A stretch of DNA of 64,000 nt from the NCBI RefSeq assembly GCF_000966265.1, contig NZ_LANF01000011.1:248001-312000 (forward strand), written 5' to 3'. The position numbers were made by a program, and so were the translations under genes. The stretch is from Palaeococcus ferrophilus DSM 13482 (GTDB taxonomy: Archaea > Methanobacteriota_B > Thermococci > Thermococcales > Thermococcaceae). Below are positions 1 through 64,000 of this stretch, piece by piece. The number at the start of each line of letters is the position of its first letter. Position 1 is the first letter of the stretch. The notes under the pieces were generated by a model, which did no database searches, had not been told where the DNA came from, and saw only the letters and a list, made by a program, of their open reading frames with translations.

Positions 1-102
1 CTGCCTGCTGGGAGTAGGCTCTCCCTCGTGCTCCACCTCGAAGTATATCTCGGTCCTGCCGAGCAGGGGGTTCTCCTTCTTCTCGATAATCCTAATTTCC
101 AT
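1..102 (-). CDS. rps24e: 30S ribosomal protein eS24, N-terminal part
   Basis: The first 34 codons of ribosomal protein eS24 of the small subunit, running off the left edge. The translation starts [19 protein letters not shown], which is the conserved N-terminus of archaeal S24e. The ATG at 102-100 has a GGTGG-type binding site just upstream (AGGTGGTTTACG on the coding strand). It overlaps the 3' end of the dephospho-CoA kinase gene by 11 bases, so it is the last gene visible of the rpo7-spt4-kinase operon. The C-terminal part lies outside the window. Confidence 0.93.
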
Positions 103-637
103 CGTAAACCACCTCCATTCTCCTGAGCATTTTCGCGAACTTAAGCTTTGTTTCAGGGGTTACCTTTATAAGCACTATGCCCTCGCGGGGCTGCCCGTAG
201 ACCACGAGCGCTCCCTCGGGAGCGTAGACGACGGCGGGGATGGCGGCCAAATCCTCCTCACCGCACACCTTTATGTGAACCCGCCTCCCGCGCCCGATGA
301 GCTCAACGGCCTTTCTCATGGCCCTGAGGAGCGCGCCCGTTATCGTGGCGGGTGGATTGTTAACGGTAATTATTACCGCGTCCTCATCAACCTCTGGGGA
401 ATACCCCCTTCTCTCCGTCTTGTAGTCGTACAGGGCAAGGTGGGGCTTAATCCCGAGCTTTATAATGTTTTCCGTGACAACGTCCCCCACCGTTATGAGG
501 CAGGGTGATGATTCAAACGCCTCTCGCGATTCCAGATACGGCAGAGGGATCTCCCCTTTAACCAGCCTACCCAGGGGAGCTTTAAGCTCCTCTCGCATCT
601 CAACGGGAAGTTTAAAGTAAAACTCCTTCATGCTCAT
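92..637 (-). CDS. GTP-dependent dephospho-CoA kinase (DUF359 family)
   Basis: A 181-residue protein of the DUF359 family, established in Thermococcus as the GTP-dependent dephospho-CoA kinase that catalyses the last step of CoA synthesis (phosphorylation of the ribose 3'-OH). Family marks are the VGDVVTENI segment (about residue 50), the DYKTERR stretch (about 71) and the NNPPATIT segment (about 93). The start ATG overlaps the spt4 stop codon as ATGA, and the end overlaps eS24, so translation is coupled in the operon. A second in-frame ATG two codons later is an alternative start. It is cytosolic and unrelated to bacterial CoaE. Confidence 0.9.
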
Positions 638-819
638 CTGACCCTTATGGCGTACTTGCCCTCGTACTTAGCTTGCAGAGTCTGGGCTATCCTTGACTCC
701 TCGGGGTTCAGGATTATGACGAGGTCGAACCACTCGTCGCTGAGGTCCCTGCTGCCGCACTTGGGGCACTGCTCCTCGCGCGTGAGGTAGTGGCAGTGGC
801 GGCACGCTTTGAGGGCCAT
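634..819 (-). CDS. spt4: Transcription elongation factor Spt4
   Basis: A 61-residue zinc protein, Spt4 (formerly RNA polymerase subunit E''), which pairs with Spt5 to keep RNA polymerase processive. Four cysteines form the zinc ribbon: CRHC near residue 7 and CPKC near residue 19. The C-terminal part contains the conserved SRIAQTLQAKYEGKYA segment. The ATG at 819 overlaps the rpo7 stop as TGATG and has the site GGTGAGGCGTG before it, so it is preferred to the GTG one codon upstream. It lies directly behind rpo7, the usual archaeal order. Confidence 0.95.
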   Translation of the reverse strand: MALKACRHCHYLTREEQCPKCGSRDLSDEWFDLVIILNPEESRIAQTLQAKYEGKYAIRVR

Positions 820-1385
820 CACGCCTCACCTTCCTTCTCCTTCCTCTTCTGCTTCGCTATCCAATCGGGCTTTCCAAGGCCCGGCTGGCGCATCGTCAGG
901 CCAACCTTGTTCTCCCTCACTATCTTGCTCTTTACGCTGACTGCTATAATCCTCGCCCTGACCTCGTCGCCGAGCTGGAGTATCTGGTGGCTCTCCTTAC
1001 CCACGAACTGCTTGTTCTTCTCGTCGAAAACGACGTAGTCGTCCATGAGCTGGCTTATGTGGACCAGACCGTCGAGGGGCCCTATCCTTATGAAGGCACC
1101 GTACTGAGTTACGTCAACGACCTCTCCCTCGACGACCTCGTGGAGCTCGGGGCTCCAGACGAGGACATCAAAGACGGCCTCGTGGTACGTTGCCCCGTCC
1201 CCGGGGACGATTACGCCCTCGCTGAGCTCCCTGACATCGAGAACGCTGAGCACGACGCCCTCGTCCCTATCGTAGATGCCCTCGTAGGCCAGCTTAAGCT
1301 CCTCCCTGGCGGCCTCCTTCGGATCGAGGGTGAACTTCGAGGGCGGAATCCTCACGACGTCCTTAACAGTGATGAGTCTGTACAT
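819..1385 (-). CDS. rpo7: DNA-directed RNA polymerase subunit Rpo7 (E')
   Basis: A 188-residue homologue of eukaryotic Rpb7, one half of the Rpo4/Rpo7 stalk that binds nascent RNA and helps open the promoter. The N-terminal RNP-like domain (about 1-80) is followed by an S1/OB domain (about 82-160; the segment GEVVDVTQYGAFIRIGPLDG is the S1 signature). The ATG has a strong site, GGAGGTTAAGGC. The gene lies 35 bases behind the pyrophosphatase gene and overlaps spt4, so all appear co-transcribed. Confidence 0.95.
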   Translation of the reverse strand: MYRLITVKDVVRIPPSKFTLDPKEAAREELKLAYEGIYDRDEGVVLSVLDVRELSEGVIVPGDGATYHEAVFDVLVWSPELHEVVEGEVVDVTQYGAFIRIGPLDGLVHISQLMDDYVVFDEKNKQFVGKESHQILQLGDEVRARIIAVSVKSKIVRENKVGLTMRQPGLGKPDWIAKQKRKEKEGEA

Positions 1386-1420
1386 GCCTTAACCTCCGAA
1401 AGTTATGAAAAGGAAAGAGA

Positions 1421-1957
1421 TCACTCCTTCTTGCCAAACTTCTCCTTGTAGAGCTCGATGGCGCGAAGTATCTCCTTCTTGGCCTCTTCGGCGTTACCCC
1501 ATCCCTCAACGGTGGTGGTCTTGCCCTGGAGCTCCTTGTATCTCTGGAAGAAGTGGGCTATCTCGTCGAGGAAGGCCTTGGGGATGTCGTCAATGTCCTT
1601 CCAGTCCTTGAAGTACGGGTCTTCGGCCGGAACGGCTATGACCTTCCAGTCCTTGTCTCCGCTGTCTTCCATCTTCATTATCCCGAGGGGCCTCGCCTCG
1701 ATTATGGTGAGCGGGTAAACCGGCTCGCGCATGATGACCATGATGTCAAAGGGGTCTCCGTCGTCGTACCAGGTCTGCGGGATTATACCGTAGTCAACCG
1801 GGTAGAAGAACGGGCTGTAAAGGACCCTATCGAGCTTGAGAAGGCCCGTCTTCTTGTCAATCTCGTACTTGTTCCTGCTTCCCTTTGGAATCTCTATGAG
1901 TGCGTTAACAACCTCCGGGACTTCCGGTCCTGGCTCCAACTCGTGGAACGGGTTCAT
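1421..1957 (-). CDS. ppa: Inorganic pyrophosphatase
   Basis: A 178-residue family I soluble pyrophosphatase, hydrolysing diphosphate to two phosphates and so pulling biosynthetic reactions forward. The active-site signature is [10 protein letters not shown] (about residues 65-74), with the metal-binding aspartates, plus EDSGDKDWK (about 97) and the [10 protein letters not shown] segment (about 117). A TATA-like element lies at about 1990-2000 (AATATAAAG on the plus strand, read in reverse) and a binding site GAGGTGATATAA precedes the ATG. It is the probable first gene of the rpo7-spt4-kinase-eS24 operon. Confidence 0.95.
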
Positions 1958-2041
1958 TTATATCACCTCACTGGCTTTTTAAAAACGGAGAATATAAAGT
2001 TAACCCACACCAAAGTTCAGGGGGGACTTTTTAAGCTTTGC

Positions 2042-2962
2042 TCATCCTCCCGGAAAGGCGCGGTAGAGGAAGTATGCGTAGAGGAGAAGGAGCACCACTC
2101 CCGTTTTTCTCCCGACCCTGTTGTTGAGCCGCAGGGAAACGGTTAGGAGGAGCATTACGAGCAGCGTAAGGGGCATTACGAAGGTTTTGTATGCGGCAGA
2201 AATGGGGATGGGCGCTATGAGGGCAGATACACCAAGAACCATGAGTATGTCCAGGATGTTGGCCCCTATAACGTTCCCAACGCTTATGTTCGGTATCTTC
2301 TTGAGGGTCGCCGTCAGGGAGTTGGCGAGCTCCGGGAGGGAGGTTCCTATGGCCACGAGGGTGAGCGCGATAACGGTCTCGGAAACCCCCAGGGTTCTGG
2401 CTATGATCACGGCGCTGTTGACGACGAGCTTGGCTCCTGCCACCACCACGAGGCCGCTGAGGAACATCACGACAGCTTCCCTCTTGGGGTTGCCCCCACT
2501 CTCCGGAACCTCCTCGAGTGTCATGTGCTTTTTGTAGAGGTAGTAGAGGAAACCGAGGTATATGGCTATGAGAACTCCCCCATCGAGCCTCGAAAGGGTT
2601 CCATCCATCATGAGAAGCCACGCGAGAAGTGTAACCGCGACCATGAAGGTGGAGTTTCTCCACGCGACCTCGTCAACGTTGAGGGGCATTATGAGGGAGC
2701 ACAGGCCAAGAATGAGGGCTATGTTGGCTATGGCGCTACCGACACCGTTTCCAAGGGCCATATCCGGCCTACCGCTGAAAGCGGCCGTGGCGGAGACCGT
2801 GACCTCCGGAAGGGTGGTGGCCACGCTCGCAAGAACTAGAGCTATGAGGAACTCGCTAACGCCGAAACCTTTAGCCACGCGCGAGGCCGACTCCACAAAG
2901 GTGTCGCTCCCCTTGATGAGAAGGGCAAGGCCGATTATGAACGTCAGTACTACCACGAGCAC
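2042..2962 (-). CDS. Sodium/calcium exchanger family protein (CaCA)
   Basis: A 306-residue membrane antiporter of the Ca2+/cation exchanger family with about ten transmembrane helices. The two alpha repeats are clear: ALVLASVATTLPEVTVSA (about 40-57, with GNGVGSAIANIALILGL at 73) and ALTLVAIGTSLPELANS (about 199-215, with GNVIGANILDILMVLG at 228). The conserved acidic residue in each TLPE/SLPE motif binds the cation. It probably exchanges Na+ or H+ for Ca2+. The start is uncertain: GTG at 2962 or GTG at 2956, both behind a GGGG-rich site. It stands alone between ppa and the NYN genes. Confidence 0.9.
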   Translation of the reverse strand: MLVVVLTFIIGLALLIKGSDTFVESASRVAKGFGVSEFLIALVLASVATTLPEVTVSATAAFSGRPDMALGNGVGSAIANIALILGLCSLIMPLNVDEVAWRNSTFMVAVTLLAWLLMMDGTLSRLDGGVLIAIYLGFLYYLYKKHMTLEEVPESGGNPKREAVVMFLSGLVVVAGAKLVVNSAVIIARTLGVSETVIALTLVAIGTSLPELANSLTATLKKIPNISVGNVIGANILDILMVLGVSALIAPIPISAAYKTFVMPLTLLVMLLLTVSLRLNNRVGRKTGVVLLLLYAYFLYRAFPGG

Positions 2963-3001
2963 CCCGATCCCCGGGATAAATAAGGGGGACGGTTTAAAAG
3001 G

Positions 3002-3508
3002 TTAACCTTCTTCCCCCTGGGGAATGCCTTCCATCTTTATGACGTAGTCAGCTGCATTTTGAAGGGCCACAGAAAAGCCGGGCTCGATGCCAACGACGAC
3101 CACTTCCTTCCCAACGCGCTTCGCCTCGTTTACTATGGGGAGGAAATCCGCGTCACGCGTGGCCAGGGCTATGACCTCCATGTCGGAGGTGTATATAAGC
3201 TCCATTGCCTCTATGGCAACCCTAACGTCTGTATCGCCCGCCACTATGATTGGTTCAAAGCCCTGGTTCACTATGGCCTCTATGAGGCCCTGCGGGGCAT
3301 ACTGGTTCAGAACAACCTTGGCGATCCTCAGTCTCCCCACCTTCTCTATAGCCGCCTTCACATCCTCGAGCTTGAGGCCGAACTCCTTGCGGAGGATGTT
3401 TGGACCGTCCACTATGAGGCCCACCTTCTTCTCGGGTATCCTTTCCTCCCTCTCCTCGCCTGTTCTCTCCTCTCCCCTACGGAATATCCTGAACAGGGTC
3501 TTTTTCAT
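3002..3508 (-). CDS. NYN (PIN-like) domain protein, LabA/TIGR00288 type
   Basis: A 168-residue protein with a NYN domain, a PIN-like nuclease fold. The acidic motifs are [12 protein letters not shown] (about 33), [13 protein letters not shown] (about 91) and [11 protein letters not shown] (about 116), which would supply the metal-binding aspartates; after a short charged N-terminal region the domain fills the protein. The family is thought to act on RNA, but no substrate is known here. Its ATG overlaps the stop of the upstream paralogue (ATGA), so the two are translationally coupled and may form a heteromer. Confidence 0.85.
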
Positions 3509-4017
3509 CCTCTACCCCCCTGCTGAGGCGTTAGGAGTATTACGTAGTCGGCGCTGTGCTTGAGGGCGGAGCTGAAGCCCGGCTCAACCCCTATCACCAC
3601 CGTTTCCTTTCCCTTCTCCTTGGCCTTCGTTATTAGGGGGAGGAACTCCGCGTTTCTGGTGGCGATGGCTATGACGTCTATGTGGGGGTTGTATATCTCC
3701 CTCATGGCCTCCACGACGAGTTTTACCCCCGTCTCGCCGGGAACTATGATCGGCTCAAAGCCCTGGTTGGCAACCGCCTCTATGAGGCCCTGCGGGGCAT
3801 ACTGGTTCAAAACAACCTTGGCCACCCTTATGTTGCCTATCTTCTCAAGCGCCTCCACTATGTCCTCCAGCTTCACGCCGAACTCCTTGCGTAGAATGTT
3901 TGGGCCGTCTATCAGGAGCGCAATCTTCTTACCGCGGCTCATACGCCGCTTAATCGTCGCAATGCTCTTAACTCCCTCTTTGGTTATCGCCATAATCCTT
4001 TCCCAGTTGCTGGGCAT
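3505..4017 (-). CDS. NYN (PIN-like) domain protein, paralogue of the next gene
   Basis: About 170 residues, close paralogue of the downstream gene; both share [13 protein letters not shown] and QGFEPIIV. It has [13 protein letters not shown], but the later acidic positions differ: [13 protein letters not shown] replaces [13 protein letters not shown], and [11 protein letters not shown] replaces [11 protein letters not shown]. Several candidate metal-binding aspartates are thus lost or conservatively replaced, so this copy may be inactive or regulatory. The start is taken at ATG 4017, six bases after GGCGGTG; ATG 4023 is possible. A TATA-like run, TTTTTATATTTT, lies about 40 bases upstream. 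Confidence 0.82.
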
Positions 4018-4069
4018 CGGCATCACCGCCGTTATCTCATAGAATTCTGAGTGAAAATATAAAAAGCTT

Positions 4070-6667
4070 TCAGTTCGCAGGGGTTTTTCCACCTATCATG
4101 GCCATTATCTTCCTGTGAAGGCGTTTTATCATCTCCCTCCTGTCCTCCATGAGGACAACGTCGCTCGAACCTATCGCCTCGAGGTTGAAGGAGAAGGGGC
4201 TCGGCAGCTCGTTCCTCTCGAAGACGACCTTGATCTTCCCGTTCCTCACCCAGCCCAGGAAGAGTTCGGCCTTTTCAACGTCCATCTTGTCCTCAATTAT
4301 CTCGCGGTAAACTTCCCTGAGGAGCGGAAAGTCAGGGTAGTGCTCCTTGAGGACCCGGAGCAGAGTCACCGCCATTACCTGCTGCCTTCCAAGGCGCTTG
4401 CTCCTGCCGACGTACCTCCTAAGTATGAGCAGACCGCGGTTGGCGACGTGTCTGAAGCGCCTCTTAAGCAGTTCGGTGTTGTCCAGGGCCCTAATGAGAA
4501 GCGCTCGGAAGTCTTCTATCTCGAAGAGATCCCCAATCTCGGCCTCGCTCAGCCTCGCCTCCTTCGGAACCCTTAAGAGGAAGCCGTTGTCGTTTATGGC
4601 GACACCGACATTTACCCCTTTCCAGCGGCCAACGGCGTAGGCGAATGCCCTGCTGAGGGCGTCGTTGGCTCTCCTTCCGATCAGCGTGTGGAAGAAGTAC
4701 TCGTAGGCATTCTCCTTCTCGACCTCCTCCACCAGAAGGGTCCCGTCGTCTGGAACCGTCGAATACCTCGCCTGCTCTCGGAAGTAAGCTATTATCGCCT
4801 TTGCTGCCCTCTCGTCTATTCCGTACTTTCTCATCACTCTCCTAACGGCATCCCTTCTGTTGAGAATGCCCTTCACCTCTCTCCTGAAACTCTGTATGTC
4901 GAGGGCCAAATCAAAGCTCAGGGGCAGCATCTCGGAGAACCATGCCGGAATGGTGGGCTTCGCTCCCTCTCTCGGAATTACATAAATCCTGTTGCCCCTG
5001 CTCTTCATGAACTCGTAGGTTCTGCCGGCGAGGACAAAGACGTCACCGGGCATGAGCCTCTCGGCGAACTCCTCCTCAACGGTTCCTATAAGGTTCTTGT
5101 CCATGGTATAGACTCTTATCTTCGCCTCGTCTGGGATAGTGCCAACGTTCATGTAGTAGATTACCCTCGTCATCCTGCCCCTTTTGCCAAACCTGCCGTC
5201 CTCAAGCCATATCTTGGCGTAGACTTTTCTGTCCTCAAGACCTTCGTAGCCGCCGGAGAGGTACTTCAGGACGCTCATGAAGTCTTCGAAGGGAAGCTCG
5301 TGGAATGGGTATGCCCTTCTAACCAGGCGGTAGGCCTCCTCGACCTCCCAGACCCTGTTGATGGCCATTCCAAGGATGTGCTGAACGAGGACATCTAAAG
5401 GGTTCTTCGGGATTTTAACCCTATCTAGCCTCCTGTTTCTTGCGTTGTGCGCTAAAACCGTAACCTCAACGAGGTCGTCCCTGTCGAGGGCTATGATGAC
5501 GCCCTTGCTCACATCGTGGAGCCTGTGACCGGCCCTACCTATGCGCTGAAGGGCCCGGTTAACGCTCTTCGGCGATCCGATGAGAATCACAAGATCAATT
5601 GTACCGATGTCAATTCCAAGTTCAAGGGATGTTGAGCTGACAACACAAAGAAGTTCTCCCCTCTTCAGCTTCTCCTCGACATCTAAACGGACCTCTCTCG
5701 ACAAGGAAGAGTGGTGGGCCTCTATCAGGCCCTCAAACTCTGGAAAACGCTTCTTAAGGTTGAAGGCCACCCTTTCGGCACCGCTTCTCGTGTTGGTGAA
5801 GATGAGCGTCGTCCGGTGCCCCCTTATCAGCTCCGCAAGGCGGTTGTAGAGAGCATTACTCAGAGTTCCGGCGTCAGTGTAGATTAAATCCTCCACAACG
5901 CTCTCGACCCTTATCTCCGTCTCCTTCGCGAAGGAGACATCAACTATGAGGCCAGGCCTTGGGGTTCCGTCGTCTTTGAAGCCGAAGACGAACTTGGCAA
6001 CCTCTTCAAGCGGATGAATGGTAGCGCTCAGGCCGATCCTGACGAACTCGTTCTCGGCCATCTCCTGGAGCCTTTCTATGCTCAGCGCGAGGTGGGAACC
6101 GCGCTTGTTTTCCGCCAGCGCGTGAACCTCGTCAATGATAACGTACTTCACAGTCTTCAGCCTCTCGCTGAATTTGGGGGCGTTTAAGGCAATGGCAAGG
6201 CTCTCCGGAGTGGTTATGAGTATGTGAGGCGGCTTCTTCACCATCTTGCTCTTCTGGTAGCTTGAGGTGTCGCTCGTCCTTATCCCGACTCTTATCTCTG
6301 GCAGATCGTAGCCGAGCTCCTTGGCAACCTCCTTTATCTCAGCCAGCGGGCCCTCGAGGTTCCTCTTGATGTCGTTGTTCAAGGCTCTAAGCGGTGAGAC
6401 GTAGAGAACGTAGATTTTATCCTCAAGCTTTCCCTCCTTTCCGAAGAGAATCAGCTCGTTTATGGCGGAGAGAAAAGCCGAGAGAGTCTTTCCGGAGCCG
6501 GTAGGAGAGGAGATGAGGACGTTCTCGCCCCTGTGGATTTCGAGAACGGCGTAGCGCTGGGGCGGGGTGAAGGTTCCAAACTTCCGCTTAAACCACTCCC
6601 TAACAGGATCGCTCAAAATGGAGAATATTTCCTCATCGCTGTACTCCCTCTCGGCCTGCCGTATCAT
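4070..6667 (-). CDS. Lhr-type ATP-dependent helicase
   Basis: An 865-residue superfamily 2 helicase of the Lhr (large helicase-related) type. Motif I is SSPTGSGKT (about residues 53-61), motif II is DEVH (about 180), motif III SATIHP (about 215), and motif [11 protein letters not shown] (about 375). A winged-helix region and the Lhr-specific C-terminal domain follow to the end. Lhr enzymes translocate 3' to 5' on single-stranded DNA and unwind RNA:DNA hybrids. A site GAGGGTTCAAC precedes the ATG. It lies just behind the metallophosphoesterase gene (46-base gap), a pairing also known from Lhr loci elsewhere. Confidence 0.92.
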
Positions 6668-6713
6668 AGTTGAACCCTCTTAAGTCGAATTAAAAACTTT
6701 TTGGTTTTGGAAT

Positions 6714-7403
6714 TCAAACCGAACTCACGCGCCGTAGTGCATCCAGTAGTGACCCGAGTTCCCCAAAGTCTAGAATTTCCCCCTCCAATGGAACCAACAC
6801 CCTGAGCTTCGAAGTATCGAACTTTCGGAGGAAGGGAGACACTATCTCCCTCGTCACGTCGTTCCCGTAGGCCCAGGGGCTGAAAGCTGGAAGGACTATA
6901 AGCTCCTCCCCCGCCAGAAAGGCCGGAACCTTTATCGTTGCCCCAACCTCATCCCTAAGCCTTATCGCGGGGTGTTCATGCCCTATTATGAAGCGCTCCC
7001 CCTCCTCAAGCTTATGCCCGTGCACGAGTTTCCATCCTCCCATTTCAAGGGAGTCAACGACCTCGACGCCGAGCCCCCTTATCCACGAAACGCCAACGTC
7101 GTGGTTCCCCCTAACGAGGATTATCTCATCCACAAGCCCGCTAATCCCCTCAAAGAATGCCCTGAGCTCCCTCATCTCCCTCCTGAAGGGCACGAAGGAG
7201 TGCTTGAGGTCGCCGTCTATGATGAGCCTCTTCGGCTTCTCCCTCCCAAGGAGGCCCTGGAGGGAAGAGATTAACTCATCCAGGAGTCTGGGGACGTAGT
7301 GGCCCTCCCGCACCATGGACTCCTCGAAACCGACGTGGAGGTCGGCTATCACGAGAGTATCCCCGAGCAGGAGGGCCTTCTCGGGGAGGAAGCTAACCTT
7401 CAT
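6714..7403 (-). CDS. Metallophosphoesterase (MJ0037-like)
   Basis: A 229-residue calcineurin-like phosphoesterase. The five metal-binding blocks are present in order: IADLHVGF (about 20), DGDLKHS (about 64), RGNHD (about 98), HGHKLEEGE (about 129) and GHEHP (about 141). Relatives sit next to Lhr-like helicases and nucleic-acid ligases and are presumed DNA or RNA phosphodiesterases. A TATA-like stretch, GTTTTTTAAC, ends about 25 bases before the ATG and no GGTG site is seen, so the mRNA may be leaderless. The order acetyltransferase, phosphoesterase, helicase suggests nucleic-acid processing. A second paralogue is at 57788-58423. Confidence 0.85.
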   Translation of the reverse strand: MKVSFLPEKALLLGDTLVIADLHVGFEESMVREGHYVPRLLDELISSLQGLLGREKPKRLIIDGDLKHSFVPFRREMRELRAFFEGISGLVDEIILVRGNHDVGVSWIRGLGVEVVDSLEMGGWKLVHGHKLEEGERFIIGHEHPAIRLRDEVGATIKVPAFLAGEELIVLPAFSPWAYGNDVTREIVSPFLRKFDTSKLRVLVPLEGEILDFGELGSLLDALRRVSSV

Positions 7404-7435
7404 GAGGGGAGAATGGGGAAGGGAGTTAAAAAACG

Positions 7436-9913
7436 TTACCTGTCCCCCTTCTTACTTTTCTCCCCTGACTTTTTGCCGAGGATGTGGCGGTAGTAGTACC
7501 AGAGGCCGCGCGTTATGTCCCTCAGCTCCACCATGGTGAAGGTCGTGGAGCGCTTGATGTAATCGGCGCTCTCCTCCCAAGTGTGGTTCTGGAGGACGCG
7601 GTGGATGAGTAGCTTCACCTGCCTCTCGTCGAGATAGGGCCTCATCCAGCCGTCGAGGAAGTACATCTTAACCACCTGCTTCACGGCATCCAGGACGGTG
7701 TCGTAGGTGAGAACCTTCCCAGTGAAGAGGTCGAGGCGCTTCTTTTGGACCTCCGTCAGGTAAACCGGATAGTCAACGGCCTCCTCGAAGGGGCTCTCGA
7801 AGAGCCAGCGCGCTATCTCGGGCTCGAGGTCGCGGTGGGTGTCGCCCAGCCACTCGAGAAGTCTTATCCTGAACTCGAAGTTCGCCCTCTTGACTATTTC
7901 CTTCGCCCTCTCGCTGAGGGGCTTTATCACTATCGCAGTGTACTCCCCGCTCACGGGGTTCCTGCTCGGGCTTAGGTGCACCACGGCGAAGCCGTTCCTC
8001 ACCCAGAACCTTATCAGCTCCTCGCTCGCCCCGAAGCCGGAGCCAATCCAGTCGAGGCCCTTTTCCCTCGCCTCCTTCTCAAGGAGCTCAAGGGCCTTGC
8101 TTCCAAGACCGCGGTCCATCGCATCGGGGTGGGTCGCTATCCTAACGACGCGGTAGCCCTTGAGCCGGGCGAAGTCCTTCGCGTAGTGGTGCTTGACCAT
8201 CATGTCGGGGATTATGTTGCCCCTTGGCTTGTAGCCCGAGGCCATCTTCTCGACGACCCTCTTGGGTATGCCTCCCTCCTTGGCTATCTGGAGGGCGGTC
8301 ACTATCTTGCCGTTCTCGAGGCGGAGAACCCTCGCCTCGTGGTGGGGTGCATCCGCCAAAAGGGCCACGTCACTAGGCCGGTTCTTGTAGTGGGCCAGAA
8401 CGTAGATTCCCACGAAGTTCCTGAGGTCGCCCTCACCGCCTCCCTCGAACCACTCGTCGAGGTCGGGCTCCTCGAAGAACACTGCCTTGCGCTTTATGAG
8501 CTCGTAGTCTTCCTCCGTCAGCTCAGCTGGTTCAGCATCGAGGAGGAGAACGTCGAACAGCCACCTCTCTATCGGATCGCCGTCGGCGTAGCGGATCGGC
8601 GTTGAGAGGTGAACCTCCCTAAATTCTCTCTTTTCCCTCGCCCTTTTGAGGAACTTGACGGAGAAACCCCTTCCCGCTCCCTCGTAACCGTGAACCGTGG
8701 AGGAGTATATCACGCGCTCCTTACCGATGTAGCGGTGGAGAACCGGCACGTGTATTCCGGCAGCCTCGTCGAGCACGTAAACGTCGGCCTTCTTCCTGTG
8801 GCCCTCCGTGGGCGGGTAGTACCTCAAACCTATCCCCTTGGCGTAGAGCTCCTTTATGAGGCCCCCTTCCTCAATGACCTTAACCTTATATCCAAGTCTC
8901 TCGAGGGCTTTTTTAGCGAACCTGAAGAGGCTCTGAACGTTCTCAAGCTCGGGGGCGGTTATGACAGCCCTGAACTTCTTCTTTCCAAGGGCGCTCGCGA
9001 GGCCTATTACACCAATCCCCACGGAAACGCTCTTACCCCTTCCTCGATCCGCGGTCAGGACGACCATTCCCCCGTCTTTTATTCCCTCCATGTTCCTTAG
9101 AACTTCCACCTGCCCCCTCGTAAGCGCCATCTCGTAGAGCTCCCTCGGGAAGAGACCTTCCTCCGGAACCCCTATGGCCTCCCTCTCGGGGAGCCTCGCC
9201 TGGCCCTTGTACTTGCCCGGCTTTCTGGTTGCCTTCCCCCTGTCCGCGTCCACGATGTATATCCCCCTGTGCTCCTCGAACTTGCGGATCAGCCTCCTGT
9301 TGAAGCGCTTCCTGACGTCGTCTATCGTGTAGGGGGGCGTAACGAGGCTCTTGTGGAAGCCCGTCCACATGTCCTTCCACTTCTCGAATGGGTGGGTGAG
9401 AACGAAGATCAGGCCGCCCCCGCGGACGGTTTCTATGATCCTCCCGAGGTCGTTTGGGGAGAAGTCGTAGCTGAGGTCGAGCACGAGCAGGTCGAAGGTT
9501 CTTCCCAGGATGTCGCGCGTGTACTTGAAGGGAACCGCCGTGACGTTAACCTTCTCCCCGGCGAGCAGGTCGAAGTGCTTCCTGAATTCCTCGTAGCGCT
9601 TCCTCCCGAAGGTGTCCTCCCCGAGGGCATCTGTGGCGTAGAGAACCTCCACCGTGTCTTCGCTCTCGTCCCTTAGCTTTCTCTCCGCGAGCTCCGGGAG
9701 GAGAGATGCCATCACGCCGGCGGCGGCGCCGCCGAGTATTCCGGCGAGCTTCGCCTTGTTCATACCCTCCCCCTGGAGGACTATCATCCTCCTCTGAAAC
9801 CTCTCAATCGCCTGCGAAAGCGCGCTTTCGGTGAGCTTTAACAGTGAATCCTTAACCTTCTCGCCCTTTGCGTACTCTCTCACTTCCTTATCAAAGCGGA
9901 CCTTGACGGTCAC
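7436..9913 (-). CDS. tmcA: RNA cytidine acetyltransferase, TmcA/Nat10 type
   Basis: An ATP-dependent RNA cytidine N4-acetyltransferase of about 825 residues. The Thermococcus homologue (TkNat10) makes ac4C at many sites in rRNA and tRNA and is needed at high temperature. Domains in order: an N-terminal TmcA domain (DUF1726), a RecD-like helicase domain with Walker A TADRGRGKS (about 287-295) and DEAAG, a GNAT acetyltransferase domain (about 580-650; RGLGSKALELLE binds acetyl-CoA), and a C-terminal tRNA-binding region. The start is a GTG at 9913, chosen because GGAGGTGAGGGCT stands right before it; an upstream ATG at 9970 would overlap the neighbour. Confidence 0.92.
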   Translation of the reverse strand: MTVKVRFDKEVREYAKGEKVKDSLLKLTESALSQAIERFQRRMIVLQGEGMNKAKLAGILGGAAAGVMASLLPELAERKLRDESEDTVEVLYATDALGEDTFGRKRYEEFRKHFDLLAGEKVNVTAVPFKYTRDILGRTFDLLVLDLSYDFSPNDLGRIIETVRGGGLIFVLTHPFEKWKDMWTGFHKSLVTPPYTIDDVRKRFNRRLIRKFEEHRGIYIVDADRGKATRKPGKYKGQARLPEREAIGVPEEGLFPRELYEMALTRGQVEVLRNMEGIKDGGMVVLTADRGRGKSVSVGIGVIGLASALGKKKFRAVITAPELENVQSLFRFAKKALERLGYKVKVIEEGGLIKELYAKGIGLRYYPPTEGHRKKADVYVLDEAAGIHVPVLHRYIGKERVIYSSTVHGYEGAGRGFSVKFLKRAREKREFREVHLSTPIRYADGDPIERWLFDVLLLDAEPAELTEEDYELIKRKAVFFEEPDLDEWFEGGGEGDLRNFVGIYVLAHYKNRPSDVALLADAPHHEARVLRLENGKIVTALQIAKEGGIPKRVVEKMASGYKPRGNIIPDMMVKHHYAKDFARLKGYRVVRIATHPDAMDRGLGSKALELLEKEAREKGLDWIGSGFGASEELIRFWVRNGFAVVHLSPSRNPVSGEYTAIVIKPLSERAKEIVKRANFEFRIRLLEWLGDTHRDLEPEIARWLFESPFEEAVDYPVYLTEVQKKRLDLFTGKVLTYDTVLDAVKQVVKMYFLDGWMRPYLDERQVKLLIHRVLQNHTWEESADYIKRSTTFTMVELRDITRGLWYYYRHILGKKSGEKSKKGDR

Positions 9914-9960
9914 AGCCCTCACCTCCGGAATAAAGAGGGAGGGGGTGTTTAAAAAGGTAG

Positions 9961-10860
9961 CTAAGTGCACGAAACGTTGAGGGTTTTCTGAAGGGCGTCA
10001 AACTCATCGCCGGCCAAAGTTGAACGAAGGTTTTGAAGCACCTCGCAGGTAGCTTCATCGTTTCCCACGTACCCACGGGCCATGCGGTGAAACTCATGAA
10101 GAAGGGAGTAGGTATCGTTGACGGAGCAGGAAATGCCGGGGGAAGTTTCGCCGTCCTCTAGACCAAAATGCTTGAAAAGTTCAAACTTGTCCCCAAGGGC
10201 CCCCTGCAGGACAAGGATGATGAAAAGGGCGACCAGAATGGGCTTCACGGCACTATTGGTGTGGGGGAGCTTAGCCCCAAGGTTCAGTCCAAGGAGAAGG
10301 ACGCCGTAGACTACGGCGCTTAAGACCACCCCCACCACCCAAAAACAAATTGAGGGGTCTTCCAGAGGAGTTAGGATGGCCATTTTAATGACATGTGCCC
10401 ATCCCAGCGGGGGTGAAGGGGCAAAGCGAATCTCCGTGATGTTTACCCCCTCGTACTCTCTCGCAAGCTTGAGTTTAAAGTAATTGATTTTCACCCAGTA
10501 AAAATCGTCTTTTATCCTTCCCGGATCCCCTCTCTTCAGGGATTCCTTCAAGAGGGCGATACTGTAGTTCATATCCCACTCAGAGCTCCAAAGGATGTAT
10601 TCATACCCGGGGCTGTAATGGCCAAGCCTTCCCGGAACTACCGCTTCGACATCCCCACCATCCAGACAATATCCGGTTGCGTTTTTTAAGAGGCCATAGG
10701 GTGGGAAAAGAGACTCAACCTCGAGAGTATACGGGGCAAGTCGGGTATCGCAGGGAAGGGACTTCAGACTCTCCTCAGCCATATGAAACGCCAGCCACTG
10801 CACCACCAGCGCAAGGGCAAGCACCGCAAGGAGCGTTACGGCAATTGACCTTCTTCTCAT
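9961..10860 (-). CDS. Predicted membrane protein of unknown function
   Basis: A 299-residue protein I do not recognise. An N-terminal hydrophobic helix (about residues 5-27) is followed by a largely extracytoplasmic region of about 120 residues, then two more helices (about 160-185 and 198-215) and a polar C-terminal domain of about 80 residues. Four cysteines in the C-terminal part and one pair in the N-terminal domain could form disulfides. It is separated from the acetyltransferase by 47 bases. A TATA-like element lies just upstream (TATTATTTATTACTC read on the plus strand near 10877-10891). Confidence 0.7.
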   Translation of the reverse strand: MRRRSIAVTLLAVLALALVVQWLAFHMAEESLKSLPCDTRLAPYTLEVESLFPPYGLLKNATGYCLDGGDVEAVVPGRLGHYSPGYEYILWSSEWDMNYSIALLKESLKRGDPGRIKDDFYWVKINYFKLKLAREYEGVNITEIRFAPSPPLGWAHVIKMAILTPLEDPSICFWVVGVVLSAVVYGVLLLGLNLGAKLPHTNSAVKPILVALFIILVLQGALGDKFELFKHFGLEDGETSPGISCSVNDTYSLLHEFHRMARGYVGNDEATCEVLQNLRSTLAGDEFDALQKTLNVSCT

Positions 10861-11003
10861 AGACGATCCTATAGAGTATTATTTATTACTCTTTCGCATT
10901 ATGACGTGTTGGGAGTAGATATTTGAAAGTTTACCTTTGTTATTTTAAAACTCTTATTAAGACATGTTAGTAACCCTAAGTAATTAACCTAATATTCACA
11001 GAG

Positions 11004-11018
11004 AAATTTTTAAATTTT
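11004..11018 (+). promoter_or_regulatory. Putative TATA region of the SPASM fragment-ABC transporter unit
   Basis: AATTTTTAAATTTTGG lies about 30 bases before a region containing two in-frame start codons (ATG 11048 and ATG 11096). The upstream 140 bases are very AT-rich, so the exact TATA box is uncertain. It is the only good candidate promoter before the three-gene unit 11096-12880. Confidence 0.4.
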
Positions 11019-11095
11019 GGAAAGTATAATACACCCAGGTTACTACAATGTTCATGATTACGTTACGCAACCTGTGCAACAGGGTGTAGCAGAAG

Positions 11096-11320
11096 ATGTG
11101 GAGCTGTGTGCTATATAAAAGGAACAATTGCAACATTCGTGAGTTCCAAACTGCAATGGCCAGAAAAGAGCTTCAGAAGGTCATTTCGTCATGGGTAGAC
11201 CCCTGTGAGGATTGCTCCCTAAAAGGAGCATGTCAGATGTGTCGGGTGATTTCCCGCGTATTAAAGGACTCTTTCCATTCTTGTCCAGTGTGGAATAACG
11301 CTCTGGAGGGTGAAAGATGA
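11096..11320 (+). CDS. Small Cys-rich protein resembling a SPASM-domain C-terminus
   Basis: A 74-codon ORF with the cysteine pattern C-x2-C-x5-C-x2-C-R followed by C-P (PCEDCSLKGACQMCR, then SCPVW). The same pattern closes the SPASM protein at 47856-48776 in this window (PCSACPFKYVCHDCR, then YCPLEP), including a shared ARK segment before the first cysteine. SPASM domains carry auxiliary [4Fe-4S] clusters of peptide-modifying radical SAM enzymes. This ORF therefore looks like the tail of such an enzyme, either a stand-alone cluster protein or a relic after internal deletion. Its stop overlaps the permease start (ATGA). A site AGGGTG lies 9 bases before the ATG; ATG 11156 is an alternative start. 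Confidence 0.55.
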   Translation: MWSCVLYKRNNCNIREFQTAMARKELQKVISSWVDPCEDCSLKGACQMCRVISRVLKDSFHSCPVWNNALEGER

Positions 11321-11985
11321 GCGCATTGAAGACACAAATTTTGGAGGAGCTCCGTTACCTCACAAGGCATCTCGGTCTGAATTTTGTTTTAATACCCTTC
11401 ATGACTGCGGTTCTGTACTGGATGGCAAGCCTGAATCCAATTCCGGCCGAACAGGTCATCGGCAGCCTTGGTATCTCACTACCCATACTCATCTCTCTAT
11501 TTTTTAGTACTCCCGTTGCCCAGGAAAAACTGCTTGGGATTCATGAACTGCTCCTCAGTCTTCCACTTAGCCCATCCTGTATTGTCCTCATTAGGGCTGT
11601 CGCGAGTTTCGTGCTCGGCCTTGTGGGAATAATCTTTGGGGGAATCATAGGCTGGATACTCACAGTTCATTTAGGCAATCCCATAGGCGTGCATCAAATC
11701 GTCCTTGGAGTTATTATGGCTAGCCCCCTGCTGTTCAGCTTTACTTCCCTTGTAATCCTTACAACGTTCCTGCTGCATTCGCGGTATTTTGATATAGCAA
11801 AAGGCGGTATCGGGTTTGTTGCCTTTTTTGCCCCCTTGTATCTCCCCAAGTACCTCGGTGTGGGGCTTTCGTTGTCATCTGGACTCATAATCTCTGGCAT
11901 TCTCTCTGCGACGGCTTTGCTGGTGGTGTATGGAGTGGTCAGGCACTTCGGGGAGCGCCTTGGTGAAAAAATGGTGGTTGTTTGA
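11317..11985 (+). CDS. ABC-2 type transporter permease
   Basis: A 222-residue membrane protein with six predicted helices (about 25-40, 50-68, 92-118, 128-152, 162-180, 186-208), the layout of an ABC-2 exporter permease. A conserved polar segment AQEKLLGIHELLLSLPLSP (about 68-86), the cytoplasmic coupling region of this family, follows the second helix. It overlaps the SPASM-like ORF by four bases and is followed by the ATPase after 10 bases, so the three form one operon. The substrate is unknown; the SPASM neighbour suggests a modified peptide. Codon use and base composition are more AT-rich than in flanking genes, suggesting transfer. Confidence 0.82.
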   Translation: MSALKTQILEELRYLTRHLGLNFVLIPFMTAVLYWMASLNPIPAEQVIGSLGISLPILISLFFSTPVAQEKLLGIHELLLSLPLSPSCIVLIRAVASFVLGLVGIIFGGIIGWILTVHLGNPIGVHQIVLGVIMASPLLFSFTSLVILTTFLLHSRYFDIAKGGIGFVAFFAPLYLPKYLGVGLSLSSGLIISGILSATALLVVYGVVRHFGERLGEKMVVV

Positions 11986-11995
11986 GGTGAGTCGT

Positions 11996-12880
11996 ATGAT
12001 AGAGATTGAGAATCTTAAAAAGTCCATAAAGGGAAAGAGGGTTCTCAAGGGGATTAGTTTTGAAGTAAAACCCGGAGAAATCCACGCTTATCTTGGCCAC
12101 AACGGAGCGGGCAAAACTACGACTTTTCGCACCATTCTGGGCCTTTTACTTCCGGATTCTGGTAGGGTTCGCGTTTTAGGGGCAAATCCTGTCGAGAATC
12201 CCAAAGTTAGAGCCCAAATAGGATACCTTCCAGAGTATGACTTACTGTATCCTAACCTCTCCGTGTGGGACAATTTAAAGCGCTATGCAATGCTCAAGGG
12301 ATTTTACGATGAAAAAGAGCTCAAAGAGTTGCTTGAAATGTTTGAACTTCGTGAATATTCCCGGAAAAAGGCATCTACCCTCTCAAGCGGCACGCAGAGG
12401 CGGGTGGGGATAGCCAGGACATTCATCGGGAAGCCCAAAGTGCTCCTGCTTGACGAGCCGACCAGGGGGCTTGATCCTGCTTGGAGATTCAGGTTCAAAA
12501 GCCTCTTGAGAGAATATGCAAAAAAAGAGAACGCTTCCGTGCTGTTTTCAACACACATCCTGAGCGACGTTGATGAGATGTGCGACAGACTTACGGTGAT
12601 TAAGGGCGGACGTGAGGTGTTCAATGGCACTGTTTCGGCGTTCCGGAAGATTGCCCCAGCGAACAGAAGAGTCATTATAAGGGCCAGAGAAGTCGAAAGA
12701 GCAGTGAAAGTGTTGAATGAAAAAGGCTATTCTCCAGAGATAGTCAATGAGTACATAGTCGTCCAGACCGCGGAGTCGGCTGAAATCAACGGATTGCTGA
12801 TAAGTAATGGAATAACAGTGGAGGAAATAAAACGCAGAGAAGTTAGTTTGGAAGAAGTCTACGCCCTTCTGCATAGTTGA
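11996..12880 (+). CDS. ABC transporter ATP-binding protein (exporter type)
   Basis: A 294-residue ATPase of the CcmA/NatA class that powers the preceding permease. Walker A is GHNGAGKTT (about 36-44), the Q-loop follows at LPEYD, the signature is LSSGTQRR (about 132-139), and Walker B is VLLLDEPTRGLDP (about 151-163), with the switch histidine in STHILSD. A C-terminal domain of about 80 residues follows. The start ATG 11996 is chosen for its site GAGGTGAGTCGT; an upstream in-frame ATG (11930) lies inside the permease gene. AT-rich like its operon partner. Confidence 0.9.
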   Translation: MIEIENLKKSIKGKRVLKGISFEVKPGEIHAYLGHNGAGKTTTFRTILGLLLPDSGRVRVLGANPVENPKVRAQIGYLPEYDLLYPNLSVWDNLKRYAMLKGFYDEKELKELLEMFELREYSRKKASTLSSGTQRRVGIARTFIGKPKVLLLDEPTRGLDPAWRFRFKSLLREYAKKENASVLFSTHILSDVDEMCDRLTVIKGGREVFNGTVSAFRKIAPANRRVIIRAREVERAVKVLNEKGYSPEIVNEYIVVQTAESAEINGLLISNGITVEEIKRREVSLEEVYALLHS

Positions 12881-12983
12881 GGTCTTTTCATTTACTCAAT
12901 TTTTTGTTTTGAGTTGTATCTCGATACACATCGAAACGCTAAGCTTTTATACGAAAAGGCCCTACTTTGTTCGGTGATTCTAA

Positions 12984-14882
12984 ATGGCGAAGGGTCTGAC
13001 CGAGAAAGACCTCGGAAAGTTCAAGCTCGTGGGAAACGTAGCAGTGTTCAGAAGAAAGCTTGTTTTCCAGGTGACAGAGATAAACGTTGAAAAGGACGAC
13101 TACTTCTCAAGGCTCTACCTCTACGACGGCAGAAGGGTTAAGCCCTTCACCTCCGGAAAGAAGGACACCAACCCACGCTTCTCACCGGATGGTAAGCTCG
13201 TAGCGTTTACATCGAAGCGCGATAAGGAGAGCAAAGAGGCAGAACTCTACGTCATCCCCACGGACGGCGGCGAGGCGAGGCTTTTAGCTAAGTTCAAGTA
13301 CGGAATAAGGAACCTCCGCTTCACAGAGGACGGGAAGGGCATAGCGGTCGTAACTCAGATAGACATAGAGAAGAAGCCCAAGGATGACGTCCACATCATC
13401 AAGGAGCTCCCCTTCTGGTTCAACGGCGTCGGATTTGTTTACGGGAAGAGAAGCGTCGTTTATCTCGTTGACGTCGAGAGCGGAAAGAAGAAGCGTATAA
13501 CACCTAAAAACCTCGATGTTGGCCAGATCCGCTTCCACAAGGGCAAACTCTACTTCACCGCCCAGGAAGACCGCGAGAGGAAGCCAATGGTTAGCGACCT
13601 CTACGTTCTCGAAGGGAGGAAAGCCAAGAGGCTCACGCAGGGCAAGTGGAGCATCTCAGACTTCATACCGCTGGAAGACGGAACCTTCATCCTCAAGGCC
13701 AACACGCGCGAGCGCGGAATACCAACGAACACCCACATCTACCACTACAACCCTGAGACGGGAGAAATGAAGAAGTTGACGAGAGACCTCGACAGATCAG
13801 CCTACAACTCCCTCAACTGCGACGTTAGGGGAGCCCAAAGGGCCGAGCTCGTCTTTAGGGATGGCTGGGTCTACTACATAGCTACCGACGGCCCGAGGGC
13901 GAACCTCTTCAGAGTTAACCTCGACGGCAAGATAGAGCGCGTTATCGGCGGAGACAGGAGTGTCGAGAGCTTTGCCATCGGAGACTACATAGCTTTCACC
14001 GCCCAGGACGCGGTTACGCCGCTTGAGCTCTACATCCTCCGCGACGGAAAGGAGAAGAAGGTAACCGACTTCAACGGCTGGATTAGGGGGTACACTCTCT
14101 CGAAGCCGGAGCACTTCACGGTTAAAGCCAGCGACGGCGTTGAGATTGATGCGTGGGTTATGAAGCCGGTGGACTTTGAGCCGGGCAAGAAGTACCCAGC
14201 CGTTTTAGAGATCCACGGCGGACCGAAGACGGCCTACGGCTACTCCTTCATGCACGAGTTCCACGTTCTAACGGCTAAGGGCTTCGCGGTGATATTCTCC
14301 AACCCACGCGGAAGCGACGGCTACGGAGAGGAGTTCGCCGACATAAGGGAGCACTACGGGGAGAGGGATTACCAGGACATAATGGAGGTCGTGGACGAAG
14401 CGGCAAAGAGGTTCGACTTCATAGACCCCGAGAGGATAGGGGTAACCGGCGGCTCCTACGGCGGCTTCATGACGAACTGGATAGTCGGTCACACCAACCG
14501 CTTCAAGGCCGCGGTGACCCAGCGCTCGATATCGAACTGGACGAGCTTCTTTGGAACGACGGACATCGGCTACTTCTTCGCGCCCGACCAAGTTGGTGGC
14601 GACCCGTGGAGCAACACCGAGGGCTACTGGGAGAAGAGCCCGCTGAAGTACGCGCCGAACGTCGAGACTCCACTCCTCATAATTCACAGCATGGAGGACT
14701 ACCGCTGCTGGCTTCCTGAGGCCCTGCAGTTCTTCACCGCTCTCAAGTACCTCGGCAAAACCGTCGAGCTCGCCCTATTCCCAGGTGAGAACCACGACCT
14801 CAGCAGGGGCGGGAAGCCGAAGCACAGGGTTAAGAGGCTTGAGCTTATAGCCGGGTGGATGGAGAGGTGGTTGAAGGGGTGA
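12984..14882 (+). CDS. S9 family peptidase (acylaminoacyl-peptidase type)
   Basis: A 632-residue serine peptidase of the prolyl oligopeptidase family, acylaminoacyl-peptidase branch, which trims N-acylated or free amino acids from short peptides in the cytosol. The N-terminal beta-propeller (about 1-370) contains DPP/TolB-like blades such as RFSPDGKLVAF. The alpha/beta hydrolase domain (about 375-632) has the nucleophile serine in GGSYGGF (about 490), the aspartate in HSMEDYRCW (about 573) and the histidine in GENHDLSRGG (about 602). The promoter is AGCTTTTATACG about 30-40 bases upstream. The gene returns to the GC-rich composition of the core genome. Confidence 0.93.
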   Translation: MAKGLTEKDLGKFKLVGNVAVFRRKLVFQVTEINVEKDDYFSRLYLYDGRRVKPFTSGKKDTNPRFSPDGKLVAFTSKRDKESKEAELYVIPTDGGEARLLAKFKYGIRNLRFTEDGKGIAVVTQIDIEKKPKDDVHIIKELPFWFNGVGFVYGKRSVVYLVDVESGKKKRITPKNLDVGQIRFHKGKLYFTAQEDRERKPMVSDLYVLEGRKAKRLTQGKWSISDFIPLEDGTFILKANTRERGIPTNTHIYHYNPETGEMKKLTRDLDRSAYNSLNCDVRGAQRAELVFRDGWVYYIATDGPRANLFRVNLDGKIERVIGGDRSVESFAIGDYIAFTAQDAVTPLELYILRDGKEKKVTDFNGWIRGYTLSKPEHFTVKASDGVEIDAWVMKPVDFEPGKKYPAVLEIHGGPKTAYGYSFMHEFHVLTAKGFAVIFSNPRGSDGYGEEFADIREHYGERDYQDIMEVVDEAAKRFDFIDPERIGVTGGSYGGFMTNWIVGHTNRFKAAVTQRSISNWTSFFGTTDIGYFFAPDQVGGDPWSNTEGYWEKSPLKYAPNVETPLLIIHSMEDYRCWLPEALQFFTALKYLGKTVELALFPGENHDLSRGGKPKHRVKRLELIAGWMERWLKG

Positions 14883-14923
14883 TTTTTCTCTTTCTTTACT
14901 CTGGTGGGTAAAGTGAAAGCTTA

Positions 14924-14939
14924 GAGAGCTTAAGCTCTC
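14924..14939. terminator. Perfect 16-base palindrome between convergent genes
   Basis: GAGAGCTTAAGCTCTC is a perfect palindrome lying between the S9 peptidase and the convergent surface-protein gene, touching the latter's stop codon. A T-rich stretch (14883-14899) sits just upstream on the plus strand. It may act as a bidirectional terminator or mRNA 3'-end hairpin; no experiment supports this. Confidence 0.35.
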
Positions 14940-15789
14940 ATGCTGATTTTCTTTTCATCATGAGCCAGATTGTCAGGAAAACAAGAAATACTCCCACCAC
15001 GACGGTTTCGGGGTTGATGTTTCGTGTCTTCTCCTCTATCTCGAGAGTACTTAGGTTTCCGTCGTAGGTGTAGAGCGTTCCATTTGACAAGATTCGGCAT
15101 TCCCGGCCGTTGCACCTGATTGCGTCGCAGGAATCTGTTATCTCCTTCGTGCCGTTCTTGGAGTGCTCGATGAGACCGCCGCCGAAACATAGGAGGATTT
15201 TGCCGTTAAGGACATCAAAATCTTCGGTGCAGTTGTTGAGTTGTAAGATCCTCCTAAAAGCCCCGTTGGAGTAAACGTAGACTCCGGTGCAGTTAACGAA
15301 GTAAAGCCTTCCTTCCACCGCCTTGATCCTTACGCCTTTAATGAAACCGCAGGGAATCGTCTTCTTGATGCTTCCGTTCGAAGAGACCTGGAAAAGAGAG
15401 CAGTCCCCCATCCTCGCCGATTCCGAGATTGGGACGTAGTAAGTCCCGTTGAGGTAGGCGAAACCCCGACAGTCGTAACTGTGTATCCTGAAAAGAACGG
15501 AACCGTTGAGGGTTTGAACTACCACGCTGTCCGGGATAAACGCCTCCACCAACCACTCGTTTCCGTTCCAAACTAATCCGCAGGGAGTCCCGTTGAGGTA
15601 GAGCAGAACCCTTGAGAGATGTCCGTCGGGCACCACCGTCGTCAGGTAATAGCTTCCGTTTTCCTCGCTCAGAAAGGCCCAGGTTGTTCCGTTCCAAGAT
15701 ACACTTATTGCATTTCCTAAGCCCAATGTAAATAATTCAAAAGTAAACAGGAGGAGAATGACACTTCTAAATACATTGATTCTTTTCAT
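14938..15789 (-). CDS. Secreted, Cys-rich, membrane-anchored surface protein, function unknown
   Basis: A 283-residue protein with an N-terminal signal segment (about 8-27) and a C-terminal transmembrane anchor (about 258-278) followed by KRKS, so the body is outside the cell. The ectodomain carries ten cysteines and eleven N-x-S/T sequons, fitting a heavily glycosylated, disulfide-bonded surface protein. Repeating short WNG/LNG/SNG-T turns every 20-30 residues suggest a beta-propeller-like or beta-solenoid fold. Its ATG overlaps the stop of the DUF4855 gene upstream (TAATG) with GTGAGG before it, so the two were one operon. No family recognised. Confidence 0.7.
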   Translation of the reverse strand: MKRINVFRSVILLLFTFELFTLGLGNAISVSWNGTTWAFLSEENGSYYLTTVVPDGHLSRVLLYLNGTPCGLVWNGNEWLVEAFIPDSVVVQTLNGSVLFRIHSYDCRGFAYLNGTYYVPISESARMGDCSLFQVSSNGSIKKTIPCGFIKGVRIKAVEGRLYFVNCTGVYVYSNGAFRRILQLNNCTEDFDVLNGKILLCFGGGLIEHSKNGTKEITDSCDAIRCNGRECRILSNGTLYTYDGNLSTLEIEEKTRNINPETVVVGVFLVFLTIWLMMKRKSA

Positions 15790-16591
15790 TACCTCACCAC
15801 TTTTAGATAGTTGTTGAGGTCTGTGCTAAAATAGTAAACTACATATGGGAACTTCCCGAACCTTTTCTCAATGTCACTAAGTGACACTAAATAATCTCTT
15901 GCTCGCTCCGTACACTTTGTAGCATTACATCCGTACCCACAGTGCTCGCAATACCCTCTAACTGCTGAGTCCCATTCCATCTCGACACCGAACCCATTTT
16001 CATGGCAGAACCACATGAACTCGTTTAAATCTTGATAATTCATACCATTTGGTCTGTAGTAATCACCTTTAGTGTCGGTGACCATGTAGTAATGGGGTTG
16101 CGGAGCTACATGAGTAAATCCTACTTTTTGTACACATTTTCTTGTTAAATACAATGGATCACGGTCCCCCCATCTTTCTATGGGTATCCACAGTACAGGT
16201 TTTTTGTAAGTGTCTCTAATGTAACTCACAATGTTTTTTATTTTAGTAGAATCACTAGACACAGCCCCTGCTCCCTCCAGACTGAAGTAGTACCCTGTTA
16301 CCCTCCTAGCCACAGTAGAGGATTCGACTTTAATTATCCAATCCTTCATATCCTCGAGAGTCCTGGGTGTTTTAGTAGCATCATAATACGGGATTTCCAC
16401 CCAATTTCAAATCCCAAACCTGATTCTGCTACGAACTTTTTCATGTCACTCAAGAGCGTAGAAAAATCCGAATATTTTCCTTCGTCGGTAGACAATAGCA
16501 CAACTCCATCGAAATATTTTATAAACTCTGCAATTTGTTCTTTAGGTGTAATTTTCTTTCCAGCATAATAAAACAATGCCAGTCGAGTCAT
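15789..16591 (-). pseudogene. DUF4855-like protein split by a frameshift
   Basis: Two overlapping reading frames together encode one protein of about 268 residues. The first (16591 to about 16400) starts MTRLALFYYAGKKITPKE and has YFDGVVLLST; the second (16400 to 15789) starts VEIPYYDATK and contains KPVLWIPIERWGDRDP, APQPHYYM and NGFGVEMEWD. The WIP, QPxYY and GVEMEWD blocks match DUF4855, a putative TIM-barrel glycosidase-like family. The frame changes at about 16398-16402 (GGGTGGAAA on the coding strand); restoring one base joins them. It could be a real inactivation or a sequencing error. The region is AT-richer than the core, and no signal peptide is visible. Confidence 0.7.
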
Positions 16592-16678
16592 AGTATCACC
16601 ATTAATAATTGCTTATCCGATAATATATAAACTTTTCGTTATGGACGACGTTTAAAGAACAATATCAAAAAAGAAAAA

Positions 16679-17140
16679 TCAAAGCGTGTAATCCACTACC
16701 TTCTTGGCCTCTTCGATGTGCTCGGGATAGACGTTCTTTATCTCCGGGTGAAGGGCCTTGATGACCCTTCCGACGAGCACGAAGAGGGTTCCCGCTATTA
16801 TCGGCAGTTCGTTGACGAGCTCCTCCTCGAGCGGAACCTCGACAGGAATCTCGCGCAGGACAAACTTCCTTATAGGTTCTATCTCGACGTTCTCTTCCTC
16901 GATAGCGGCCCTGAAGAGGTTCATGGAGCTCTTGAAGCCCTTTGTGAGCGGAAGATGGCGGAGCTTTATAGTCTCGCTCCCCTCAGCTATCGCGTTCTCG
17001 TAGGCAACATCGAAGAGGTCAGCGAGCTTCTTCTCCACGATCCCCATCATCTCCTCTGCGCGCGGCTTTATCACCGCCAGGCCGCAGGTCTTCTCCAGAA
17101 TCTTCTGGAGCTGGGGGTAGGGGATTATCATCTCCGCCAT
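16679..17140 (-). CDS. DUF1931 histone-fold protein
   Basis: A protein of about 153 residues of the DUF1931 family, small archaeal and Aquifex proteins with two fused histone-fold halves. The first half spans about residues 1-75 and the second about 80-150. Unlike chromatin histones it is acidic, so a role in bulk DNA wrapping is unlikely; the function is unknown. The start ATG 17140 (MAEMIIPYP) follows GGGGGTGATGACC; an upstream ATG at 17173 would add 11 residues and lies close to the predicted transcription start (TATA-like CTTTAAATACT at about 17190-17202). Confidence 0.8.
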   Translation of the reverse strand: MAEMIIPYPQLQKILEKTCGLAVIKPRAEEMMGIVEKKLADLFDVAYENAIAEGSETIKLRHLPLTKGFKSSMNLFRAAIEEENVEIEPIRKFVLREIPVEVPLEEELVNELPIIAGTLFVLVGRVIKALHPEIKNVYPEHIEEAKKVVDYTL

Positions 17141-17283
17141 GGTCATCACCCCCACCACCTTCTCTCCAGCCATATTTTAGTAACATTTAGTATTTAAAGT
17201 TTTCTAATTCCCTGCATATGTGTGGACCAGAAGCGCCGTAAACGCCAAGCCTTTATTTCCGCCAATACCACCGGGAAAACCAC

Positions 17284-17448
17284 CTATTCAGTCGCCAGGT
17301 GCTCGTAGGTTACCCACACGGTGTAACATCCCTTGGCGTCTTCCTCGATGACGATTTTCCTAAGTCGGGCCCCATATCGGCTCACGGCCCCCTCAACGAT
17401 CGCCGGAAGCTCCTCAAGGAAGGCCTTTCTCTTAACGGTCAGCTCCAT
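17284..17448 (-). CDS. Small conserved-looking protein, function unknown
   Basis: A 54-residue ORF starting MELTVKRKAFLEELPAIVEG and ending YTVWVTYEHLATE. The ATG has GGTGGTTCT directly before it, and composition is like that of neighbouring genes. The sequence alternates like a small alpha/beta protein: strand, helix (about 8-26), strand, strand. It follows purM by 31 bases on the same strand, so it is probably co-transcribed with it. I do not recognise the family; it is not PurS, whose gene is not in this window. Confidence 0.6.
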   Translation of the reverse strand: MELTVKRKAFLEELPAIVEGAVSRYGARLRKIVIEEDAKGCYTVWVTYEHLATE

Positions 17449-17479
17449 AGAACCACCGAAGAAAGAGAGGAAGAGGAGG

Positions 17480-18484
17480 TTAAAGCTTTACCCCATAGTT
17501 CTCGACCCTTATTCCAGGCTCCTCCACAACCTTTCCAAGCTCGAAGCTCTCGAAGTGTCCGTTCAGGAGCTGTAAAGCATCCTCCTTCTCCTCCGCCGGG
17601 ACAACGGCGACCATTCCGACCCCCATGTTGAAAACGCGGAACATCTCCTCCAGCGGAACGCCGTTCTCGTGGATGAGTCCGAATATTCCCCCAACAGGAG
17701 GCATCTCGAGGGAGAAGCCGTAGGGAGTGAGTCTCTTCAGGTTGAGAAGGCCGCCTCCGGTTATGTGGGCCAAACCGTGCACCTCGACGTTCTCCATCAG
17801 CTCAAGTACGGCCTTGACGTAAATCCTCGTCGGTTCGAGGAGCCACTCCCAGAGCTTCCTCCCCTCGTACTCGTAGTCAAGGCCGTACTTCGGGATCAGG
17901 AGCTTCCTCGCGAGGGTCAGGCCGTTGGAGTGTATCCCTGAGCTCGAAATTCCTATCACAGCATCTCCCGGCCTTATAATCTCTCCGGTAATTACCTTCC
18001 CCTTCTCGACAACGCCGATGGCCGTTCCCGCCAAATCAAAGCCGTTTATGAGGTCGGGCATGACCGCGGTCTCGCCGCCCACTATGGCTATCCCTGCCTG
18101 CCTTGCCCCCTCATAGAGGCCCTTCGCTATCTGGGAGAAGACCTCCTCATCCGGCTCTTTGACAGCGAGGTAATCAACGAGCGCAACGGGCTCGGCGCCA
18201 ACGCAGAGCAGGTCATTTACATTCATCGCGATCATGTCGATTCCTATAGTGTCGAACTTTCCGGCCGCTTCAGCCACTAGAACCTTCGTCCCTACCCCGT
18301 CCGTCGTCATGGCAAGGTAAAAGCTCCCGAAGTCCATTAAGGCCGCGTAGTGTCCAAGGTTCTCGGCAGGTTCTCCGAGTTTGCCCCTTCTAAACTCGAA
18401 AGTCTCCTTGGCAAGCGAGATTATGCCCTTCAGGGCCCTCGAAGTTTTCTCATCATCGACTCCAGCCTGGGCGTAGGTCAGCAT
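17480..18484 (-). CDS. purM: Phosphoribosylformylglycinamidine cyclo-ligase (AIR synthase)
   Basis: A 334-residue PurM that closes the imidazole ring of AIR from FGAM with ATP (fifth step of purine synthesis). Family marks: the N-terminal YAQAGVD segment, the glycine-rich [11 protein letters not shown] (about 63), [14 protein letters not shown] (about 79), [11 protein letters not shown] (about 135) and [14 protein letters not shown] (about 169). ATG 18484 is chosen because GGTGGTGCTC precedes it; the GTGs upstream belong to the binding site. It is transcribed away from purT across a shared 117-base region containing a candidate operator. Confidence 0.96.
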
Positions 18485-18566
18485 GAGCACCACCGGTGGG
18501 AGTTGGGAGAGATGCTTAAAAAGTTTATCATTTTTGTGGCTAAAAAGACTTAAATATTTTAAATTT

Positions 18567-18584
18567 TTAACATTTTAACGTCAA
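18567..18584. promoter_or_regulatory. Candidate purine operator between purM and purT
   Basis: TTAACATTTTAACGTCAA lies right behind the purT TATA region (CTTAAATATTTTAAAT, about 18550-18564) and near the predicted purT start point, about 20 bases before its ribosome binding site. It shares the 12-mer TTAACATTTTAA with the perfect-arm inverted repeat before purE at 20707-20724; here the right arm has two mismatches. A repressor site is inferred from position. Confidence 0.5.
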
Positions 18585-18601
18585 AATCTGAGGTGGTGTT
18601 C

Positions 18602-19891
18602 ATGATAGAGCCCCGTGATGAACTCGGAACCGCCACTACCGATTCGGCCCAGAGGATACTTCTCCTCGGGAGCGGAGAGCTCGGAAGGGAGATAGCCATC
18701 GAGGCCCAGCGTTTGGGAGTTGAGGTAGTCGCGGTTGACCGCTACGCCAACGCGCCCGCCATGCAGGTTGCCCACCGCTCCTACGTTGGCGACATGAGGA
18801 AGGCGGACTTTCTGTTTTCGGTCGTCGAGAGGGAGAAGCCAGACGCGATAATCCCGGAGATAGAGGCGATTAACCTTGACGCCCTATTCGAGCTTGAGAA
18901 GGACGGCTACTTCGTTGTCCCAAACGCCAAGGCAACGTGGATAGCGATGCACCGCGAGAGGACGAGGGAAACCTTGGCCAAGGAGGCGAAGGTTCCGACT
19001 TCCCAGTATGCCTACGCAACGACGCTTGACGAGCTCTACGAGGCCTGCGAGAGGATAGGTTACCCCTGCCACACGAAGGCCATAATGAGCTCCTCTGGAA
19101 AGGGCTCCTACTTCGTCAAAGGGCCTGAAGACGTTCCAAAGGCCTGGGAGGAGGCAAAGAAGAAGGCCCGCGGGAGCGCCGAGAAGCTCATCGTTGAGGA
19201 GCACATAGACTTCGACGTCGAGATAACCGAGCTTGCGGTGAGGCACTACGACGAGAACGGCGAGATAGTTACCACCTTCCCGAAGCCAGTAGGCCACTAC
19301 CAGATAAAGGGCGACTACCACTCGAGCTGGCAGCCGGCGGAGATAAGCGAAAGGGCCGAGAGGGAAGTTTACAGGATAGCGAAGCGCATAACGGACGTCC
19401 TCGGTGGACTAGGCCTCTTCGGCGTTGAGATGTTCGTGAAGGGGGATAAGGTGTGGGCAAACGAGGTCTCGCCGAGACCCCACGATACAGGCATGGTGAC
19501 CCTGGCCTCTCATCCAACCGGGTTCTCGGAGTTTGGGCTCCACCTTAGGGCGGTTCTTGGGCTTCCGATACCGGGGGAGTGGGTGAATGGGTACAGGCTC
19601 TTCCCGCTCTTAACTCCTGCGGCAACGCACGTCATCAAGGCAAACGTTTCCGGCTATTCACCACGCTTCAGGGGACTTGTAAAGGCTTTAGGAACGCCCA
19701 ACGCCACCGTGAGGCTCTTCGGCAAGCCCGAGGCCTATCCAGGAAGGAGGCTCGGCGTTGCGATAGCGTGGGACAAAGATGTGAAAGAGGCCAAGAGGAA
19801 GGCCGAGATGGTGGCACACTCGATACAGCTCAGGACGAGGTCGTCCGAGTGGCACTCCCAGGACTACGAGAGGAGGAAGCACCTGCTTTGA
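18602..19891 (+). CDS. purT: Formate-dependent GAR transformylase
   Basis: A 429-residue ATP-grasp enzyme that formylates glycinamide ribonucleotide with formate and ATP, replacing folate-dependent PurN. The N-terminal nucleotide-binding motif is LLLGSGELGREIAIEA (about 20-35); the ATP-grasp core includes AIMSSSGKGSYFVK (about 157), LIVEEHIDFDVEITEL (about 194) and the metal site GVEMFVKGDKVWANEVSPRP (about 280) with HDTGMVT. ATG 18602 follows GAGGTGGTGTTC; GTGs further upstream belong to that site. It diverges from purM. Confidence 0.96.
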   Translation: MIEPRDELGTATTDSAQRILLLGSGELGREIAIEAQRLGVEVVAVDRYANAPAMQVAHRSYVGDMRKADFLFSVVEREKPDAIIPEIEAINLDALFELEKDGYFVVPNAKATWIAMHRERTRETLAKEAKVPTSQYAYATTLDELYEACERIGYPCHTKAIMSSSGKGSYFVKGPEDVPKAWEEAKKKARGSAEKLIVEEHIDFDVEITELAVRHYDENGEIVTTFPKPVGHYQIKGDYHSSWQPAEISERAEREVYRIAKRITDVLGGLGLFGVEMFVKGDKVWANEVSPRPHDTGMVTLASHPTGFSEFGLHLRAVLGLPIPGEWVNGYRLFPLLTPAATHVIKANVSGYSPRFRGLVKALGTPNATVRLFGKPEAYPGRRLGVAIAWDKDVKEAKRKAEMVAHSIQLRTRSSEWHSQDYERRKHLL

Positions 19892-20022
19892 GCTCGGTTT
19901 TTGTTTAGTTCTTCTTGTTTTAAATTTCCTAAAACGAATAGGGATAGCTTCAATAAAGCCCTTTGAACAGGGATGGCGTGGCATTTTTGTTCACTGTGCG
20001 GATGGACATATATGTGATTTTA

Positions 20023-20060
20023 TCCAATGCATTGGACAATATCCGAAAAGTTTAAATAGT
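20023..20060 (+). promoter_or_regulatory. Palindrome plus BRE/TATA upstream of an unannotated transcript
   Basis: The perfect 14-base palindrome TCCAATGCATTGGA (20023-20036) is followed by a BRE-like CCGAAAAG and a TATA box TTTAAATAG (20043-20059). No protein gene of normal size follows for 600 bases on this strand. The arrangement looks like a regulated promoter, with transcription predicted to begin near 20081. Confidence 0.5.
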
Positions 20061-20080
20061 CCTGTGGGGAGCAGAATACG

Positions 20081-20215
20081 CCGGCAAGTTACGTGGAAGC
20101 AATTAAATCAGCCCGCTCAAGTAAGATGGATGTAACAATAGGGTCAAGTTTGAAATAAGATGATGGGTAAAATGAAGCAGGGGCTTTCCCCTTTCTCAGT
20201 TCTTCTTTTTAAAAG
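20081..20215 (+). ncRNA. Possible small RNA or tiny-ORF transcript between purT and purE
   Basis: Downstream of the promoter at 20043-20059 lies about 100 bases and then a hairpin (AGGGG-CTTT-CCCCT, 20179-20192) followed by a T-rich run (20193-20210), the shape of a short transcription unit with its own terminator. A 21-codon ORF (GTG 20093 to TAA 20158, starting VEAIKSARSSK) lies inside but has no clear binding site. C/D boxes are not complete. The rest of the 330-base gap (19892-20022) shows only a T-rich purT terminator region (19900-19925). Confidence 0.35.
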
Positions 20216-20222
20216 TTAAAAA

Positions 20223-20654
20223 TCAATTCCTCATTTTTTCACGGTACTCTTCGAGCTTCTTCCTCAGCCCCTCGTCCCCGAGGGCGAGGATTTCAACGGC
20301 AAGTAAAGCGGCGTTCTTCCCGTTGTCTATGCCCACAGCCGCAACCGGAACTCCAGGCGGGAGCTGGGCAATGCTGAGGAGGGCATCCAGACCATCGAGC
20401 TTGGCCGAGACGGGGACGCCTATGACGGGTTTGACCGTGTGGGCCGCTATGACCCCCGGAAGGGCCGCGCTTAAGCCGGCTATGGCTATGAAAACGTCGT
20501 AATCCTTCTTCGCCAGTTCCTCGACCTTCTTTGGGTTCCTGTGGGCCGAAGCCACCTCGACATCGTAGAGGACGCCGAACTCGTCAAGGGTTGAAGTAAC
20601 CTTTTCCGCTATGCCTGAATCGCTCCTGCTTCCCATAACCACCAGAACCTTCAT
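20223..20654 (-). CDS. purE: N5-CAIR mutase / AIR carboxylase catalytic subunit
   Basis: A 143-residue PurE that interconverts carboxyaminoimidazole ribonucleotides. The conserved N-terminus [13 protein letters not shown] (about 5-17), the [18 protein letters not shown] segment (about 30) and the [20 protein letters not shown] loop (about 59-78) form the active site. The length fits a single-domain PurE. GGTGGTACC precedes the ATG. The promoter (TATA-like AAATATTTTTAAAT near 20683-20696) and an upstream inverted repeat at 20707-20724 imply regulation separate from the other strand's pur genes. No purK is seen nearby. Confidence 0.95.
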
Positions 20655-20706
20655 GGTACCACCGTGTAAAAGAGAATGTCAAAATTTAAAAATATTTTGG
20701 AAAAAA

Positions 20707-20724
20707 TTAACATTTTAATGTTAA
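20707..20724. promoter_or_regulatory. Inverted repeat upstream of purE
   Basis: TTAACATTTTAATGTTAA has perfect 8-base arms (TTAACATT / AATGTTAA) around a TT spacer. It lies about 10-25 bases upstream of the purE TATA region and overlaps the stop codon of the preceding KaiC-like gene. It shares its left arm and spacer exactly with the element between purM and purT (18567-18584). Confidence 0.6.
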
Positions 20725-21485
20725 TCAACTTCCCTCAGGCCGATGCCCTCACGGGTTAGCGAGTACTCGAACACCAGGGGCTGCCAGAGGTCCGGGGCCT
20801 TGAGGAGGCAGAGATAGCGCCTTACCCTGCCATCGGTTACCTCGCTCCTAGTCCGTATAACGTAGTCCATGCGGCGGTAGATGGATGCAAAAACCCTATC
20901 CGCCCTCCCAGTGTACACCCAAACGTTGGTGCCCGTTGGGTACTCCCTGTAGGCCCTGTGTCTCCTCCGCACTTCGGCCGAAACTTCGAAATAGCTCAGG
21001 GCGGTGTCCTCCCCAAATATGTTGACGTACTCGTTAACGTTCATGGCAACTCCCCAGAGCTCCCTTCCCTCGAACATACCCGTCCTAGCCCATTCTTCCT
21101 TGTGGATCCTCACGACGTCCGCGTATTTCCGGGAGAGAAGCTCCGGAGAGAGGGAACCCGATAGGTATTGTATCCCGTTCCTCTCCAGCTTTGGGCCGTG
21201 AAAGCTCCCGAAGGTGTCCACTATAGCAAGGTTCCCCGAGTCCAGATACTTCTCAACCTCTATTCCCCTTCTCCTGAGCAGACGGAGCAGTGTGGGCATG
21301 GGGTAGCTCAGATTGAACAGCCCTACGAGGTTGTCATCCTCGAGCTTTTGCCGAAGGAACCTGAACACAATTTCCCTCCCCAGGGAGCGCGGGTCCTCCT
21401 CATGGAGCAGTATGTAGGAACCCTTCTTCACCCCACCCAGCATCTCGTCAAGTTCCTTAATTCCAATTGACAGCACCTCACACAC
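20721..21485 (-). CDS. KaiC/RecA-fold protein lacking a Walker A lysine
   Basis: A 254-residue KaiC-like protein. The N-terminus SIGIKELDEMLGGVKKGSYILL has the usual KaiC opening, but where GxxGxGKT should follow it has HEEDPRSLGREIVFRFL, so nucleotide binding is probably lost. A Walker B-like strand, LAIVDTFGSF, is at about residue 84. The C-terminal third is rich in arginine. It starts with a GTG overlapping the stop of an upstream paralogue by eight bases. Together they look like a co-expressed pair of non-catalytic RecA-fold proteins. The function is unknown. Confidence 0.75.
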   Translation of the reverse strand: MCEVLSIGIKELDEMLGGVKKGSYILLHEEDPRSLGREIVFRFLRQKLEDDNLVGLFNLSYPMPTLLRLLRRRGIEVEKYLDSGNLAIVDTFGSFHGPKLERNGIQYLSGSLSPELLSRKYADVVRIHKEEWARTGMFEGRELWGVAMNVNEYVNIFGEDTALSYFEVSAEVRRRHRAYREYPTGTNVWVYTGRADRVFASIYRRMDYVIRTRSEVTDGRVRRYLCLLKAPDLWQPLVFEYSLTREGIGLREVD

Positions 21486-22104
21486 CCCCCTTCGTCACGA
21501 GAACCTTCCTGCTCCCTCTCTCAAAGAAGACCTCCACCACAACGTCCGCATACAGATGCAAAACCTCCTCGATGTCGGGGCACTCCTCACTGTTGTAGAC
21601 AACGACGATTCGGGCATTTCTGGTGGTCTCCATCTTCTCGTGAACCTCCGACCACACCAGTCGGTAGGTCTTGAGGGGGTTTGAGAAGAGCTTGCATGCC
21701 CCCGAACTCATGTAGGCAAACAGCCAGACCTCCTCGCCCGGATCAACCCTCTTGAGCATATCCTCGCCCACTTCGTCAAAGCGCTCGACGAAGACGCCGT
21801 CGTCAATGTAGCCACCGATCTGGGTTATGCCATCCACTTCACGCTCTATCCTCTTGAAGCTGCCGAAAACGTCGAGTATGAATAGGGTTTTACCGAGAAC
21901 ATCATCGAGGCAAACTCCGAACTTCTCAATGTTGGTCTTGAACGTCAGGAAGGGTTCATACAGCGTGAGAAAAACCTTTTTGCCCTCCTTGAGCACCTGC
22001 GCCATCAATTTCAGGCCGAGGATATCCCCATTCGCTTCACAGCCCCTCGAGATTATCACACCAACGCCTGAAGGTGGGAGATTCCGAAGCTGTTCCAGCC
22101 CCAT
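21478..22104 (-). CDS. Degenerate KaiC-like protein, paralogue of the downstream gene
   Basis: About 208 residues. The fold can be followed by alignment with its neighbour: GVGVIISRGCEANGDILGLKL replaces the P-loop region (no GKT), FLTLYEPFLTF matches the following strand, and LFILDVFGSF (about 86-95) matches the Walker B-like LAIVDTFGSF of the paralogue, followed in both by an acidic stretch and GI. ATG 22104 is chosen for its site AGGTGATGGTC. The ORF overlaps the next gene by eight bases. Neither protein has the signature of an active KaiC, so a structural or sensory role is possible. Confidence 0.68.
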   Translation of the reverse strand: MGLEQLRNLPPSGVGVIISRGCEANGDILGLKLMAQVLKEGKKVFLTLYEPFLTFKTNIEKFGVCLDDVLGKTLFILDVFGSFKRIEREVDGITQIGGYIDDGVFVERFDEVGEDMLKRVDPGEEVWLFAYMSSGACKLFSNPLKTYRLVWSEVHEKMETTRNARIVVVYNSEECPDIEEVLHLYADVVVEVFFERGSRKVLVTKGGV

Positions 22105-22256
22105 GACCATCACCTACTTTATTGTAATTATGTCTGCATCCCTAATAAACCCTGCTATGTAGGTTCTTCCTCAGAACGGCCGTTTAAATTTTTGAAAAGT
22201 TTATGTTAAAACAAAGCTTAAAAACATTTAATTTTAACAAATAAATGGTGAAACTC

Positions 22257-23573
22257 ATGAGGATCCTGCTCGTCGGTGGTGGTGGAAGGGAGCACGCGAT
22301 TGGAGAGGCCCTCGTAAAGAGCGGTTCAGAGGTCTACGTCGTCAGCAAACACAAAAACCCCGGTCTCACGGGACTCGCCAGGGACTACGGCTTGGCGAAG
22401 GAAACGGACGTTGGGAGAGTTCTCGAATTAGCGCTCAAGTGGGGCGTGGATATGGCCTTCATCGGGCCGGAGGCCCCTTTGGAGAAGGGGATAGTGAACG
22501 TCCTCGAGGAGAACGGGATTCCGACTGTTGGCCCTTCAAAAGAAGCGGCAAGGCTCGAGACCGACAAGGCCTTCGCTAGGGCATTCATGGAGCGCCATAA
22601 AATCCCGGGGAGAAAGGTATTCCGCGTTTTCAACGATCCATCCGAGATGCGCTCGTGGATAGATGACTTTGGAAAGCCGGTAGTGGTCAAACCCCTCGGC
22701 TTAACCGGCGGCAAGGGCGTTAAAGTTGTAGGCTACCAGCTGAGGGACAACGAGGAAGCCAAGGCCTACGCCGAGGAGCTGATCAGGAGGGACGAAAAAG
22801 TCCTCATCGAGGAGAGAACCGACGGCGTGGAGTTCACATTCCAAGTCTTCAGCGACGGGGAGAGGGTCATCCCGATGCCCCTTGCCCAGGATTATCCCCA
22901 CGCCTACGAGGACGATAGAGGCCCGATAACCGGCGGTATGGGTTCCTACTCCTGCTCAAACGGACTGCTCCCCTTCGTCACGAGGGAAGACTACGAGAGG
23001 GCCCTCGAGACGCTCAAGGCCACCGTCGAGGCCATGAGAAAGGAGGGAACGCCCTACAAGGGCATCCTATACGGCCAGTTCATGCTCTCGAAGGAGGGGC
23101 CAGTTATAATCGAGTACAACGCCCGCTTCGGCGATCCAGAGGCCATGAACGTTCTCCCGCTTTTGAAGACGCCGCTCACTGAGATCGCTGAGGGGATAGC
23201 TGACGGGAACCTCAAAAGAGCGGAGTTTGAGAACAAGGCGACCGTCGTCAAGTACCTCGCGCCCAGAGGTTACCCGACGAATCCCCTCAGGGGCGTGAAG
23301 GTCGAGGTTGACGAGGGAGCGGTTAGGGACGCCGGTGCGAGGCTCTACTACGCCTCCATGGACGAGAACTTCACAATGCTCGGTTCGAGGGCGCTGGCCG
23401 TCGTAGGCATCGCCGGGACCCTTGAAGAGGCTGAGAGGATTGCCTCCGCGGGGATAAATGGCGTGAGGGGAGAGGTCTTCTACAGGGCTGACGTTGGAAC
23501 GAAGGAGAGCGTCGAGAAGAGGATCCGCATCATGCGGGATTTTGGAAAGGAGTTTGAGCCAGGTTTGTGCTGA
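22257..23573 (+). CDS. purD: Phosphoribosylamine-glycine ligase
   Basis: A 438-residue GAR synthetase joining glycine to phosphoribosylamine with ATP. The N-terminus RILLVGGGGREHAIGEAL is diagnostic; the ATP-grasp domain includes VVVKPLGLTGGKGVKVVG (about 140), LIEERTDGVEFTFQVF (about 183), and the metal site YNARFGDPEAMNVLPLL (about 286). ATG 22257 follows GGTGAAACTC; an upstream ATG at 22245 is four codons earlier. The promoter region (GTTTAAATTTTTG, 22182-22194) is followed by repeats of TTATGTTAAAAC and AACATTTAATTTTAAC that resemble the pur operator. purP follows 10 bases later. Confidence 0.95.
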   Translation: MRILLVGGGGREHAIGEALVKSGSEVYVVSKHKNPGLTGLARDYGLAKETDVGRVLELALKWGVDMAFIGPEAPLEKGIVNVLEENGIPTVGPSKEAARLETDKAFARAFMERHKIPGRKVFRVFNDPSEMRSWIDDFGKPVVVKPLGLTGGKGVKVVGYQLRDNEEAKAYAEELIRRDEKVLIEERTDGVEFTFQVFSDGERVIPMPLAQDYPHAYEDDRGPITGGMGSYSCSNGLLPFVTREDYERALETLKATVEAMRKEGTPYKGILYGQFMLSKEGPVIIEYNARFGDPEAMNVLPLLKTPLTEIAEGIADGNLKRAEFENKATVVKYLAPRGYPTNPLRGVKVEVDEGAVRDAGARLYYASMDENFTMLGSRALAVVGIAGTLEEAERIASAGINGVRGEVFYRADVGTKESVEKRIRIMRDFGKEFEPGLC

Positions 23574-23583
23574 GGTGGTTGTT

Positions 23584-24726
23584 ATGATAAGCAGGGACGA
23601 GGTTTTGGGAATCCTTGAGAGGTACGACCCGGAAAGGATAACCATTGGAGTAATCGGGAGCCACTCCGCTCTGGACATAGCGGACGGTGCCAAGGAAGAG
23701 GGCCTGCCGGTTCTGGTCGTTGCCCAGAGGGGGAGGCACAGGACTTACACCGAGTATTTCAAAGCCAGGAAGACGAAGGACGGCCTCACGAAGGGCTTCA
23801 TTGACGAGGTTCTGGTCTTAGAGAAGTTTGCCCACATCGTAGACGTCCAGGAAGAGTTGATTAAGAGGAACGTGATCTTCGTTCCGAACAGGTCGTTCGT
23901 CGTATACACGGGCATTGAGGGGGTGGAGAACAAGTTTAAGGTCCCCCTCTTCGGGAGCCGCAATTTACTCCGGAGCGAAGAGAGGAGCGAGGAAAAGAGC
24001 TACTACTGGCTCCTGGACAAGGCCGGCCTCCCCTATCCCGAGGAGGTCAAACCCGAGGAGATTGATGACGTCGGTTTGGTTATAGTCAAGCTCCCGCACG
24101 CGAAGAAGAGGCTTGAGAGGGGCTTCTTCACCGCTGCCTCCTACAAGGAGTTCAGGGAGAAGGCGGAGAAGCTGATCAAGCTCGGCGTCATCACTGAGGA
24201 AGACCTCGCGAAGGCCAGGATAGAGCGCTACATAATCGGCCCTGTCTTCAACTTTGACTTCTTCTACTCGCCGCTCGATGAGGATATCGAGCTCCTAGGG
24301 ATAGACTGGCGCTTTGAGACGAGCCTTGACGGTCACGTGAGGCTTCCAGCGAGCCAGCAGCTCACCCTTCCCGAGCACCAGTTCGAGCCGGAGTACACCG
24401 TTACGGGGCACGCTTCATCAACGCTCCGCGAGTCGCTTTTGGAAAAGGTCTTCGACATGGCAGAGCGCTATGTCGAGGCGGCCAAAAAGTACTATTCGCC
24501 CGGCGTGATAGGGCCGTTCACCCTCCAGACGGCCGTTGACAAGGACCTCAACTTCTACATCTACGACGTTGCCCCGAGAACGGGAGGGGGAACCAACATC
24601 CACATGGCGATGGGCCACCCCTACGGAAACTCCCTCTGGAGGATGCCCATGAGCACCGGGAGGAGGGTGGCGCTTGAGATAAAGAGGGCAATTGAGCTGG
24701 ATGAGCTTGAGAAGGTCGTAACTTAA
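23584..24726 (+). CDS. purP: FAICAR synthetase (formate-dependent), PurP
   Basis: A 380-residue archaeal PurP, which formylates AICAR with formate and ATP, replacing the transformylase activity of bacterial PurH. It has the DUF1246 N-terminal domain (IGVIGSHSALDIADGAKEEG, about 20-39, with QRGRHRTY) and the DUF1297 ATP-grasp domain (FNFDFFYSPL at about 219, TGGGTNIHM near the end). ATG 23584 follows GAGGTGGTTGTT; an in-frame ATG 90 bases upstream lies inside purD. Thermococcales often carry several PurP paralogues, so a divergent substrate cannot be excluded. Confidence 0.9.
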   Translation: MISRDEVLGILERYDPERITIGVIGSHSALDIADGAKEEGLPVLVVAQRGRHRTYTEYFKARKTKDGLTKGFIDEVLVLEKFAHIVDVQEELIKRNVIFVPNRSFVVYTGIEGVENKFKVPLFGSRNLLRSEERSEEKSYYWLLDKAGLPYPEEVKPEEIDDVGLVIVKLPHAKKRLERGFFTAASYKEFREKAEKLIKLGVITEEDLAKARIERYIIGPVFNFDFFYSPLDEDIELLGIDWRFETSLDGHVRLPASQQLTLPEHQFEPEYTVTGHASSTLRESLLEKVFDMAERYVEAAKKYYSPGVIGPFTLQTAVDKDLNFYIYDVAPRTGGGTNIHMAMGHPYGNSLWRMPMSTGRRVALEIKRAIELDELEKVVT

Positions 24727-24764
24727 CCTTCCCTTTAAATTTAATTAAGTGTAAGAAAGGCAAA

Positions 24765-24935
24765 TCAGCCGAAGATCTGGGTTCCAAAGGCGTGGAGCAG
24801 AATCTCCAGCGCTATGAATATGAGCACGATGGCTATCGCGCCCCTCGGGCTGACCTTTATTCCCGGGGTGTCCTCGTCGAAGAACCTCATGAGTCCCGCT
24901 CCGGTCGGGGGAAGTGACGTCTTTTCCTTCGCCAT
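24765..24935 (-). CDS. secG: Preprotein translocase subunit Sec61-beta (SecG)
   Basis: A 56-residue protein starting MAKEKTSLPPTGAGLMRFFD, with the conserved SPRG segment (about 29-32) and one C-terminal transmembrane helix (about 34-52). This is the archaeal Sec61-beta, the small non-essential subunit of the SecYE channel. The N-terminus is cytosolic and the tail is anchored in the membrane. GAGGTGAGAAC precedes the ATG. It lies 45 bases downstream of rpiA on the same strand. Confidence 0.92.
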   Translation of the reverse strand: MAKEKTSLPPTGAGLMRFFDEDTPGIKVSPRGAIAIVLIFIALEILLHAFGTQIFG

Positions 24936-24980
24936 GTTCTCACCTCTTGTTCCAAAGATAATGAACCAACTATAAAAGCT

Positions 24981-25661
24981 TTACCTCTCCATCCTCTTTA
25001 CGCCCTCTGGAGTGCCCACGAGGACTACGTCGGCTATGTCCGCGAAGATTCCGTTCTCAACGACTCCGGGGATGTTGTTGAGCTCCATCTCCAGGTCCAG
25101 CGGGTCTTCGATGTGCTCAAAGCGGGCATCGAGTATGAAGTTCCCGTTATCGGTTACCACCGGCCCGTCCTTGTGGACTCCCATCCTGAGCTCTGCTGTC
25201 GCGTTGAAGACCTCTATCTCCTCCGCGATGGCGCGCCATGCCGCGGGAATGACCTCTATAGGAACAGGCATCTTCTGGCCAAGTCTCTCCACGAGCTTGC
25301 TCTCGTCAACGAGGACTATGAACTGGCCGGCGCGGTAGTCTATTATCTTCTCCATGGTCAGCGCTGCCCCGCGACCCTTTATGAGGTTCATCGCGGGGTC
25401 AACCTCGTCCGCTCCGTCAACGGCTATGTCTATCGCATCCACCTCGTCGAGACCAACAACGGGGATGCCGCTCTCGAGGGCAAGGAGTCTCGCCTGGTAC
25501 GAGGTGGGGAGACCGTAGACCTCAAGCTCCTCCTCCATAACGAGCTTTCCAAGGAGCCTTATGAAGTGGGCGGTTGTAGAGCCCGTGCCGAGGCCAACGA
25601 CCATGTCGTCCTCCACGAACTTGAGGGCCTCTCTCGCGACGAGTTTTTTCATCTCCTCCAT
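24981..25661 (-). CDS. rpiA: Ribose-5-phosphate isomerase A
   Basis: A 226-residue enzyme interconverting ribulose 5-phosphate and ribose 5-phosphate. It supplies ribose 5-phosphate, the precursor of PRPP for the purine genes nearby. Motifs: VGLGTGSTTAHFIRLLG (about 19-35, phosphate loop), DIAVDGADEVDP (about 80-91), LIKGRGAALTMEKI (about 93-106) and the catalytic glutamate in LTMEK. GGGGTGAAAGA precedes the ATG, which follows the stop of the EMC6-like gene after four bases. Confidence 0.95.
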   Translation of the reverse strand: MEEMKKLVAREALKFVEDDMVVGLGTGSTTAHFIRLLGKLVMEEELEVYGLPTSYQARLLALESGIPVVGLDEVDAIDIAVDGADEVDPAMNLIKGRGAALTMEKIIDYRAGQFIVLVDESKLVERLGQKMPVPIEVIPAAWRAIAEEIEVFNATAELRMGVHKDGPVVTDNGNFILDARFEHIEDPLDLEMELNNIPGVVENGIFADIADVVLVGTPEGVKRMER

Positions 25662-25665
25662 TCTT

Positions 25666-25995
25666 TCACCCCATGGCGTGAGTCAGGTTGTAGTAGAGGG
25701 ACTTCTCCGGGGAGTAGAACACCGGCTCGAAGTGCACAAGGAGGTTGTAGGTCAGCACCCAGAAGTAGAACCAGAAGAGGAGGAACCCCCATACGCTCTT
25801 TCTCAGGATTATCGCCTCCTCCTGCATGTCGTCGGGAAGCTCCGTAACCCTCGTTATTATCTTCGGTGAGAGTATGAAAACCGTGAGCCCAATGAGAGCC
25901 CCAAGGGGGGCGTTGTCTCCGGTGAGTCCGCTGAGAACCCCCGCAAGGGCACCCATACCGTACATCATGAGCATTATCTTGTTATTCAGATTCAC
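25666..25995 (-). CDS. Small EMC6-like membrane protein
   Basis: About 109 residues with three predicted helices: about 11-23, 29-44 and 71-90. The order AGVLSGLTG (end of helix 1), a hydrophobic second helix, then FLLFWFYFWVLTYNLLVHF in the last helix parallels the EMC6 family (AGILGLTG and a C-terminal LFWTFLYGMVHVY-type helix), part of the membrane insertase complex EMC. It sits in an operon with rpiA and Sec61-beta. I infer an insertase-related role; the similarity is by eye. The likely start is GTG 25995 after GGTGGTGCTG; a GTG nine bases earlier is possible. Confidence 0.6.
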   Translation of the reverse strand: MNLNNKIMLMMYGMGALAGVLSGLTGDNAPLGALIGLTVFILSPKIITRVTELPDDMQEEAIILRKSVWGFLLFWFYFWVLTYNLLVHFEPVFYSPEKSLYYNLTHAMG

Positions 25996-26148
25996 CAGCA
26001 CCACCTGGAGTTGGTTAACTTAAAGCCCTTAAAACACTTTCCATTTATAAGGGTTCTCTATATAGTCTATTTGTTACTATTGCCCCAATATATTCTACTG
26101 CGGAAAGGTATTTATATTGTACACATGTCCACCCGAGTGGGGATGGAA

Positions 26149-27375
26149 ATGATAGAGGTATTTGGCGACCCTTGGTTCCTGATTACCGTGGTTGTGGGAC
26201 TGTTCATGGCGTGGGCAATAGGTGCAAACGACGCCGCCAACTCGATGAGCACCGCGGTTGGCGCAGGGGCAATAACGCCGAAGCAGGCCGTGGTCATAGC
26301 CGGAGTGCTTGAGTTCACCGGAGCTTATTTCTTCGGAAAGAGCGTTACAGAAACGGTGAGAAAGGGAATACTCGACCCAACGATGATAACCGACCCAAAC
26401 GTGCTCGTTTACGGCTCCATCGCGGCACTCCTTGCGGCGACGCTATGGCTCATTATAGCGACGAAGTTCGGCCTTCCCGTCTCGACGACCCACTCCATCA
26501 TAGGCGGCATAGCGGGGTACGGTATGGTCTACGCCGGAGCCGCCATAGTCAACTGGGGCAAGATGACTCAAGTAGTTCTCAGCTGGATTCTCTCACCCAT
26601 AGTTGGGGCGATAGTGGCATTTGTGGTGTTTAAAGCCCTCGCCAGGAGCACGCTCCAGGCTAAAGACCCCGTGAAGGCAGCCCGCAGGTTCTCACCCGTG
26701 TGGATAGGTCTGGCCTTCGTAATCATAGGGGCCATGTTCTACATCAAGGTGCTCCACGGGAAGGACTTGAGGGTGGCCATAACGAACTACGGCATTCCCC
26801 TCGGCGTAATCGTGTTCATCATAATGTACCTCATCCTGAAGGTTCGCTTCCCGAGCAACGACCCGTACATAGGCGTTGAGAGCGTGTTCAAAAAGGTTCA
26901 GGTCATCACCTCCGGCTACGTGGCTTTAGCGCACGGTGCAAACGATGTTGCCAACGCGATAGGGCCTGTTGCTGCCGTCTATGCCGTGGCCACCATGGGC
27001 ATGGCCGGAATGAAGGTGCCCGTGCCGAGGTGGATACTCGCCATGGGTGGCCTTGGAATAGCGATAGGCGTTGCCACCTACGGGTACAGGGTTATGGAGA
27101 CCGTCGGTAAGAGGATAACGGAGCTCACCAACACTAGGGGCTTCTCAATAGATTTTTCAGCGGCCACCGTGGTTCTTATAGCCAGCTGGCTCGGGCTTCC
27201 AATCTCAACAACTCACACCGTCGTGGGAGCGGTCATTGGAGTGGGCCTCGCCAGGGGAGTAAAGGCCATAAACAAGGACATCGTTAGGGATATAGTTATC
27301 TCGTGGTTCGTTACCGTGCCCGTGGCCGCGGTGATTTCCGGGCTGATATTCAAGGCGCTTATGATGATGGGGTGA
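26149..27375 (+). CDS. pitA: Inorganic phosphate transporter, PiT family
   Basis: A membrane protein of about 408 residues and some ten helices that imports phosphate with H+ or Na+. The two inverted repeats each carry the family motif: AIGANDAANSMSTAVGAGA (about 18-36) and AHGANDVANAIGPVAAV (about 263-279), plus GLPVSTTHSIIGG and GLPISTTHTVVGAV. The promoter is GGTATTTATATTG (26105-26117). Start ATG 26149 follows TGGGGATGG; in-frame ATGs at 26125 and 26143 are alternatives. A DUF47 protein follows four bases later. Confidence 0.92.
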   Translation: MIEVFGDPWFLITVVVGLFMAWAIGANDAANSMSTAVGAGAITPKQAVVIAGVLEFTGAYFFGKSVTETVRKGILDPTMITDPNVLVYGSIAALLAATLWLIIATKFGLPVSTTHSIIGGIAGYGMVYAGAAIVNWGKMTQVVLSWILSPIVGAIVAFVVFKALARSTLQAKDPVKAARRFSPVWIGLAFVIIGAMFYIKVLHGKDLRVAITNYGIPLGVIVFIIMYLILKVRFPSNDPYIGVESVFKKVQVITSGYVALAHGANDVANAIGPVAAVYAVATMGMAGMKVPVPRWILAMGGLGIAIGVATYGYRVMETVGKRITELTNTRGFSIDFSAATVVLIASWLGLPISTTHTVVGAVIGVGLARGVKAINKDIVRDIVISWFVTVPVAAVISGLIFKALMMMG

Positions 27376-27379
27376 TAGC

Positions 27380-28051
27380 ATGCAGGTGTGGACAAAGCTC
27401 TTTGCGAAGAGCCCCTTCAAGCCCCTCATAAAGCACGCTGAAGTTGTGCTCCAGACTGTGGAGGAGCTGGAGAAGGCAGTTCAGCTGTGGGACGAGGGCA
27501 ACTTCGAGGAGATGAGGAAGAAGGCGATAGAGGTTGACCGCCTCGAGGACATAGCCGACAGGATAAAGGAGGAGATAAGGAACAGCCTGAGTTCAAAGCT
27601 CTTCATGCCGGTCAACAGGGGCGACATAATAGTGTACCTCCACATGCAGGACAAGGTGGCCGATGCCGCCGAGGACACCGCCAAGTGGCTCCTCGTCAAG
27701 GAACCCGGGGAGCTCCCGCCCGAGCTCAAGGGCCAGATACTGAAGATGGCCAAGGAGAGCATTAAAGCGGCCAAACTCGTTTACGACGCCATAGTGCAGC
27801 TCGACAGGGTTCTCGAGAGCGGCTTCAGTGAGGCGGAGATAGAGAAGGAGTACGAAATAATCAAGGAGATAGAGAGCGTCGAGAGCAAGATAGATGGAAT
27901 AGACACCGACATCATGAGGGCAGTGCTGTCAATGGAGGACATCCACTGGAGCACGGGCTTCTACCTGCTCAACGTGGCCAGAACGCTGAGCAACATCTCG
28001 GACAAGGCGAAGGATGCAGCGGAGAGAATAAGGCTCATGATGAACAAGTGA
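27380..28051 (+). CDS. DUF47 (PhoU-like) partner of the phosphate transporter
   Basis: A 223-residue helical-bundle protein of the DUF47/TIGR00153 family, distantly like PhoU and nearly always encoded beside PiT transporters, where it probably controls phosphate uptake from the cytosolic side. Heptad-like, acidic helices run throughout (for example EEMRKKAIEVDRLEDIADRIKEE at about 48, with the metal-binding-like E-x3-D pattern, and DKVADAAEDTAKWLL at about 90). It starts four bases after pitA, so they are one operon. A C/D box RNA lies on the other strand just behind its stop. Confidence 0.9.
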   Translation: MQVWTKLFAKSPFKPLIKHAEVVLQTVEELEKAVQLWDEGNFEEMRKKAIEVDRLEDIADRIKEEIRNSLSSKLFMPVNRGDIIVYLHMQDKVADAAEDTAKWLLVKEPGELPPELKGQILKMAKESIKAAKLVYDAIVQLDRVLESGFSEAEIEKEYEIIKEIESVESKIDGIDTDIMRAVLSMEDIHWSTGFYLLNVARTLSNISDKAKDAAERIRLMMNK

Positions 28052-28055
28052 GGGC

Positions 28056-28117
28056 GGAGCTCAGCGATCACCTTTCCTTCTTCACCATTCAGTTCGCCCA
28101 TCAATCATCATAGCTCC
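28056..28117 (-). ncRNA. C/D box small RNA (2'-O-methylation guide)
   Basis: On the minus strand the order is: stem GGAGC, box C ATGATGA (28111-28105), a 12-base guide (28104-28093), box D' CTGA (28092-28089), a 4-base spacer, box C' GTGAAGA (28085-28079), a 14-base guide (28078-28065), box D CTGA (28064-28061), stem GCTCC. The outer stem pairs perfectly and box spacing fits archaeal C/D sRNAs of 50-60 bases that guide ribose methylation with fibrillarin, Nop5 and L7Ae. The guides read TTGATGGGCGAA and AGGAAAGGTGATCG; the targets were not identified. Confidence 0.8.
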
Positions 28118-28166
28118 CTTAAGGGTACGCCGGGGCACTCTTAAGGTTTTTTATATACTCCCAATG

Positions 28167-28183
28167 CCTCCCAGCCCGGGAGG
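28167..28183. promoter_or_regulatory. Inverted repeat at the first promoter of the ODP-MCP unit
   Basis: CCTCCC-AGCCC-GGGAGG sits where transcription from the TATA box TTTTTATATACT (28148-28158) should begin. A second TATA-like box, GCTTAAATATTTTGG (28209-28223), lies nearer the gene. The repeat could be an operator or a 5'-end hairpin. Confidence 0.45.
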
Positions 28184-28280
28184 TTGTGTAGGTAGCTATG
28201 TAGGCGAACGCTTAAATATTTTGGAGTAGATAACAAAAAACGGAGGAGTTCTAGGGAATAGCGAGCGGGGAGGGGATAGT

Positions 28281-29063
28281 ATGGGAGAGTACAACCTCAA
28301 TCCTGACCTTGACCCCACCAGAGACCACGTCCTCTACAGGGACGGCGACCACATGGTGGTCTACCTCGGAACCGCCTCCGGGGCGAGCGCAAGGGGCTAC
28401 GGGGACGTGGACGTGAACGCCTATTTGATAGTGAACCGGAACAAAGGGATTCTCCTCGATCCGGGAGGATACAAGATATTTCCGCGGGTGCTTTCAAACA
28501 TATCCAAATACATAGACCCAAGGAACATTCAGTACATATACATGTGCCACCAGGATCCGGACGTTGCCGGGAGCATCCCCCTATGGAGGGAGATAACGAA
28601 CGCCAAGCTTATCATAAGCTGGCTCTGGGTCAGATTCCTGCCCCACTTCGGGTTTGAGGACGTTGAGAGCGTTGCCCACCCCCTGGAGGACGAGGGAGAG
28701 GTTCTCAACTTCGGCTCCACGACGCTGGAGTTCATACCAGCGCACTTCCTCCACAGCCCCGGCCACTTCACCGTTTACGACAGGAGGAGCAAGTTCCTCT
28801 TCACAGGCGACATAGGAATCGCGCTCCTGGACGAGCCCTACTTAGTTGTTGACAACATGAGCAGGCACATCCAGGCCATGAAGCCAATCCACGAGCGTCT
28901 CATGCCCACCAACAAGGCACTGAAGCTGTGGCTAAGGAGGGTGAGAGACCTCGACATCGAGGCAATACTGCCCCAGCACGGGGCCATAATCCCAAAACAG
29001 CACGTGAAAAAGTTCTTTGACTTCCTAGATGGCCTGAGCTGCGGGCTCGACTCCATGAGGTGA
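28281..29063 (+). CDS. Oxygen-binding diiron protein (ODP), metallo-beta-lactamase fold
   Basis: A 260-residue beta-lactamase-fold protein like the diiron domain of flavodiiron proteins, without the flavodoxin part. Candidate iron ligands: the HQDPD motif (about residues 90-94, in place of HxExD), a histidine in HSPGHF (about 158), the aspartate in FTGDIG (about 175) and the histidine in LPQHGAI (about 233). In bacteria such ODPs sense O2 or Fe(II) for chemotaxis. Here the next gene is a soluble MCP-like protein five bases downstream, so a sensor pair is likely. GGGGAGGGGATAGT precedes the ATG. Confidence 0.82.
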
Positions 29064-29068
29064 GCCGC

Positions 29069-29821
29069 ATGGAGATAAGGAGCATAGTCAGCGCTTCGGA
29101 GGTCCTATCGAACGCCGTTAGGATACAGGCTGCGAACAAGGAGACGTCCAGGATAATCGAGGGGCTGGCGGAGCAGATAAGCGGCAGGTTCATCGAGAGC
29201 AACGCGGTAATCCTTGAGAACATCGAAAAGCTCTCCCGCATAATAGAGGAGCTGGAGATGTTCAGGCAGGAGTTCCTTCCCTTTTTCCAGAGGTTTGAGG
29301 AGTTTGCCAAGGAGTTCAACAAGCTCGTGCAGAACCTCGAGTATATCTCCGGAATAAGCGACTCCATAGGGAAGGTGGCAAAGCAGACAAACCTCGTTGC
29401 TTTGAACGCATCCATAGAGGCGGCGAGGGCCGGGGAGCAGGGAAGGGGCTTTGCCGTGGTCGCGGAGGAGATAAGGAAAATGGCGGTACAGACCATGAAC
29501 CTTACGAACGAGATAAAGGACTTCAACTCCCGGGTCATGGGAGAGCTCGAATCGTTGAGGGACGTTCTCGACGTTATGGACCGGATAAAGGAGGGGACGG
29601 AGATACTGGGCAGGGACATCAACGAGATAGTAGAGATAAGCAAAGTTCTCGAGAACATGTCAAAGGAGCAGAGGGAGATGGTCCACGACATAAAGGGTCT
29701 CAGCGGACTCTCGATAGCGCTTGAAAAGCTCACAGAGATGCAGGAGAAGTTCAACAGAGACCTAAGCACCCTTCTAATTGAGCTGGCAGGCGAGTACGGA
29801 CGCGAGGGCAGAAGGAAGTGA
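29069..29821 (+). CDS. Soluble methyl-accepting chemotaxis-like signalling protein
   Basis: A 250-residue protein with no membrane helix. An N-terminal helical region (about 1-95) is followed by the MCP hairpin with the CheA/CheW-binding tip: VAKQTNLVALNASIEAARAG and GFAVVAEEIRKMA (about 104-140), which is highly conserved, then a long coiled coil. It starts with GAGGTGAGCCGC before ATG 29069, five bases behind the ODP gene; GTG 29060 is an alternative. The length is less than half that of a normal chemoreceptor. No che genes are in the window. It probably passes the ODP's redox state to a CheA elsewhere. Confidence 0.88.
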   Translation: MEIRSIVSASEVLSNAVRIQAANKETSRIIEGLAEQISGRFIESNAVILENIEKLSRIIEELEMFRQEFLPFFQRFEEFAKEFNKLVQNLEYISGISDSIGKVAKQTNLVALNASIEAARAGEQGRGFAVVAEEIRKMAVQTMNLTNEIKDFNSRVMGELESLRDVLDVMDRIKEGTEILGRDINEIVEISKVLENMSKEQREMVHDIKGLSGLSIALEKLTEMQEKFNRDLSTLLIELAGEYGREGRRK

Positions 29822-29871
29822 GGCCCGGCAGGTTTATTTAATTTTCATCCCACATCTTGGACGGTGGTGTT

Positions 29872-31098
29872 ATGACGGTAAAGCTGTTCTACGAGGACCC
29901 GTACCTCAAGGAGGAGAGCGCGAGGGTTGAGAAGATTGAAGTTAATGAGGACAGGGTGCGCGTCAAGCTCGACAGGACGATATTCTATCCAGAAGGAGGG
30001 GGCCAACCCTCCGACAGAGGCACCATATACGGCGAGGGCTTCCACATCGAGGTGGAGCGCGTGGAGGGAAAGGACGAGGTATGGCACGTGGGCAGGCTCA
30101 AGGGAAGGGCTCCCGAGGAGGGCGAGGAGGTGATGATGGAGCTCGACTGGGCGTGGCGCTACGAGAACATGAGGGCCCACACGGGGCAGCACATCCTCTC
30201 CGCGGTTCTAAAGGAGATGTACGGGAGCGATACGACCGGCTTCCAGATTTTTGAGGACTACTGCAAGATAGAGATTAACTTCGAGGGCGAGCTCAGGTGG
30301 GAGCACATACTCGGGGCGGAGCTCGAGGCCAACGAGGTTGTGTGGAACAACCTGCCCGTTGAGGTCGAGGAGTACGAGTACCTCCCCGAGGAGCTGGCAG
30401 GGATACTCAGGAAGCACGTCCCCAACGTGAGGAGCAAGATAAGGATAGTGAAAATTCCCGGTGTGGATGCAACCCCCTGCGGAGGCACCCACGTGAGAAG
30501 AACCGGTGAGATTGGCCTCATAAAGGTGCTCAACTTCTACAGGAAGAGCAGCAAGCTCTGGCGCATAGAGTTTGCCACGGGTTATAGAGCATTGATAGCC
30601 CTCGAAAAGCTCCTCAGGGACTACTGGGAGAGTTTAGACGAGATGCCCAACAAAAACAGGCCCCTCGTGGAGAGGGTGAGGGAGCTGAAGGGAGAGATGG
30701 AGGCGCTTGAGGAGGAGAAGAAGGCCCTCCGTTTAGAGCTGTGGGAGTGGAAGGAACGGAACCTTATTAGAGATGCCGAGGAGGTTGGGGGCGTCAGGGT
30801 GGTAACCCATCTGGAGAGCGCCTCGATGAAGGATGCCCAGGCGTTCGCAATCCATCTCGTGGAGAACAACCCCGGCACGGTGGCCGTTCTGACCGGGGAG
30901 AACTACGTGCTCCTCGCTAAGAACGAGGAACTTGAGGGGCTCTCGATGAGGGAAGTCCTGAAGGAAATGCTCTCAAAGACGGGAGGCGGTGGAGGCGGAA
31001 GCGACAACCTCGCCAAGGGAGGGGGCTTTAATGTTCCCCCCGAGGAGGTTATTAAGGTCGCGGTTGATGTTTTGAAGGGGAGAATAGGGGGTTCGTGA
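29872..31098 (+). CDS. alaX: Alanyl-tRNA editing protein AlaX (long form with DHHA1)
   Basis: A 408-residue trans-editing enzyme that hydrolyses mischarged Ser-tRNA(Ala) or Gly-tRNA(Ala). The N-terminal part matches the second additional domain of AlaRS; zinc ligands are in AHTGQHIL (about 101-108) and CGGTH (about 203-207). A coiled-coil stretch (about 258-295) and a DHHA1 domain with a glycine-rich loop (GGGGGGSDNLAKGGG, about 370) follow. ATG 29872 follows GGACGGTGGTGTT; an ATG 15 bases upstream is rejected. Confidence 0.92.
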   Translation: MTVKLFYEDPYLKEESARVEKIEVNEDRVRVKLDRTIFYPEGGGQPSDRGTIYGEGFHIEVERVEGKDEVWHVGRLKGRAPEEGEEVMMELDWAWRYENMRAHTGQHILSAVLKEMYGSDTTGFQIFEDYCKIEINFEGELRWEHILGAELEANEVVWNNLPVEVEEYEYLPEELAGILRKHVPNVRSKIRIVKIPGVDATPCGGTHVRRTGEIGLIKVLNFYRKSSKLWRIEFATGYRALIALEKLLRDYWESLDEMPNKNRPLVERVRELKGEMEALEEEKKALRLELWEWKERNLIRDAEEVGGVRVVTHLESASMKDAQAFAIHLVENNPGTVAVLTGENYVLLAKNEELEGLSMREVLKEMLSKTGGGGGGSDNLAKGGGFNVPPEEVIKVAVDVLKGRIGGS

Positions 31099-31110
31099 CG
31101 TTCTGTTCTA

Positions 31111-31135
31111 TCTGTTCTTTTTTTGAAGCTTTTTA
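31111..31135 (+). terminator. T-run terminator behind alaX
   Basis: Behind the alaX stop are T-rich runs, TCTGTTCTTTTTTTG and a following CTTTTTAAG. Archaeal intrinsic terminators are such T-tracts on the coding strand; no hairpin is required. Confidence 0.4.
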
Positions 31136-31273
31136 AGAAACATTGAGTACTTCCACGGCCCCTAAATTCCCTCCACCCGTCCGGGCATTCTAACTATTGG
31201 GGTGCATCATCGGCTTACGATTAACCCTAAAACTTTTTAAAGATTTACTCCAATGTAAAAGTACGGTGGTGGG

Positions 31274-32334
31274 ATGGCCAGAAGGTGGCATTTATACGCC
31301 AAGGTGCTCATCAAGAACATCCTCATTTTTGTAATAGCGGTTCTGATTTTTGGTGCGGTTGTAGTCAAGGGGTATGAAAAAACGACCTTTTACAACAACT
31401 CCGATGTTTTTGACAGGAACTACCGCATAGTTCTCAGCTCCCTCGACCATCTAAGGCAGGCCTCCGAGCTTAGGATGACTCCAGGGAATACGCCGAGTAC
31501 CTCACCAAAAAGGAGCTGGGGATTGACGATTTCAGACAAAACATGAAGAGGCTTTTTGAAGAGGTGGGGGACATCGTCGAACATCTCGGGGACGAGTGGG
31601 GACATGCCCAGCCCGGCTACATGTTCATCGTTAAAAGTTTGATAATCCTGGCTCTAACGGAGCTCTTTATCCTCACCGCAGGCCTCTACCTGGGCCTCAG
31701 GGCAGGCTACAACGGAGGGCTTCTTGATAGGGCTGTCTCCGGCCTTGCTCCGATTTTTTCCGCCATACCCTCATGGTTCATAGCGATCCTTTTCCTGTTC
31801 TTTTTCGCATGGAAGTCCTCTTTTCTTCCCCTGGACTTTGAGAGGTACATAATGGACGTACGGCTCGAAGGAGGTAGCGTACCCCGTGCATACCTCGTTG
31901 GTCTTCTGCTCCCCGTTTTAACCCTTGTAGTGGCCATGATATGGGAGTACGCTTTCAACGTCCGCAACCTCGTCAGGTACGAGAGCCAGAGCGAGCACGT
32001 GCTCTACGACAGGGCAAGGGGCCTACCGGACAGGAGGATAATGAGGAAGCTCCTGAGGACGGCCCTTCCAAGCTTTTTAACGTACACAACGTACAACTTC
32101 CTCGAGATACTCACAAGCGTCCTCGTCGTTGAGGTTATATTCGATGTGAACGGCATTGGCAAGCTTCTGTGGTGGTCCTTTAGGGTGCTCAAGGACGTAA
32201 GCGGTGTGAATTTCGTTTATTATGCGGGCGGAATATATTTCATCTCAATACTCATGATGCTCCTCTACTTTGTGAACGCGGTTATCATGGAGAGTCTTTA
32301 CATAAGACTCGACCCCAGGGTCGGGAGGGAGTGA
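31274..32334 (+). pseudogene. Oligopeptide ABC transporter permease (DppB-like), frameshifted
   Basis: Two frames form one DppB-like permease of about 353 residues. The first (31274 to about 31475) has the N-terminal helix (VLIKNILIFVIAVLIFGAVV) and the start of the external region; the second continues with DSREYAEYLTKKELGIDD and the permease core, including the EAA-like loop EHVLYDRARGLPDRRIMRKLL. The shift lies at about 31474-31480 (AGGATGACTCC): one base appears missing. GGTGGTGGG precedes the ATG and a TATA-like ACTTTTTAAAG is at 31231-31241. No binding protein or ATPase is adjacent. It may borrow the dpp ATPases at 43.6-45.6 kb or be dead. Confidence 0.75.
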
Positions 32335-32336
32335 GG

Positions 32337-33596
32337 ATGGTTAACCGACTCACCGTTGCGGGAGCGATAATCGCACTGTACCTGATTGGGGCGCTGGTTA
32401 CTCCCCATCTTGTTGATGAGAGGGACATAGAGAACTGGGATTCAAAGGAGTACTGGCTTGACAATCCGAAGCTGGCCCCTCCCGAATGGGTTTCATTCTT
32501 CAATAAGGGCCTTCCCAGGGGAGAGAAATTGAAGACCAAAGATGGCAGAACCTTTGAGTACGACTTCCACTACTCCCGGGCGCCAAAGGACATGGTTATC
32601 TTCATCAACAACTCAGACTCAAAAAGAGTCTCCATAACCATTGAAACGCCCTCAGGTAAGAGGTACACGCTCTACAAAGGCTACCCAATGAAAAAGATTC
32701 TGATAAGCCGGCAGGTCGTAAGGCTGATGGAGATAGCCAAAGACAAGGGGCTTAACACCACCGAGACCGACATCCTCTTCGGAGACTCCCTCCTCCCCGT
32801 ATTTTTTGTAAAAGAGGGCGATAAGGTTGCTCCCGAGAAAGGGAGGTATAGAATCACCGTAAACGCCTCCGGGGAGGTTGGGGTCAAGGTTCTGGGAAGG
32901 ACCTATGGGCTCATGGGTACAGACGTGATGGGGAGGAACATATGGTCGGGCTTCCTTTGGGGACTCAGGGAGACCGTTTGGATGGTCCTTTTGACCGGGA
33001 CAATAGCGGTTTTCCTTGGTTCCCTCTTCGGGCTCGTTAGCTCAATGACCGGCAAGCTGGGATGGCTTGGTGACAGCCTCGCAAAGTTCTCCGCCCTCCT
33101 CCCCGTGGTGCCCCTCATGATAGCCCTCGTACCGGTTATGGGCGAAGTTTCAGTTGGTGGGAGGCTCGAGATGTCCACATTCTGGTTCTCCACGGCCATA
33201 GCGCTGGCCCTCATGGGGAAGGTCTCCAGAAACGTCAAGGCCATAGTTGACGTTGAGCTTTCAAAGGACTACGTTAAGTCCGCCCGGGCCGTGGGGGGCA
33301 GCACGTGGTGGATTCTCAAGCACCACATCTCCCGTGTCGTTCTGCCCTACTCAATCTATCAGCTTTCCCTCCTAATCCCGAAAATAGTTGCCCTTATATC
33401 GCTCCTCGGGTTCTTCTCGGCCGCACCGGGTTTTAACTGGGGCACGATGCTGGCCATGGTGATAAACGAGAACCAGCTCTACAGCGGGGCCTGGTGGCTC
33501 GTCCTCCCAATAGGGTTCGCCCTGGCATTTTTTGCCTTTGCCTTCGTGCTGATAAACAGAGAAATGGAAAAGAGGTTCATGGAGGTGTTCTATTAG
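32337..33596 (+). CDS. Oligopeptide ABC transporter permease (DppC-like)
   Basis: A 419-residue permease related to the one at 42146-43612. After the first helix (about 5-22) an external domain of about 170 residues follows, then the typical GTDVMGRNIWSGFLWGLRET segment (about 197) and the five-helix permease core (about 215-400) with the coupling loop KDYVKSARAVGGSTWWILKHHI (about 308-329). The ATG overlaps nothing but lies two bases behind the stop of the frameshifted DppB-like gene, with GGAGGGAGTGAGG as the site. The same permease-pair architecture as dppBC suggests a paralogous system that lost or shares its other subunits. Confidence 0.88.
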   Translation: MVNRLTVAGAIIALYLIGALVTPHLVDERDIENWDSKEYWLDNPKLAPPEWVSFFNKGLPRGEKLKTKDGRTFEYDFHYSRAPKDMVIFINNSDSKRVSITIETPSGKRYTLYKGYPMKKILISRQVVRLMEIAKDKGLNTTETDILFGDSLLPVFFVKEGDKVAPEKGRYRITVNASGEVGVKVLGRTYGLMGTDVMGRNIWSGFLWGLRETVWMVLLTGTIAVFLGSLFGLVSSMTGKLGWLGDSLAKFSALLPVVPLMIALVPVMGEVSVGGRLEMSTFWFSTAIALALMGKVSRNVKAIVDVELSKDYVKSARAVGGSTWWILKHHISRVVLPYSIYQLSLLIPKIVALISLLGFFSAAPGFNWGTMLAMVINENQLYSGAWWLVLPIGFALAFFAFAFVLINREMEKRFMEVFY

Positions 33597-33597
33597 T

Positions 33598-34428
33598 TCA
33601 CCCATTCTCTTTCGGCCATATCCTGAGCCTTTTGAGGACGAGTTCCCGCTGCTCCTCGGGAACCCGGGGAGGGGAAGCTTCGCGCTCGGCCCTCTCCCTA
33701 TCCATGAGCCCGTACCTCACGAGGGCGGCCAGCCTGCGGTGCTCAAAGCCGTAGCCCCTCTTCTTCCAGTAAAGCTCGAGAGCGGGCCCGAGGACGAGGC
33801 AGTTCGTGGTGTAGCCGGGCAGCTCGGGAAACTCGAAGGGAAGCTTCTTCAAAATCTCAAAGCGCTCCTCCTCGCTCATGAGGGTTAAAAGCCTTATCTG
33901 GACTATCCCTCCGCTCATGACCCTGTAAGCCCTGTGCCCGAAGGGGAGCTCATGGCCGGTTATGATGTAGCGGTAGCCCCTCCTTTTGGCGTGGGCCTTC
34001 AGGATGCCCATCGTCCTCCTCGAGCAGGCCCTGCACGGGGAATCGCCCTTGGAGAGGGCCTCCCTGAAGATATCCGAATAGTCGTGGCGGAGAACGGTGA
34101 AGGGAACCCCGAGGGAAGAGGCTATCCTCTCGGCGTTCGCTATGGCCTCCTCCGCCATGAAGCCGTGGTCAACCATCACCGCCTCAAGCTCCGGCACCCT
34201 GTAAACTTCTTTGGCCAGGTAGAGGGCAACGACGCTGTCCTTCCCGCCGGAGAATGCGAGAATAGCTTTATCAACGTCCTTCATAAGCTCATCAAGTTCT
34301 CTCCTAATCCTCTCCCTGTCGGGCGGATGGGCTAGGAAGTCCCTGCACTCCCTGCATAGGGGCTTCCCATCAACGATGTCTATCTTCGCCGTCCTCTCGT
34401 CGTGGATGCAGAGTGAACACTTAAGCAT
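33598..34428 (-). CDS. PP-loop ATPase, TtuA/Ncs6-like tRNA thiolation family
   Basis: A 276-residue N-type ATP pyrophosphatase. The N-terminal zinc ribbon has CSLC (about 4-7) and CREC (about 24-27); the PP-loop is AFSGGKDSVVAL (about 57-68); two cysteines in SPCRACSRR (about 131, 134) and a third in TTNCLVL (about 217) match the [4Fe-4S] ligands of TtuA-type tRNA 2-thiolation enzymes. It may thiolate tRNA uridine, but Thermococcales have several paralogues and the exact substrate is unknown. ATG 34428 follows GAGGGTTGGTC. The 3' end of an upstream membrane-protein gene overlaps it by 49 bases. Confidence 0.82.
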   Translation of the reverse strand: MLKCSLCIHDERTAKIDIVDGKPLCRECRDFLAHPPDRERIRRELDELMKDVDKAILAFSGGKDSVVALYLAKEVYRVPELEAVMVDHGFMAEEAIANAERIASSLGVPFTVLRHDYSDIFREALSKGDSPCRACSRRTMGILKAHAKRRGYRYIITGHELPFGHRAYRVMSGGIVQIRLLTLMSEEERFEILKKLPFEFPELPGYTTNCLVLGPALELYWKKRGYGFEHRRLAALVRYGLMDRERAEREASPPRVPEEQRELVLKRLRIWPKENG

Positions 34429-35078
34429 GACCAACCCTCCGGGGAGTGGTTTAAAAAGGTGTCCCTCAATCCTCGCGGGGTTGAGGCGTCCCTCACCGTG
34501 AAGAAGGCGAGGGTGAGCACGTTGTCCCTAAGGAGAACGCCACGGTTGTTCCTTGAGATAAGCACGCCGAAGATGAGGCCGAAGATAAACCCTCCAACCC
34601 AGAGCGCGAGGAGGAATCCCCCAACGGTCCCGCCGCCCCTGAGAGGCACGGAAAGGACCTTGTACGATAGGGCGAAGGCCGCCAGGAAACTTCCCTCTAG
34701 GAGGAGAAGAAGCTTCACAACCTTCGAGAGCATTCCGAGCAATCGGCCGCCTCCAGTCCTCTCAATGAGCCTGGCATCGTGGTGGTGATAGACCATCAAC
34801 CTTCCAACGTTCGCCCCGCTCCTGAAGGCAAGAAAGCTAAACATCACTCCCAGGAGGGTTTGCCCCCTCAGTTCCCAGAGGGCCCAGAGACCAACGGTGA
34901 GCCATGCAAGGGTGTAAAGCTTTTCCCATTCTTTCTTCTCGTTTTCAGGGACCTTCATACCACCGATGTTTCTCAGAAATGCAGATGTTCCTTTCCTAAA
35001 GAAGCCGAGGAACAGCATCGCAACGTTGATGGAAACAAACGCGAGGAGGAGACAAAGGGATAAGATAGCCCCTATCAT
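34380..35078 (-). CDS. Predicted membrane protein, function unknown
   Basis: A 232-residue protein with about five hydrophobic helices: N-terminal (about 3-26), 55-70, 73-88, 118-138 and 150-172. A short HHHD motif (about 98) follows the third helix. The last 45 residues are polar, lack hydrophobic pattern and overlap the next gene by 49 bases in another frame; this suggests either a real overlap or a frameshift near the end. It precedes the TtuA-like gene on the same strand. No family recognised. Confidence 0.6.
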   Translation of the reverse strand: MIGAILSLCLLLAFVSINVAMLFLGFFRKGTSAFLRNIGGMKVPENEKKEWEKLYTLAWLTVGLWALWELRGQTLLGVMFSFLAFRSGANVGRLMVYHHHDARLIERTGGGRLLGMLSKVVKLLLLLEGSFLAAFALSYKVLSVPLRGGGTVGGFLLALWVGGFIFGLIFGVLISRNNRGVLLRDNVLTLAFFTVRDASTPRGLRDTFLNHSPEGWSCLSVHSASTTRGRRR

Positions 35079-35179
35079 GCCCCCACCGCGGTATGTATGG
35101 GAGGGAACACAATAAAACTTTTCCCCTCCGTACCGTGGAATAGTTTAGTGCCAACGACGCCGAGAGGGAAAGGAGCGGC

Positions 35180-36088
35180 TCACAGGCCCTCCCGCTCCCT
35201 CTTCACTATGGGCACCACATCGCGCGCAACCCTCCTCGCGCCGAAGAGGGTTATGGCATCCATAGTCCTGTAGATGGCGAGCTGGCAGCCGCTTATGCGC
35301 ACATCAATGAATTTTTTGGCCTCCATGGCCGCCTTGAGGAACTCCGCGACACTTTCGGCCCTCTCAAAGTCAAGGCCCGCTTTCTTCAACCGCTCAACGT
35401 TCAGTTCGTGGATGGTGAGAGGTTGAAGCATCATCTCATCAACACCGAGGGAAGCGGCAAGCTCCGCTATCCTCGGTATGTCCTCATCGTTTATGCCGGG
35501 CATGAAGATCGTCCTCACGACAGAGCGGACTGACTTGTCTTCCCCAACGATTTTGAGGGCGTTCACAACGTTTTCAAAGGTGTTGGCGTTGGTGATCTTT
35601 AGGTGCCTTTCCCTGCTCGCCGCGTCGAGGCTTATCATGACGAGGTCGAAGTCGAGCTTCGCCCAAAGCTCCTCCGTCAGGAGGGAGCCGTTGGTCTGGA
35701 GGTCGAGCCTCGCATCCGGGAAGCGCTCGCGGAGCATCCTGTTGACCTCAACTATCCTCCTGCTCATGAGGGGCTCCCCGTACTGGGAGACGGTTATGGC
35801 ATAGGGCCTTTCCCAGCCGTAATAGCCCGGTTTCGGCGCCTTTCCGAGTTTCACCGCTACGTTCGAGTAGCAGAATATGCAGTCGTGGTTGCACGCAGGT
35901 GTGAGCTCGTAGCTCGGGTGGTGGACGGGGTTGGGATTGCTCAAATCAAGGCCCTGACAGCCCTGACAGTGGGTGGGGAACTTCAAATCCATCACGAACT
36001 CCTTTAAAAGTCTCGCCTCTTTGTTCTCAAGGATACGGGGCTCGACCCCCATACTCCTCGCGAACTCCTCCCAGCTCATTTTCTTCAC
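35180..36088 (-). CDS. Radical SAM protein
   Basis: A 302-residue radical SAM enzyme. The cluster motif is CNHDCIFCYSN (about 66-76, CxxxCxxC); the SAM-binding region includes QYGEPLMS (the GEP motif, about 103) and LDLQTNGSLLT; later DLVMISLDAAS fits the barrel. The N-terminal pair CQGCQG (about 42-47) may bind another cluster. It starts with GTG 36088 after GGTGAGAGCCC. It lies 49 bases behind pyrK but its role is not known; the family is conserved in Thermococcales. Confidence 0.88.
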   Translation of the reverse strand: MKKMSWEEFARSMGVEPRILENKEARLLKEFVMDLKFPTHCQGCQGLDLSNPNPVHHPSYELTPACNHDCIFCYSNVAVKLGKAPKPGYYGWERPYAITVSQYGEPLMSRRIVEVNRMLRERFPDARLDLQTNGSLLTEELWAKLDFDLVMISLDAASRERHLKITNANTFENVVNALKIVGEDKSVRSVVRTIFMPGINDEDIPRIAELAASLGVDEMMLQPLTIHELNVERLKKAGLDFERAESVAEFLKAAMEAKKFIDVRISGCQLAIYRTMDAITLFGARRVARDVVPIVKREREGL

Positions 36089-36137
36089 GGGCTCTCACCT
36101 AAAGATGGCTGAGAAAAAGGGTTTAAAAAGGGGTCGG

Positions 36138-36839
36138 TCAGAGGGTTCCCCTCAAGAGTTCCCCATCAAAGACAGGCCCGTCCCTACACACGAGGTACTT
36201 TCCAAGGTTGCAGGAGCCGCAGACGCCTATACCACACTTCATGTACCTCTCAGCCGAGATTTGGACGTTTTTGTAGTCCATAACCTTCAGCACGGCCTTG
36301 AGCATTGCCTCCGGCCCGCAGGCGTAGACCTGGTCGAACTTCCCCTTTTCCTCGGCGAGTACTTCCGTTGGAAAGCCCTCCCTCCCCGCAGAGCCGTCGT
36401 CCGTGGTTATTACAACCTCGTCCACGTAGTTCTCAACGTCCATCAGCGCGAGCTCCTCCCTCGAACGGGCGCCGTAGATAAGCGTGAGATGCTCAAACTT
36501 TCCTTTATTCTGCCTCGCGAACGCATATAGCGGAGGAATCCCTATGCCGCCGCCAACGAGGGCCAGCCTTTCTCCCCTCGGGTCAAAGCCCCTCCCGTAG
36601 GGCCCCCTAATCCAGAGGTAATCACCCTCCCCGAGCTCGAACAGCTTTGTGGTGAATGACCCGACGCGCTTGACGACTATGAAGTCTTCCCACGCGAGGC
36701 TGAACGGCTTTTCACCCACACCGGGAAGCCACGCCATTATGAACTGCCCCGCCCTGAACTCTAACTTTTCATCGAACCTGAAGGCTTTAACGTCCTTCGC
36801 CACTTCCCACGTTTCCAAAAGTTCAACCCTTCGCAGCAA
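36138..36839 (-). CDS. pyrK: Dihydroorotate dehydrogenase electron-transfer subunit
   Basis: A protein of about 233 residues of the PyrK (ferredoxin reductase-like) family that moves electrons between PyrD and NAD(H). FAD-binding region: LEFRAGQFIMAW (about 26-37) and KPFSLAW. NAD-binding: ALVGGGIGIPPL (about 98-109). The C-terminal [2Fe-2S] ligands are C-G-I-G-V-C-G-S-C-N (about 203-212) and a later C (VCRDGPVFDG). The probable start is TTG 36839, after GGAGGGTGGAAG and overlapping pyrC by 17 bases; ATGs upstream lie deep inside pyrC. pyrD is not in the window. Confidence 0.86.
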   Translation of the reverse strand: MLRRVELLETWEVAKDVKAFRFDEKLEFRAGQFIMAWLPGVGEKPFSLAWEDFIVVKRVGSFTTKLFELGEGDYLWIRGPYGRGFDPRGERLALVGGGIGIPPLYAFARQNKGKFEHLTLIYGARSREELALMDVENYVDEVVITTDDGSAGREGFPTEVLAEEKGKFDQVYACGPEAMLKAVLKVMDYKNVQISAERYMKCGIGVCGSCNLGKYLVCRDGPVFDGELLRGTL

Positions 36840-38043
36840 CTTCCACCCTCCTTCCAGCGGGTTTTCCAAAGATATCATCCTCCTCCATAAGGAGCTCCCC
36901 ACGGATGAACGTCTTAACGACCTTCCCTCTCAGCTTCCGTCCCTCCCAGGGACTCCATTTGGCCTTGGTGTAGAACTCCTCAGGTTTCACCACCCACTCC
37001 CTCCTTAGGTCAACGACCGTGAAATCCGCGTCCCTCCCGACGTCAAACCCCTTATTCATTATATTGAATATCCGAATCGGGTTCGAGTGCATCTTCTCGA
37101 CTATGTCGTGGAGGCTCATGAGCCCCCTGTTTACGGCATCCAAAAGAAGGGCAACCTCCGTCTCCAGCCCCGGAATTCCAGCGGCTCCCGCTCCCTTGTC
37201 CTCGAGCGTGTGGGGCGCGTGGTCGCTCGCTATTATTGGAATTCGGGAGAGGTTTTCCCAGAGGGCCCTTCTATCTCTTTCCCCCCTCAAGGGCGGATAG
37301 ACCTTGAGCAGCGGGTTCTTCTCGAAGTCTTCCTTGGTCAGGAAGAGGTGGTGAGGGGTAACCTCGAAGCTCACCCACGGGAGAGCTTTCTCAAGTACTG
37401 CCCTTATCCCACCGGCGGTTGATACGTGGCATATGTTGAGGGGCTTCCTCAGTTTTTCTGCCGCGTTTAATGCCTTTTCTATAGCCCTGATTTCGGCCTC
37501 AGGCGGCCGCTGGGGATTTTTGCCGATGATCTCCGCGTCCTCAGCGTGAACGCTAACAACGCCCGGGGCGCAGGAGTAATCACCCTCGAAGTCCTCCGAA
37601 AATATGCCCCCCGTTGAGGCCCCCATGAAAACTTTGTAGAAGTCGGCGTTAACGCTCTTCGCCTCCCCGCAGTTCCTGCTCACGAGAAAGCCAATGGCGT
37701 AGTCCGCGTACGATTTCCCTCTGAAGAGCAGTTCCCTCATCCGGAAAGTCCGCGCGTCCATTACGGGCGGCTTCGTGTTGGGCATGTCAAAAACTACCGT
37801 TATTCCTCCGTGAAGGGCCGCCTTCGTGCCGCTTTCGATGGTTTCCTTGTTCGCCTGCTCGAAGTCCCTGAGGTGGACGTGAACGTCCACGAGACCCGGT
37901 AGAAGAACCTGCCCGCGGGGCAACCTCAGCGTCTCCTCCCCCTTCAGTTCCCCGAGGGCGATTCTGGCTATCCTCCCCTTCTCAACCCCGATGCTTCCAG
38001 TGAGTATTCTTCCCCTAAAGGCGACCTTACCGTAGAGTACCAT
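36823..38043 (-). CDS. pyrC: Dihydroorotase
   Basis: A 406-residue class I-type dihydroorotase, the third enzyme of pyrimidine synthesis, closing carbamoyl aspartate to dihydroorotate. Metal ligands: the DVHVHLRD motif (about 53-60), a histidine in NICHVSTAGG (about 200), HAED (about 167), and the catalytic ASDHAPH (about 271-277). The C-terminal KWSPWEGRKLRGKV segment is typical. ATG 38043 is taken because homologues begin MVLYGKV; an upstream ATG adds seven codons and no strong binding site favours either. It overlaps pyrK. Confidence 0.93.
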   Translation of the reverse strand: MVLYGKVAFRGRILTGSIGVEKGRIARIALGELKGEETLRLPRGQVLLPGLVDVHVHLRDFEQANKETIESGTKAALHGGITVVFDMPNTKPPVMDARTFRMRELLFRGKSYADYAIGFLVSRNCGEAKSVNADFYKVFMGASTGGIFSEDFEGDYSCAPGVVSVHAEDAEIIGKNPQRPPEAEIRAIEKALNAAEKLRKPLNICHVSTAGGIRAVLEKALPWVSFEVTPHHLFLTKEDFEKNPLLKVYPPLRGERDRRALWENLSRIPIIASDHAPHTLEDKGAGAAGIPGLETEVALLLDAVNRGLMSLHDIVEKMHSNPIRIFNIMNKGFDVGRDADFTVVDLRREWVVKPEEFYTKAKWSPWEGRKLRGKVVKTFIRGELLMEEDDIFGKPAGRRVEVAAKG

Positions 38044-38308
38044 TTCAAACACGAGCGCCCACACCGAGTTGGGAGGGTCTGTTTTTAAGCTTTATTTTGA
38101 AGTCCAAACAGGTCCCACAAGGTTTTAAGAGGTTTCTACGGAGTTTTACATGCCAATATTTTATTATGGGGAACACTCCACCTTCCTACTACCCCACCAA
38201 GCCAATAACTTATAGCAAAAACGGGAAAATTCCGTTAAGAGGTTCCATTTCGCCAGAGGGGCGGCGAATGGTGGCACAACTTTTACAGACATGAAAAAGA
38301 ACGTAAGT
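38044..38308. other. Intergenic stretch between pyrC and the dpp operon
   Basis: This stretch separates the divergent pyrC and dppA genes. Next to pyrC, GTTTTTAAGCTTTATTTTG (38081-38099) is a probable pyrC TATA region, read in reverse. The rest is AT-rich and shows no ORF above 65 codons that looks like a protein and no C/D boxes. Confidence 0.4.
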
Positions 38309-38349
38309 CTTAAATAGGGCATTCAGTGTATAATGATATGCCATTATAC
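38309..38349 (+). promoter_or_regulatory. dppA promoter with inverted-repeat operator
   Basis: The TATA box CTTAAATAG (38309-38317) is followed by a perfect inverted repeat, GTATAATG-ATATGC-CATTATAC (38328-38349), which covers the predicted start of transcription about 25 bases downstream. This is the classical place for an archaeal repressor. The leader to the ATG at 38400 is about 60 bases and contains AAACGGGGGATACGG as a weak binding site. Confidence 0.6.
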
Positions 38350-38399
38350 CCTAAACACGGCATTGTTGATAAAAAATAGCAAAACGGGGGATACGGAAA

Positions 38400-40877
38400 A
38401 TGAGAAGGACAATAAGTGTGTTGGTAGCGGCTTTGATGCTGTTTAGCATTTTCGCTGCCCCTATGCTAAGACCAGTGGCCGCAGCCACTGCAGATGACGC
38501 CAAGGCCAGGTATGAGGCCGACATTGCCTGGGCAAACGAGCGTGGCCACCTCGTGATAAGCAATGGTCCGTACATTCTTGACAAGTATGTTCCAGAGAAC
38601 CTCTACCTCAAGCTCGTCAAGTTCAACGGGGAGAGGAACGTCTTCACCGATACCCTTCCGCACGACGGTTATGCTGACGTTATTGAGTACCAGGGTGTCC
38701 AGGGTCAGGAGAACGTTATTCTCCAGATCGCCAAGGGCGAGTTCGACATGGGTATGTTCGCCTTCTCCGCCGGAACCTACAGCGGTCTCGGCGAGGACAT
38801 AACCAGCAACCTCAACCTCTTCAAGAGCGCCAGCTCATACAACGAGCTCTCGTTTAACACCTACCACGACCCTGATAAGGACGCTCCCATCGTCACCGTT
38901 GGTGACCAGGTTTACTTCAACCCCTTCGCCATTAGAGAAGTCAGGTTCGCCATGAACTGGCTCGTCAACAGGGAGTACATCGTCCAGAACATCTACCAGG
39001 GTAGCGGTGCCCCAATGCTCGGCTGTATAAGGCCCTCTCACCCGGCTGACAAGTACTTCGAGCCCGTCTACGACGCCCTTGGCCTCACCCCCGAGGGTGA
39101 CGAACAGCTCGGTATTGAGATGATTACCGAGGCCATGGAGGCCGCCAAGGACAAGGTCGCCCAGTACGGTCACGAGCTTAAGCTCGAGGGCGGCTACTGG
39201 ACCTTCGACGGCAAGCCTATCGAGATCAACTTCATCATCCGTATAGAGGACGAGAGGAAGGACATTGGTCTCTACGTCTCAAAGCAGCTCCAGAAGGCCG
39301 GATTCAAGGTTAACGAGCTCCTCTGGGACAGGCAGAAGGCAGGTGGTGTCGTCTTCGCCGAGCCGCCGAGCAACTACAAGTGGAACATCTACACCGGTGG
39401 TTGGGGTACCAGCGGTCTCCCGAGCGTCTGGATTGACGACTACACCGCCTGGTTCTACGCCGCCTGGTACGGCTACGTCCCAGGTGCCGTCGAGCCCAAG
39501 CACAAGAACACCGTTACCGTTCAGGACTTCCTCGAGGAGGTCGGCGATGGCGATGCCGACGCCGGACTCCAGGCCATAGGAGCGACCTACTACAAGAGCG
39601 CTTCCGACCTCGGCGACATGCTCCAGTGGACCGAGGAGGAACTCACCCAGCTCCTCACGCTCTTCAACGTCGAGATCAACGGCAAGACCTACACTCTCGA
39701 CAACGCCGATCAGTACTGGGACCTCCAGAAGATTTCAATGGGTATCGGTATCATGGAGAGCGCCAGGGTCTTCATCGTCGAGCAGTGGGAGTTCTACCCG
39801 GCTAACAAGCAGAGGATAAGCAAGATACTCTCAGACCCGAACGTCGGTATCGGCCAGCGCTGGAGCGTTATGAGCGCCGAGACCCCGGACAAGACCCTTA
39901 AGATCGCCCAGTTCGCCTCAACCGGTGCCCTCTTCATGAGCGCCTTCCAGCCGGTCGGCGGTCTTAGCGACGTTTACAGCGTCAGGATATGGAACCTTGT
40001 CCACGACTTTGGAGGAACCAACAACTTCGACGGTGTCTACACGCCCTACAGGTGCAAGTGGGAGCTTGAGAAGGGCGAGTTCACCGTTCCTGAGAGCGCT
40101 GTTATCTACAACCAGACAGAGGGTTGGGTTGCCGCCAACGCCGGCGAGACCGCACCCGTTAAGGTCAAGGTCACCTGCGACTTCACCGAGTGGCACAACG
40201 GCATGAAGATGAGCATAGACGACCTCAAGTACTACATCGCGTTCCTCTACACCTGGGCTTACCAGGACGGTCCGGACGACAAGTACTACGATGAGGGTCT
40301 CTCAGGTACCGCCGCCTCACTCCAGAACATCCTCGGTTTCGAGTTCACCGACGACGGTTACGTCGCCTACGGTACCTACAAGCACCCGATTGCCGACGAT
40401 ATCACCGCCGGATTCTACGTGTTCTACCCGAGCCTCCCGTGGGAGATCTACTACGCCATGGGCGAGCTCGTGGCCAACGCGAACGCTTACGGTATTGACA
40501 AGGTCTACTCCTTCAGCAGCAGTGGAGAGGGCGTCAACTGGCTCGACCTCCTCACCAAGGAGCACGTGGATGACCTCGTCACCGTCATGAAGCAGCTCGA
40601 GGCCAACAACCCGGTTCCCGCCCCAATCAGCGGCGAGACCCCGACCCCGACCCAGACCACGACCACCCAGACCACCACGACCACCGAGCAGCCCAGCGGT
40701 GAGAAGACCGTGACAGTCACCGAGACCGTCAAGGAGACCGTTACCAAGACCAACACCGAGACGATAACCCAGACCACCACCGTCACCGAGACCGCCCAGG
40801 GCGGCGTCTGCGGTCCGGCTGCCATAGGCCTCTTCGCCCTCCTGCCGCTCCTGGCGCTCAGGAAGAAGAGGGAGTGA
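38400..40877 (+). CDS. Peptide ABC transporter substrate-binding protein with CGP-CTERM anchor
   Basis: An 825-residue extracellular binding protein of the SBP_bac_5 (DppA/OppA) family for oligopeptides. The signal segment (about 2-28) precedes the mature N-terminus; the large two-lobed domain spans about 40-735; a threonine-rich, probably O-glycosylated linker (about 745-795, repeats of TTT/TETV) leads to CGPAAIGLFALLPLLALRKKRE, the Thermococcales CGP-CTERM signal that is thought to be processed and anchored at the cysteine. Its length exceeds bacterial OppA by about 280 residues. It is followed by a separate promoter and dppBCDF, so it can be made in excess over the permease. Confidence 0.93.
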   Translation: MRRTISVLVAALMLFSIFAAPMLRPVAAATADDAKARYEADIAWANERGHLVISNGPYILDKYVPENLYLKLVKFNGERNVFTDTLPHDGYADVIEYQGVQGQENVILQIAKGEFDMGMFAFSAGTYSGLGEDITSNLNLFKSASSYNELSFNTYHDPDKDAPIVTVGDQVYFNPFAIREVRFAMNWLVNREYIVQNIYQGSGAPMLGCIRPSHPADKYFEPVYDALGLTPEGDEQLGIEMITEAMEAAKDKVAQYGHELKLEGGYWTFDGKPIEINFIIRIEDERKDIGLYVSKQLQKAGFKVNELLWDRQKAGGVVFAEPPSNYKWNIYTGGWGTSGLPSVWIDDYTAWFYAAWYGYVPGAVEPKHKNTVTVQDFLEEVGDGDADAGLQAIGATYYKSASDLGDMLQWTEEELTQLLTLFNVEINGKTYTLDNADQYWDLQKISMGIGIMESARVFIVEQWEFYPANKQRISKILSDPNVGIGQRWSVMSAETPDKTLKIAQFASTGALFMSAFQPVGGLSDVYSVRIWNLVHDFGGTNNFDGVYTPYRCKWELEKGEFTVPESAVIYNQTEGWVAANAGETAPVKVKVTCDFTEWHNGMKMSIDDLKYYIAFLYTWAYQDGPDDKYYDEGLSGTAASLQNILGFEFTDDGYVAYGTYKHPIADDITAGFYVFYPSLPWEIYYAMGELVANANAYGIDKVYSFSSSGEGVNWLDLLTKEHVDDLVTVMKQLEANNPVPAPISGETPTPTQTTTTQTTTTTEQPSGEKTVTVTETVKETVTKTNTETITQTTTVTETAQGGVCGPAAIGLFALLPLLALRKKRE

Positions 40878-40970
40878 AAACTCCCCTCTACTTTCTCTTG
40901 TTTAATTTTGTCCTTGACAAACTGTTCTTCACCGTTTTAACGTCAACAGAATCTTCAACTAGTTTTAGCG

Positions 40971-41003
40971 TTTAGACCTTCGTCTAAAATAAGGTATATA
41001 AAG
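40971..41003 (+). promoter_or_regulatory. dppB promoter preceded by an inverted repeat
   Basis: TTTAGAC-CTTC-GTCTAAA (40971-40988), with perfect 7-base arms, abuts the BRE/TATA AAGGTATATAAAGC (40991-41004). The element could bind a regulator just upstream of TFB, or be a hairpin at the end of the dppA transcript. A second, weaker T-run at 40893-40915 ends dppA. Confidence 0.5.
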
Positions 41004-41078
41004 CAAGTTTTACAAAGCTGAAAAAGATAATGTCCAAAGTTGGTCGTTGAAGCAGCTTTAGCTTCGGAGGTGACGGGA

Positions 41079-42134
41079 ATGGGATACGGACGGTACCTCG
41101 CATTCAGAATTGTAAACGCCATTGTGGTGTTGATAATCGTTACCTTCCTCATCTCGGCGCTTTTCGTCAAAGCAGCCGAGGAAAGCAATCAGGCGAAAAT
41201 GCTGGAAGAACTTCTCCAATGGGAGAAGGCGGAAGGTAACAGGATAAAGCAAACCCAGGGTATGGAAGCCTTTGAACAGGCCAAGAAAGGTAAAGAGGCA
41301 GAGCTCAGAAAGAGATACGAGCTCGACAAGCCCTACTGGCAGAAGGTCATAACAAAATCCGTGCGTACGCTGAAACTTGACTTTGGAAAGACTAGTATGC
41401 CCATATTCGGAACCAACAACGTTAAGAGCATCATCGGTCAGGCCCTTCCAAGAACTATACTCCTCTTCACCACCGGAACGTTGATAGTTATCCTCATCGG
41501 TCTTCTCCTCGGTGTTAAAGCCGCAAGGGACGCGGGAAGCGTGTTCGACAGGGGACTCTCAATATTCGCGCTTCTAACCTACAGTCTGCCCATGTGGTGG
41601 ACCGGAATGCTAATGCTCCTCATCTTCGCATACAAGCTCTCACTCTTCCCGCTATCATCAATGCCAGACCCCAACCTCACGGGCATGGCCCACGTTAGAG
41701 ATTTGGCCTACAGGCTTGCCCTCCCGGTGCTCACGTACGTCTTCGTCGCCTTCGGTGGATGGGCCTGGACGACGAGGAACATCATGATAGGAACCCTCCA
41801 GGAGGACTTCATCATGGCGGCGAGGGCCAAGGGTGTTCCCGAGAGGAAGATCATCTACGGTCACGCCCTCAGGGCGGCAGCCCCGCCGATAGTCACAATG
41901 ACCATATTCTCGCTCCTCGGTTCCCTCGGAGGTGCCATCATTACGGAGAGCGTTTTCAACTGGCCGGGAATGGGAAGGCTTTACTGGACCGCCCTCCAGC
42001 AGAACGAGACCAACCTCCTCATAGGACTCACGTACTTCTTCACAATACTCTTCCTGGCTTCGGTCATAATAGCGGACATGGCGTACGGTTACCTCGACCC
42101 GAGGGTCAAGGTCGGTAGGTCAGCCAAGATGTGA
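41079..42134 (+). CDS. Peptide ABC transporter permease DppB
   Basis: A 351-residue inner permease. Helix 1 (about 9-30) is followed by an external region of about 90 residues with a charged coiled segment, then five helices (about 125-340). The cytoplasmic coupling loop is EDFIMAARAKGVPERKIIYGHAL (about 245-267), contacting the ATPases. ATG 41079 follows GGAGGTGACGGGA; an ATG 39 bases upstream lacks a site. It heads the dppBCDF operon with gaps of 9-12 bases. Confidence 0.92.
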   Translation: MGYGRYLAFRIVNAIVVLIIVTFLISALFVKAAEESNQAKMLEELLQWEKAEGNRIKQTQGMEAFEQAKKGKEAELRKRYELDKPYWQKVITKSVRTLKLDFGKTSMPIFGTNNVKSIIGQALPRTILLFTTGTLIVILIGLLLGVKAARDAGSVFDRGLSIFALLTYSLPMWWTGMLMLLIFAYKLSLFPLSSMPDPNLTGMAHVRDLAYRLALPVLTYVFVAFGGWAWTTRNIMIGTLQEDFIMAARAKGVPERKIIYGHALRAAAPPIVTMTIFSLLGSLGGAIITESVFNWPGMGRLYWTALQQNETNLLIGLTYFFTILFLASVIIADMAYGYLDPRVKVGRSAKM

Positions 42135-42145
42135 GGTGAGACGCA

Positions 42146-43612
42146 ATGAGATGGTCAGACCTTAAAGAGAGCATCGTCGAGTTCGTCTACGAGTATAAAA
42201 AAGAGAAGAGCGGTATGCTCGGAGTATTCCTCCTGTTGCTCCTCGTCGCGACGGCGGTGTTCGCACCCTACATAACCGAGCCGAACATCCCCGATAAGTG
42301 GACGAACTCGCAGGCATGGTTCGGAAACCCACAGGCCGTGCCTCCCACGTGGTTCGACATGTTCACGTCAAAGAAGCTCTCAGAGCACAGCGTGTACGAT
42401 ATCAACAGTGATAACGTGAAGATAACCCAGCTCGATGAGAAGACCGTGCTCCTCGAGGTGACCTACACCTTCGACGATAAGTACTACTACCCGCCGAAGG
42501 GCATACTCGTCTCGGGCTTCAACACCACCGTGAAGAGCAGGAGAAAGCCCGTAAAGGTTGACGTTACGTGGGTAAGGCCCGACGGAAAGGAGGTCACTAT
42601 TGTCACGAGGAAGTCCGTGAGCTCAAGCACCACCATAAACATCGGTGGAGACGGTGAGATATCCAAGGAAGTGTACAAGTGGCTCTACAAGGAGACCACG
42701 GGCCAGGAGATAAGCGACATGGACATACCCATAGACAAGGTTCTCACCTCGGACATGGTGTTCCCGCTCTTCGCGAAGGTCGAGAGCGGAATGAACCCCG
42801 ACGATATACTCTCAAACCCCGAGCCCCTCCATGGAACCTACACGCTCAAGCTCACGTTCAAGAAGCGCTACCCTGAGGATCAGATCAACTTCGAGAACCT
42901 CAAGATAGTCTTCCAGGGTAGGGTCTACGGAGCCATGGGTACGGACTACCTCGGAAGGGACCTCTGGGCAGGCCTCGTATGGGGAAGCAGGGTCTCACTC
43001 GTAATAGGTATCCTCGTGTCGGTCATCAGTACGCTAGTTGGAATAATCTACGGAGTCACGAGCGCGTACCTCGGCGGAAACGTGGACGAGCTCATGATGA
43101 GAATCAACGAGATATTCTCATCCATCCCGAGCCTTCCGATACTCATCCTCCTCGGAGCAAGCCTCAAGGGACACATAACCCTCTGGATCATCGTGGGAAT
43201 GCTCGTCCTCTTCGGATGGGTCGGGGTTGCGAGGGTTGCCAGGAGTATGGCATTCCAGATAAAGGAGCAGGTCTACGTTGAGGCGGCGAGGGCACTTGGA
43301 GCCGGCAACGGAAGGATCATCTTCAAGCACATCGTGCCCCAGCTCCTGCCGTACGCCTTCGCATCCATGGCCCTCGGTGTTCCGGGAGCCGTTATCGCGG
43401 AGGCTTCACTGAGCTTCCTTGGTCTCGGTGACCCGACCCAGGTAACGTGGGGACAGATACTCAACGCGGCCCAGACGCAGGCTGCCACGCTCAAAGGCTA
43501 CTGGTGGTGGGTGATTCCGCCCGGAATCGGAATCGCTCTGGTCGGCCTTACTTTCGTCCTCATAGGCCTGTCACTGGATAAGATACTCAACCCGAGGCTT
43601 AAGAGACTGTGA
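42146..43612 (+). CDS. Peptide ABC transporter permease DppC
   Basis: A 488-residue permease, longer than bacterial DppC because of a large external domain (about 45-265) between the first helix and the core. The core has GTDYLGRDLWAGLVWGSRVS (about 266-285), the helix-forming INEIFSSIPSLPILILLG and the coupling loop EQVYVEAARALGAGNGRIIFKHI (about 373-395). GAGGTGAGACGCA precedes the ATG. A paralogue with the same external insertion is at 32337-33596. Confidence 0.92.
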   Translation: MRWSDLKESIVEFVYEYKKEKSGMLGVFLLLLLVATAVFAPYITEPNIPDKWTNSQAWFGNPQAVPPTWFDMFTSKKLSEHSVYDINSDNVKITQLDEKTVLLEVTYTFDDKYYYPPKGILVSGFNTTVKSRRKPVKVDVTWVRPDGKEVTIVTRKSVSSSTTINIGGDGEISKEVYKWLYKETTGQEISDMDIPIDKVLTSDMVFPLFAKVESGMNPDDILSNPEPLHGTYTLKLTFKKRYPEDQINFENLKIVFQGRVYGAMGTDYLGRDLWAGLVWGSRVSLVIGILVSVISTLVGIIYGVTSAYLGGNVDELMMRINEIFSSIPSLPILILLGASLKGHITLWIIVGMLVLFGWVGVARVARSMAFQIKEQVYVEAARALGAGNGRIIFKHIVPQLLPYAFASMALGVPGAVIAEASLSFLGLGDPTQVTWGQILNAAQTQAATLKGYWWWVIPPGIGIALVGLTFVLIGLSLDKILNPRLKRL

Positions 43613-43621
43613 GGTGAGAAC

Positions 43622-44581
43622 ATGGCAAAGAAAGTCCTTGAAGTTAAGGATCTTAAGATGTACTACTTCGCCTCGAGGGGTGTCGTCAAGGCCGTTGACA
43701 ACATCAGCTTTGACCTTCACAAGGGAGAAGTGCTCGGACTTGCCGGAGAGAGCGGATGCGGCAAGTCCTCCCTTGGTTTTACCCTTATGGGAATGCCCAC
43801 GCCCCCCGGAAAGATCGTAGGCGGCAGCGTTAAAGTGGACGGAAGGGAAATCGTCGGCCTCCCCGAGGACGTGCTCAGGAAGGAGATAAGGTGGCAGAAG
43901 ATAGCCATGATATTCCAGGGTGCCATGAACGCCCTCAACCCGGTCTACACCATAGGCTACCAGATGATAGAGCCCCTCCTCTACCACAAGGGAATGGAGA
44001 GAGAGGAGGCCATAGACAGGGCCCAGAAGTACCTCGAGCTCGTCGGCCTTCCCCCGGAAATCGTTGACCGCTACCCCCACGAGCTCAGCGGTGGAATGAA
44101 GCAGCGTGTCGTCATAGCCATGGCCCTCCTCCTCGAGCCGGAGGTCGTCATTGCGGACGAGCCGACCACGGCCCTTGACGTCGTCGTTCAGGCCCAGATC
44201 ATCAACCTCATGAAGAAGCTCAAGAAGGAACTCGGGCTCTCGATGATATTCATCACCCACGACCTGAGCATCCTCGCCGAGATAAGCGACCGCGTTGCCA
44301 TCATGTACGCAGGAAAGCTCGTGGAGATAGGGGACAGCAAGAAGATTTACTACGAGCCTGCCCACCCGTACACCCAGAAACTCCTCGCCGCCATACCGAG
44401 GCTTCACGAGGACGTTGAAAAGCTCGAATTCATCCCGGGACAGCCACCAAACCTCATAAGCCCACCCGCCGGATGCCGCTTCCACCCGAGGTGCCCCTAC
44501 GCAATGGAAGTGTGCAGGGAGCAGATACCGCAGCTGAAGGAAGTTGATAAGGACCACTACGCCGCATGCTGGTTGCTGTGA
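43622..44581 (+). CDS. Peptide ABC transporter ATPase DppD
   Basis: A 319-residue ATPase. Walker A is GESGCGKSS (about 41-49), the signature LSGGMKQRV (about 154-162), Walker B VVIADEPTTALD (about 174-185), with the switch histidine in FITHDLS. The C-terminal oligopeptide-transport domain ends with cysteines in C-R-F-H-P-R-C-P-Y-A and CREQIP, CWLL, which bind a [4Fe-4S] cluster in the family. GAGGTGAGAAC precedes the ATG. Confidence 0.95.
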   Translation: MAKKVLEVKDLKMYYFASRGVVKAVDNISFDLHKGEVLGLAGESGCGKSSLGFTLMGMPTPPGKIVGGSVKVDGREIVGLPEDVLRKEIRWQKIAMIFQGAMNALNPVYTIGYQMIEPLLYHKGMEREEAIDRAQKYLELVGLPPEIVDRYPHELSGGMKQRVVIAMALLLEPEVVIADEPTTALDVVVQAQIINLMKKLKKELGLSMIFITHDLSILAEISDRVAIMYAGKLVEIGDSKKIYYEPAHPYTQKLLAAIPRLHEDVEKLEFIPGQPPNLISPPAGCRFHPRCPYAMEVCREQIPQLKEVDKDHYAACWLL

Positions 44582-44591
44582 GGGATGAGCC

Positions 44592-45599
44592 ATGAGTGAG
44601 CCGGTACTTAAAGTTGAGAACCTTAAGAAGTACTTCCCTATCAAGAGGGGACTTGGCGACGTCATAAAGGGCAGGCCCCAGAGGTTCGTCAAGGCAGTTG
44701 ACGGAATAAGCTTCGAAATCGAGAAGCAGGAAGTCTTCGCCCTCGTCGGTGAGAGCGGCTGTGGTAAATCCACCACAGGAAAGCTCGTCATGAAACTCCT
44801 CGAGCCAACCGACGGCAGGATATACCTCGAGGGACAGGACGTCACCGAGCACAAGACCACGGAGGAGATCAAGGCCTACCGCAGGAAGGTCCAGATGATA
44901 TTCCAGGACCCCTTCGCCTCAATGAACCCGAGGTTCAGGATATACGATGTCCTCGAAGAGCCCCTCCTCATCCACGGGATAGGAGAAACAAGGGCGGAGC
45001 GCGAGGAGCTCATCTACAAGGCCCTCGAGATGGTGAGGATAACACCCCCAGAGGACTACGTTGGAAGGCACCCTCATATGCTCTCCGGTGGTCAGAGGCA
45101 GCGTGTGGCCATAGCAAGGGCCCTCATGCTCAACCCGACCTTCATAGTCGCGGACGAGCCCGTCTCGATGCTCGACGTCTCGATCCGTGCAGAGGTCCTC
45201 GAGCTCATGAAGAACCTCAAGGAGAAGATGGGTGTTACCTACCTCTACATCACCCACGACCTCTCAACGGCCAGGTACTTCGCCGACTACATAGCCGTGA
45301 TGTACCTCGGAAGGATCGTCGAGATGGGTAAGGCAACGGAGGTCATTGACAACCCGATACACCCGTACACCAGGGCGCTGCTGGCGGCGGTTCCGGAGCC
45401 CATCCCAGAGAGGAGGGAGATAATCAAGGAGCTCCCCATCAAGGGTGAGGTTCCCAACGCGGCCAACATCCCGCCCGGATGCCGCTTCCACCCGAGGTGT
45501 ATCTACTTCCAGAAAGGACTCTGCGACGCCAAACACCCGCAGCTCATCGAGTACGAGCACGGGCACTGGGTGGAGTGCCACCTCGCGGGGAAGATTTGA
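44592..45599 (+). CDS. Peptide ABC transporter ATPase DppF
   Basis: A 335-residue ATPase, partner of DppD. Walker A is GESGCGKST (about 53-61), signature LSGGQRQRV (about 163-171), Walker B FIVADEPVSMLD (about 183-194) and switch histidine ITHDLST. The C-terminal cysteine set (CRFHPRCIY, CDAKHP, CHLAG) again fits a [4Fe-4S] site. It ends the dpp operon; a T-run at 45606-45637 behind the stop may terminate it. Confidence 0.95.
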   Translation: MSEPVLKVENLKKYFPIKRGLGDVIKGRPQRFVKAVDGISFEIEKQEVFALVGESGCGKSTTGKLVMKLLEPTDGRIYLEGQDVTEHKTTEEIKAYRRKVQMIFQDPFASMNPRFRIYDVLEEPLLIHGIGETRAEREELIYKALEMVRITPPEDYVGRHPHMLSGGQRQRVAIARALMLNPTFIVADEPVSMLDVSIRAEVLELMKNLKEKMGVTYLYITHDLSTARYFADYIAVMYLGRIVEMGKATEVIDNPIHPYTRALLAAVPEPIPERREIIKELPIKGEVPNAANIPPGCRFHPRCIYFQKGLCDAKHPQLIEYEHGHWVECHLAGKI

Positions 45600-45653
45600 T
45601 CCTTCCCCCCAACATTTTTAAGCTACTTTTCTACATTTCTGAAGGGATGCCCA

Positions 45654-46115
45654 ATGCGAGATGAACTGAAACTTGCATTCTCATACGGTACGTTCAAAGT
45701 CGGTTTCCTGCTCCTTCTGTTAACGCTCGTCCTTTCGGGCCTTTCAATGTACGGGAGCTCTGCTTCCTTCCAGGAGAGCGGTCACCTCACCGCTGGCGAC
45801 GTCGTTGATTTCAACAGGCCCGGCTTCTACGCCGAGAGCGTCAACCTAACGCTCACTTCAAACTACGCGGTGGTCAACTACACATCCCTAACAACGGGTA
45901 CGGTGGAGGTAAGGGGGGAATACTCCCTCGAACTCAAGACCCTCCCCACCCTGAAGGTAGAGAACGGGAGCGTGGACTACACCGTCAGGGCTGTGGGTGA
46001 GAGGCATCCGTTCTCTGTTCTCGCTTACGTCTCCTTCGTCACGATGCTCGTGGGGATAGTGCTCGCGTTCATAGGTTACTCCAGGATAATGGGCGATCTG
46101 GGGGGAAAGAAATGA
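45654..46115 (+). CDS. Small membrane protein with two helices, function unknown
   Basis: A 153-residue protein with an N-terminal helix (about 15-33), a beta-rich extracytoplasmic region of about 85 residues (many V-x-N-x-T strands and four or five N-x-S/T sequons), and a second helix near the C-terminus (about 123-143). The four-base overlap with nadE (ATGA) implies coupling. The ATG has GGGATGCCCA before it. A TATA-like TTTTTAAGC at 45615-45623 suggests its own promoter. The family is not recognised. Confidence 0.68.
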
Positions 46116-46867
46116 GGGATCTGAACTATGGGGATGTTGTGAAAACCCTCGAGGCCTTCGTCCGAGAGAGGGCGGGAGGTATGGGGGCGGTAGTCGGCAT
46201 CAGCGGTGGAATAGACAGCGCCACCGTTGCTTACCTCGCGGCAAAGGCCCTCGGGAAAGAGAAGGTTCTGGGCTTGATAATGCCCTACTACGAGAACCGC
46301 GACGTTGAGGACGCCAAGCTCGTCTGCGAGAGCCTCGGGATAGAGTACAGGGTCATAAACATCAGGTCAATAGTTGACGCCTTCGTTTCCTCCCTCGGCT
46401 TTGAGCCGGACCGTAAGAGCCTCGGCAACATAATGGCCAGGACTAGGATGGTCCTCCTCTACGCCCACGCCAACCAGCTCAACCGCCTCGTCCTAGGGAC
46501 CAGCAACAGGAGCGAGTTTCTCACCGGTTATTTCACAAAGTGGGGCGACGGAGCGAGCGACTACGCACCGCTCATAAACCTCTACAAAACGGAGGTCTGG
46601 GAGGTAGCGAAACTCCTCGGCGTTCCGAAGAGGATAATCGAGAAGAAACCAACGGCAGGCCTCTGGGAGGGGCAAACCGACGAGGACGAGCTCGGGATAA
46701 GCTACCGCCTGCTGGACGAGATACTCTGGCGGCTGGTTGACCTCAAGATGCCGAAGGATAAGATAGCGGAGGAGCTTGGGATAAGCGTTGAGCGGGTTGA
46801 ATACGTCGAGGGGCTCGTGAAAGGAAGCGAGCACAAAAGAAGACTCCCTCTCGGTCCCGAATTCTGA
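46112..46867 (+). CDS. nadE: NAD+ synthetase (ammonia-dependent)
   Basis: A 251-residue NadE that amidates nicotinate adenine dinucleotide to NAD+ using ATP and ammonia. The PP-loop is [16 protein letters not shown] (about 28-43); [12 protein letters not shown] (about 110-121) and [20 protein letters not shown] (about 128-147) bind substrate. It has no glutaminase domain, so free ammonia is the donor. It overlaps the preceding membrane-protein gene and is followed 10 bases later by an EamA transporter. Confidence 0.95.
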
Positions 46868-46876
46868 GGTGAGCCG

Positions 46877-47719
46877 ATGAAGAGGGGCTATCTCTTCGTT
46901 TTTCTGGCCGCCAGCATGTGGGGAACCCTTGGAATCTTCGCCAAACTGCTCTACAGGTTTAACCTCGACCCCTTCACCATAGTGTTCTACCGAGCGGGGA
47001 TAGCCTTCGCGCTCCTTCTCGCCTACAACGGTCTAACGTCCGGACTGGGCATAGGAAGGGAGCGCCTGAAATTCTACGCGTTCTACGGCTTCTTCAGCGT
47101 CTTTTTATTCTACGCCCTCTACTTCTACGCTGTCAAGTACTCCTCGGTTTCCCTGGCGGTCCTGCTCCTCTACACGGCTCCCATATACTCCACGATAATG
47201 GGCTACATCCTCTTCGGCGAGGACATAACCCCCGCCAAGCTGCTCTCCCTGCTAGCGGTCATAATAGGCGTACTCTTCGTTACGAAGCTCGACGGGAACG
47301 TCAGACCTCTTGGAGTAGCACTCGGGCTGCTCTCGGGGTTCACCTACGCCCTGTACGGAATCCTGGGAAAGATAGCAATGCGCACGGACAGGCCGGAGAA
47401 GGCGCTCATGTACACGCTGGGATTCGGGTTCCTGTTCATGATACCCTTTGTCCACCCGAGGGTACCACTCGGGGCCACGCCCTATCTACTGTCCCTCGCA
47501 TTTTTTCCAACCTTCCTAGGCTACCTCCTCTACAACCACGCGTTGAGGGAGGTCGAGGCCAGCAGGGCCTCGATAGTGGCCACGATAGAGCCAGTGGTGG
47601 CGCTCGTTCTGGCTTACCTGATCTTCGGCGAAACCCTCACTCCAAGGCAACTGGTCGGGGCGGGCATGATAATCCTGGGGGCCCTGCTCCTCCAGTACGA
47701 GGAGTATAGGAGTAAATAA
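46877..47719 (+). CDS. EamA/DMT-family transporter
   Basis: A 280-residue protein with ten predicted helices in two repeats of five, the pattern of the drug/metabolite transporter superfamily. Repeat signatures are AASMWGTLGIFAKLL (about 11-25) and GLLSGFTYALYGILGKIAM (about 152-170), each with the typical tryptophan/tyrosine-glycine pattern. It may export an amino acid or metabolite; the substrate cannot be told. GAGGTGAGCCG precedes the ATG. Confidence 0.9.
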   Translation: MKRGYLFVFLAASMWGTLGIFAKLLYRFNLDPFTIVFYRAGIAFALLLAYNGLTSGLGIGRERLKFYAFYGFFSVFLFYALYFYAVKYSSVSLAVLLLYTAPIYSTIMGYILFGEDITPAKLLSLLAVIIGVLFVTKLDGNVRPLGVALGLLSGFTYALYGILGKIAMRTDRPEKALMYTLGFGFLFMIPFVHPRVPLGATPYLLSLAFFPTFLGYLLYNHALREVEASRASIVATIEPVVALVLAYLIFGETLTPRQLVGAGMIILGALLLQYEEYRSK

Positions 47720-47855
47720 TTTTGTTTTCATGTTTATTTACGATTTCATGTTATGTTTACTCTTCACTTTTTTGTAACGTTATAAAGTTGTAATAAAAAT
47801 ATGACTAGAAAAAGTTAATAAAGAAGTTCCGCGTAGGGGAGTGTGGGTGTGGAAT

Positions 47856-48776
47856 ATGGCAGAGGTTAAGGTTGAGATGCTCACCATCGAAAGAGAGAAA
47901 GGAAGCAGCGTCAGGAGCGTCGGAAAGCCCCCCTGGACAGAAAAAACACATGATGGGAAGCTGGAGAGGCTTATTTTGCAGCTAGGGGCTGGAAAGGGCG
48001 AATTTTCGGAGATAACCGGCATCCCAAGGTCAATCGGGTGCATGGGAAACAATCGCTTCATACTCCGCAGGGAGAAGCTCTCCACGGACAGAAAAAAGCA
48101 GCTAATACGGGAGTTCCAGCTGAAAGGAGGGCGCGAACTTTACCTGACGAACTACGATGAGGTGGAGGAGCTCATCGAACTGGCGGAGTACGCGGGTAGG
48201 CTGGGGATAGATGAGGTCTACGCGGTCGTCAGGATTGAGGACGCTGAAAAAATGCACCCTATAGAGGGCGTCAGGATAGTCGTGGAGATGAGGAATTCCC
48301 CCGAGAACTGGGAGAAGCTCAACTCCCTCGGATTTGCCGACGGGGTCCTGCTCATGGTGGAGGCGGACGAGTACCCCCTCGAGGACGTGCCCTTCCCCGG
48401 GGACGTTTACGTTGATGTCATCCATCCGCCGAGTATGAGGGGCGTTAACTTCAACATCCTGAACCTCAGGAGAATAGACAGCGGGAGCACTCAACGCTAC
48501 CACCCGTGTATGGGGGGGACCCTTGCAATAACCGCGGATGGTTACGCCCTCCCCTGCCCGCTCCTCCGGAACTTCGTGGTGGGGGACGCGAAGAAAGAGG
48601 GCATCTCAAAGCTCGCCAGAAAAACGAGACTAAAGAACATGTGGAAGATAACAAAGGACAGGATAGAGCCCTGCTCCGCATGCCCCTTCAAGTACGTGTG
48701 CCACGACTGCAGGGCCCTTGAGTTCCAAGCTTCGGGAGACCCCTACGGGGTTGAATACTGCCCCCTGGAGCCTTAG
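47856..48776 (+). CDS. SPASM-domain protein without a radical SAM cysteine motif
   Basis: A 306-residue protein. The C-terminus has a full SPASM-like set: C-P in ADGYALPCPLLRN (about 228), then PCSACPFKYVCHDCR and YCPLEP. A canonical CxxxCxxC motif is absent; near the place where it is expected is GIPRSIGCMGNNRFILRREK with a single cysteine. The middle (about 80-200) shows barrel-like alternation (IDEVYAVVRIED, GVRIVVEM, DGVLLMVEAD, DVYVDVIHPP). It may be a radical SAM family member that lost catalysis or a divergent enzyme. ATG 47856 follows GTGTGGGTGTGGAAT. It converges on an Lrp-like gene. Confidence 0.68.
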   Translation: MAEVKVEMLTIEREKGSSVRSVGKPPWTEKTHDGKLERLILQLGAGKGEFSEITGIPRSIGCMGNNRFILRREKLSTDRKKQLIREFQLKGGRELYLTNYDEVEELIELAEYAGRLGIDEVYAVVRIEDAEKMHPIEGVRIVVEMRNSPENWEKLNSLGFADGVLLMVEADEYPLEDVPFPGDVYVDVIHPPSMRGVNFNILNLRRIDSGSTQRYHPCMGGTLAITADGYALPCPLLRNFVVGDAKKEGISKLARKTRLKNMWKITKDRIEPCSACPFKYVCHDCRALEFQASGDPYGVEYCPLEP

Positions 48777-49696
48777 AAGTCTTCGAGGATGGAGCGGTAG
48801 CCGCCTCCGTCCTCTCTAACCCTCTTGGCAAAGTAGTCGAGCCTGTTCTCCCACTCAAAGCCCGCAAGGTAGTCAATCGTGAACTTCTGAACGTACTGGC
48901 CGAACTTGTATATCATCTCCCCGACGTCAACACGTTTGGAGTTGAAGTACCATTCAAGGTAATATCCCTCGGGAAGGATTTGCCCCACGAGCATGTTGTA
49001 CTTCTCCATCCACTCCTCTATGAGGCCCTCATCGAGGTCGTAGGCGATGCCGTTGAAGACCCTGTCCGTGGCCTTATCATCGTGTATAGCCGCGTAGCCC
49101 ACGAGTATCCCCAGCTCCTCGAGGCGCTTTATCATGTAGTTGACGGTGGCCCTGCTCTTTCCCAGGGCGCGGGCTATCTCCGATACCGGTGTCCTGGCGT
49201 CAACCTTGATTATGTCAATGAGCCTGGCGTAGTCATAACTCAAATCCCATTCCCCGGGCTCCATCTTAACGTGAGGATAGGGGGCCACCCTGTAGTACTC
49301 GTAGTCGTCGCTGTACCTGGAGAGGAGATCGTCAATGTATATCGTCTGCTCCTTTGGGATGTGGAGGATGGACTTGAGGCCTATCTTGAACCCGAAGGTC
49401 GGGTGAACCGTGGCCACAAAGGGGTTCCGGAGCATCCGGCGGGCCACAATATTCATCTCGGACTTGGGGACGCTCAGGTAGGCGATGTAACTCTTAAACC
49501 CCAGACGGGTCATGTTGAAGAGCGAATAAACGCTTACGTACTTGTCCGGGCCGTAGTACTTCTCGTAAAGCCTTCTGAGCCTCGAGTAGTCTATTCCCTC
49601 CAGCTCGGCTATCTTCCTAAGGCTCTCCCTCGGGTGTTTATTGAGCACATCAACAAGAAAATCAATTTCGGACAGGTTTATTTCATCTCCGCCCAT
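48773..49696 (-). CDS. Transcriptional regulator with two winged HTH domains (Lrp/AsnC-related)
   Basis: A 307-residue regulator. The first HTH (about 8-50, ESLRKIAELEGIDYSRLRRL) and second HTH (about 163-203, RTPVSEIARALGKSRATVNYMIKRLEELG) are separated by about 110 residues; the second matches the AsnC HTH. The rest, rich in aromatic residues, does not show a normal RAM domain. It is convergent with, and overlaps by four bases, the SPASM-protein gene. GAGGTGGA precedes the ATG. The ligand and targets are unknown. Confidence 0.75.
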   Translation of the reverse strand: MGGDEINLSEIDFLVDVLNKHPRESLRKIAELEGIDYSRLRRLYEKYYGPDKYVSVYSLFNMTRLGFKSYIAYLSVPKSEMNIVARRMLRNPFVATVHPTFGFKIGLKSILHIPKEQTIYIDDLLSRYSDDYEYYRVAPYPHVKMEPGEWDLSYDYARLIDIIKVDARTPVSEIARALGKSRATVNYMIKRLEELGILVGYAAIHDDKATDRVFNGIAYDLDEGLIEEWMEKYNMLVGQILPEGYYLEWYFNSKRVDVGEMIYKFGQYVQKFTIDYLAGFEWENRLDYFAKRVREDGGGYRSILEDF

Positions 49697-49755
49697 TCCA
49701 CCTCACGGAAAAAGTTTTATCTTCTGGGACTTTTATATATTTTCGGTGGTGAGTA

Positions 49756-50244
49756 ATGGTGAAGATAGACGTGGTGGACATAGAGAAGCCGGAAGGAGTT
49801 GAGTGCATCATCGGCCAGGGAAACTTCTCGATATTCACGGTGGATGACCTCGCCAGGGCGCTTCTCACGGCGGTTCCGGGCATAAAGTTTGGAATAGCCA
49901 TGAACGAGGCAAAGCCCCAGCTGACGCGCTTTACAGGGAACGATAAGGAGCTCGAGAGGCTAGCCGCCAAAAACGCCCTCAACATTGGTGCCGGGCACGT
50001 GTTCGTGATACTCATGAAGAACGCCTTCCCCATAAACGTCCTCAACACCGTCAAGAACCACCCCGCCGTTGCCATGGTCTACGGGGCCAGTGAAAACCCT
50101 CTGCAGGTTATAGTGGCTGAGACTGAGCTCGGAAGGAGTGTGCTCGGCATAGTTGACGGGAAAGCCGCTAACAGAATAGAGGACGACGAGCTCAAGAGGG
50201 AGCGCAGGGAGCTCGTGGAGAAGATAGGCTACACCATAGACTGA
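49756..50244 (+). CDS. Adenosine-specific kinase
   Basis: A 162-residue protein of the archaeal adenosine-specific kinase family (PF04008), which phosphorylates adenosine to AMP without resemblance to ribokinases. Motifs are [20 protein letters not shown] (about 14-33), [12 protein letters not shown] (about 41-52) and the [16 protein letters not shown] segment (about 106-121). The promoter TATA is CTTTTATATATTTTC (49729-49743); GGTGGTGAGTA precedes the ATG. It stands alone, 25 bases before the XTP pyrophosphatase gene. Confidence 0.88.
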
Positions 50245-50269
50245 CCCTTTTCCTTCTTCGGGTGATTTC

Positions 50270-50830
50270 ATGAGGATAACGTTCATAACTTCCAATCCGG
50301 GCAAGCTGAGGGAGGCGATGGCCTATTTAACCCCCCTTGGTGTTGAGGTCCAAGGGTTGAAGTTTCCATACCCGGAGATACAGGCCGATACCCTTGAGGA
50401 GGTAGCGGCCTACGGTGTGGAGTGGCTCTCCGAGCGGATTGATGGACCCTTCTTCCTCGACGATTCCGGCCTCTTCATAGAGGCCCTTCAGGGGTTTCCG
50501 GGAGTTTACTCCGCCTACGTCTTCAAAACGCTGGGTATAGACGGGATACTGAAGCTAATGGAGGGCGTTGAGGACAGGAGGGCGTACTTCAAGAGCGTCG
50601 TAGCGTACTGGGATGGGGAGGTTCACATCTTCACAGGAACAGTCCACGGGAGAATAGGCCTCGAGAGGAGAGGCTCGGGTGGCTTTGGCTTCGACCCCAT
50701 ATTCATACCCGAGGGGTACGGGAGAACTTTCGCCGAGATGACAACGGAGGAAAAAAACAGGATATCCCACAGGGGCCGGGCCTTTGAGGCTTTTTCAAAC
50801 TGGCTAAGGGACAAGCTAAAAATTGGGTGA
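50270..50830 (+). CDS. XTP/dITP diphosphatase (Ham1/RdgB)
   Basis: A 186-residue house-cleaning enzyme hydrolysing XTP, ITP and dITP to monophosphates. Family marks: [16 protein letters not shown] (about 4-19), the [22 protein letters not shown] segment (about 64-85), [11 protein letters not shown] (about 136-146) and the [10 protein letters not shown] motif (about 165-174). It ends eight bases inside the upstream leader of the Lrp-like gene. GGTGATTTC precedes the ATG. Confidence 0.95.
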
Positions 50831-50888
50831 ACGTCCAAATCCGATAGATTTATATTGTCTAAATGACAGGATGTGGTGGGCGGTAAAA

Positions 50889-51341
50889 ATGGTAGACGTT
50901 CTCGATAGGGTTGACCAAAAACTTCTGGACGAGCTGAAAGAGAACGCGAGGGAGAACATAGCTTCCCTCAGCAAGAAACTCGGTGTTCCAAGGACCACTG
51001 TTCACTACAGGATAAAAAAGCTTCTTGAGGAGGGCATAATAGAGAAGTTCACGATAAAGCCCAACTACAAGAAGCTCAACCTCGGGACGACCGCTTTCAT
51101 ACTGGCCCGCTACGACCCCTCCAGCGGTCTCACCCAGAAGGAGGTCGCGAACAGGGTGGCCCAGGTCGAGGGCGTTTACGAGGTCCACATAATCGCGGGT
51201 GAGTGGGACCTCCTGATCAAAGTCCGCGCCCATTCAGCCGAGGACGTTGGAAAAATCGTCGTTGACAGGCTCCGTGAGGTCAAGGGGCTGGGTCAGACCG
51301 TCACAATGGTTTCCTTCGTAACGGTAAAAGAGGACATTTAG
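50889..51341 (+). CDS. Lrp/AsnC family transcriptional regulator
   Basis: A 150-residue regulator with an AsnC HTH (about 3-48, NIASLSKKLGVPRTTVHYRIKKL) and a RAM effector domain (about 63-145, AFILARYDPSS, EVHIIAGEWDLLIKVRA). ATG 50889 is chosen because GTGGGCGGTAAAA precedes it and TATA GATTTATATTG (50846-50856) puts the start of transcription nearby; ATGs upstream would fall in the promoter. Its RAM domain suggests an amino acid effector. A candidate C/D RNA begins at its stop. Confidence 0.9.
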   Translation: MVDVLDRVDQKLLDELKENARENIASLSKKLGVPRTTVHYRIKKLLEEGIIEKFTIKPNYKKLNLGTTAFILARYDPSSGLTQKEVANRVAQVEGVYEVHIIAGEWDLLIKVRAHSAEDVGKIVVDRLREVKGLGQTVTMVSFVTVKEDI

Positions 51342-51396
51342 GCGATGATTGGCGTTCTCCTTCCTGAGCGGTGATGATGCGAGGAAAGATGAGCCT
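51340..51396 (+). ncRNA. Candidate C/D box RNA behind the Lrp-like gene
   Basis: In order: AGGC stem, box C GCGATGA (one mismatch, 51342-51348), a 15-base guide, box D' CTGA (51364-51367), GCG, box C' GTGATGA (51371-51377), a 12-base guide (51378-51389), box D ATGA (one mismatch, 51389-51392) and GCCT closing the stem with AGGC. The layout fits archaeal C/D sRNAs, but two imperfect boxes make it weaker than the RNA at 28056-28117. A T-rich stretch follows (51397-51424). Confidence 0.42.
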
Positions 51397-51443
51397 CTTT
51401 CTCCTTCTTTTCTCGAATTTTTAAATCCGGGAGAAGTGGATTC

Positions 51444-51521
51444 TGGTGGGGCCGCCGAGATTTGAACTCGGGTCACCGGCTCCCGAAGCCGGCAGGATGG
51501 GCCAAGCTACCCCACGGCCCC
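51444..51521 (-). tRNA. tRNA-Pro (anticodon CGG)
   Basis: A 78-base tRNA with the CCA end encoded. The acceptor stem starts GGGGCCG and ends CGGCCCC followed by A and CCA. The anticodon arm is CCGGC-TTCGGGA-GCCGG, giving anticodon CGG (reads CCG) with G37, as in proline tRNAs. The T arm contains GTTCAAATC. A TATA box read in reverse lies 30-37 bases upstream at 51551-51558 and is shared with the divergent glycosyltransferase gene. Confidence 0.95.
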
Positions 51522-51550
51522 GTGCCCACACTCTCATGTTCGGGAAACGG

Positions 51551-51558
51551 TTATAAAT
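51551..51558. promoter_or_regulatory. TATA box shared by tRNA-Pro and the divergent glycosyltransferase gene
   Basis: TTATAAAT lies centred 33-34 bases from both the 5' end of tRNA-Pro (minus strand, 51521) and the ATG of the GT2-GtrA gene (plus strand, 51588). Read backwards it is ATTTATAA. No other TATA-like sequence exists in the 66-base gap, so one box would serve both directions. Confidence 0.55.
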
Positions 51559-51587
51559 CTTACGGTTCCATTCAGAGGGGGAGTGGG

Positions 51588-52647
51588 ATGAGGGTTTCAA
51601 TCATAGTACCAACATACAATGAGCGGGACAACCTCGAGGAACTTTTCAGGCGCATAAGCTCCGCCATGGATGGAAGGGACTACGAGATAATAGTTGTGGA
51701 CGACGATTCTTCCGACCGAACGTGGGAGAGGGCGGAGGAGCTCTCAAAGGAGTACCCCGTGAGAGTACTGAGGCGCACGGATGAGAGGGGGCTCTCCTCC
51801 GCGGTGATCAGGGGTTTTGAGATAGCCAATGGGGACGTTTTCGTGGTGATGGACGCCGACCTTCAGCACCCGCCCGAGGTGATTCCCCACCTCATTGAGG
51901 CTATTGAAAAGGGTGCCGACGTGGCCATAGCGAGCCGGTACGTTGAGGGGGGGAGGGTCGAGAACTGGTACTGGTGGAGGAAGCTCATCTCCAGGGGGGG
52001 CCATAATGATAGGCAGGGTGGCCCTCCCCAAGATAAGGGATGTAAAGGACCCCGTAAGCGGCTTCTTCGCCCTCAGGAGGGAGGTCGTGGAGGGGGCGAG
52101 GCTTAACCCCGTGGGGTTCAAGATACTCATGGAAATCCTCGTGAAGGGGAATTACGAGAAGGTCGTGGAGGTTCCCTTCACCTTCGGCCTCAGGAACGCG
52201 GGGGAGAGCAAGCTCGGCCAGAAACAGATTATCAACTACCTCCGCCACGTTTACAGGCTCATGAAGTGGGAGGGCGAGCTCGACAGGCTCATCAAATTCA
52301 GCATAGTGGGTCTAACGGGGATAGTGGTCAACGAGGGGGCGCTCTACCTCCTTGTCGAATCGGGCACCCTCGGCGAGAACAGCGCGGTCTTCCCCGCCAC
52401 GGAGCTCTCGATACTCAACAACTTCATGTGGAACGACCTCTGGACGTTCAGGGATTTGAAGAGAGGTTCCTTCATCAGACGGCTCTTCAACTTCCACGTG
52501 GCGGCGGCGAGCGGCTTCTTGGTGCAGGTGGCGGTCTACTTCACGCTCAAAGCCCTCGGGGTGCCCTACCTCGTGGCCAACTTCATAGGAATACTCCTGT
52601 CGTTCATAGTGCGCTTCCTCTTCAACCGCCATGTAACGTGGGGCTAA
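51588..52647 (+). pseudogene. Family 2 glycosyltransferase with GtrA domain, frameshifted in a G run
   Basis: Two frames together encode a dolichol-phosphate mannose synthase-like GT2 domain (SIIVPTYNERDNLEELF, about 4-20; VVMDADLQHPPEV, about 86-98) and a C-terminal GtrA membrane domain (about 230-352, four helices). The frame changes in a run of seven Gs (51994-52000): with six Gs the reading would be ISRGAIMIGRVALP and continue through DVKDPVSGFFALRREV. As given, the first frame ends in a meaningless tail. It may be a sequencing slip, a slipped-strand mutation or phase variation. The product would make dolichol-P-sugar or flip it. Confidence 0.85.
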
Positions 52648-52689
52648 AGATATAAACTTCAAACCCCATTCATTTTTCAGGGATGGGTT

Positions 52690-53403
52690 ATGTACGTGGG
52701 TGAACTTCTCAAGAGCATGGAGAGAGTTTCAACAGGCGTTGAGGGGCTGGATGAGCTCATAGGTGGAGGACTAATCCCAGGGAGACTCTACCTACTCACG
52801 GGACCGCCTGGAAGCGGAAAAACAACCATAGGAATCCAGTTCCTCATTAAGGGTGCGGAGGACAACGAGAAGGGACTCTACATATCTCTCGTTGATGATC
52901 CAAAGGTCATCCTGCAGGACATGAGCAAGTACAACTTCAGCCTGCTCATGCACACGAAGGCGAGAAAGATAGTGTTCTACGACATAGGCTACAATCTCCT
53001 CCGCATGGAGGAGCGCCTGACGTGGAGGGAACTCTTCAGAAAGATGAAGGAGGCCATAGCGGCCGAAAAACCCAAGCGCGTCGTCATAGACTCCTTCACT
53101 TCCATGGAGAAGCTGGTGGCTGATCCAGAGAACAAGAGGAGGGAGCTTGGCTACTTCGTTAGGGCAATGGAGGAGATGGGTGTTACCGTACTAATGATAT
53201 CCGAGATGATGAGGTCAGAGGAGTACACCGACGAGTACTACCTGGCGAGCGGCGTTATAGTCATGCACCACTTCATGAGAAACTACTCGATGATACGCGC
53301 CCTCCAGATACTCAAGATGCGCGGAACGTCCCACGACAGCAACATGAAACGCGTCCGCTTCACCACGAACGGGGTAAGGGTTTACAACGAAGGGCCTTTC
53401 TGA
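52690..53403 (+). CDS. KaiC-like RecA-fold ATPase
   Basis: A 237-residue single-domain KaiC-like protein with intact Walker A GPPGSGKTT (about 38-46), preceded by the typical VSTGVEGLDELIGGGLIPG. Walker B is VVIDSFTSME (about 136-145). A conserved histidine-rich HHFMRN segment follows. Such proteins act as ATP-dependent signalling or motility factors in archaea. GGGATGGGTT precedes the ATG. It leads an apparent operon with a helical protein, a GH57 protein and an M28 peptidase. Confidence 0.88.
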   Translation: MYVGELLKSMERVSTGVEGLDELIGGGLIPGRLYLLTGPPGSGKTTIGIQFLIKGAEDNEKGLYISLVDDPKVILQDMSKYNFSLLMHTKARKIVFYDIGYNLLRMEERLTWRELFRKMKEAIAAEKPKRVVIDSFTSMEKLVADPENKRRELGYFVRAMEEMGVTVLMISEMMRSEEYTDEYYLASGVIVMHHFMRNYSMIRALQILKMRGTSHDSNMKRVRFTTNGVRVYNEGPF

Positions 53404-53413
53404 GGGGAGTAAA

Positions 53414-53875
53414 ATGAAGAAGGACGAGGAGATTAAAATCAGGAAGCGTGAGCTTATACGCGAGGCCTACCGCTTCGGATACTTCATCGGCTACCACGGT
53501 CACACGGAGTGGGTTGGCTGGGTCAGCGAGAAGAAGGAGGAGATCTACGAACGGGCAAAGGAGCTCGAGGTATACCCCCTCGTGAGGGACGCCTTCAGAC
53601 GCGGAAGGATTGATGGTGAGAGGCAGAGGATTGATGACATAAACCGCGGGGTAGCCGAGACGGGCCGCGCCGTGGAGGAAGAGGAGAAACCAAGGGTGAA
53701 GGTTGAGGCCAGGCCCATCACTGAAGAGGAGGGGATGGAGGAGGAGTTCAAGAGCTTCCTCGCGAGTCCGCGCATAATCGAACCCCCCGAGATACTCTCC
53801 ATGATGAAGGTCGTTGGTGAGCCCGGCTTTATGAAGCTCCCAGGAATGCTCGGCCAGAGGGGGGAGGAGGAATGA
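53414..53875 (+). CDS. Uncharacterised charged helical protein
   Basis: A 153-residue acidic/basic-rich protein with no recognised domain. The first 80 residues look like three helices with a conserved-looking AYRFGYFIGYHGHTEWVGWV segment (about 17-36); the middle (about 80-108) is a charged linker and the last third has proline-rich short motifs (EPPEILSMM). Its 3' end overlaps the GH57 start (ATGA), so it is coupled to it, and it follows the KaiC-like gene by 10 bases. It may be a partner of the ATPase. Confidence 0.7.
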   Translation: MKKDEEIKIRKRELIREAYRFGYFIGYHGHTEWVGWVSEKKEEIYERAKELEVYPLVRDAFRRGRIDGERQRIDDINRGVAETGRAVEEEEKPRVKVEARPITEEEGMEEEFKSFLASPRIIEPPEILSMMKVVGEPGFMKLPGMLGQRGEEE

Positions 53876-55671
53876 TGCAGAAGTTCGCCTACCACTTTCA
53901 CGCCTACCAGCCGGGCGATATAATCTACATCCACGACGGAACCGGCTGGGACCCCATAAAGTTCTCGGAAAGGCTCAGCCCCGTCGCCCTGAGGATAAGG
54001 GACGAGGAGGTTAAGGGACGCAACTGGACGCGGGCCATGATAAAGGCCTACGACTACGTGGACGAGACTCTCATGAGGCTGGAGAGGGGGGCTGTGAGCG
54101 TTGACATAGAGCCCTTCACCCTCTACCTCGTGCTTCGCTACAAGCCCAAGATATACGGCCACATCGCGTCCCTCCTCGGGGAGTACGTTGAAGCCGTCCC
54201 CACGACCCCCTTCCACCCCATAATGCCGCACCTCAGCAAGTTCACGCAGGAGGTGCTCGCGAGAGTTTCCTTCGACTTCTACTCACCATTCATAACGGGA
54301 AAGGACGTCCTCGGCTACTGGCTCCCCGAGGGAGTGATAGCCCGCGACAGCGCCCGCATAGTGAGGGAAGCCTCGCCGACGGACCTGGTTTTCCTGCTGG
54401 ACGAGAGGCAGTTCAAAGACCTCCACTTCCTGCAGGCGAAGTTCTCGTGCAACACCTTCAAAACTGACGGGCACTACGCCTACGTCTTCGGGAGGGACCA
54501 TCAGCTGAGCGATGCCTTCGCCTTCAACCAGCTCGATGCGGAGGGCCTGGTGAGGGCCGTGGCCGAGGGGAGGCTCGACATGTTCAAGGAGTCCCAGAAA
54601 ATCCCCTACCTCGTCTACCTGGCGAGCGACCTGGAGGCTCTCGTAAGCAACCCGACCCAGCTTGACAAGTTCATGAAGTGGCTCAACGGCCTCAGGGAGA
54701 GGGGAACCGAGCTAATAAACGCGCCCGAGTTCATAAGGAGAAAGAGGAGCGGGGAATACAAGTGCCTTGAAGGCGAATGCACGGAGAAGTTCGAGATAAA
54801 GGTGAAGGACTACTCCAGCTGGAGCGACTACTTCGACCTGAGCATTGACGGAACTACGAGCGACACGCGGTGGCTTGGGGTGCGGAGGGATGACAACAAG
54901 GCATACTCCAGGCAGTACCGCGGAAAGGAGTACTCTCAGCTCTGGAAGCTCGCTTTTACAAAACTCTCACGCGAGCTAAACAGAAGCATTCGCTACGGAA
55001 CCTTCGACCTTCTCAAGGCCTACGAGAAGAACCTGACCCTCGAGGGCTTCAAGGAGTTCCTCGTGAGGTACGCCAGGATTTTCTTCCGCGAGCACTATGA
55101 GTACTTCGAGATGGACACCAGCGTGGACTACGTGACGGAACCAGTTAAGGAGGTTGACCCCTCCATAAGCCTCAAGCTCGGGAGGATATACTACCTCGCC
55201 CTCCTCGGAAACCACTCGTGCCCGCGCTTCTGGGAGCACATTGACACGCGCGTGACCTTCGGCAACGTGGTGGCACTGAGCAAGGCCCTCAGCGAGCTCA
55301 TAGACCTCTACCTCGAGGAGGGAAGGGAAGAAAGGGCCCAGTACCTCTTCCTCGAGTACATGAAGCTCCTATCCTTCCCGCAGCTCTACTACGACTACGA
55401 GTTCTTCCGCATAGAGGGACTCAACGGATGGGAATCGAGCGAGGCGGCGTGGTTCGACTCGCTGAGAAGCCTCGTGCCCAACTCGACCTACAACGTGATA
55501 ACCAGGGCGGCGCTGTACGTGGCCCAGAGGGACTTCCCGAGGGACATAGCCTCTGCCCTCGAGGCTCTCTTTGATTTCAAGCAGGCGGTTCCAGATACCG
55601 GTCACATCCCCGGGGAGCTCCACGGAAAGTGGGGGAATACGGAGTGGTGCGAGCACAGGGGGAAGGACTAA
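53872..55671 (+). CDS. Glycoside hydrolase family 57-like protein
   Basis: A 599-residue protein with the GH57 opening motif (FAYHFHAYQPGD, about 5-16, the HxHxYQP type), the conserved WLPEG segment (about 150), and a central VFLLDERQF-like stretch (about 176). GH57 contains alpha-glucan hydrolases, transferases and branching enzymes; which activity is present cannot be told by eye and the catalytic aspartate is not placed. No signal peptide. It is coupled to the upstream gene and 39 bases before an M28 peptidase gene. Confidence 0.8.
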   Translation: MMQKFAYHFHAYQPGDIIYIHDGTGWDPIKFSERLSPVALRIRDEEVKGRNWTRAMIKAYDYVDETLMRLERGAVSVDIEPFTLYLVLRYKPKIYGHIASLLGEYVEAVPTTPFHPIMPHLSKFTQEVLARVSFDFYSPFITGKDVLGYWLPEGVIARDSARIVREASPTDLVFLLDERQFKDLHFLQAKFSCNTFKTDGHYAYVFGRDHQLSDAFAFNQLDAEGLVRAVAEGRLDMFKESQKIPYLVYLASDLEALVSNPTQLDKFMKWLNGLRERGTELINAPEFIRRKRSGEYKCLEGECTEKFEIKVKDYSSWSDYFDLSIDGTTSDTRWLGVRRDDNKAYSRQYRGKEYSQLWKLAFTKLSRELNRSIRYGTFDLLKAYEKNLTLEGFKEFLVRYARIFFREHYEYFEMDTSVDYVTEPVKEVDPSISLKLGRIYYLALLGNHSCPRFWEHIDTRVTFGNVVALSKALSELIDLYLEEGREERAQYLFLEYMKLLSFPQLYYDYEFFRIEGLNGWESSEAAWFDSLRSLVPNSTYNVITRAALYVAQRDFPRDIASALEALFDFKQAVPDTGHIPGELHGKWGNTEWCEHRGKD

Positions 55672-55710
55672 CCTTTTATCCTTTCCCTCCCTATTCTCCC
55701 CGGTGGTTCC

Positions 55711-57381
55711 ATGAGGCGTTTTCTTGGTGAGGCCGTCCTTTCAGTTGACAACGTGATGGAATTCATAGGAGACATAAGCAGATTCCACAGGATTCAGGGC
55801 TCGAGGGAGCTCGTTGAAGCCGCCAGATACGTGAAGGAGAAGCTCGACCTCTTCGGGGTAAGGGCCGAGATAATCGAGAAGAGTTACGATGGAGAAAGCC
55901 AGTACCTGACGCTTAGGAGCCCGATAGCCTGGAACCTGCTCCACGGCGAACTCGAGTTCGGGGAAAAGAGGCTCACCTCAGCTGAGACGCCCCTAGTGGC
56001 AATGGCCCACTCCCCCGGAGGAAGCTTCGAAGGGGAGGTTTTCATACCCCGCACCGAGGAGGATTGGGAGAGGGTGGAGGGCAAGGCGGTTCTTGTCGGG
56101 AGGGACTGGCGTGAGGCCTACAGGAGGGCGAACGAGAAGGGTGCGGCGGCCTTTATCGCCTACAGGGAAGGGACAGGAACGGCGGTTCCCTACATAGGTC
56201 TTTTCCTCACCGGGAAAGACCTCGAGTGGGCGAAGATTCCCGCCTTCGCGGTTCCCGAGACATGGGCGAAGGAGGCATTCTCAAAGGATATCACCGCTAA
56301 AGGCAGGCTTGAGGTGGAGATCAAGGAGCGGGAGGTTCTTCCCATAGTCTACGCAGAGGTCGGGAGCGCACCGTTCGTACTCTTCACAGCCCACCTGTGC
56401 CACCCAAGGCCCGGCGCCAACGACAACGCGAGCGGGAGCGCGATGCTGATAGAGCTGGCGAGAATCCTAAGCACCCTTCACAATGACTCATTCCGCTTCG
56501 GCTTCGCATTCCTCTGGGTTCCGGAGTACTACGGCACCCAGGCCTTCGTGGAGGAGATTGACATTAGTAAGTACTACGCGGTGATAAACCTCGACATGGT
56601 GGCGGGGAGCCAGGACAGGTCGGGATCAACGATAATGGCCATTAGAACCCCCTTATCACGCTTTTCCGTGGTTTCCGGTCTTCTGGAGTACTTCCTCGAT
56701 AGGGCCAACGTCTCCGGCAGCAGCTTTTCGGGGAGCCCAATGCCGCGCCTGAGACTCAAGGGCTCCCCCTACGAGATGGGCAGCGACCACGACGTCTTCA
56801 ACTTCTTTGGGGTACCCTCCGTGATGGCAATAACGTGGCCGGACAGACACTACCACTCGAGCGCCGATACGGTTGAAAAGCTCAGCAGGGAGAGCGTGGG
56901 GATTATAGGGAGGGCCGTCCTTGCCACCGCCCTCGCGCTGGCTAGGGCGGAGGATGAGGAGCTCCGGCGCTTTGCCAGAGCCTACGCCATGAAATACCTG
57001 GGAGAGCTTGGAATGGAGGGAGAGACGGACGTGAGCGAAAGGCTCGTTATGAAGGGTCTCGCGAGGGACGCCCGCTTCCTCGGCATTGACGTTGGTCATG
57101 CCTTTGAGGGAAGCGGCTGGCTCCGCTGGGTGAAGAGGGGCAGGATAAGCAGGGAGGCAATAGCGATGGCCGACGAGGAACTGGCCAGGCGCTTCAGGAA
57201 ACTCACAAGGGACAGGAAGCTGCTCGTCCACCTTCACGAGCTCGTGATGCTCTCGGAGATTCTTCCGGAGAAGGAGGCGTTCAGAGCACTCCGCGAGGAG
57301 TACAGAGAAATCAACGAAGAGAAGCTGAAGGAGGGGGTTGATATACTCAAAAAGGCCGGAATAGTTGAGGAGATAAGCTAA
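55711..57381 (+). CDS. M28 family zinc aminopeptidase-like protein
   Basis: A 556-residue protein with an N-terminal PA-like insert (about 75-180) and an M28 catalytic domain. Candidate zinc ligands: the H in FTAHLCHP (about 231), the D in GANDNASGSA (about 241), the E of WVPEYYG (about 272), the D in INLDMVAG (about 296) and the H in RHYHSSADT (about 383). It lacks a signal peptide, so it is cytosolic. The last 150 residues (about 410-556) are mostly helical and not typical of M28. GGTGGTTCC precedes the ATG. Confidence 0.85.
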   Translation: MRRFLGEAVLSVDNVMEFIGDISRFHRIQGSRELVEAARYVKEKLDLFGVRAEIIEKSYDGESQYLTLRSPIAWNLLHGELEFGEKRLTSAETPLVAMAHSPGGSFEGEVFIPRTEEDWERVEGKAVLVGRDWREAYRRANEKGAAAFIAYREGTGTAVPYIGLFLTGKDLEWAKIPAFAVPETWAKEAFSKDITAKGRLEVEIKEREVLPIVYAEVGSAPFVLFTAHLCHPRPGANDNASGSAMLIELARILSTLHNDSFRFGFAFLWVPEYYGTQAFVEEIDISKYYAVINLDMVAGSQDRSGSTIMAIRTPLSRFSVVSGLLEYFLDRANVSGSSFSGSPMPRLRLKGSPYEMGSDHDVFNFFGVPSVMAITWPDRHYHSSADTVEKLSRESVGIIGRAVLATALALARAEDEELRRFARAYAMKYLGELGMEGETDVSERLVMKGLARDARFLGIDVGHAFEGSGWLRWVKRGRISREAIAMADEELARRFRKLTRDRKLLVHLHELVMLSEILPEKEAFRALREEYREINEEKLKEGVDILKKAGIVEEIS

Positions 57382-57705
57382 TCACTCACCACGTTCCTGG
57401 AGTTCCCTCTCCAGCTCGTTTATCTTTTTCAGGAGGTTCTCCTTTATCTTCTCGAGGAGCTCGTGAGGGGATACAGCCGTGTACGTGTAGCCCAGCCAGC
57501 CTTCCTCTATGAGCTTTCTCCTGAGGAAGCCCCTCCTGTAGAGGTTTAGAACGTGCTCCCTCACGGAGCGCTCGCTGAGCCCCACCTCTCGCTGTATCTC
57601 GGTGACACGCATGGGGGTCTTCTTCTCGAGCAACGTCAGGTATATGCGAATCTCGCTCTTCTTAACCCCGAGGGATCTGAGGAGTGCCACTACCTTGTCG
57701 TTCAT
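57382..57705 (-). CDS. Winged-HTH regulator (TrmB-like)
   Basis: A 107-residue regulator. The wHTH (about 15-65) includes SEIRIYLTLLEKKTPMRVTEIQREVGLSERSVREHV, followed by a short coiled coil (about 85-105), a size like small TrmB-type or MarR-like archaeal regulators. It converges on the M28 peptidase with no gap between stop codons. ATG 57705 follows AGGTGGGAAAC; a GTG nine bases earlier is possible. It may act on its own promoter or on unknown genes. Confidence 0.8.
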   Translation of the reverse strand: MNDKVVALLRSLGVKKSEIRIYLTLLEKKTPMRVTEIQREVGLSERSVREHVLNLYRRGFLRRKLIEEGWLGYTYTAVSPHELLEKIKENLLKKINELERELQERGE

Positions 57706-57787
57706 GTTTCCCACCTATGCAAACTTAAGTTCATACTTCATGTTCATAAAGCTTGCGGTTCCGAAGGATTTTCCCATGAACGCGATT

Positions 57788-58423
57788 TTATTCGAACATA
57801 ATTTCACCGATGTACGTCCAGTTCGGAAGGTAAACCTCACCAACCTTTGCATTCTTCAGGAAAGGCACCATCTTTATGCCCCTCCTCACGTCGAAGCCCT
57901 CGATGTAGGGGTTGATTGTGGGCAGGATGAAGAAGCGGCCGACCTTTAGGTAGCATTTAGTCTTTCTAACGGCGCTTCCAACGTTCACGCTCACCGCGGG
58001 ATGTATGTGGCCAAGGAAGGCCCTCTCAAACTCAACATCGGGCAGGGACGTGTGCCCGTGGAGGAACAGGTTTCCGTCCAGGACGAAATGGTCCGAAACC
58101 CTGAGGTTGGGAAAGTCCCTCTCGAGGAGCTCGATCTGGCCGTCGTGGTTTCCCTTGGCGATCCAGACCTCAACGTCGCCCAGGGTGGAGAAGAACTCCG
58201 TGAGGAGCTTCCTCGTGAAGGGCTTCATCGAGAGGGGTTCCTTGACGTCGCCGAGGATAACGAGAAGGTCGGGGTCTTTCTCAACCACGAAATCAGACAG
58301 TCTCAGCTCAAACCCCGTTCTGATTCGGAGCCCGCGGGGGAGCTCAAAGGCTATGTGAGGATCGGCTATGAGAAGCACCCTTCCGACGGAGGTTTCCAGT
58401 TCAAGACTCAGCCGCTCGAACAT
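57788..58423 (-). CDS. Metallophosphoesterase
   Basis: A 211-residue calcineurin-like phosphoesterase, paralogue of 6714-7403. The metal-binding blocks are IADPHIAF (about 18-25), GDVKEP (about 58-63), KGNHDG (about 91-96), LHGHT (about 124-128) and LGHIHP (about 138-143). The DPH replaces the DLH of the other copy. It lies 30 bases behind the eL41 gene and probably shares its promoter. Substrate unknown. Confidence 0.85.
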   Translation of the reverse strand: MFERLSLELETSVGRVLLIADPHIAFELPRGLRIRTGFELRLSDFVVEKDPDLLVILGDVKEPLSMKPFTRKLLTEFFSTLGDVEVWIAKGNHDGQIELLERDFPNLRVSDHFVLDGNLFLHGHTSLPDVEFERAFLGHIHPAVSVNVGSAVRKTKCYLKVGRFFILPTINPYIEGFDVRRGIKMVPFLKNAKVGEVYLPNWTYIGEIMFE

Positions 58424-58453
58424 GTCCCCACCAAAGAGAAAAGGGAGTCGAGG

Positions 58454-58567
58454 TCAGATCAGACCTCTCTCTTTCCTGTGCTGCCTCTTGAGCCTGCGTA
58501 TCCTCTTCTTGATCCACTTCCACCTCATCCTTCCCTTCTTCTTCCACTTCCTTGGTCTCCTCTTCAT
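58454..58567 (-). CDS. rpl41e: 50S ribosomal protein eL41
   Basis: A 37-residue, extremely basic peptide: [18 protein letters not shown]..., ending RKERGLI. Nearly every residue is lysine, arginine or tryptophan, as in archaeal eL41, a single helix at the interface between ribosomal subunits. ATG 58567 follows GGGGTGATGCTC; an ATG six bases earlier is less well spaced. It is too short for usual gene finders. It precedes the metallophosphoesterase by 30 bases. Confidence 0.88.
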
Positions 58568-58939
58568 GAGCATCACCCCTGTAATCGTCCAAGCTTGGCT
58601 TTCTTGGGGTGCCTTTTAAACTTTTCCCCACGGGCCTGAAAATAATCGGTTTTCGCCAACCTCCATTCTAAGGCTTTCTCACCCACCAAACGGACGTTTA
58701 AACTTCCCCCCAGAGGACAGTGCAACAATGATTTTTGGTGGTCCTTTTCAGCCCATCAACCATAGAATTAGTCCAAACCCCCATCGCAATCTTTTAATTA
58801 TTGCGAAGGCATTGTTGAGGGTTTTTGATTACCTTCTCCATCCAAAAAGGACCCACAGCGAAGTTTCCAACAACCGGACGTTCACAACACAAATCAAAAA
58901 CCCAAAAAGGGATGGGAGCGTAGAGGAAACGGTGGTGGT
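58568..58939. other. Intergenic region with several inverted-repeat pairs
   Basis: This 370-base stretch separates divergent eL41 and nitrilase genes. Perfect complementary pairs are GGGTTTTTGAT (58819-58829) with ATCAAAAACCC (58893-58903), CAACAAT (about 58730) with ATTGTTG (about 58811), and GGTCCTTTT (about 58740) with AAAAGGACC (about 58845). A T-rich TATA-like TCTTTTAATTATTG is at 58791-58804. A 71-codon ORF (58728-58943) does not look like a protein. The region may encode a structured RNA. Confidence 0.35.
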
Positions 58940-59734
58940 ATGAAGGTAGCCTACGTCCAGATGAGACCTGTTCTCCTCGAGCCGGAACTCAACTATTCGA
59001 GGGCCGAGGAGCTCATAAGGGTGGCCGCGGACAAGGGTGCAAAGCTTATAGTCCTTCCGGAGCTCTTCGATACGGGCTACAACTTCAAGAGCAGGGAAGA
59101 GGTCGAGAGCGTAGCGGGCCAGATACCCGACGGTCCGACGACGGAGTTCTTAATGGAGCTCTCGAGAGAGCTGGGAGTTTTCATAGTGGCCGGAACCGCC
59201 GAAAAGGACGAGAGGGGGAGGCTCTACAACTCCGCGGTGATAACTGGCCCGATAGGGAGCGGCTACATAGGGAAGTACCGCAAGGTGCACCTCTTCTACC
59301 GCGAGAAGCTCTTCTTCGAGCCCGGCGACCTGGGCTTTCGCGTCTTCAACATCGGCACAGCGAAGGTGGGGGTCATGGTATGCTTCGACTGGTTCTTCCC
59401 CGAGAGCGCGAGAACGCTCGCCTTCAAGGGCGCCGAGATAATAGCCCACCCCAGCAACCTCGTGATGCCCTACGCGCCGAGGGCCATGCCGATAAGGGCA
59501 CTCGAGAACCGTGTTTACACGGTAACCGCCAACAGGGTCGGTGAGGAGAGGGGCCTCAGGTTCATAGGTAAGAGCACGATAGCCTCTCCAAAGGCGGAAG
59601 TTCTGGCCATGGGGAGCGAAGAGGAGGAAGAGGTTGGGGTGGTCGAGATAGACCTCTCGCTGGCGAGAAACAAGAGGATAAACGAAATGAATGACGTCTT
59701 CAAGGACCGCCGGCCGGAGCACTACTCCCTCTGA
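58940..59734 (+). CDS. Carbon-nitrogen hydrolase (nitrilase/amidase superfamily)
   Basis: A 264-residue cytosolic amidase of the nitrilase superfamily, close to the Pyrococcus enzyme PH0642. The Glu-Lys-Cys triad is in LPELFDTGY (E about 41), KYRKVHLF (K about 112) and MVCFDWFFPE (C about 145). Aliphatic nitriles or amides are possible substrates. GGTGGTGGT precedes the ATG. Its end overlaps the convergent methyltransferase gene by 35 bases. Confidence 0.9.
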   Translation: MKVAYVQMRPVLLEPELNYSRAEELIRVAADKGAKLIVLPELFDTGYNFKSREEVESVAGQIPDGPTTEFLMELSRELGVFIVAGTAEKDERGRLYNSAVITGPIGSGYIGKYRKVHLFYREKLFFEPGDLGFRVFNIGTAKVGVMVCFDWFFPESARTLAFKGAEIIAHPSNLVMPYAPRAMPIRALENRVYTVTANRVGEERGLRFIGKSTIASPKAEVLAMGSEEEEEVGVVEIDLSLARNKRINEMNDVFKDRRPEHYSL

Positions 59735-60509
59735 GCTTCAGCTCCGCCACCCTCTTCTCCGGTTTTTTGAAGAGGATGACGTTCCCAACCCCTTCCATCC
59801 CGTGCTCCTCCATCGTTATCAACCCGTACTCCCTGAAGAAGACGCTCCCTATCGCAAGCTGCGTGGCTAAATCCCAGTAGTGGAAGTCAACATCGCTTAT
59901 CTTTTTGAACCCCGGAAGGACGTAGTAGCCCCTCTTAAACGTCCCCCTCACGAAGTCGTAGCCCTCGTGCATCGAGGCTATGGTGTAGTTCTCCCTCCGC
60001 CCCTCGATGAGGAACTCCCTGTAACCGGCGCGGTAGAGAATCCAGTAAACCCTGTCCATGTCCTCTATGAGGAAAACGCCGTCGTCGCTTAGGATGGATG
60101 CCACGTTCGCGAAGAGCTTTACCGCGTCGAAGGGGTCGAAGTGCGGCATCGTGTAGCCCCAGAGAACCGCAACATCGTGCTCGCCCACGAGTCTCGCTGC
60201 CTCCCTCGCGTCGCCCTGGACGAGTTTGAGCTCGGGGCTTATTCCCGCTATTCCAAGCCACTCTTCCGCTTTTTCAAGGTCTTCCATTCGGGCGTCTAAA
60301 ACCGTGAGAAGCCTCGCACCGGTCGCCTTCGCGAGGGCGACTCCGGCTATGCCCGTTCCGGCGCAGACGTCGAGGACTCTGCCTCCCTTTGGAAGGCTAT
60401 CCGATATTGACTCGAAAAACTCCGCTATCCTCTCAAACCTCTCCCTCGCCCTCTCGTCCGCCGGGTTCATCCGCCAGTTTATGTGGCGGTAGAGCTCCTC
60501 GAGGGACAT
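59700..60509 (-). CDS. Class I SAM-dependent methyltransferase
   Basis: A 269-residue methyltransferase. Motif I is VLDVCAGTGIAGVAL (about 45-59), motif post I LLTVLDARMEDLEKA (about 68-82), motif II-like VQGDAREAARL (about 96-106) and DVAVLWGYTM (about 111-120). The C-terminal half (about 170-255), with DFVRGTF and KKISDVDFHYWD, has no recognised family. The substrate is unknown. The gene overlaps the nitrilase 3' end in the opposite direction, so the last 11 codons are shared. Confidence 0.85.
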   Translation of the reverse strand: MSLEELYRHINWRMNPADERARERFERIAEFFESISDSLPKGGRVLDVCAGTGIAGVALAKATGARLLTVLDARMEDLEKAEEWLGIAGISPELKLVQGDAREAARLVGEHDVAVLWGYTMPHFDPFDAVKLFANVASILSDDGVFLIEDMDRVYWILYRAGYREFLIEGRRENYTIASMHEGYDFVRGTFKRGYYVLPGFKKISDVDFHYWDLATQLAIGSVFFREYGLITMEEHGMEGVGNVILFKKPEKRVAELKLRGSSAPAGGP

Positions 60510-60556
60510 GGCATCACCACACTAGAGAGTGAGAGGGATAATTTAAGCCTATCGAA

Positions 60557-60591
60557 AGGATTAAATATTTCGTCAACTTACTTAGGTTGAC
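60557..60591 (+). promoter_or_regulatory. Promoter with palindromic operator of the 60.6-62.5 kb unit
   Basis: TATA box GATTAAATATTTC (60559-60571) is followed directly by GTCAACTTACTTAGGTTGAC (60572-60591), an inverted repeat with perfect outer arms GTCAAC/GTTGAC. The predicted start of transcription falls inside or at the end of the repeat. A HTH protein encoded by the same unit (62142-62534) may be the ligand. Confidence 0.55.
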
Positions 60592-60602
60592 AAGGTGGTG
60601 GT

Positions 60603-60776
60603 ATGAAGGCCGGCCCGCCGAGGGTGTTATGGTGGCGGCCTCATGTGGGACGGAGACCTCTTGGAGAGGAGCATACTAATCCTCGTAACCGAAAAGGGGG
60701 TTTACACGCTCAACTACTCGTCAAGGAAGGGGATACTGCCTTAATGTCCCATCTTGGTGGTGCCAATGAGAGTTGA
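60603..60776 (+). CDS. Doubtful small ORF, possibly degraded
   Basis: A 57-codon ORF beginning MKAGPPRVLWWRPHVG. A strong site, AAGGTGGTGGT, precedes the ATG. The +1 frame of the same stretch (about 60640-60744) reads more like protein: MWDGDLLERSILILVTEKGVY, ending RKGILP. A single-base shift after about 60620 may have joined start and second frame in the past. I therefore cannot say which product is made. It overlaps the next gene by 11 bases. Confidence 0.3.
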   Translation: MKAGPPRVLWWRPHVGRRPLGEEHTNPRNRKGGLHAQLLVKEGDTALMSHLGGANES

Positions 60777-61467
60777 AGGCACAAAACCGGCTAACTTCTC
60801 AGGACTTCCACTTATTCTATTGGGGTTCTCATTCCTCCTGATAATCGGAGTTCCAAGACTTGCCAAGGATTGGTGGTACATCTCGCTCGTAGGCTGGCTC
60901 TTCCTCGCGGCTTCATGGGGAACATCGGTTGAGGTGGAAGGGGAAACATTGAGGCTCAAGTACGCCTTTGGCAAACTAACGATTAACGTTCCTCTCTCCG
61001 AAATAGAAGACGTTAAAGTAGTGAGCAAGCTTGAGAGAGCAGTCATGATAAGGGAATTTCCGGAATTGTACGTTTTAATCACTGCCAGTGCGCTGTTCGT
61101 CTTCCTTGACCTTTTGCTCCTTCCCAGCGGGCTTTTGGAGGGGTACTACTTTGGCGACATAGGCCTGATATTCTTCGGCGTTCTTTACCTCGCGGTTATG
61201 TCCCTGCCGTTCAATAGGATTAACATCGCCTTCCTCTTTGGAGTTCTTGATCTGTTCTTTGCGACACTTCTTATGAAGCTGAAAATGGGTTATGTTGATC
61301 CCGTATCTGTTTTGATCTGGGGTGTATTAGGTCTCCTTTTTGTTGCCGAGTATTACCGTAAGGACTACGTTGTGATAACAGCCCAAAGGGGAAAGTACCC
61401 CCTTATGGCCCAAAAGCCTGAGGTGTTACTAAAGTCCATAATTGGAGGTGTTCCCGGTGAGGCTTAA
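60766..61467 (+). CDS. Membrane protein with PH-like core, paralogue of the next gene
   Basis: A 233-residue protein. Two N-terminal helices (about 10-28, 32-46) are followed by a short PH-like segment (VEGETLRLKYAFGKLTINV, with PLSEIEDVKVVSKLERAV, about 50-86), then four further helices (about 98-190). Its paralogue next door has the matching NGKELVLLHGLGLIKERIP and PLDSIEEVSILSRLEYGTV. ATG 60766 follows GGTGGTGCCA. Function is unknown; the fold suggests a small sensor or anchor. The pair is followed by an HTH regulator. Confidence 0.72.
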   Translation: MRVEGTKPANFSGLPLILLGFSFLLIIGVPRLAKDWWYISLVGWLFLAASWGTSVEVEGETLRLKYAFGKLTINVPLSEIEDVKVVSKLERAVMIREFPELYVLITASALFVFLDLLLLPSGLLEGYYFGDIGLIFFGVLYLAVMSLPFNRINIAFLFGVLDLFFATLLMKLKMGYVDPVSVLIWGVLGLLFVAEYYRKDYVVITAQRGKYPLMAQKPEVLLKSIIGGVPGEA

Positions 61468-62158
61468 GCTCTCCGCCTTCCCCGTTAGAGGTGCCCCACT
61501 GTTCTTCCTCGCAATATCGCTCATTGGCGGTGCCTTTGGGGTTCTCCTTCAGGCATCCAACGGGTGGAACTTCGCGTGGTTCTTCCCCTACCTCCTGGTT
61601 TTCTCCGCCCCGCTGGGCGCGGAGCTCAATGGAAAGGAGCTCGTTCTCCTCCACGGTCTCGGCCTAATAAAGGAGAGAATCCCGCTAGATTCCATTGAGG
61701 AAGTCTCGATTCTCTCCCGCCTCGAGTACGGCACCGTGGCGAGACACTTCAAGGCCTATACCTCCGTGTGGGTTACTGCGGTGGTCCTCTCGATGGCTTA
61801 TCTCCTTCTGCCCGGCGAGGAGAACCCCATCGGAGCTTACTTCGCCCCCCTTGTAATCTCCATGTACACACTCCTCTTCATGATTCTGACCCTACCGATG
61901 AAGCGGAAAGGGCCAATTTATCTCTCGGCCGTCCTTGCCCTGGCCTTTTTACTCCTCTACCCCCTCGTTACCATCGGCCCAGAAACCCTTGTCCCGGGCC
62001 TCGTGTTCGGTCTATTCATTTTGTGGGCCGTGAGAACTTTTCAGAGGGAGGAACTGATACTGCTGGTGGCCGATGGAAAGTCGTACCTGCTGGCCTACAG
62101 GGATGGGAATGAGTTCCTAAACCTGCTCAGGAGGGCCGCCAATGCTCAAGCTCCCTGA
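61457..62158 (+). CDS. Membrane protein with PH-like core, paralogue of the previous gene
   Basis: A 233-residue protein with the same layout as the gene before: two N-terminal helices, the PH-like segment with PLDSIEEVSILSRLEY (about 76-91), then about five helices. GTG 61457 after GGAGGTGTTCCC is the likely start, overlapping the upstream gene by 11 bases. The two ORFs probably arose by tandem duplication. Its end overlaps the HTH gene by 17 bases, so all three are coupled. Confidence 0.72.
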   Translation: MRLKLSAFPVRGAPLFFLAISLIGGAFGVLLQASNGWNFAWFFPYLLVFSAPLGAELNGKELVLLHGLGLIKERIPLDSIEEVSILSRLEYGTVARHFKAYTSVWVTAVVLSMAYLLLPGEENPIGAYFAPLVISMYTLLFMILTLPMKRKGPIYLSAVLALAFLLLYPLVTIGPETLVPGLVFGLFILWAVRTFQREELILLVADGKSYLLAYRDGNEFLNLLRRAANAQAP

Positions 62159-62534
62159 GGGGATGGAGAGGGTCTGGCTAATGAGGGCCAGGGGCATGCG
62201 CGAGGTGGAGATAGCCGAAACTCTAGGAATCTCGCGGCAGGCTGTGAACAAGGCCTTAAAAGATGCGAGGGTGAAACTCTTCGAGGCCTTCTTCGCCATA
62301 GCCGGGACGTTCTCATGGGATGTTGTGAGAGTCAACGCCGAGAAGGGGTTCGCAGTCTTCGCCGGGAAGGTTGGGGAGAGGAGAATTAGGGTCTACGCCT
62401 TCTACCTGCCTGGAAAGGGGGTTAGGGCCTTCTTCGGAGATGACATCCCCGATTACATCCTCCAGCACGCGGTCGAGGTTGGCATAACCAAAAGGCTGGA
62501 TAAAAATGAGGTTATCAGGGCCCTCGAGGGTTAA
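62142..62534 (+). CDS. HTH regulator, Tfx/sigma-region-4-like
   Basis: A 130-residue protein. The N-terminal HTH (about 12-45, RARGMREVEIAETLGISRQAVNKALKDAR) is of the Tfx/sigma-4 type; the rest (about 50-128) is a small alpha/beta domain (GKVGERRIRVYAFYLPGKGVRAFFGDD) that may bind a ligand. AGGAGGGCCGCCA precedes the ATG. It is coupled to the two membrane-protein genes and a likely autoregulator of the palindromic promoter at 60557-60591. Confidence 0.75.
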   Translation: MLKLPEGMERVWLMRARGMREVEIAETLGISRQAVNKALKDARVKLFEAFFAIAGTFSWDVVRVNAEKGFAVFAGKVGERRIRVYAFYLPGKGVRAFFGDDIPDYILQHAVEVGITKRLDKNEVIRALEG

Positions 62535-63346
62535 TCCCCCTCTCCAAGGGCCAGGATGAGCCTGAAGGTTTCCACAAGCAGGAGGGCCACCGCCCCGAGG
62601 ACCATCGCGGAGAGCACGAGGCCGGAGTGAAGGCCGTAGGCGTTGTAGAGAACCACGTAGGCGGAACTCCCAACGATAAGGAACTGGACGAGCGTCATGA
62701 TCTCAACCAGAACCTTCACGCCCTTTTTGCCCATGTTGGGAACTCTGCCGAGGAGCATCGGGTCCCTAGAAAGGTAGGTGAGCGCCGCCGGAAGTATTGA
62801 CAATGCCAGCGGGAGAAGGAACGCACCCATAGATTTAGAGGCGAAATTGTCGGGCTCCCCCTCTACATTGAAGTGTATCGCAACGTTTTCGGGAAGCTTG
62901 CGCCAGCCAGTCCAGAGGAGAACCAGGTAGGCCACGACAAGGCCAACCTGAACCGCGAGGTATGGCGTTATGTCCAGGCCCTCGATGGGTTTGGGCGTCC
63001 CCTCGGCTGGCTCCCTCATGCCCTCCAGCTCCACCACCCTCCTGGCGATGCGGTAGCCCACAACGAATATCGCGAGTATTCCGGCGAGCATCACGACGGT
63101 TACCACGAGAAGGTCGCGAACACCCAAGCTGAGCGCGAAGAGGAGCACGCCAAGGGCCATGAAGGCCTTTCCACTGAAGGAATTGGCTTTTCTCCACGCC
63201 TCCTCCGACGCGAAGGTGTAGCCGATACGGAACCCCACTGCGAGATTCGGCCTGTTCCGAAAGAGGTACGTGAGCAGACCTGCCACGAAGATAACGGCCG
63301 AGATCACGGACCCAAAGACCACCTCGAACAGCTCAGTCCCAGCCAT
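62531..63346 (-). CDS. SdpI/DUF1648 family membrane protein
   Basis: A 271-residue protein with about eight helices. The central DUF1648-like region has LPENVAIHFNVEGEPDNFASK (about 160-180), the signature of SdpI immunity proteins and their relatives. The N-terminal segment (NRPNLAVGFRIGYTFASEEAWRKAN, about 35-59) matches the SdpI-type GxRxxxT-SEE-W motif. ATG 63346 follows GGGGGTGAAACCT. Its 3' end overlaps the convergent HTH gene by four bases, and it follows a PadR regulator with a 14-base overlap. Confidence 0.85.
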   Translation of the reverse strand: MAGTELFEVVFGSVISAVIFVAGLLTYLFRNRPNLAVGFRIGYTFASEEAWRKANSFSGKAFMALGVLLFALSLGVRDLLVVTVVMLAGILAIFVVGYRIARRVVELEGMREPAEGTPKPIEGLDITPYLAVQVGLVVAYLVLLWTGWRKLPENVAIHFNVEGEPDNFASKSMGAFLLPLALSILPAALTYLSRDPMLLGRVPNMGKKGVKVLVEIMTLVQFLIVGSSAYVVLYNAYGLHSGLVLSAMVLGAVALLLVETFRLILALGEGD

Positions 63347-63704
63347 AGGTTTCACCCCCAAGCGCCCTCAGGGTCTCGTTTATGAGCCCCACCTCCGCTT
63401 CAAGCTCCTCAAGGACCTCCATCCCGAGCCTGGTGATGCGGTAGTACTTCCTCGGCCTCCCACTTACCTCAGCCCATACGCCCTCCACGAGGCCGTACCT
63501 CTCGAGACTCTTGAGGAGGTCGTAGAGTGTCCCCTCGCTCGGCACGAGCCTCCCCCCACTCAGCTCACTGAGTTTTTTTCTTATCGCGTAGCCGTGCATC
63601 TCCTCGTGCCTCCGCAGGAGGGAGAGCACCAGGTAGGAGTAGAGACCGGAGCGGAGGTCTTTCCTGAGCTTTTTCAGGGCCCTCTCCCTACCACTACCAA
63701 ACAA
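63333..63704 (-). CDS. PadR family transcriptional regulator
   Basis: About 123 residues. The PadR wHTH (about 10-80) includes GLYSYLVLSLLRRHEEMHGYAIRKKL, the LVPSEGTLYDLLKSLERYGLV helix and the wing SGRPRKYYRITRLG. The start is probably TTG 63704 after GGAGAGGAAAG; an ATG at 63740 would give 12 more codons and a 47-base overlap with the upstream gene. PadR proteins repress stress or export genes; here the coupled SdpI-like gene is the natural target. Confidence 0.85.
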   Translation of the reverse strand: MFGSGRERALKKLRKDLRSGLYSYLVLSLLRRHEEMHGYAIRKKLSELSGGRLVPSEGTLYDLLKSLERYGLVEGVWAEVSGRPRKYYRITRLGMEVLEELEAEVGLINETLRALGGETYGWD

Positions 63705-64000
63705 CTTTCCTCTCCTCCACCTCTCTCTTCGCCTCCCCAAGCGGGCGGAGCAAAAGGAGCGAGAAGGCCGCGAGAAGGGCGTAGCTTATCCAGAGATCAG
63801 CTGTGCTCGCCGTGAGCTGGTAGTGGGCCGCGAACGTGTCTATCAGACCGTGAATGGCGGAGATAACTATTAGTGCATGAAGGCCTCTCCCCTTCCTGTA
63901 GAAATAAGCGAGCGTTAGCCCCGTCCCCGCGTGGAAGAGTGTTGCCAGCGCGCGCTCCACGAAGGGGAGGTAGCTCACTCCAGCCGGGAGGGACATCAGG
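63694..64000 (-). CDS. YhfC-like intramembrane protease family protein, C-terminal part
   Basis: The last 102 codons of a membrane protein that continues past the right edge. The segment ERALATLFHAGTGLTLAYF and the later AIHGLIDTFAAHYQL resemble the YhfC family (a relative of CPBP/Abi intramembrane metalloproteases), including the histidines of the putative metal site. Two or three helices are visible. It precedes the PadR gene, overlapping its probable start by 11 bases. The start is not in the window. Confidence 0.65.
   Translation of the reverse strand, partial: LMSLPAGVSYLPFVERALATLFHAGTGLTLAYFYRKGRGLHALIVISAIHGLIDTFAAHYQLTASTADLWISYALLAAFSLLLLRPLGEAKREVEERKVVW

Follow-up and report, generated by a model that had tools for sequence, protein, structure and literature searches.

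The studied system of this kind is the ODP of T. denticola (TDE2498), an oxygen sensor for chemotaxis, which is genetically coupled to TDE2496, a sensorless soluble MCP that can modulate CheA (PMC7666581). Deletion of this ODP alters CheA ordering, although the protein was not seen at a fixed position in the array (PMC7666581). ODPs have been recruited to signalling pathways of bacteria and archaea, where they form operons with MCPs in two gene orders (PMC7319448). The original ODP study, as cited in PMC7319448, has a title that speaks of an Fe[II] and oxygen sensor and, according to the same source, gives ODPs in a list with further signalling genes. ODP goes unmentioned in a paper on archaeal chemoreceptors (PMC9680633). 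Among the solved ODPs, the PDB titles describe 6r9n (T. denticola) as 'Peroxy diiron species', 6qwo (T. maritima) as a zinc form, and 6qnm (T. denticola) and 6qrq (T. maritima) as apo forms.

A scan with an ODP alignment gathered 80 bacterial ODP loci. At 66 of these loci the very next gene after ODP, with no change of strand, encodes a short MCP that lacks a transmembrane (TM) segment; these 66 belong to Spirochaetota, Aquificota, Thermotogota, Synergistota, Campylobacterota, Calescibacteriota, Dictyoglomota and Thermodesulfobacteriota, and to unplaced bacteria. Marinospirillum and its relatives (loci L140, L145, L148, L149, L150, L155 and L157) carry two tandem ODP genes with no directly adjoining MCP, another arrangement that apparently does not involve a receptor.

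The window analysed here is a stretch of 64,000 nucleotides from Palaeococcus ferrophilus DSM 13482, and the locus lies on contig 11 of this 2.2 Mb Thermococcaceae genome (G000). An earlier note, made from the sequence alone, had placed an ODP gene five bases before the gene of a cytosolic MCP; the coordinates, the matches to PF19583 and PF00015 and the lack of a TM segment bear this out. The features of the locus are as follows.

28150..28157, + strand: TTTATATA, possible archaeal TATA box 5' of the ODP-MCP pair, proposed from the sequence
near 28211: CTTAAATATT, second candidate TATA box, proposed from the sequence
28281..29063, + strand: ODP1, ODP-family diiron protein of 260 aa (ATG at 28281, stop TGA at 29061-29063)
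28548..28562, + strand: HQDPD motif, ODP1 residues 90-94 (sequence and alignments)
29057..29063, + strand: GAGGTGA, Shine-Dalgarno sequence of the MCP gene overlapping the ODP1 stop codon, conserved at thermococcal junctions
29069..29821, + strand: soluble MCP signalling hairpin of 250 aa (ATG at 29069, stop at 29819-29821; PF00015, E 1.3e-29)
29384..29455, + strand: CheA/CheW-contact tip, QTNLVALNASIEAARAGEQGRGFA, MCP residues 106-129 (aligned with the MCPs of the host and with those linked to bacterial ODPs)
29857..31098, + strand: AlaX-like alanyl-tRNA editing protein, downstream (PF07973/PF02272)

ODP1 matched PF19583 with an E value of 2.7e-72 and 243 bits, which passes the curated cut-off of 27.2. 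Its closest solved proteins in a phmmer search of the PDB were the ODPs of T. denticola (6qnm, E 5e-64) and T. maritima (6qrq, E 4e-63), with flavodiiron proteins far behind (about 1e-10 compared with about 1e-63). The AlphaFold model of ODP1 is confident (pLDDT 91.9), and a Foldseek search of the PDB with this model returned ODP chains as its best ten matches (TM 0.82-0.89 by query length, 41-44% identity), the best being 6qwo, 6r9n, 6qrq and 6qnm; here also flavodiiron proteins ranked below the ODP chains, and the nearest fold is thus that of ODP and not of a flavodiiron protein or a Zn beta-lactamase.

The HQDPD motif is present as the first ligand motif, as the earlier note had observed. 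That note had also suggested that its departure from HxExDH might mean a different iron chemistry, and this part is not supported: the same motif is found in all 34 archaeal and bacterial ODPs aligned, in which H90, Q91, D92, P93, D94, H155, H158, D177 and H233 are invariant, and the two bacterial ODPs of known structure, from T. denticola and T. maritima, have the same HQDPDV as ODP1. ODP1 residues 90-95, 155, 158, 177 and 233 match the site of these two proteins throughout (HQDPDV followed by H, H, D and H). Position 158 is R instead of H in a single one of the 30 ODP1 sequences from Thermococcaceae. The predicted metal ligands are H90, D92, D94, H158, D177 and H233, assigned by alignment with flavodiiron proteins and not from coordinates; H155 is also invariant. 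As HQDPDV distinguishes ODPs from flavodiiron proteins (HxExDH), the ODP1 site is an ordinary ODP site, and the idea that HQDPD marks an aberrant iron site was rejected, the motif being the signature of the ODP family. We also considered, and discarded, a flavodiiron protein sequence with PDA as natural variation of HxExDH; the entry, 4dik, turned out to carry the mutation H90A. ODP1 could bind zinc and still have a diiron role, because the zinc-reconstituted 6qwo exists beside the diiron form. A search for anti-phage families gave no match.

The MCP is predicted from a structure model to be a single helical hairpin, with helices at residues 2-120 and 122-249 and the tip at the turn. Its peak 19-residue hydropathy is 0.67, so that it has no TM segment, and it carries neither a HAMP nor a sensor domain. 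The CheA-binding tip is canonical, as the earlier note had stated, and is near-identical to the tips of the other MCPs of the host, from which it differs at a few positions. The MCP falls about 30 residues short of its counterparts beside bacterial ODPs, with alignment gaps in both arms, and its identity to these partners is only 21-28%. A motif scan for the methylation-site consensus found no match in it, with either a strict or a relaxed pattern; in the same scan the host membrane MCPs L003, L004 and L006 each had three strict sites.

Both genes lie on the + strand and are separated by a spacer of five bases (29064-29068). Every thermococcal junction listed has GAGGTG either on the ODP stop codon or straddling it, and ODP1 and the MCP are probably translationally coupled. 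Two candidate TATA boxes precede the pair; the pattern TTTAWATA occurs seven times in the window, where 1.26 matches are expected. A scan for sigma-70 promoters gave no match, as expected for an archaeon. The downstream AlaX gene is preceded by a TATA-like stretch of its own and was therefore left out of the sensor module. Nearly all thermococcal loci with the ODP-MCP pair also contain an AlaX homologue; since this gene is nearly as conserved downstream, adjacency alone is no proof of function. Upstream of ODP1, the window carries a phosphate-transporter-like gene and a PhoU-like DUF47 gene (26011-28051), in place of which most other genomes have an unrelated pair of genes of about 474 and 217 aa.

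The module was then surveyed in 94 Thermococcaceae genomes, in which che status was scored by the presence of CheW-domain proteins (CheW/CheA). The MCP was found in 31 genomes and had ODP1 just upstream in 30 of them; in the 31st (G009) the match starts at a contig edge. ODP1 and the MCP are thus adjacent in 30/30 loci where both are visible. The pair is present in 28 of 34 che-positive genomes versus 3 of 60 che-negative ones (Fisher 7e-15, not corrected for the tree); six genomes have che without the pair, and 57 have neither. In two of the three che-less carriers the MCP is broken, as would be expected if the MCP is useless without CheA: in G069 its N-terminal arm is lost just after the Shine-Dalgarno sequence (L070, about 2492-3740), and in G081 it is interrupted by a stop codon, the absence of che being less sure in this 79%-complete draft. 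The third, G049, has an intact pair and no CheW found in its draft genome. No ODP matches were obtained outside Thermococcaceae in a wider search of the phylum.

The earlier note had proposed looking for che and archaellum genes in the host, and che, CheF and archaellin genes were found. Contig 18 encodes CheA, CheB, CheR, CheY, CheD, two CheC, CheW, CheF and two MCPs (CheA and CheY being named from their sequence and a CheW-domain match), and the genome has eight MCPs in total. At the gene level, the host has CheA/CheW and the archaellins of a motility organelle.

We consider it quite probable that the pair represents the ODP-MCP redox-taxis module in its thermococcal version. By analogy with the bacterial proteins, cytosolic ODP1 would bind two Fe and capture O2 as a peroxo-diiron species, and its action on the co-translated soluble MCP, possibly by direct contact, would change with its state (apo, Fe(II) or peroxo). 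The MCP would use its conserved tip to insert into the CheW/CheA array, where it would shift CheA activity, and CheY-P would in turn act through CheF on the archaellum. Modulation of CheA by an ODP through a receptor is predicted here; the T. denticola system is the only one for which it has been reported. The Thermococcales hosts are anaerobes, and the likely outcome would be that the cell leaves oxygen (or seeks Fe(II)). Homology, a gene order conserved across bacterial and archaeal operons, and the co-occurrence with che genes give good support to the proposal of the earlier note that an O2/Fe sensor feeds chemotaxis through a soluble MCP.

The nature of the signal could be different, with ODP1 chiefly an iron or redox sensor responding to its Fe(II) loading (apo versus Fe2) and O2 binding being secondary. 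The anaerobic life of the hosts, the existence of crystals of both apo and metal-loaded ODPs and the wording 'Fe[II] and oxygen sensor' in the title cited by PMC7319448 agree with such a role, but the metal site is conserved in full compared with the ODPs that form the peroxo species, and we regard this alternative as plausible but rather doubtful. The part played by the short MCP may also be questioned: it could be a structural or inhibitory subunit of the array, on which ODP would act by other means, in keeping with the altered CheA ordering in the T. denticola deletion mutant and the lack of a fixed array position of ODP (PMC7666581). The tight one-to-one co-inheritance of the ODP and MCP genes and their probable translational coupling make this improbable.

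It is very unlikely that ODP1 is a flavodiiron-type enzyme that reduces O2 or NO and merely shares an operon with the MCP. ODP1 does belong to the flavodiiron protein superfamily, but it does not qualify as a flavodiiron protein, with its 260 aa and HxDxDV instead of HxExDH; no flavodoxin domain was found in it by profile search, and no electron-donor gene was recognised beside it. Moreover, the gene constantly beside it, in archaea as in many bacterial phyla, encodes an MCP, and most che-less genomes are without the pair, whereas frames of 390-490 aa with weaker PF19583 matches, presumably flavodiiron proteins, occur regardless of che. The redox-taxis module remains our preferred reading of the pair.

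A second ODP, ODP2, is present in 31 of the 94 Thermococcaceae genomes and absent from the host of the window. It is about 39% identical to ODP1, and its ligand set is complete in the 29 aligned sequences, except that one of these deviates at a single residue. A quick tree placed ODP1 and ODP2 each in one supported group, their branching relative to the bacterial proteins not being fixed. ODP2 loci have no MCP partner, and ODP2 shows no association with che (p 0.37; 94 genomes). In 30 of the 31 genomes it directly follows an uncharacterised gene of about 266 aa, the 31st being at a contig end, and at many loci this gene is itself preceded by one of about 115 aa.

L075:1348-3264: example of an ODP2 locus; others are L014, L016, L020, L022 and more

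Neither the 266-aa nor the 115-aa protein could be assigned to a family of Pfam or NCBIfam; the one hint was a weak CoxG match, below the threshold, in a single homologue. No description of an ODP that has its own partner outside chemotaxis was found in the literature searched, a search that did not cover the original ODP study. ODP2 with its uncharacterised partner is a more novel lead than the ODP1-MCP pair, and suggests further outputs for ODP sensors. Tentatively, the Thermococcales might have split one diiron sensor in two: ODP1 would be a non-adapting O2 alarm acting via a receptor devoid of methylation sites, and ODP2 would have been rewired to the che-independent partner of about 266 aa (with its weak CoxG-like match in one homologue) for an O2/Fe response without chemotaxis. 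We put this forward as a speculation that may well prove wrong.

Compared with known systems, ODP1 shares with the flavodiiron proteins (FprA/ROO; 1vme, 1e5d) a metallo-beta-lactamase core and a diiron-type site, and differs from them by the missing flavodoxin domain and by HxDxDV in place of HxExDH. ODP2 has its ligand set in common with ODP1 and differs from it by its che-independence and by its position behind the 266-aa gene rather than before an MCP. The T. maritima ODP (6qrq, 6qwo) is similar in fold and site, and Thermotogota loci share the ODP-then-MCP order, with MCPs that resemble the solved soluble receptor 3g67/3g6b; unlike these, archaeal ODP1 forms a separate clade, about 42% identical to bacterial ODPs, and has the shortened MCP with gaps in both arms.

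The likeness to TDE2498/TDE2496 of T. denticola (6qnm, 6r9n) comprises the ODP fold, the HQDPDV/H/H/D/H site, a sensorless MCP without TM segment that is genetically coupled to the ODP, and a single CheA system. The differences are an identity of about 42% between the ODPs, a shorter and divergent archaeal MCP, and the output, which is the flagellum in T. denticola and would be the archaellum, via CheF, for the archaeal pair. In conclusion, the ODP-MCP pair belongs to an already known family, archaeal ODPs included, and is mostly expected; what the locus adds is to place an O2/Fe-sensing ODP-MCP module in hyperthermophilic archaea with an archaellum, and thereby to offer a system in which the avoidance of oxygen by a strict anaerobe can be tested.
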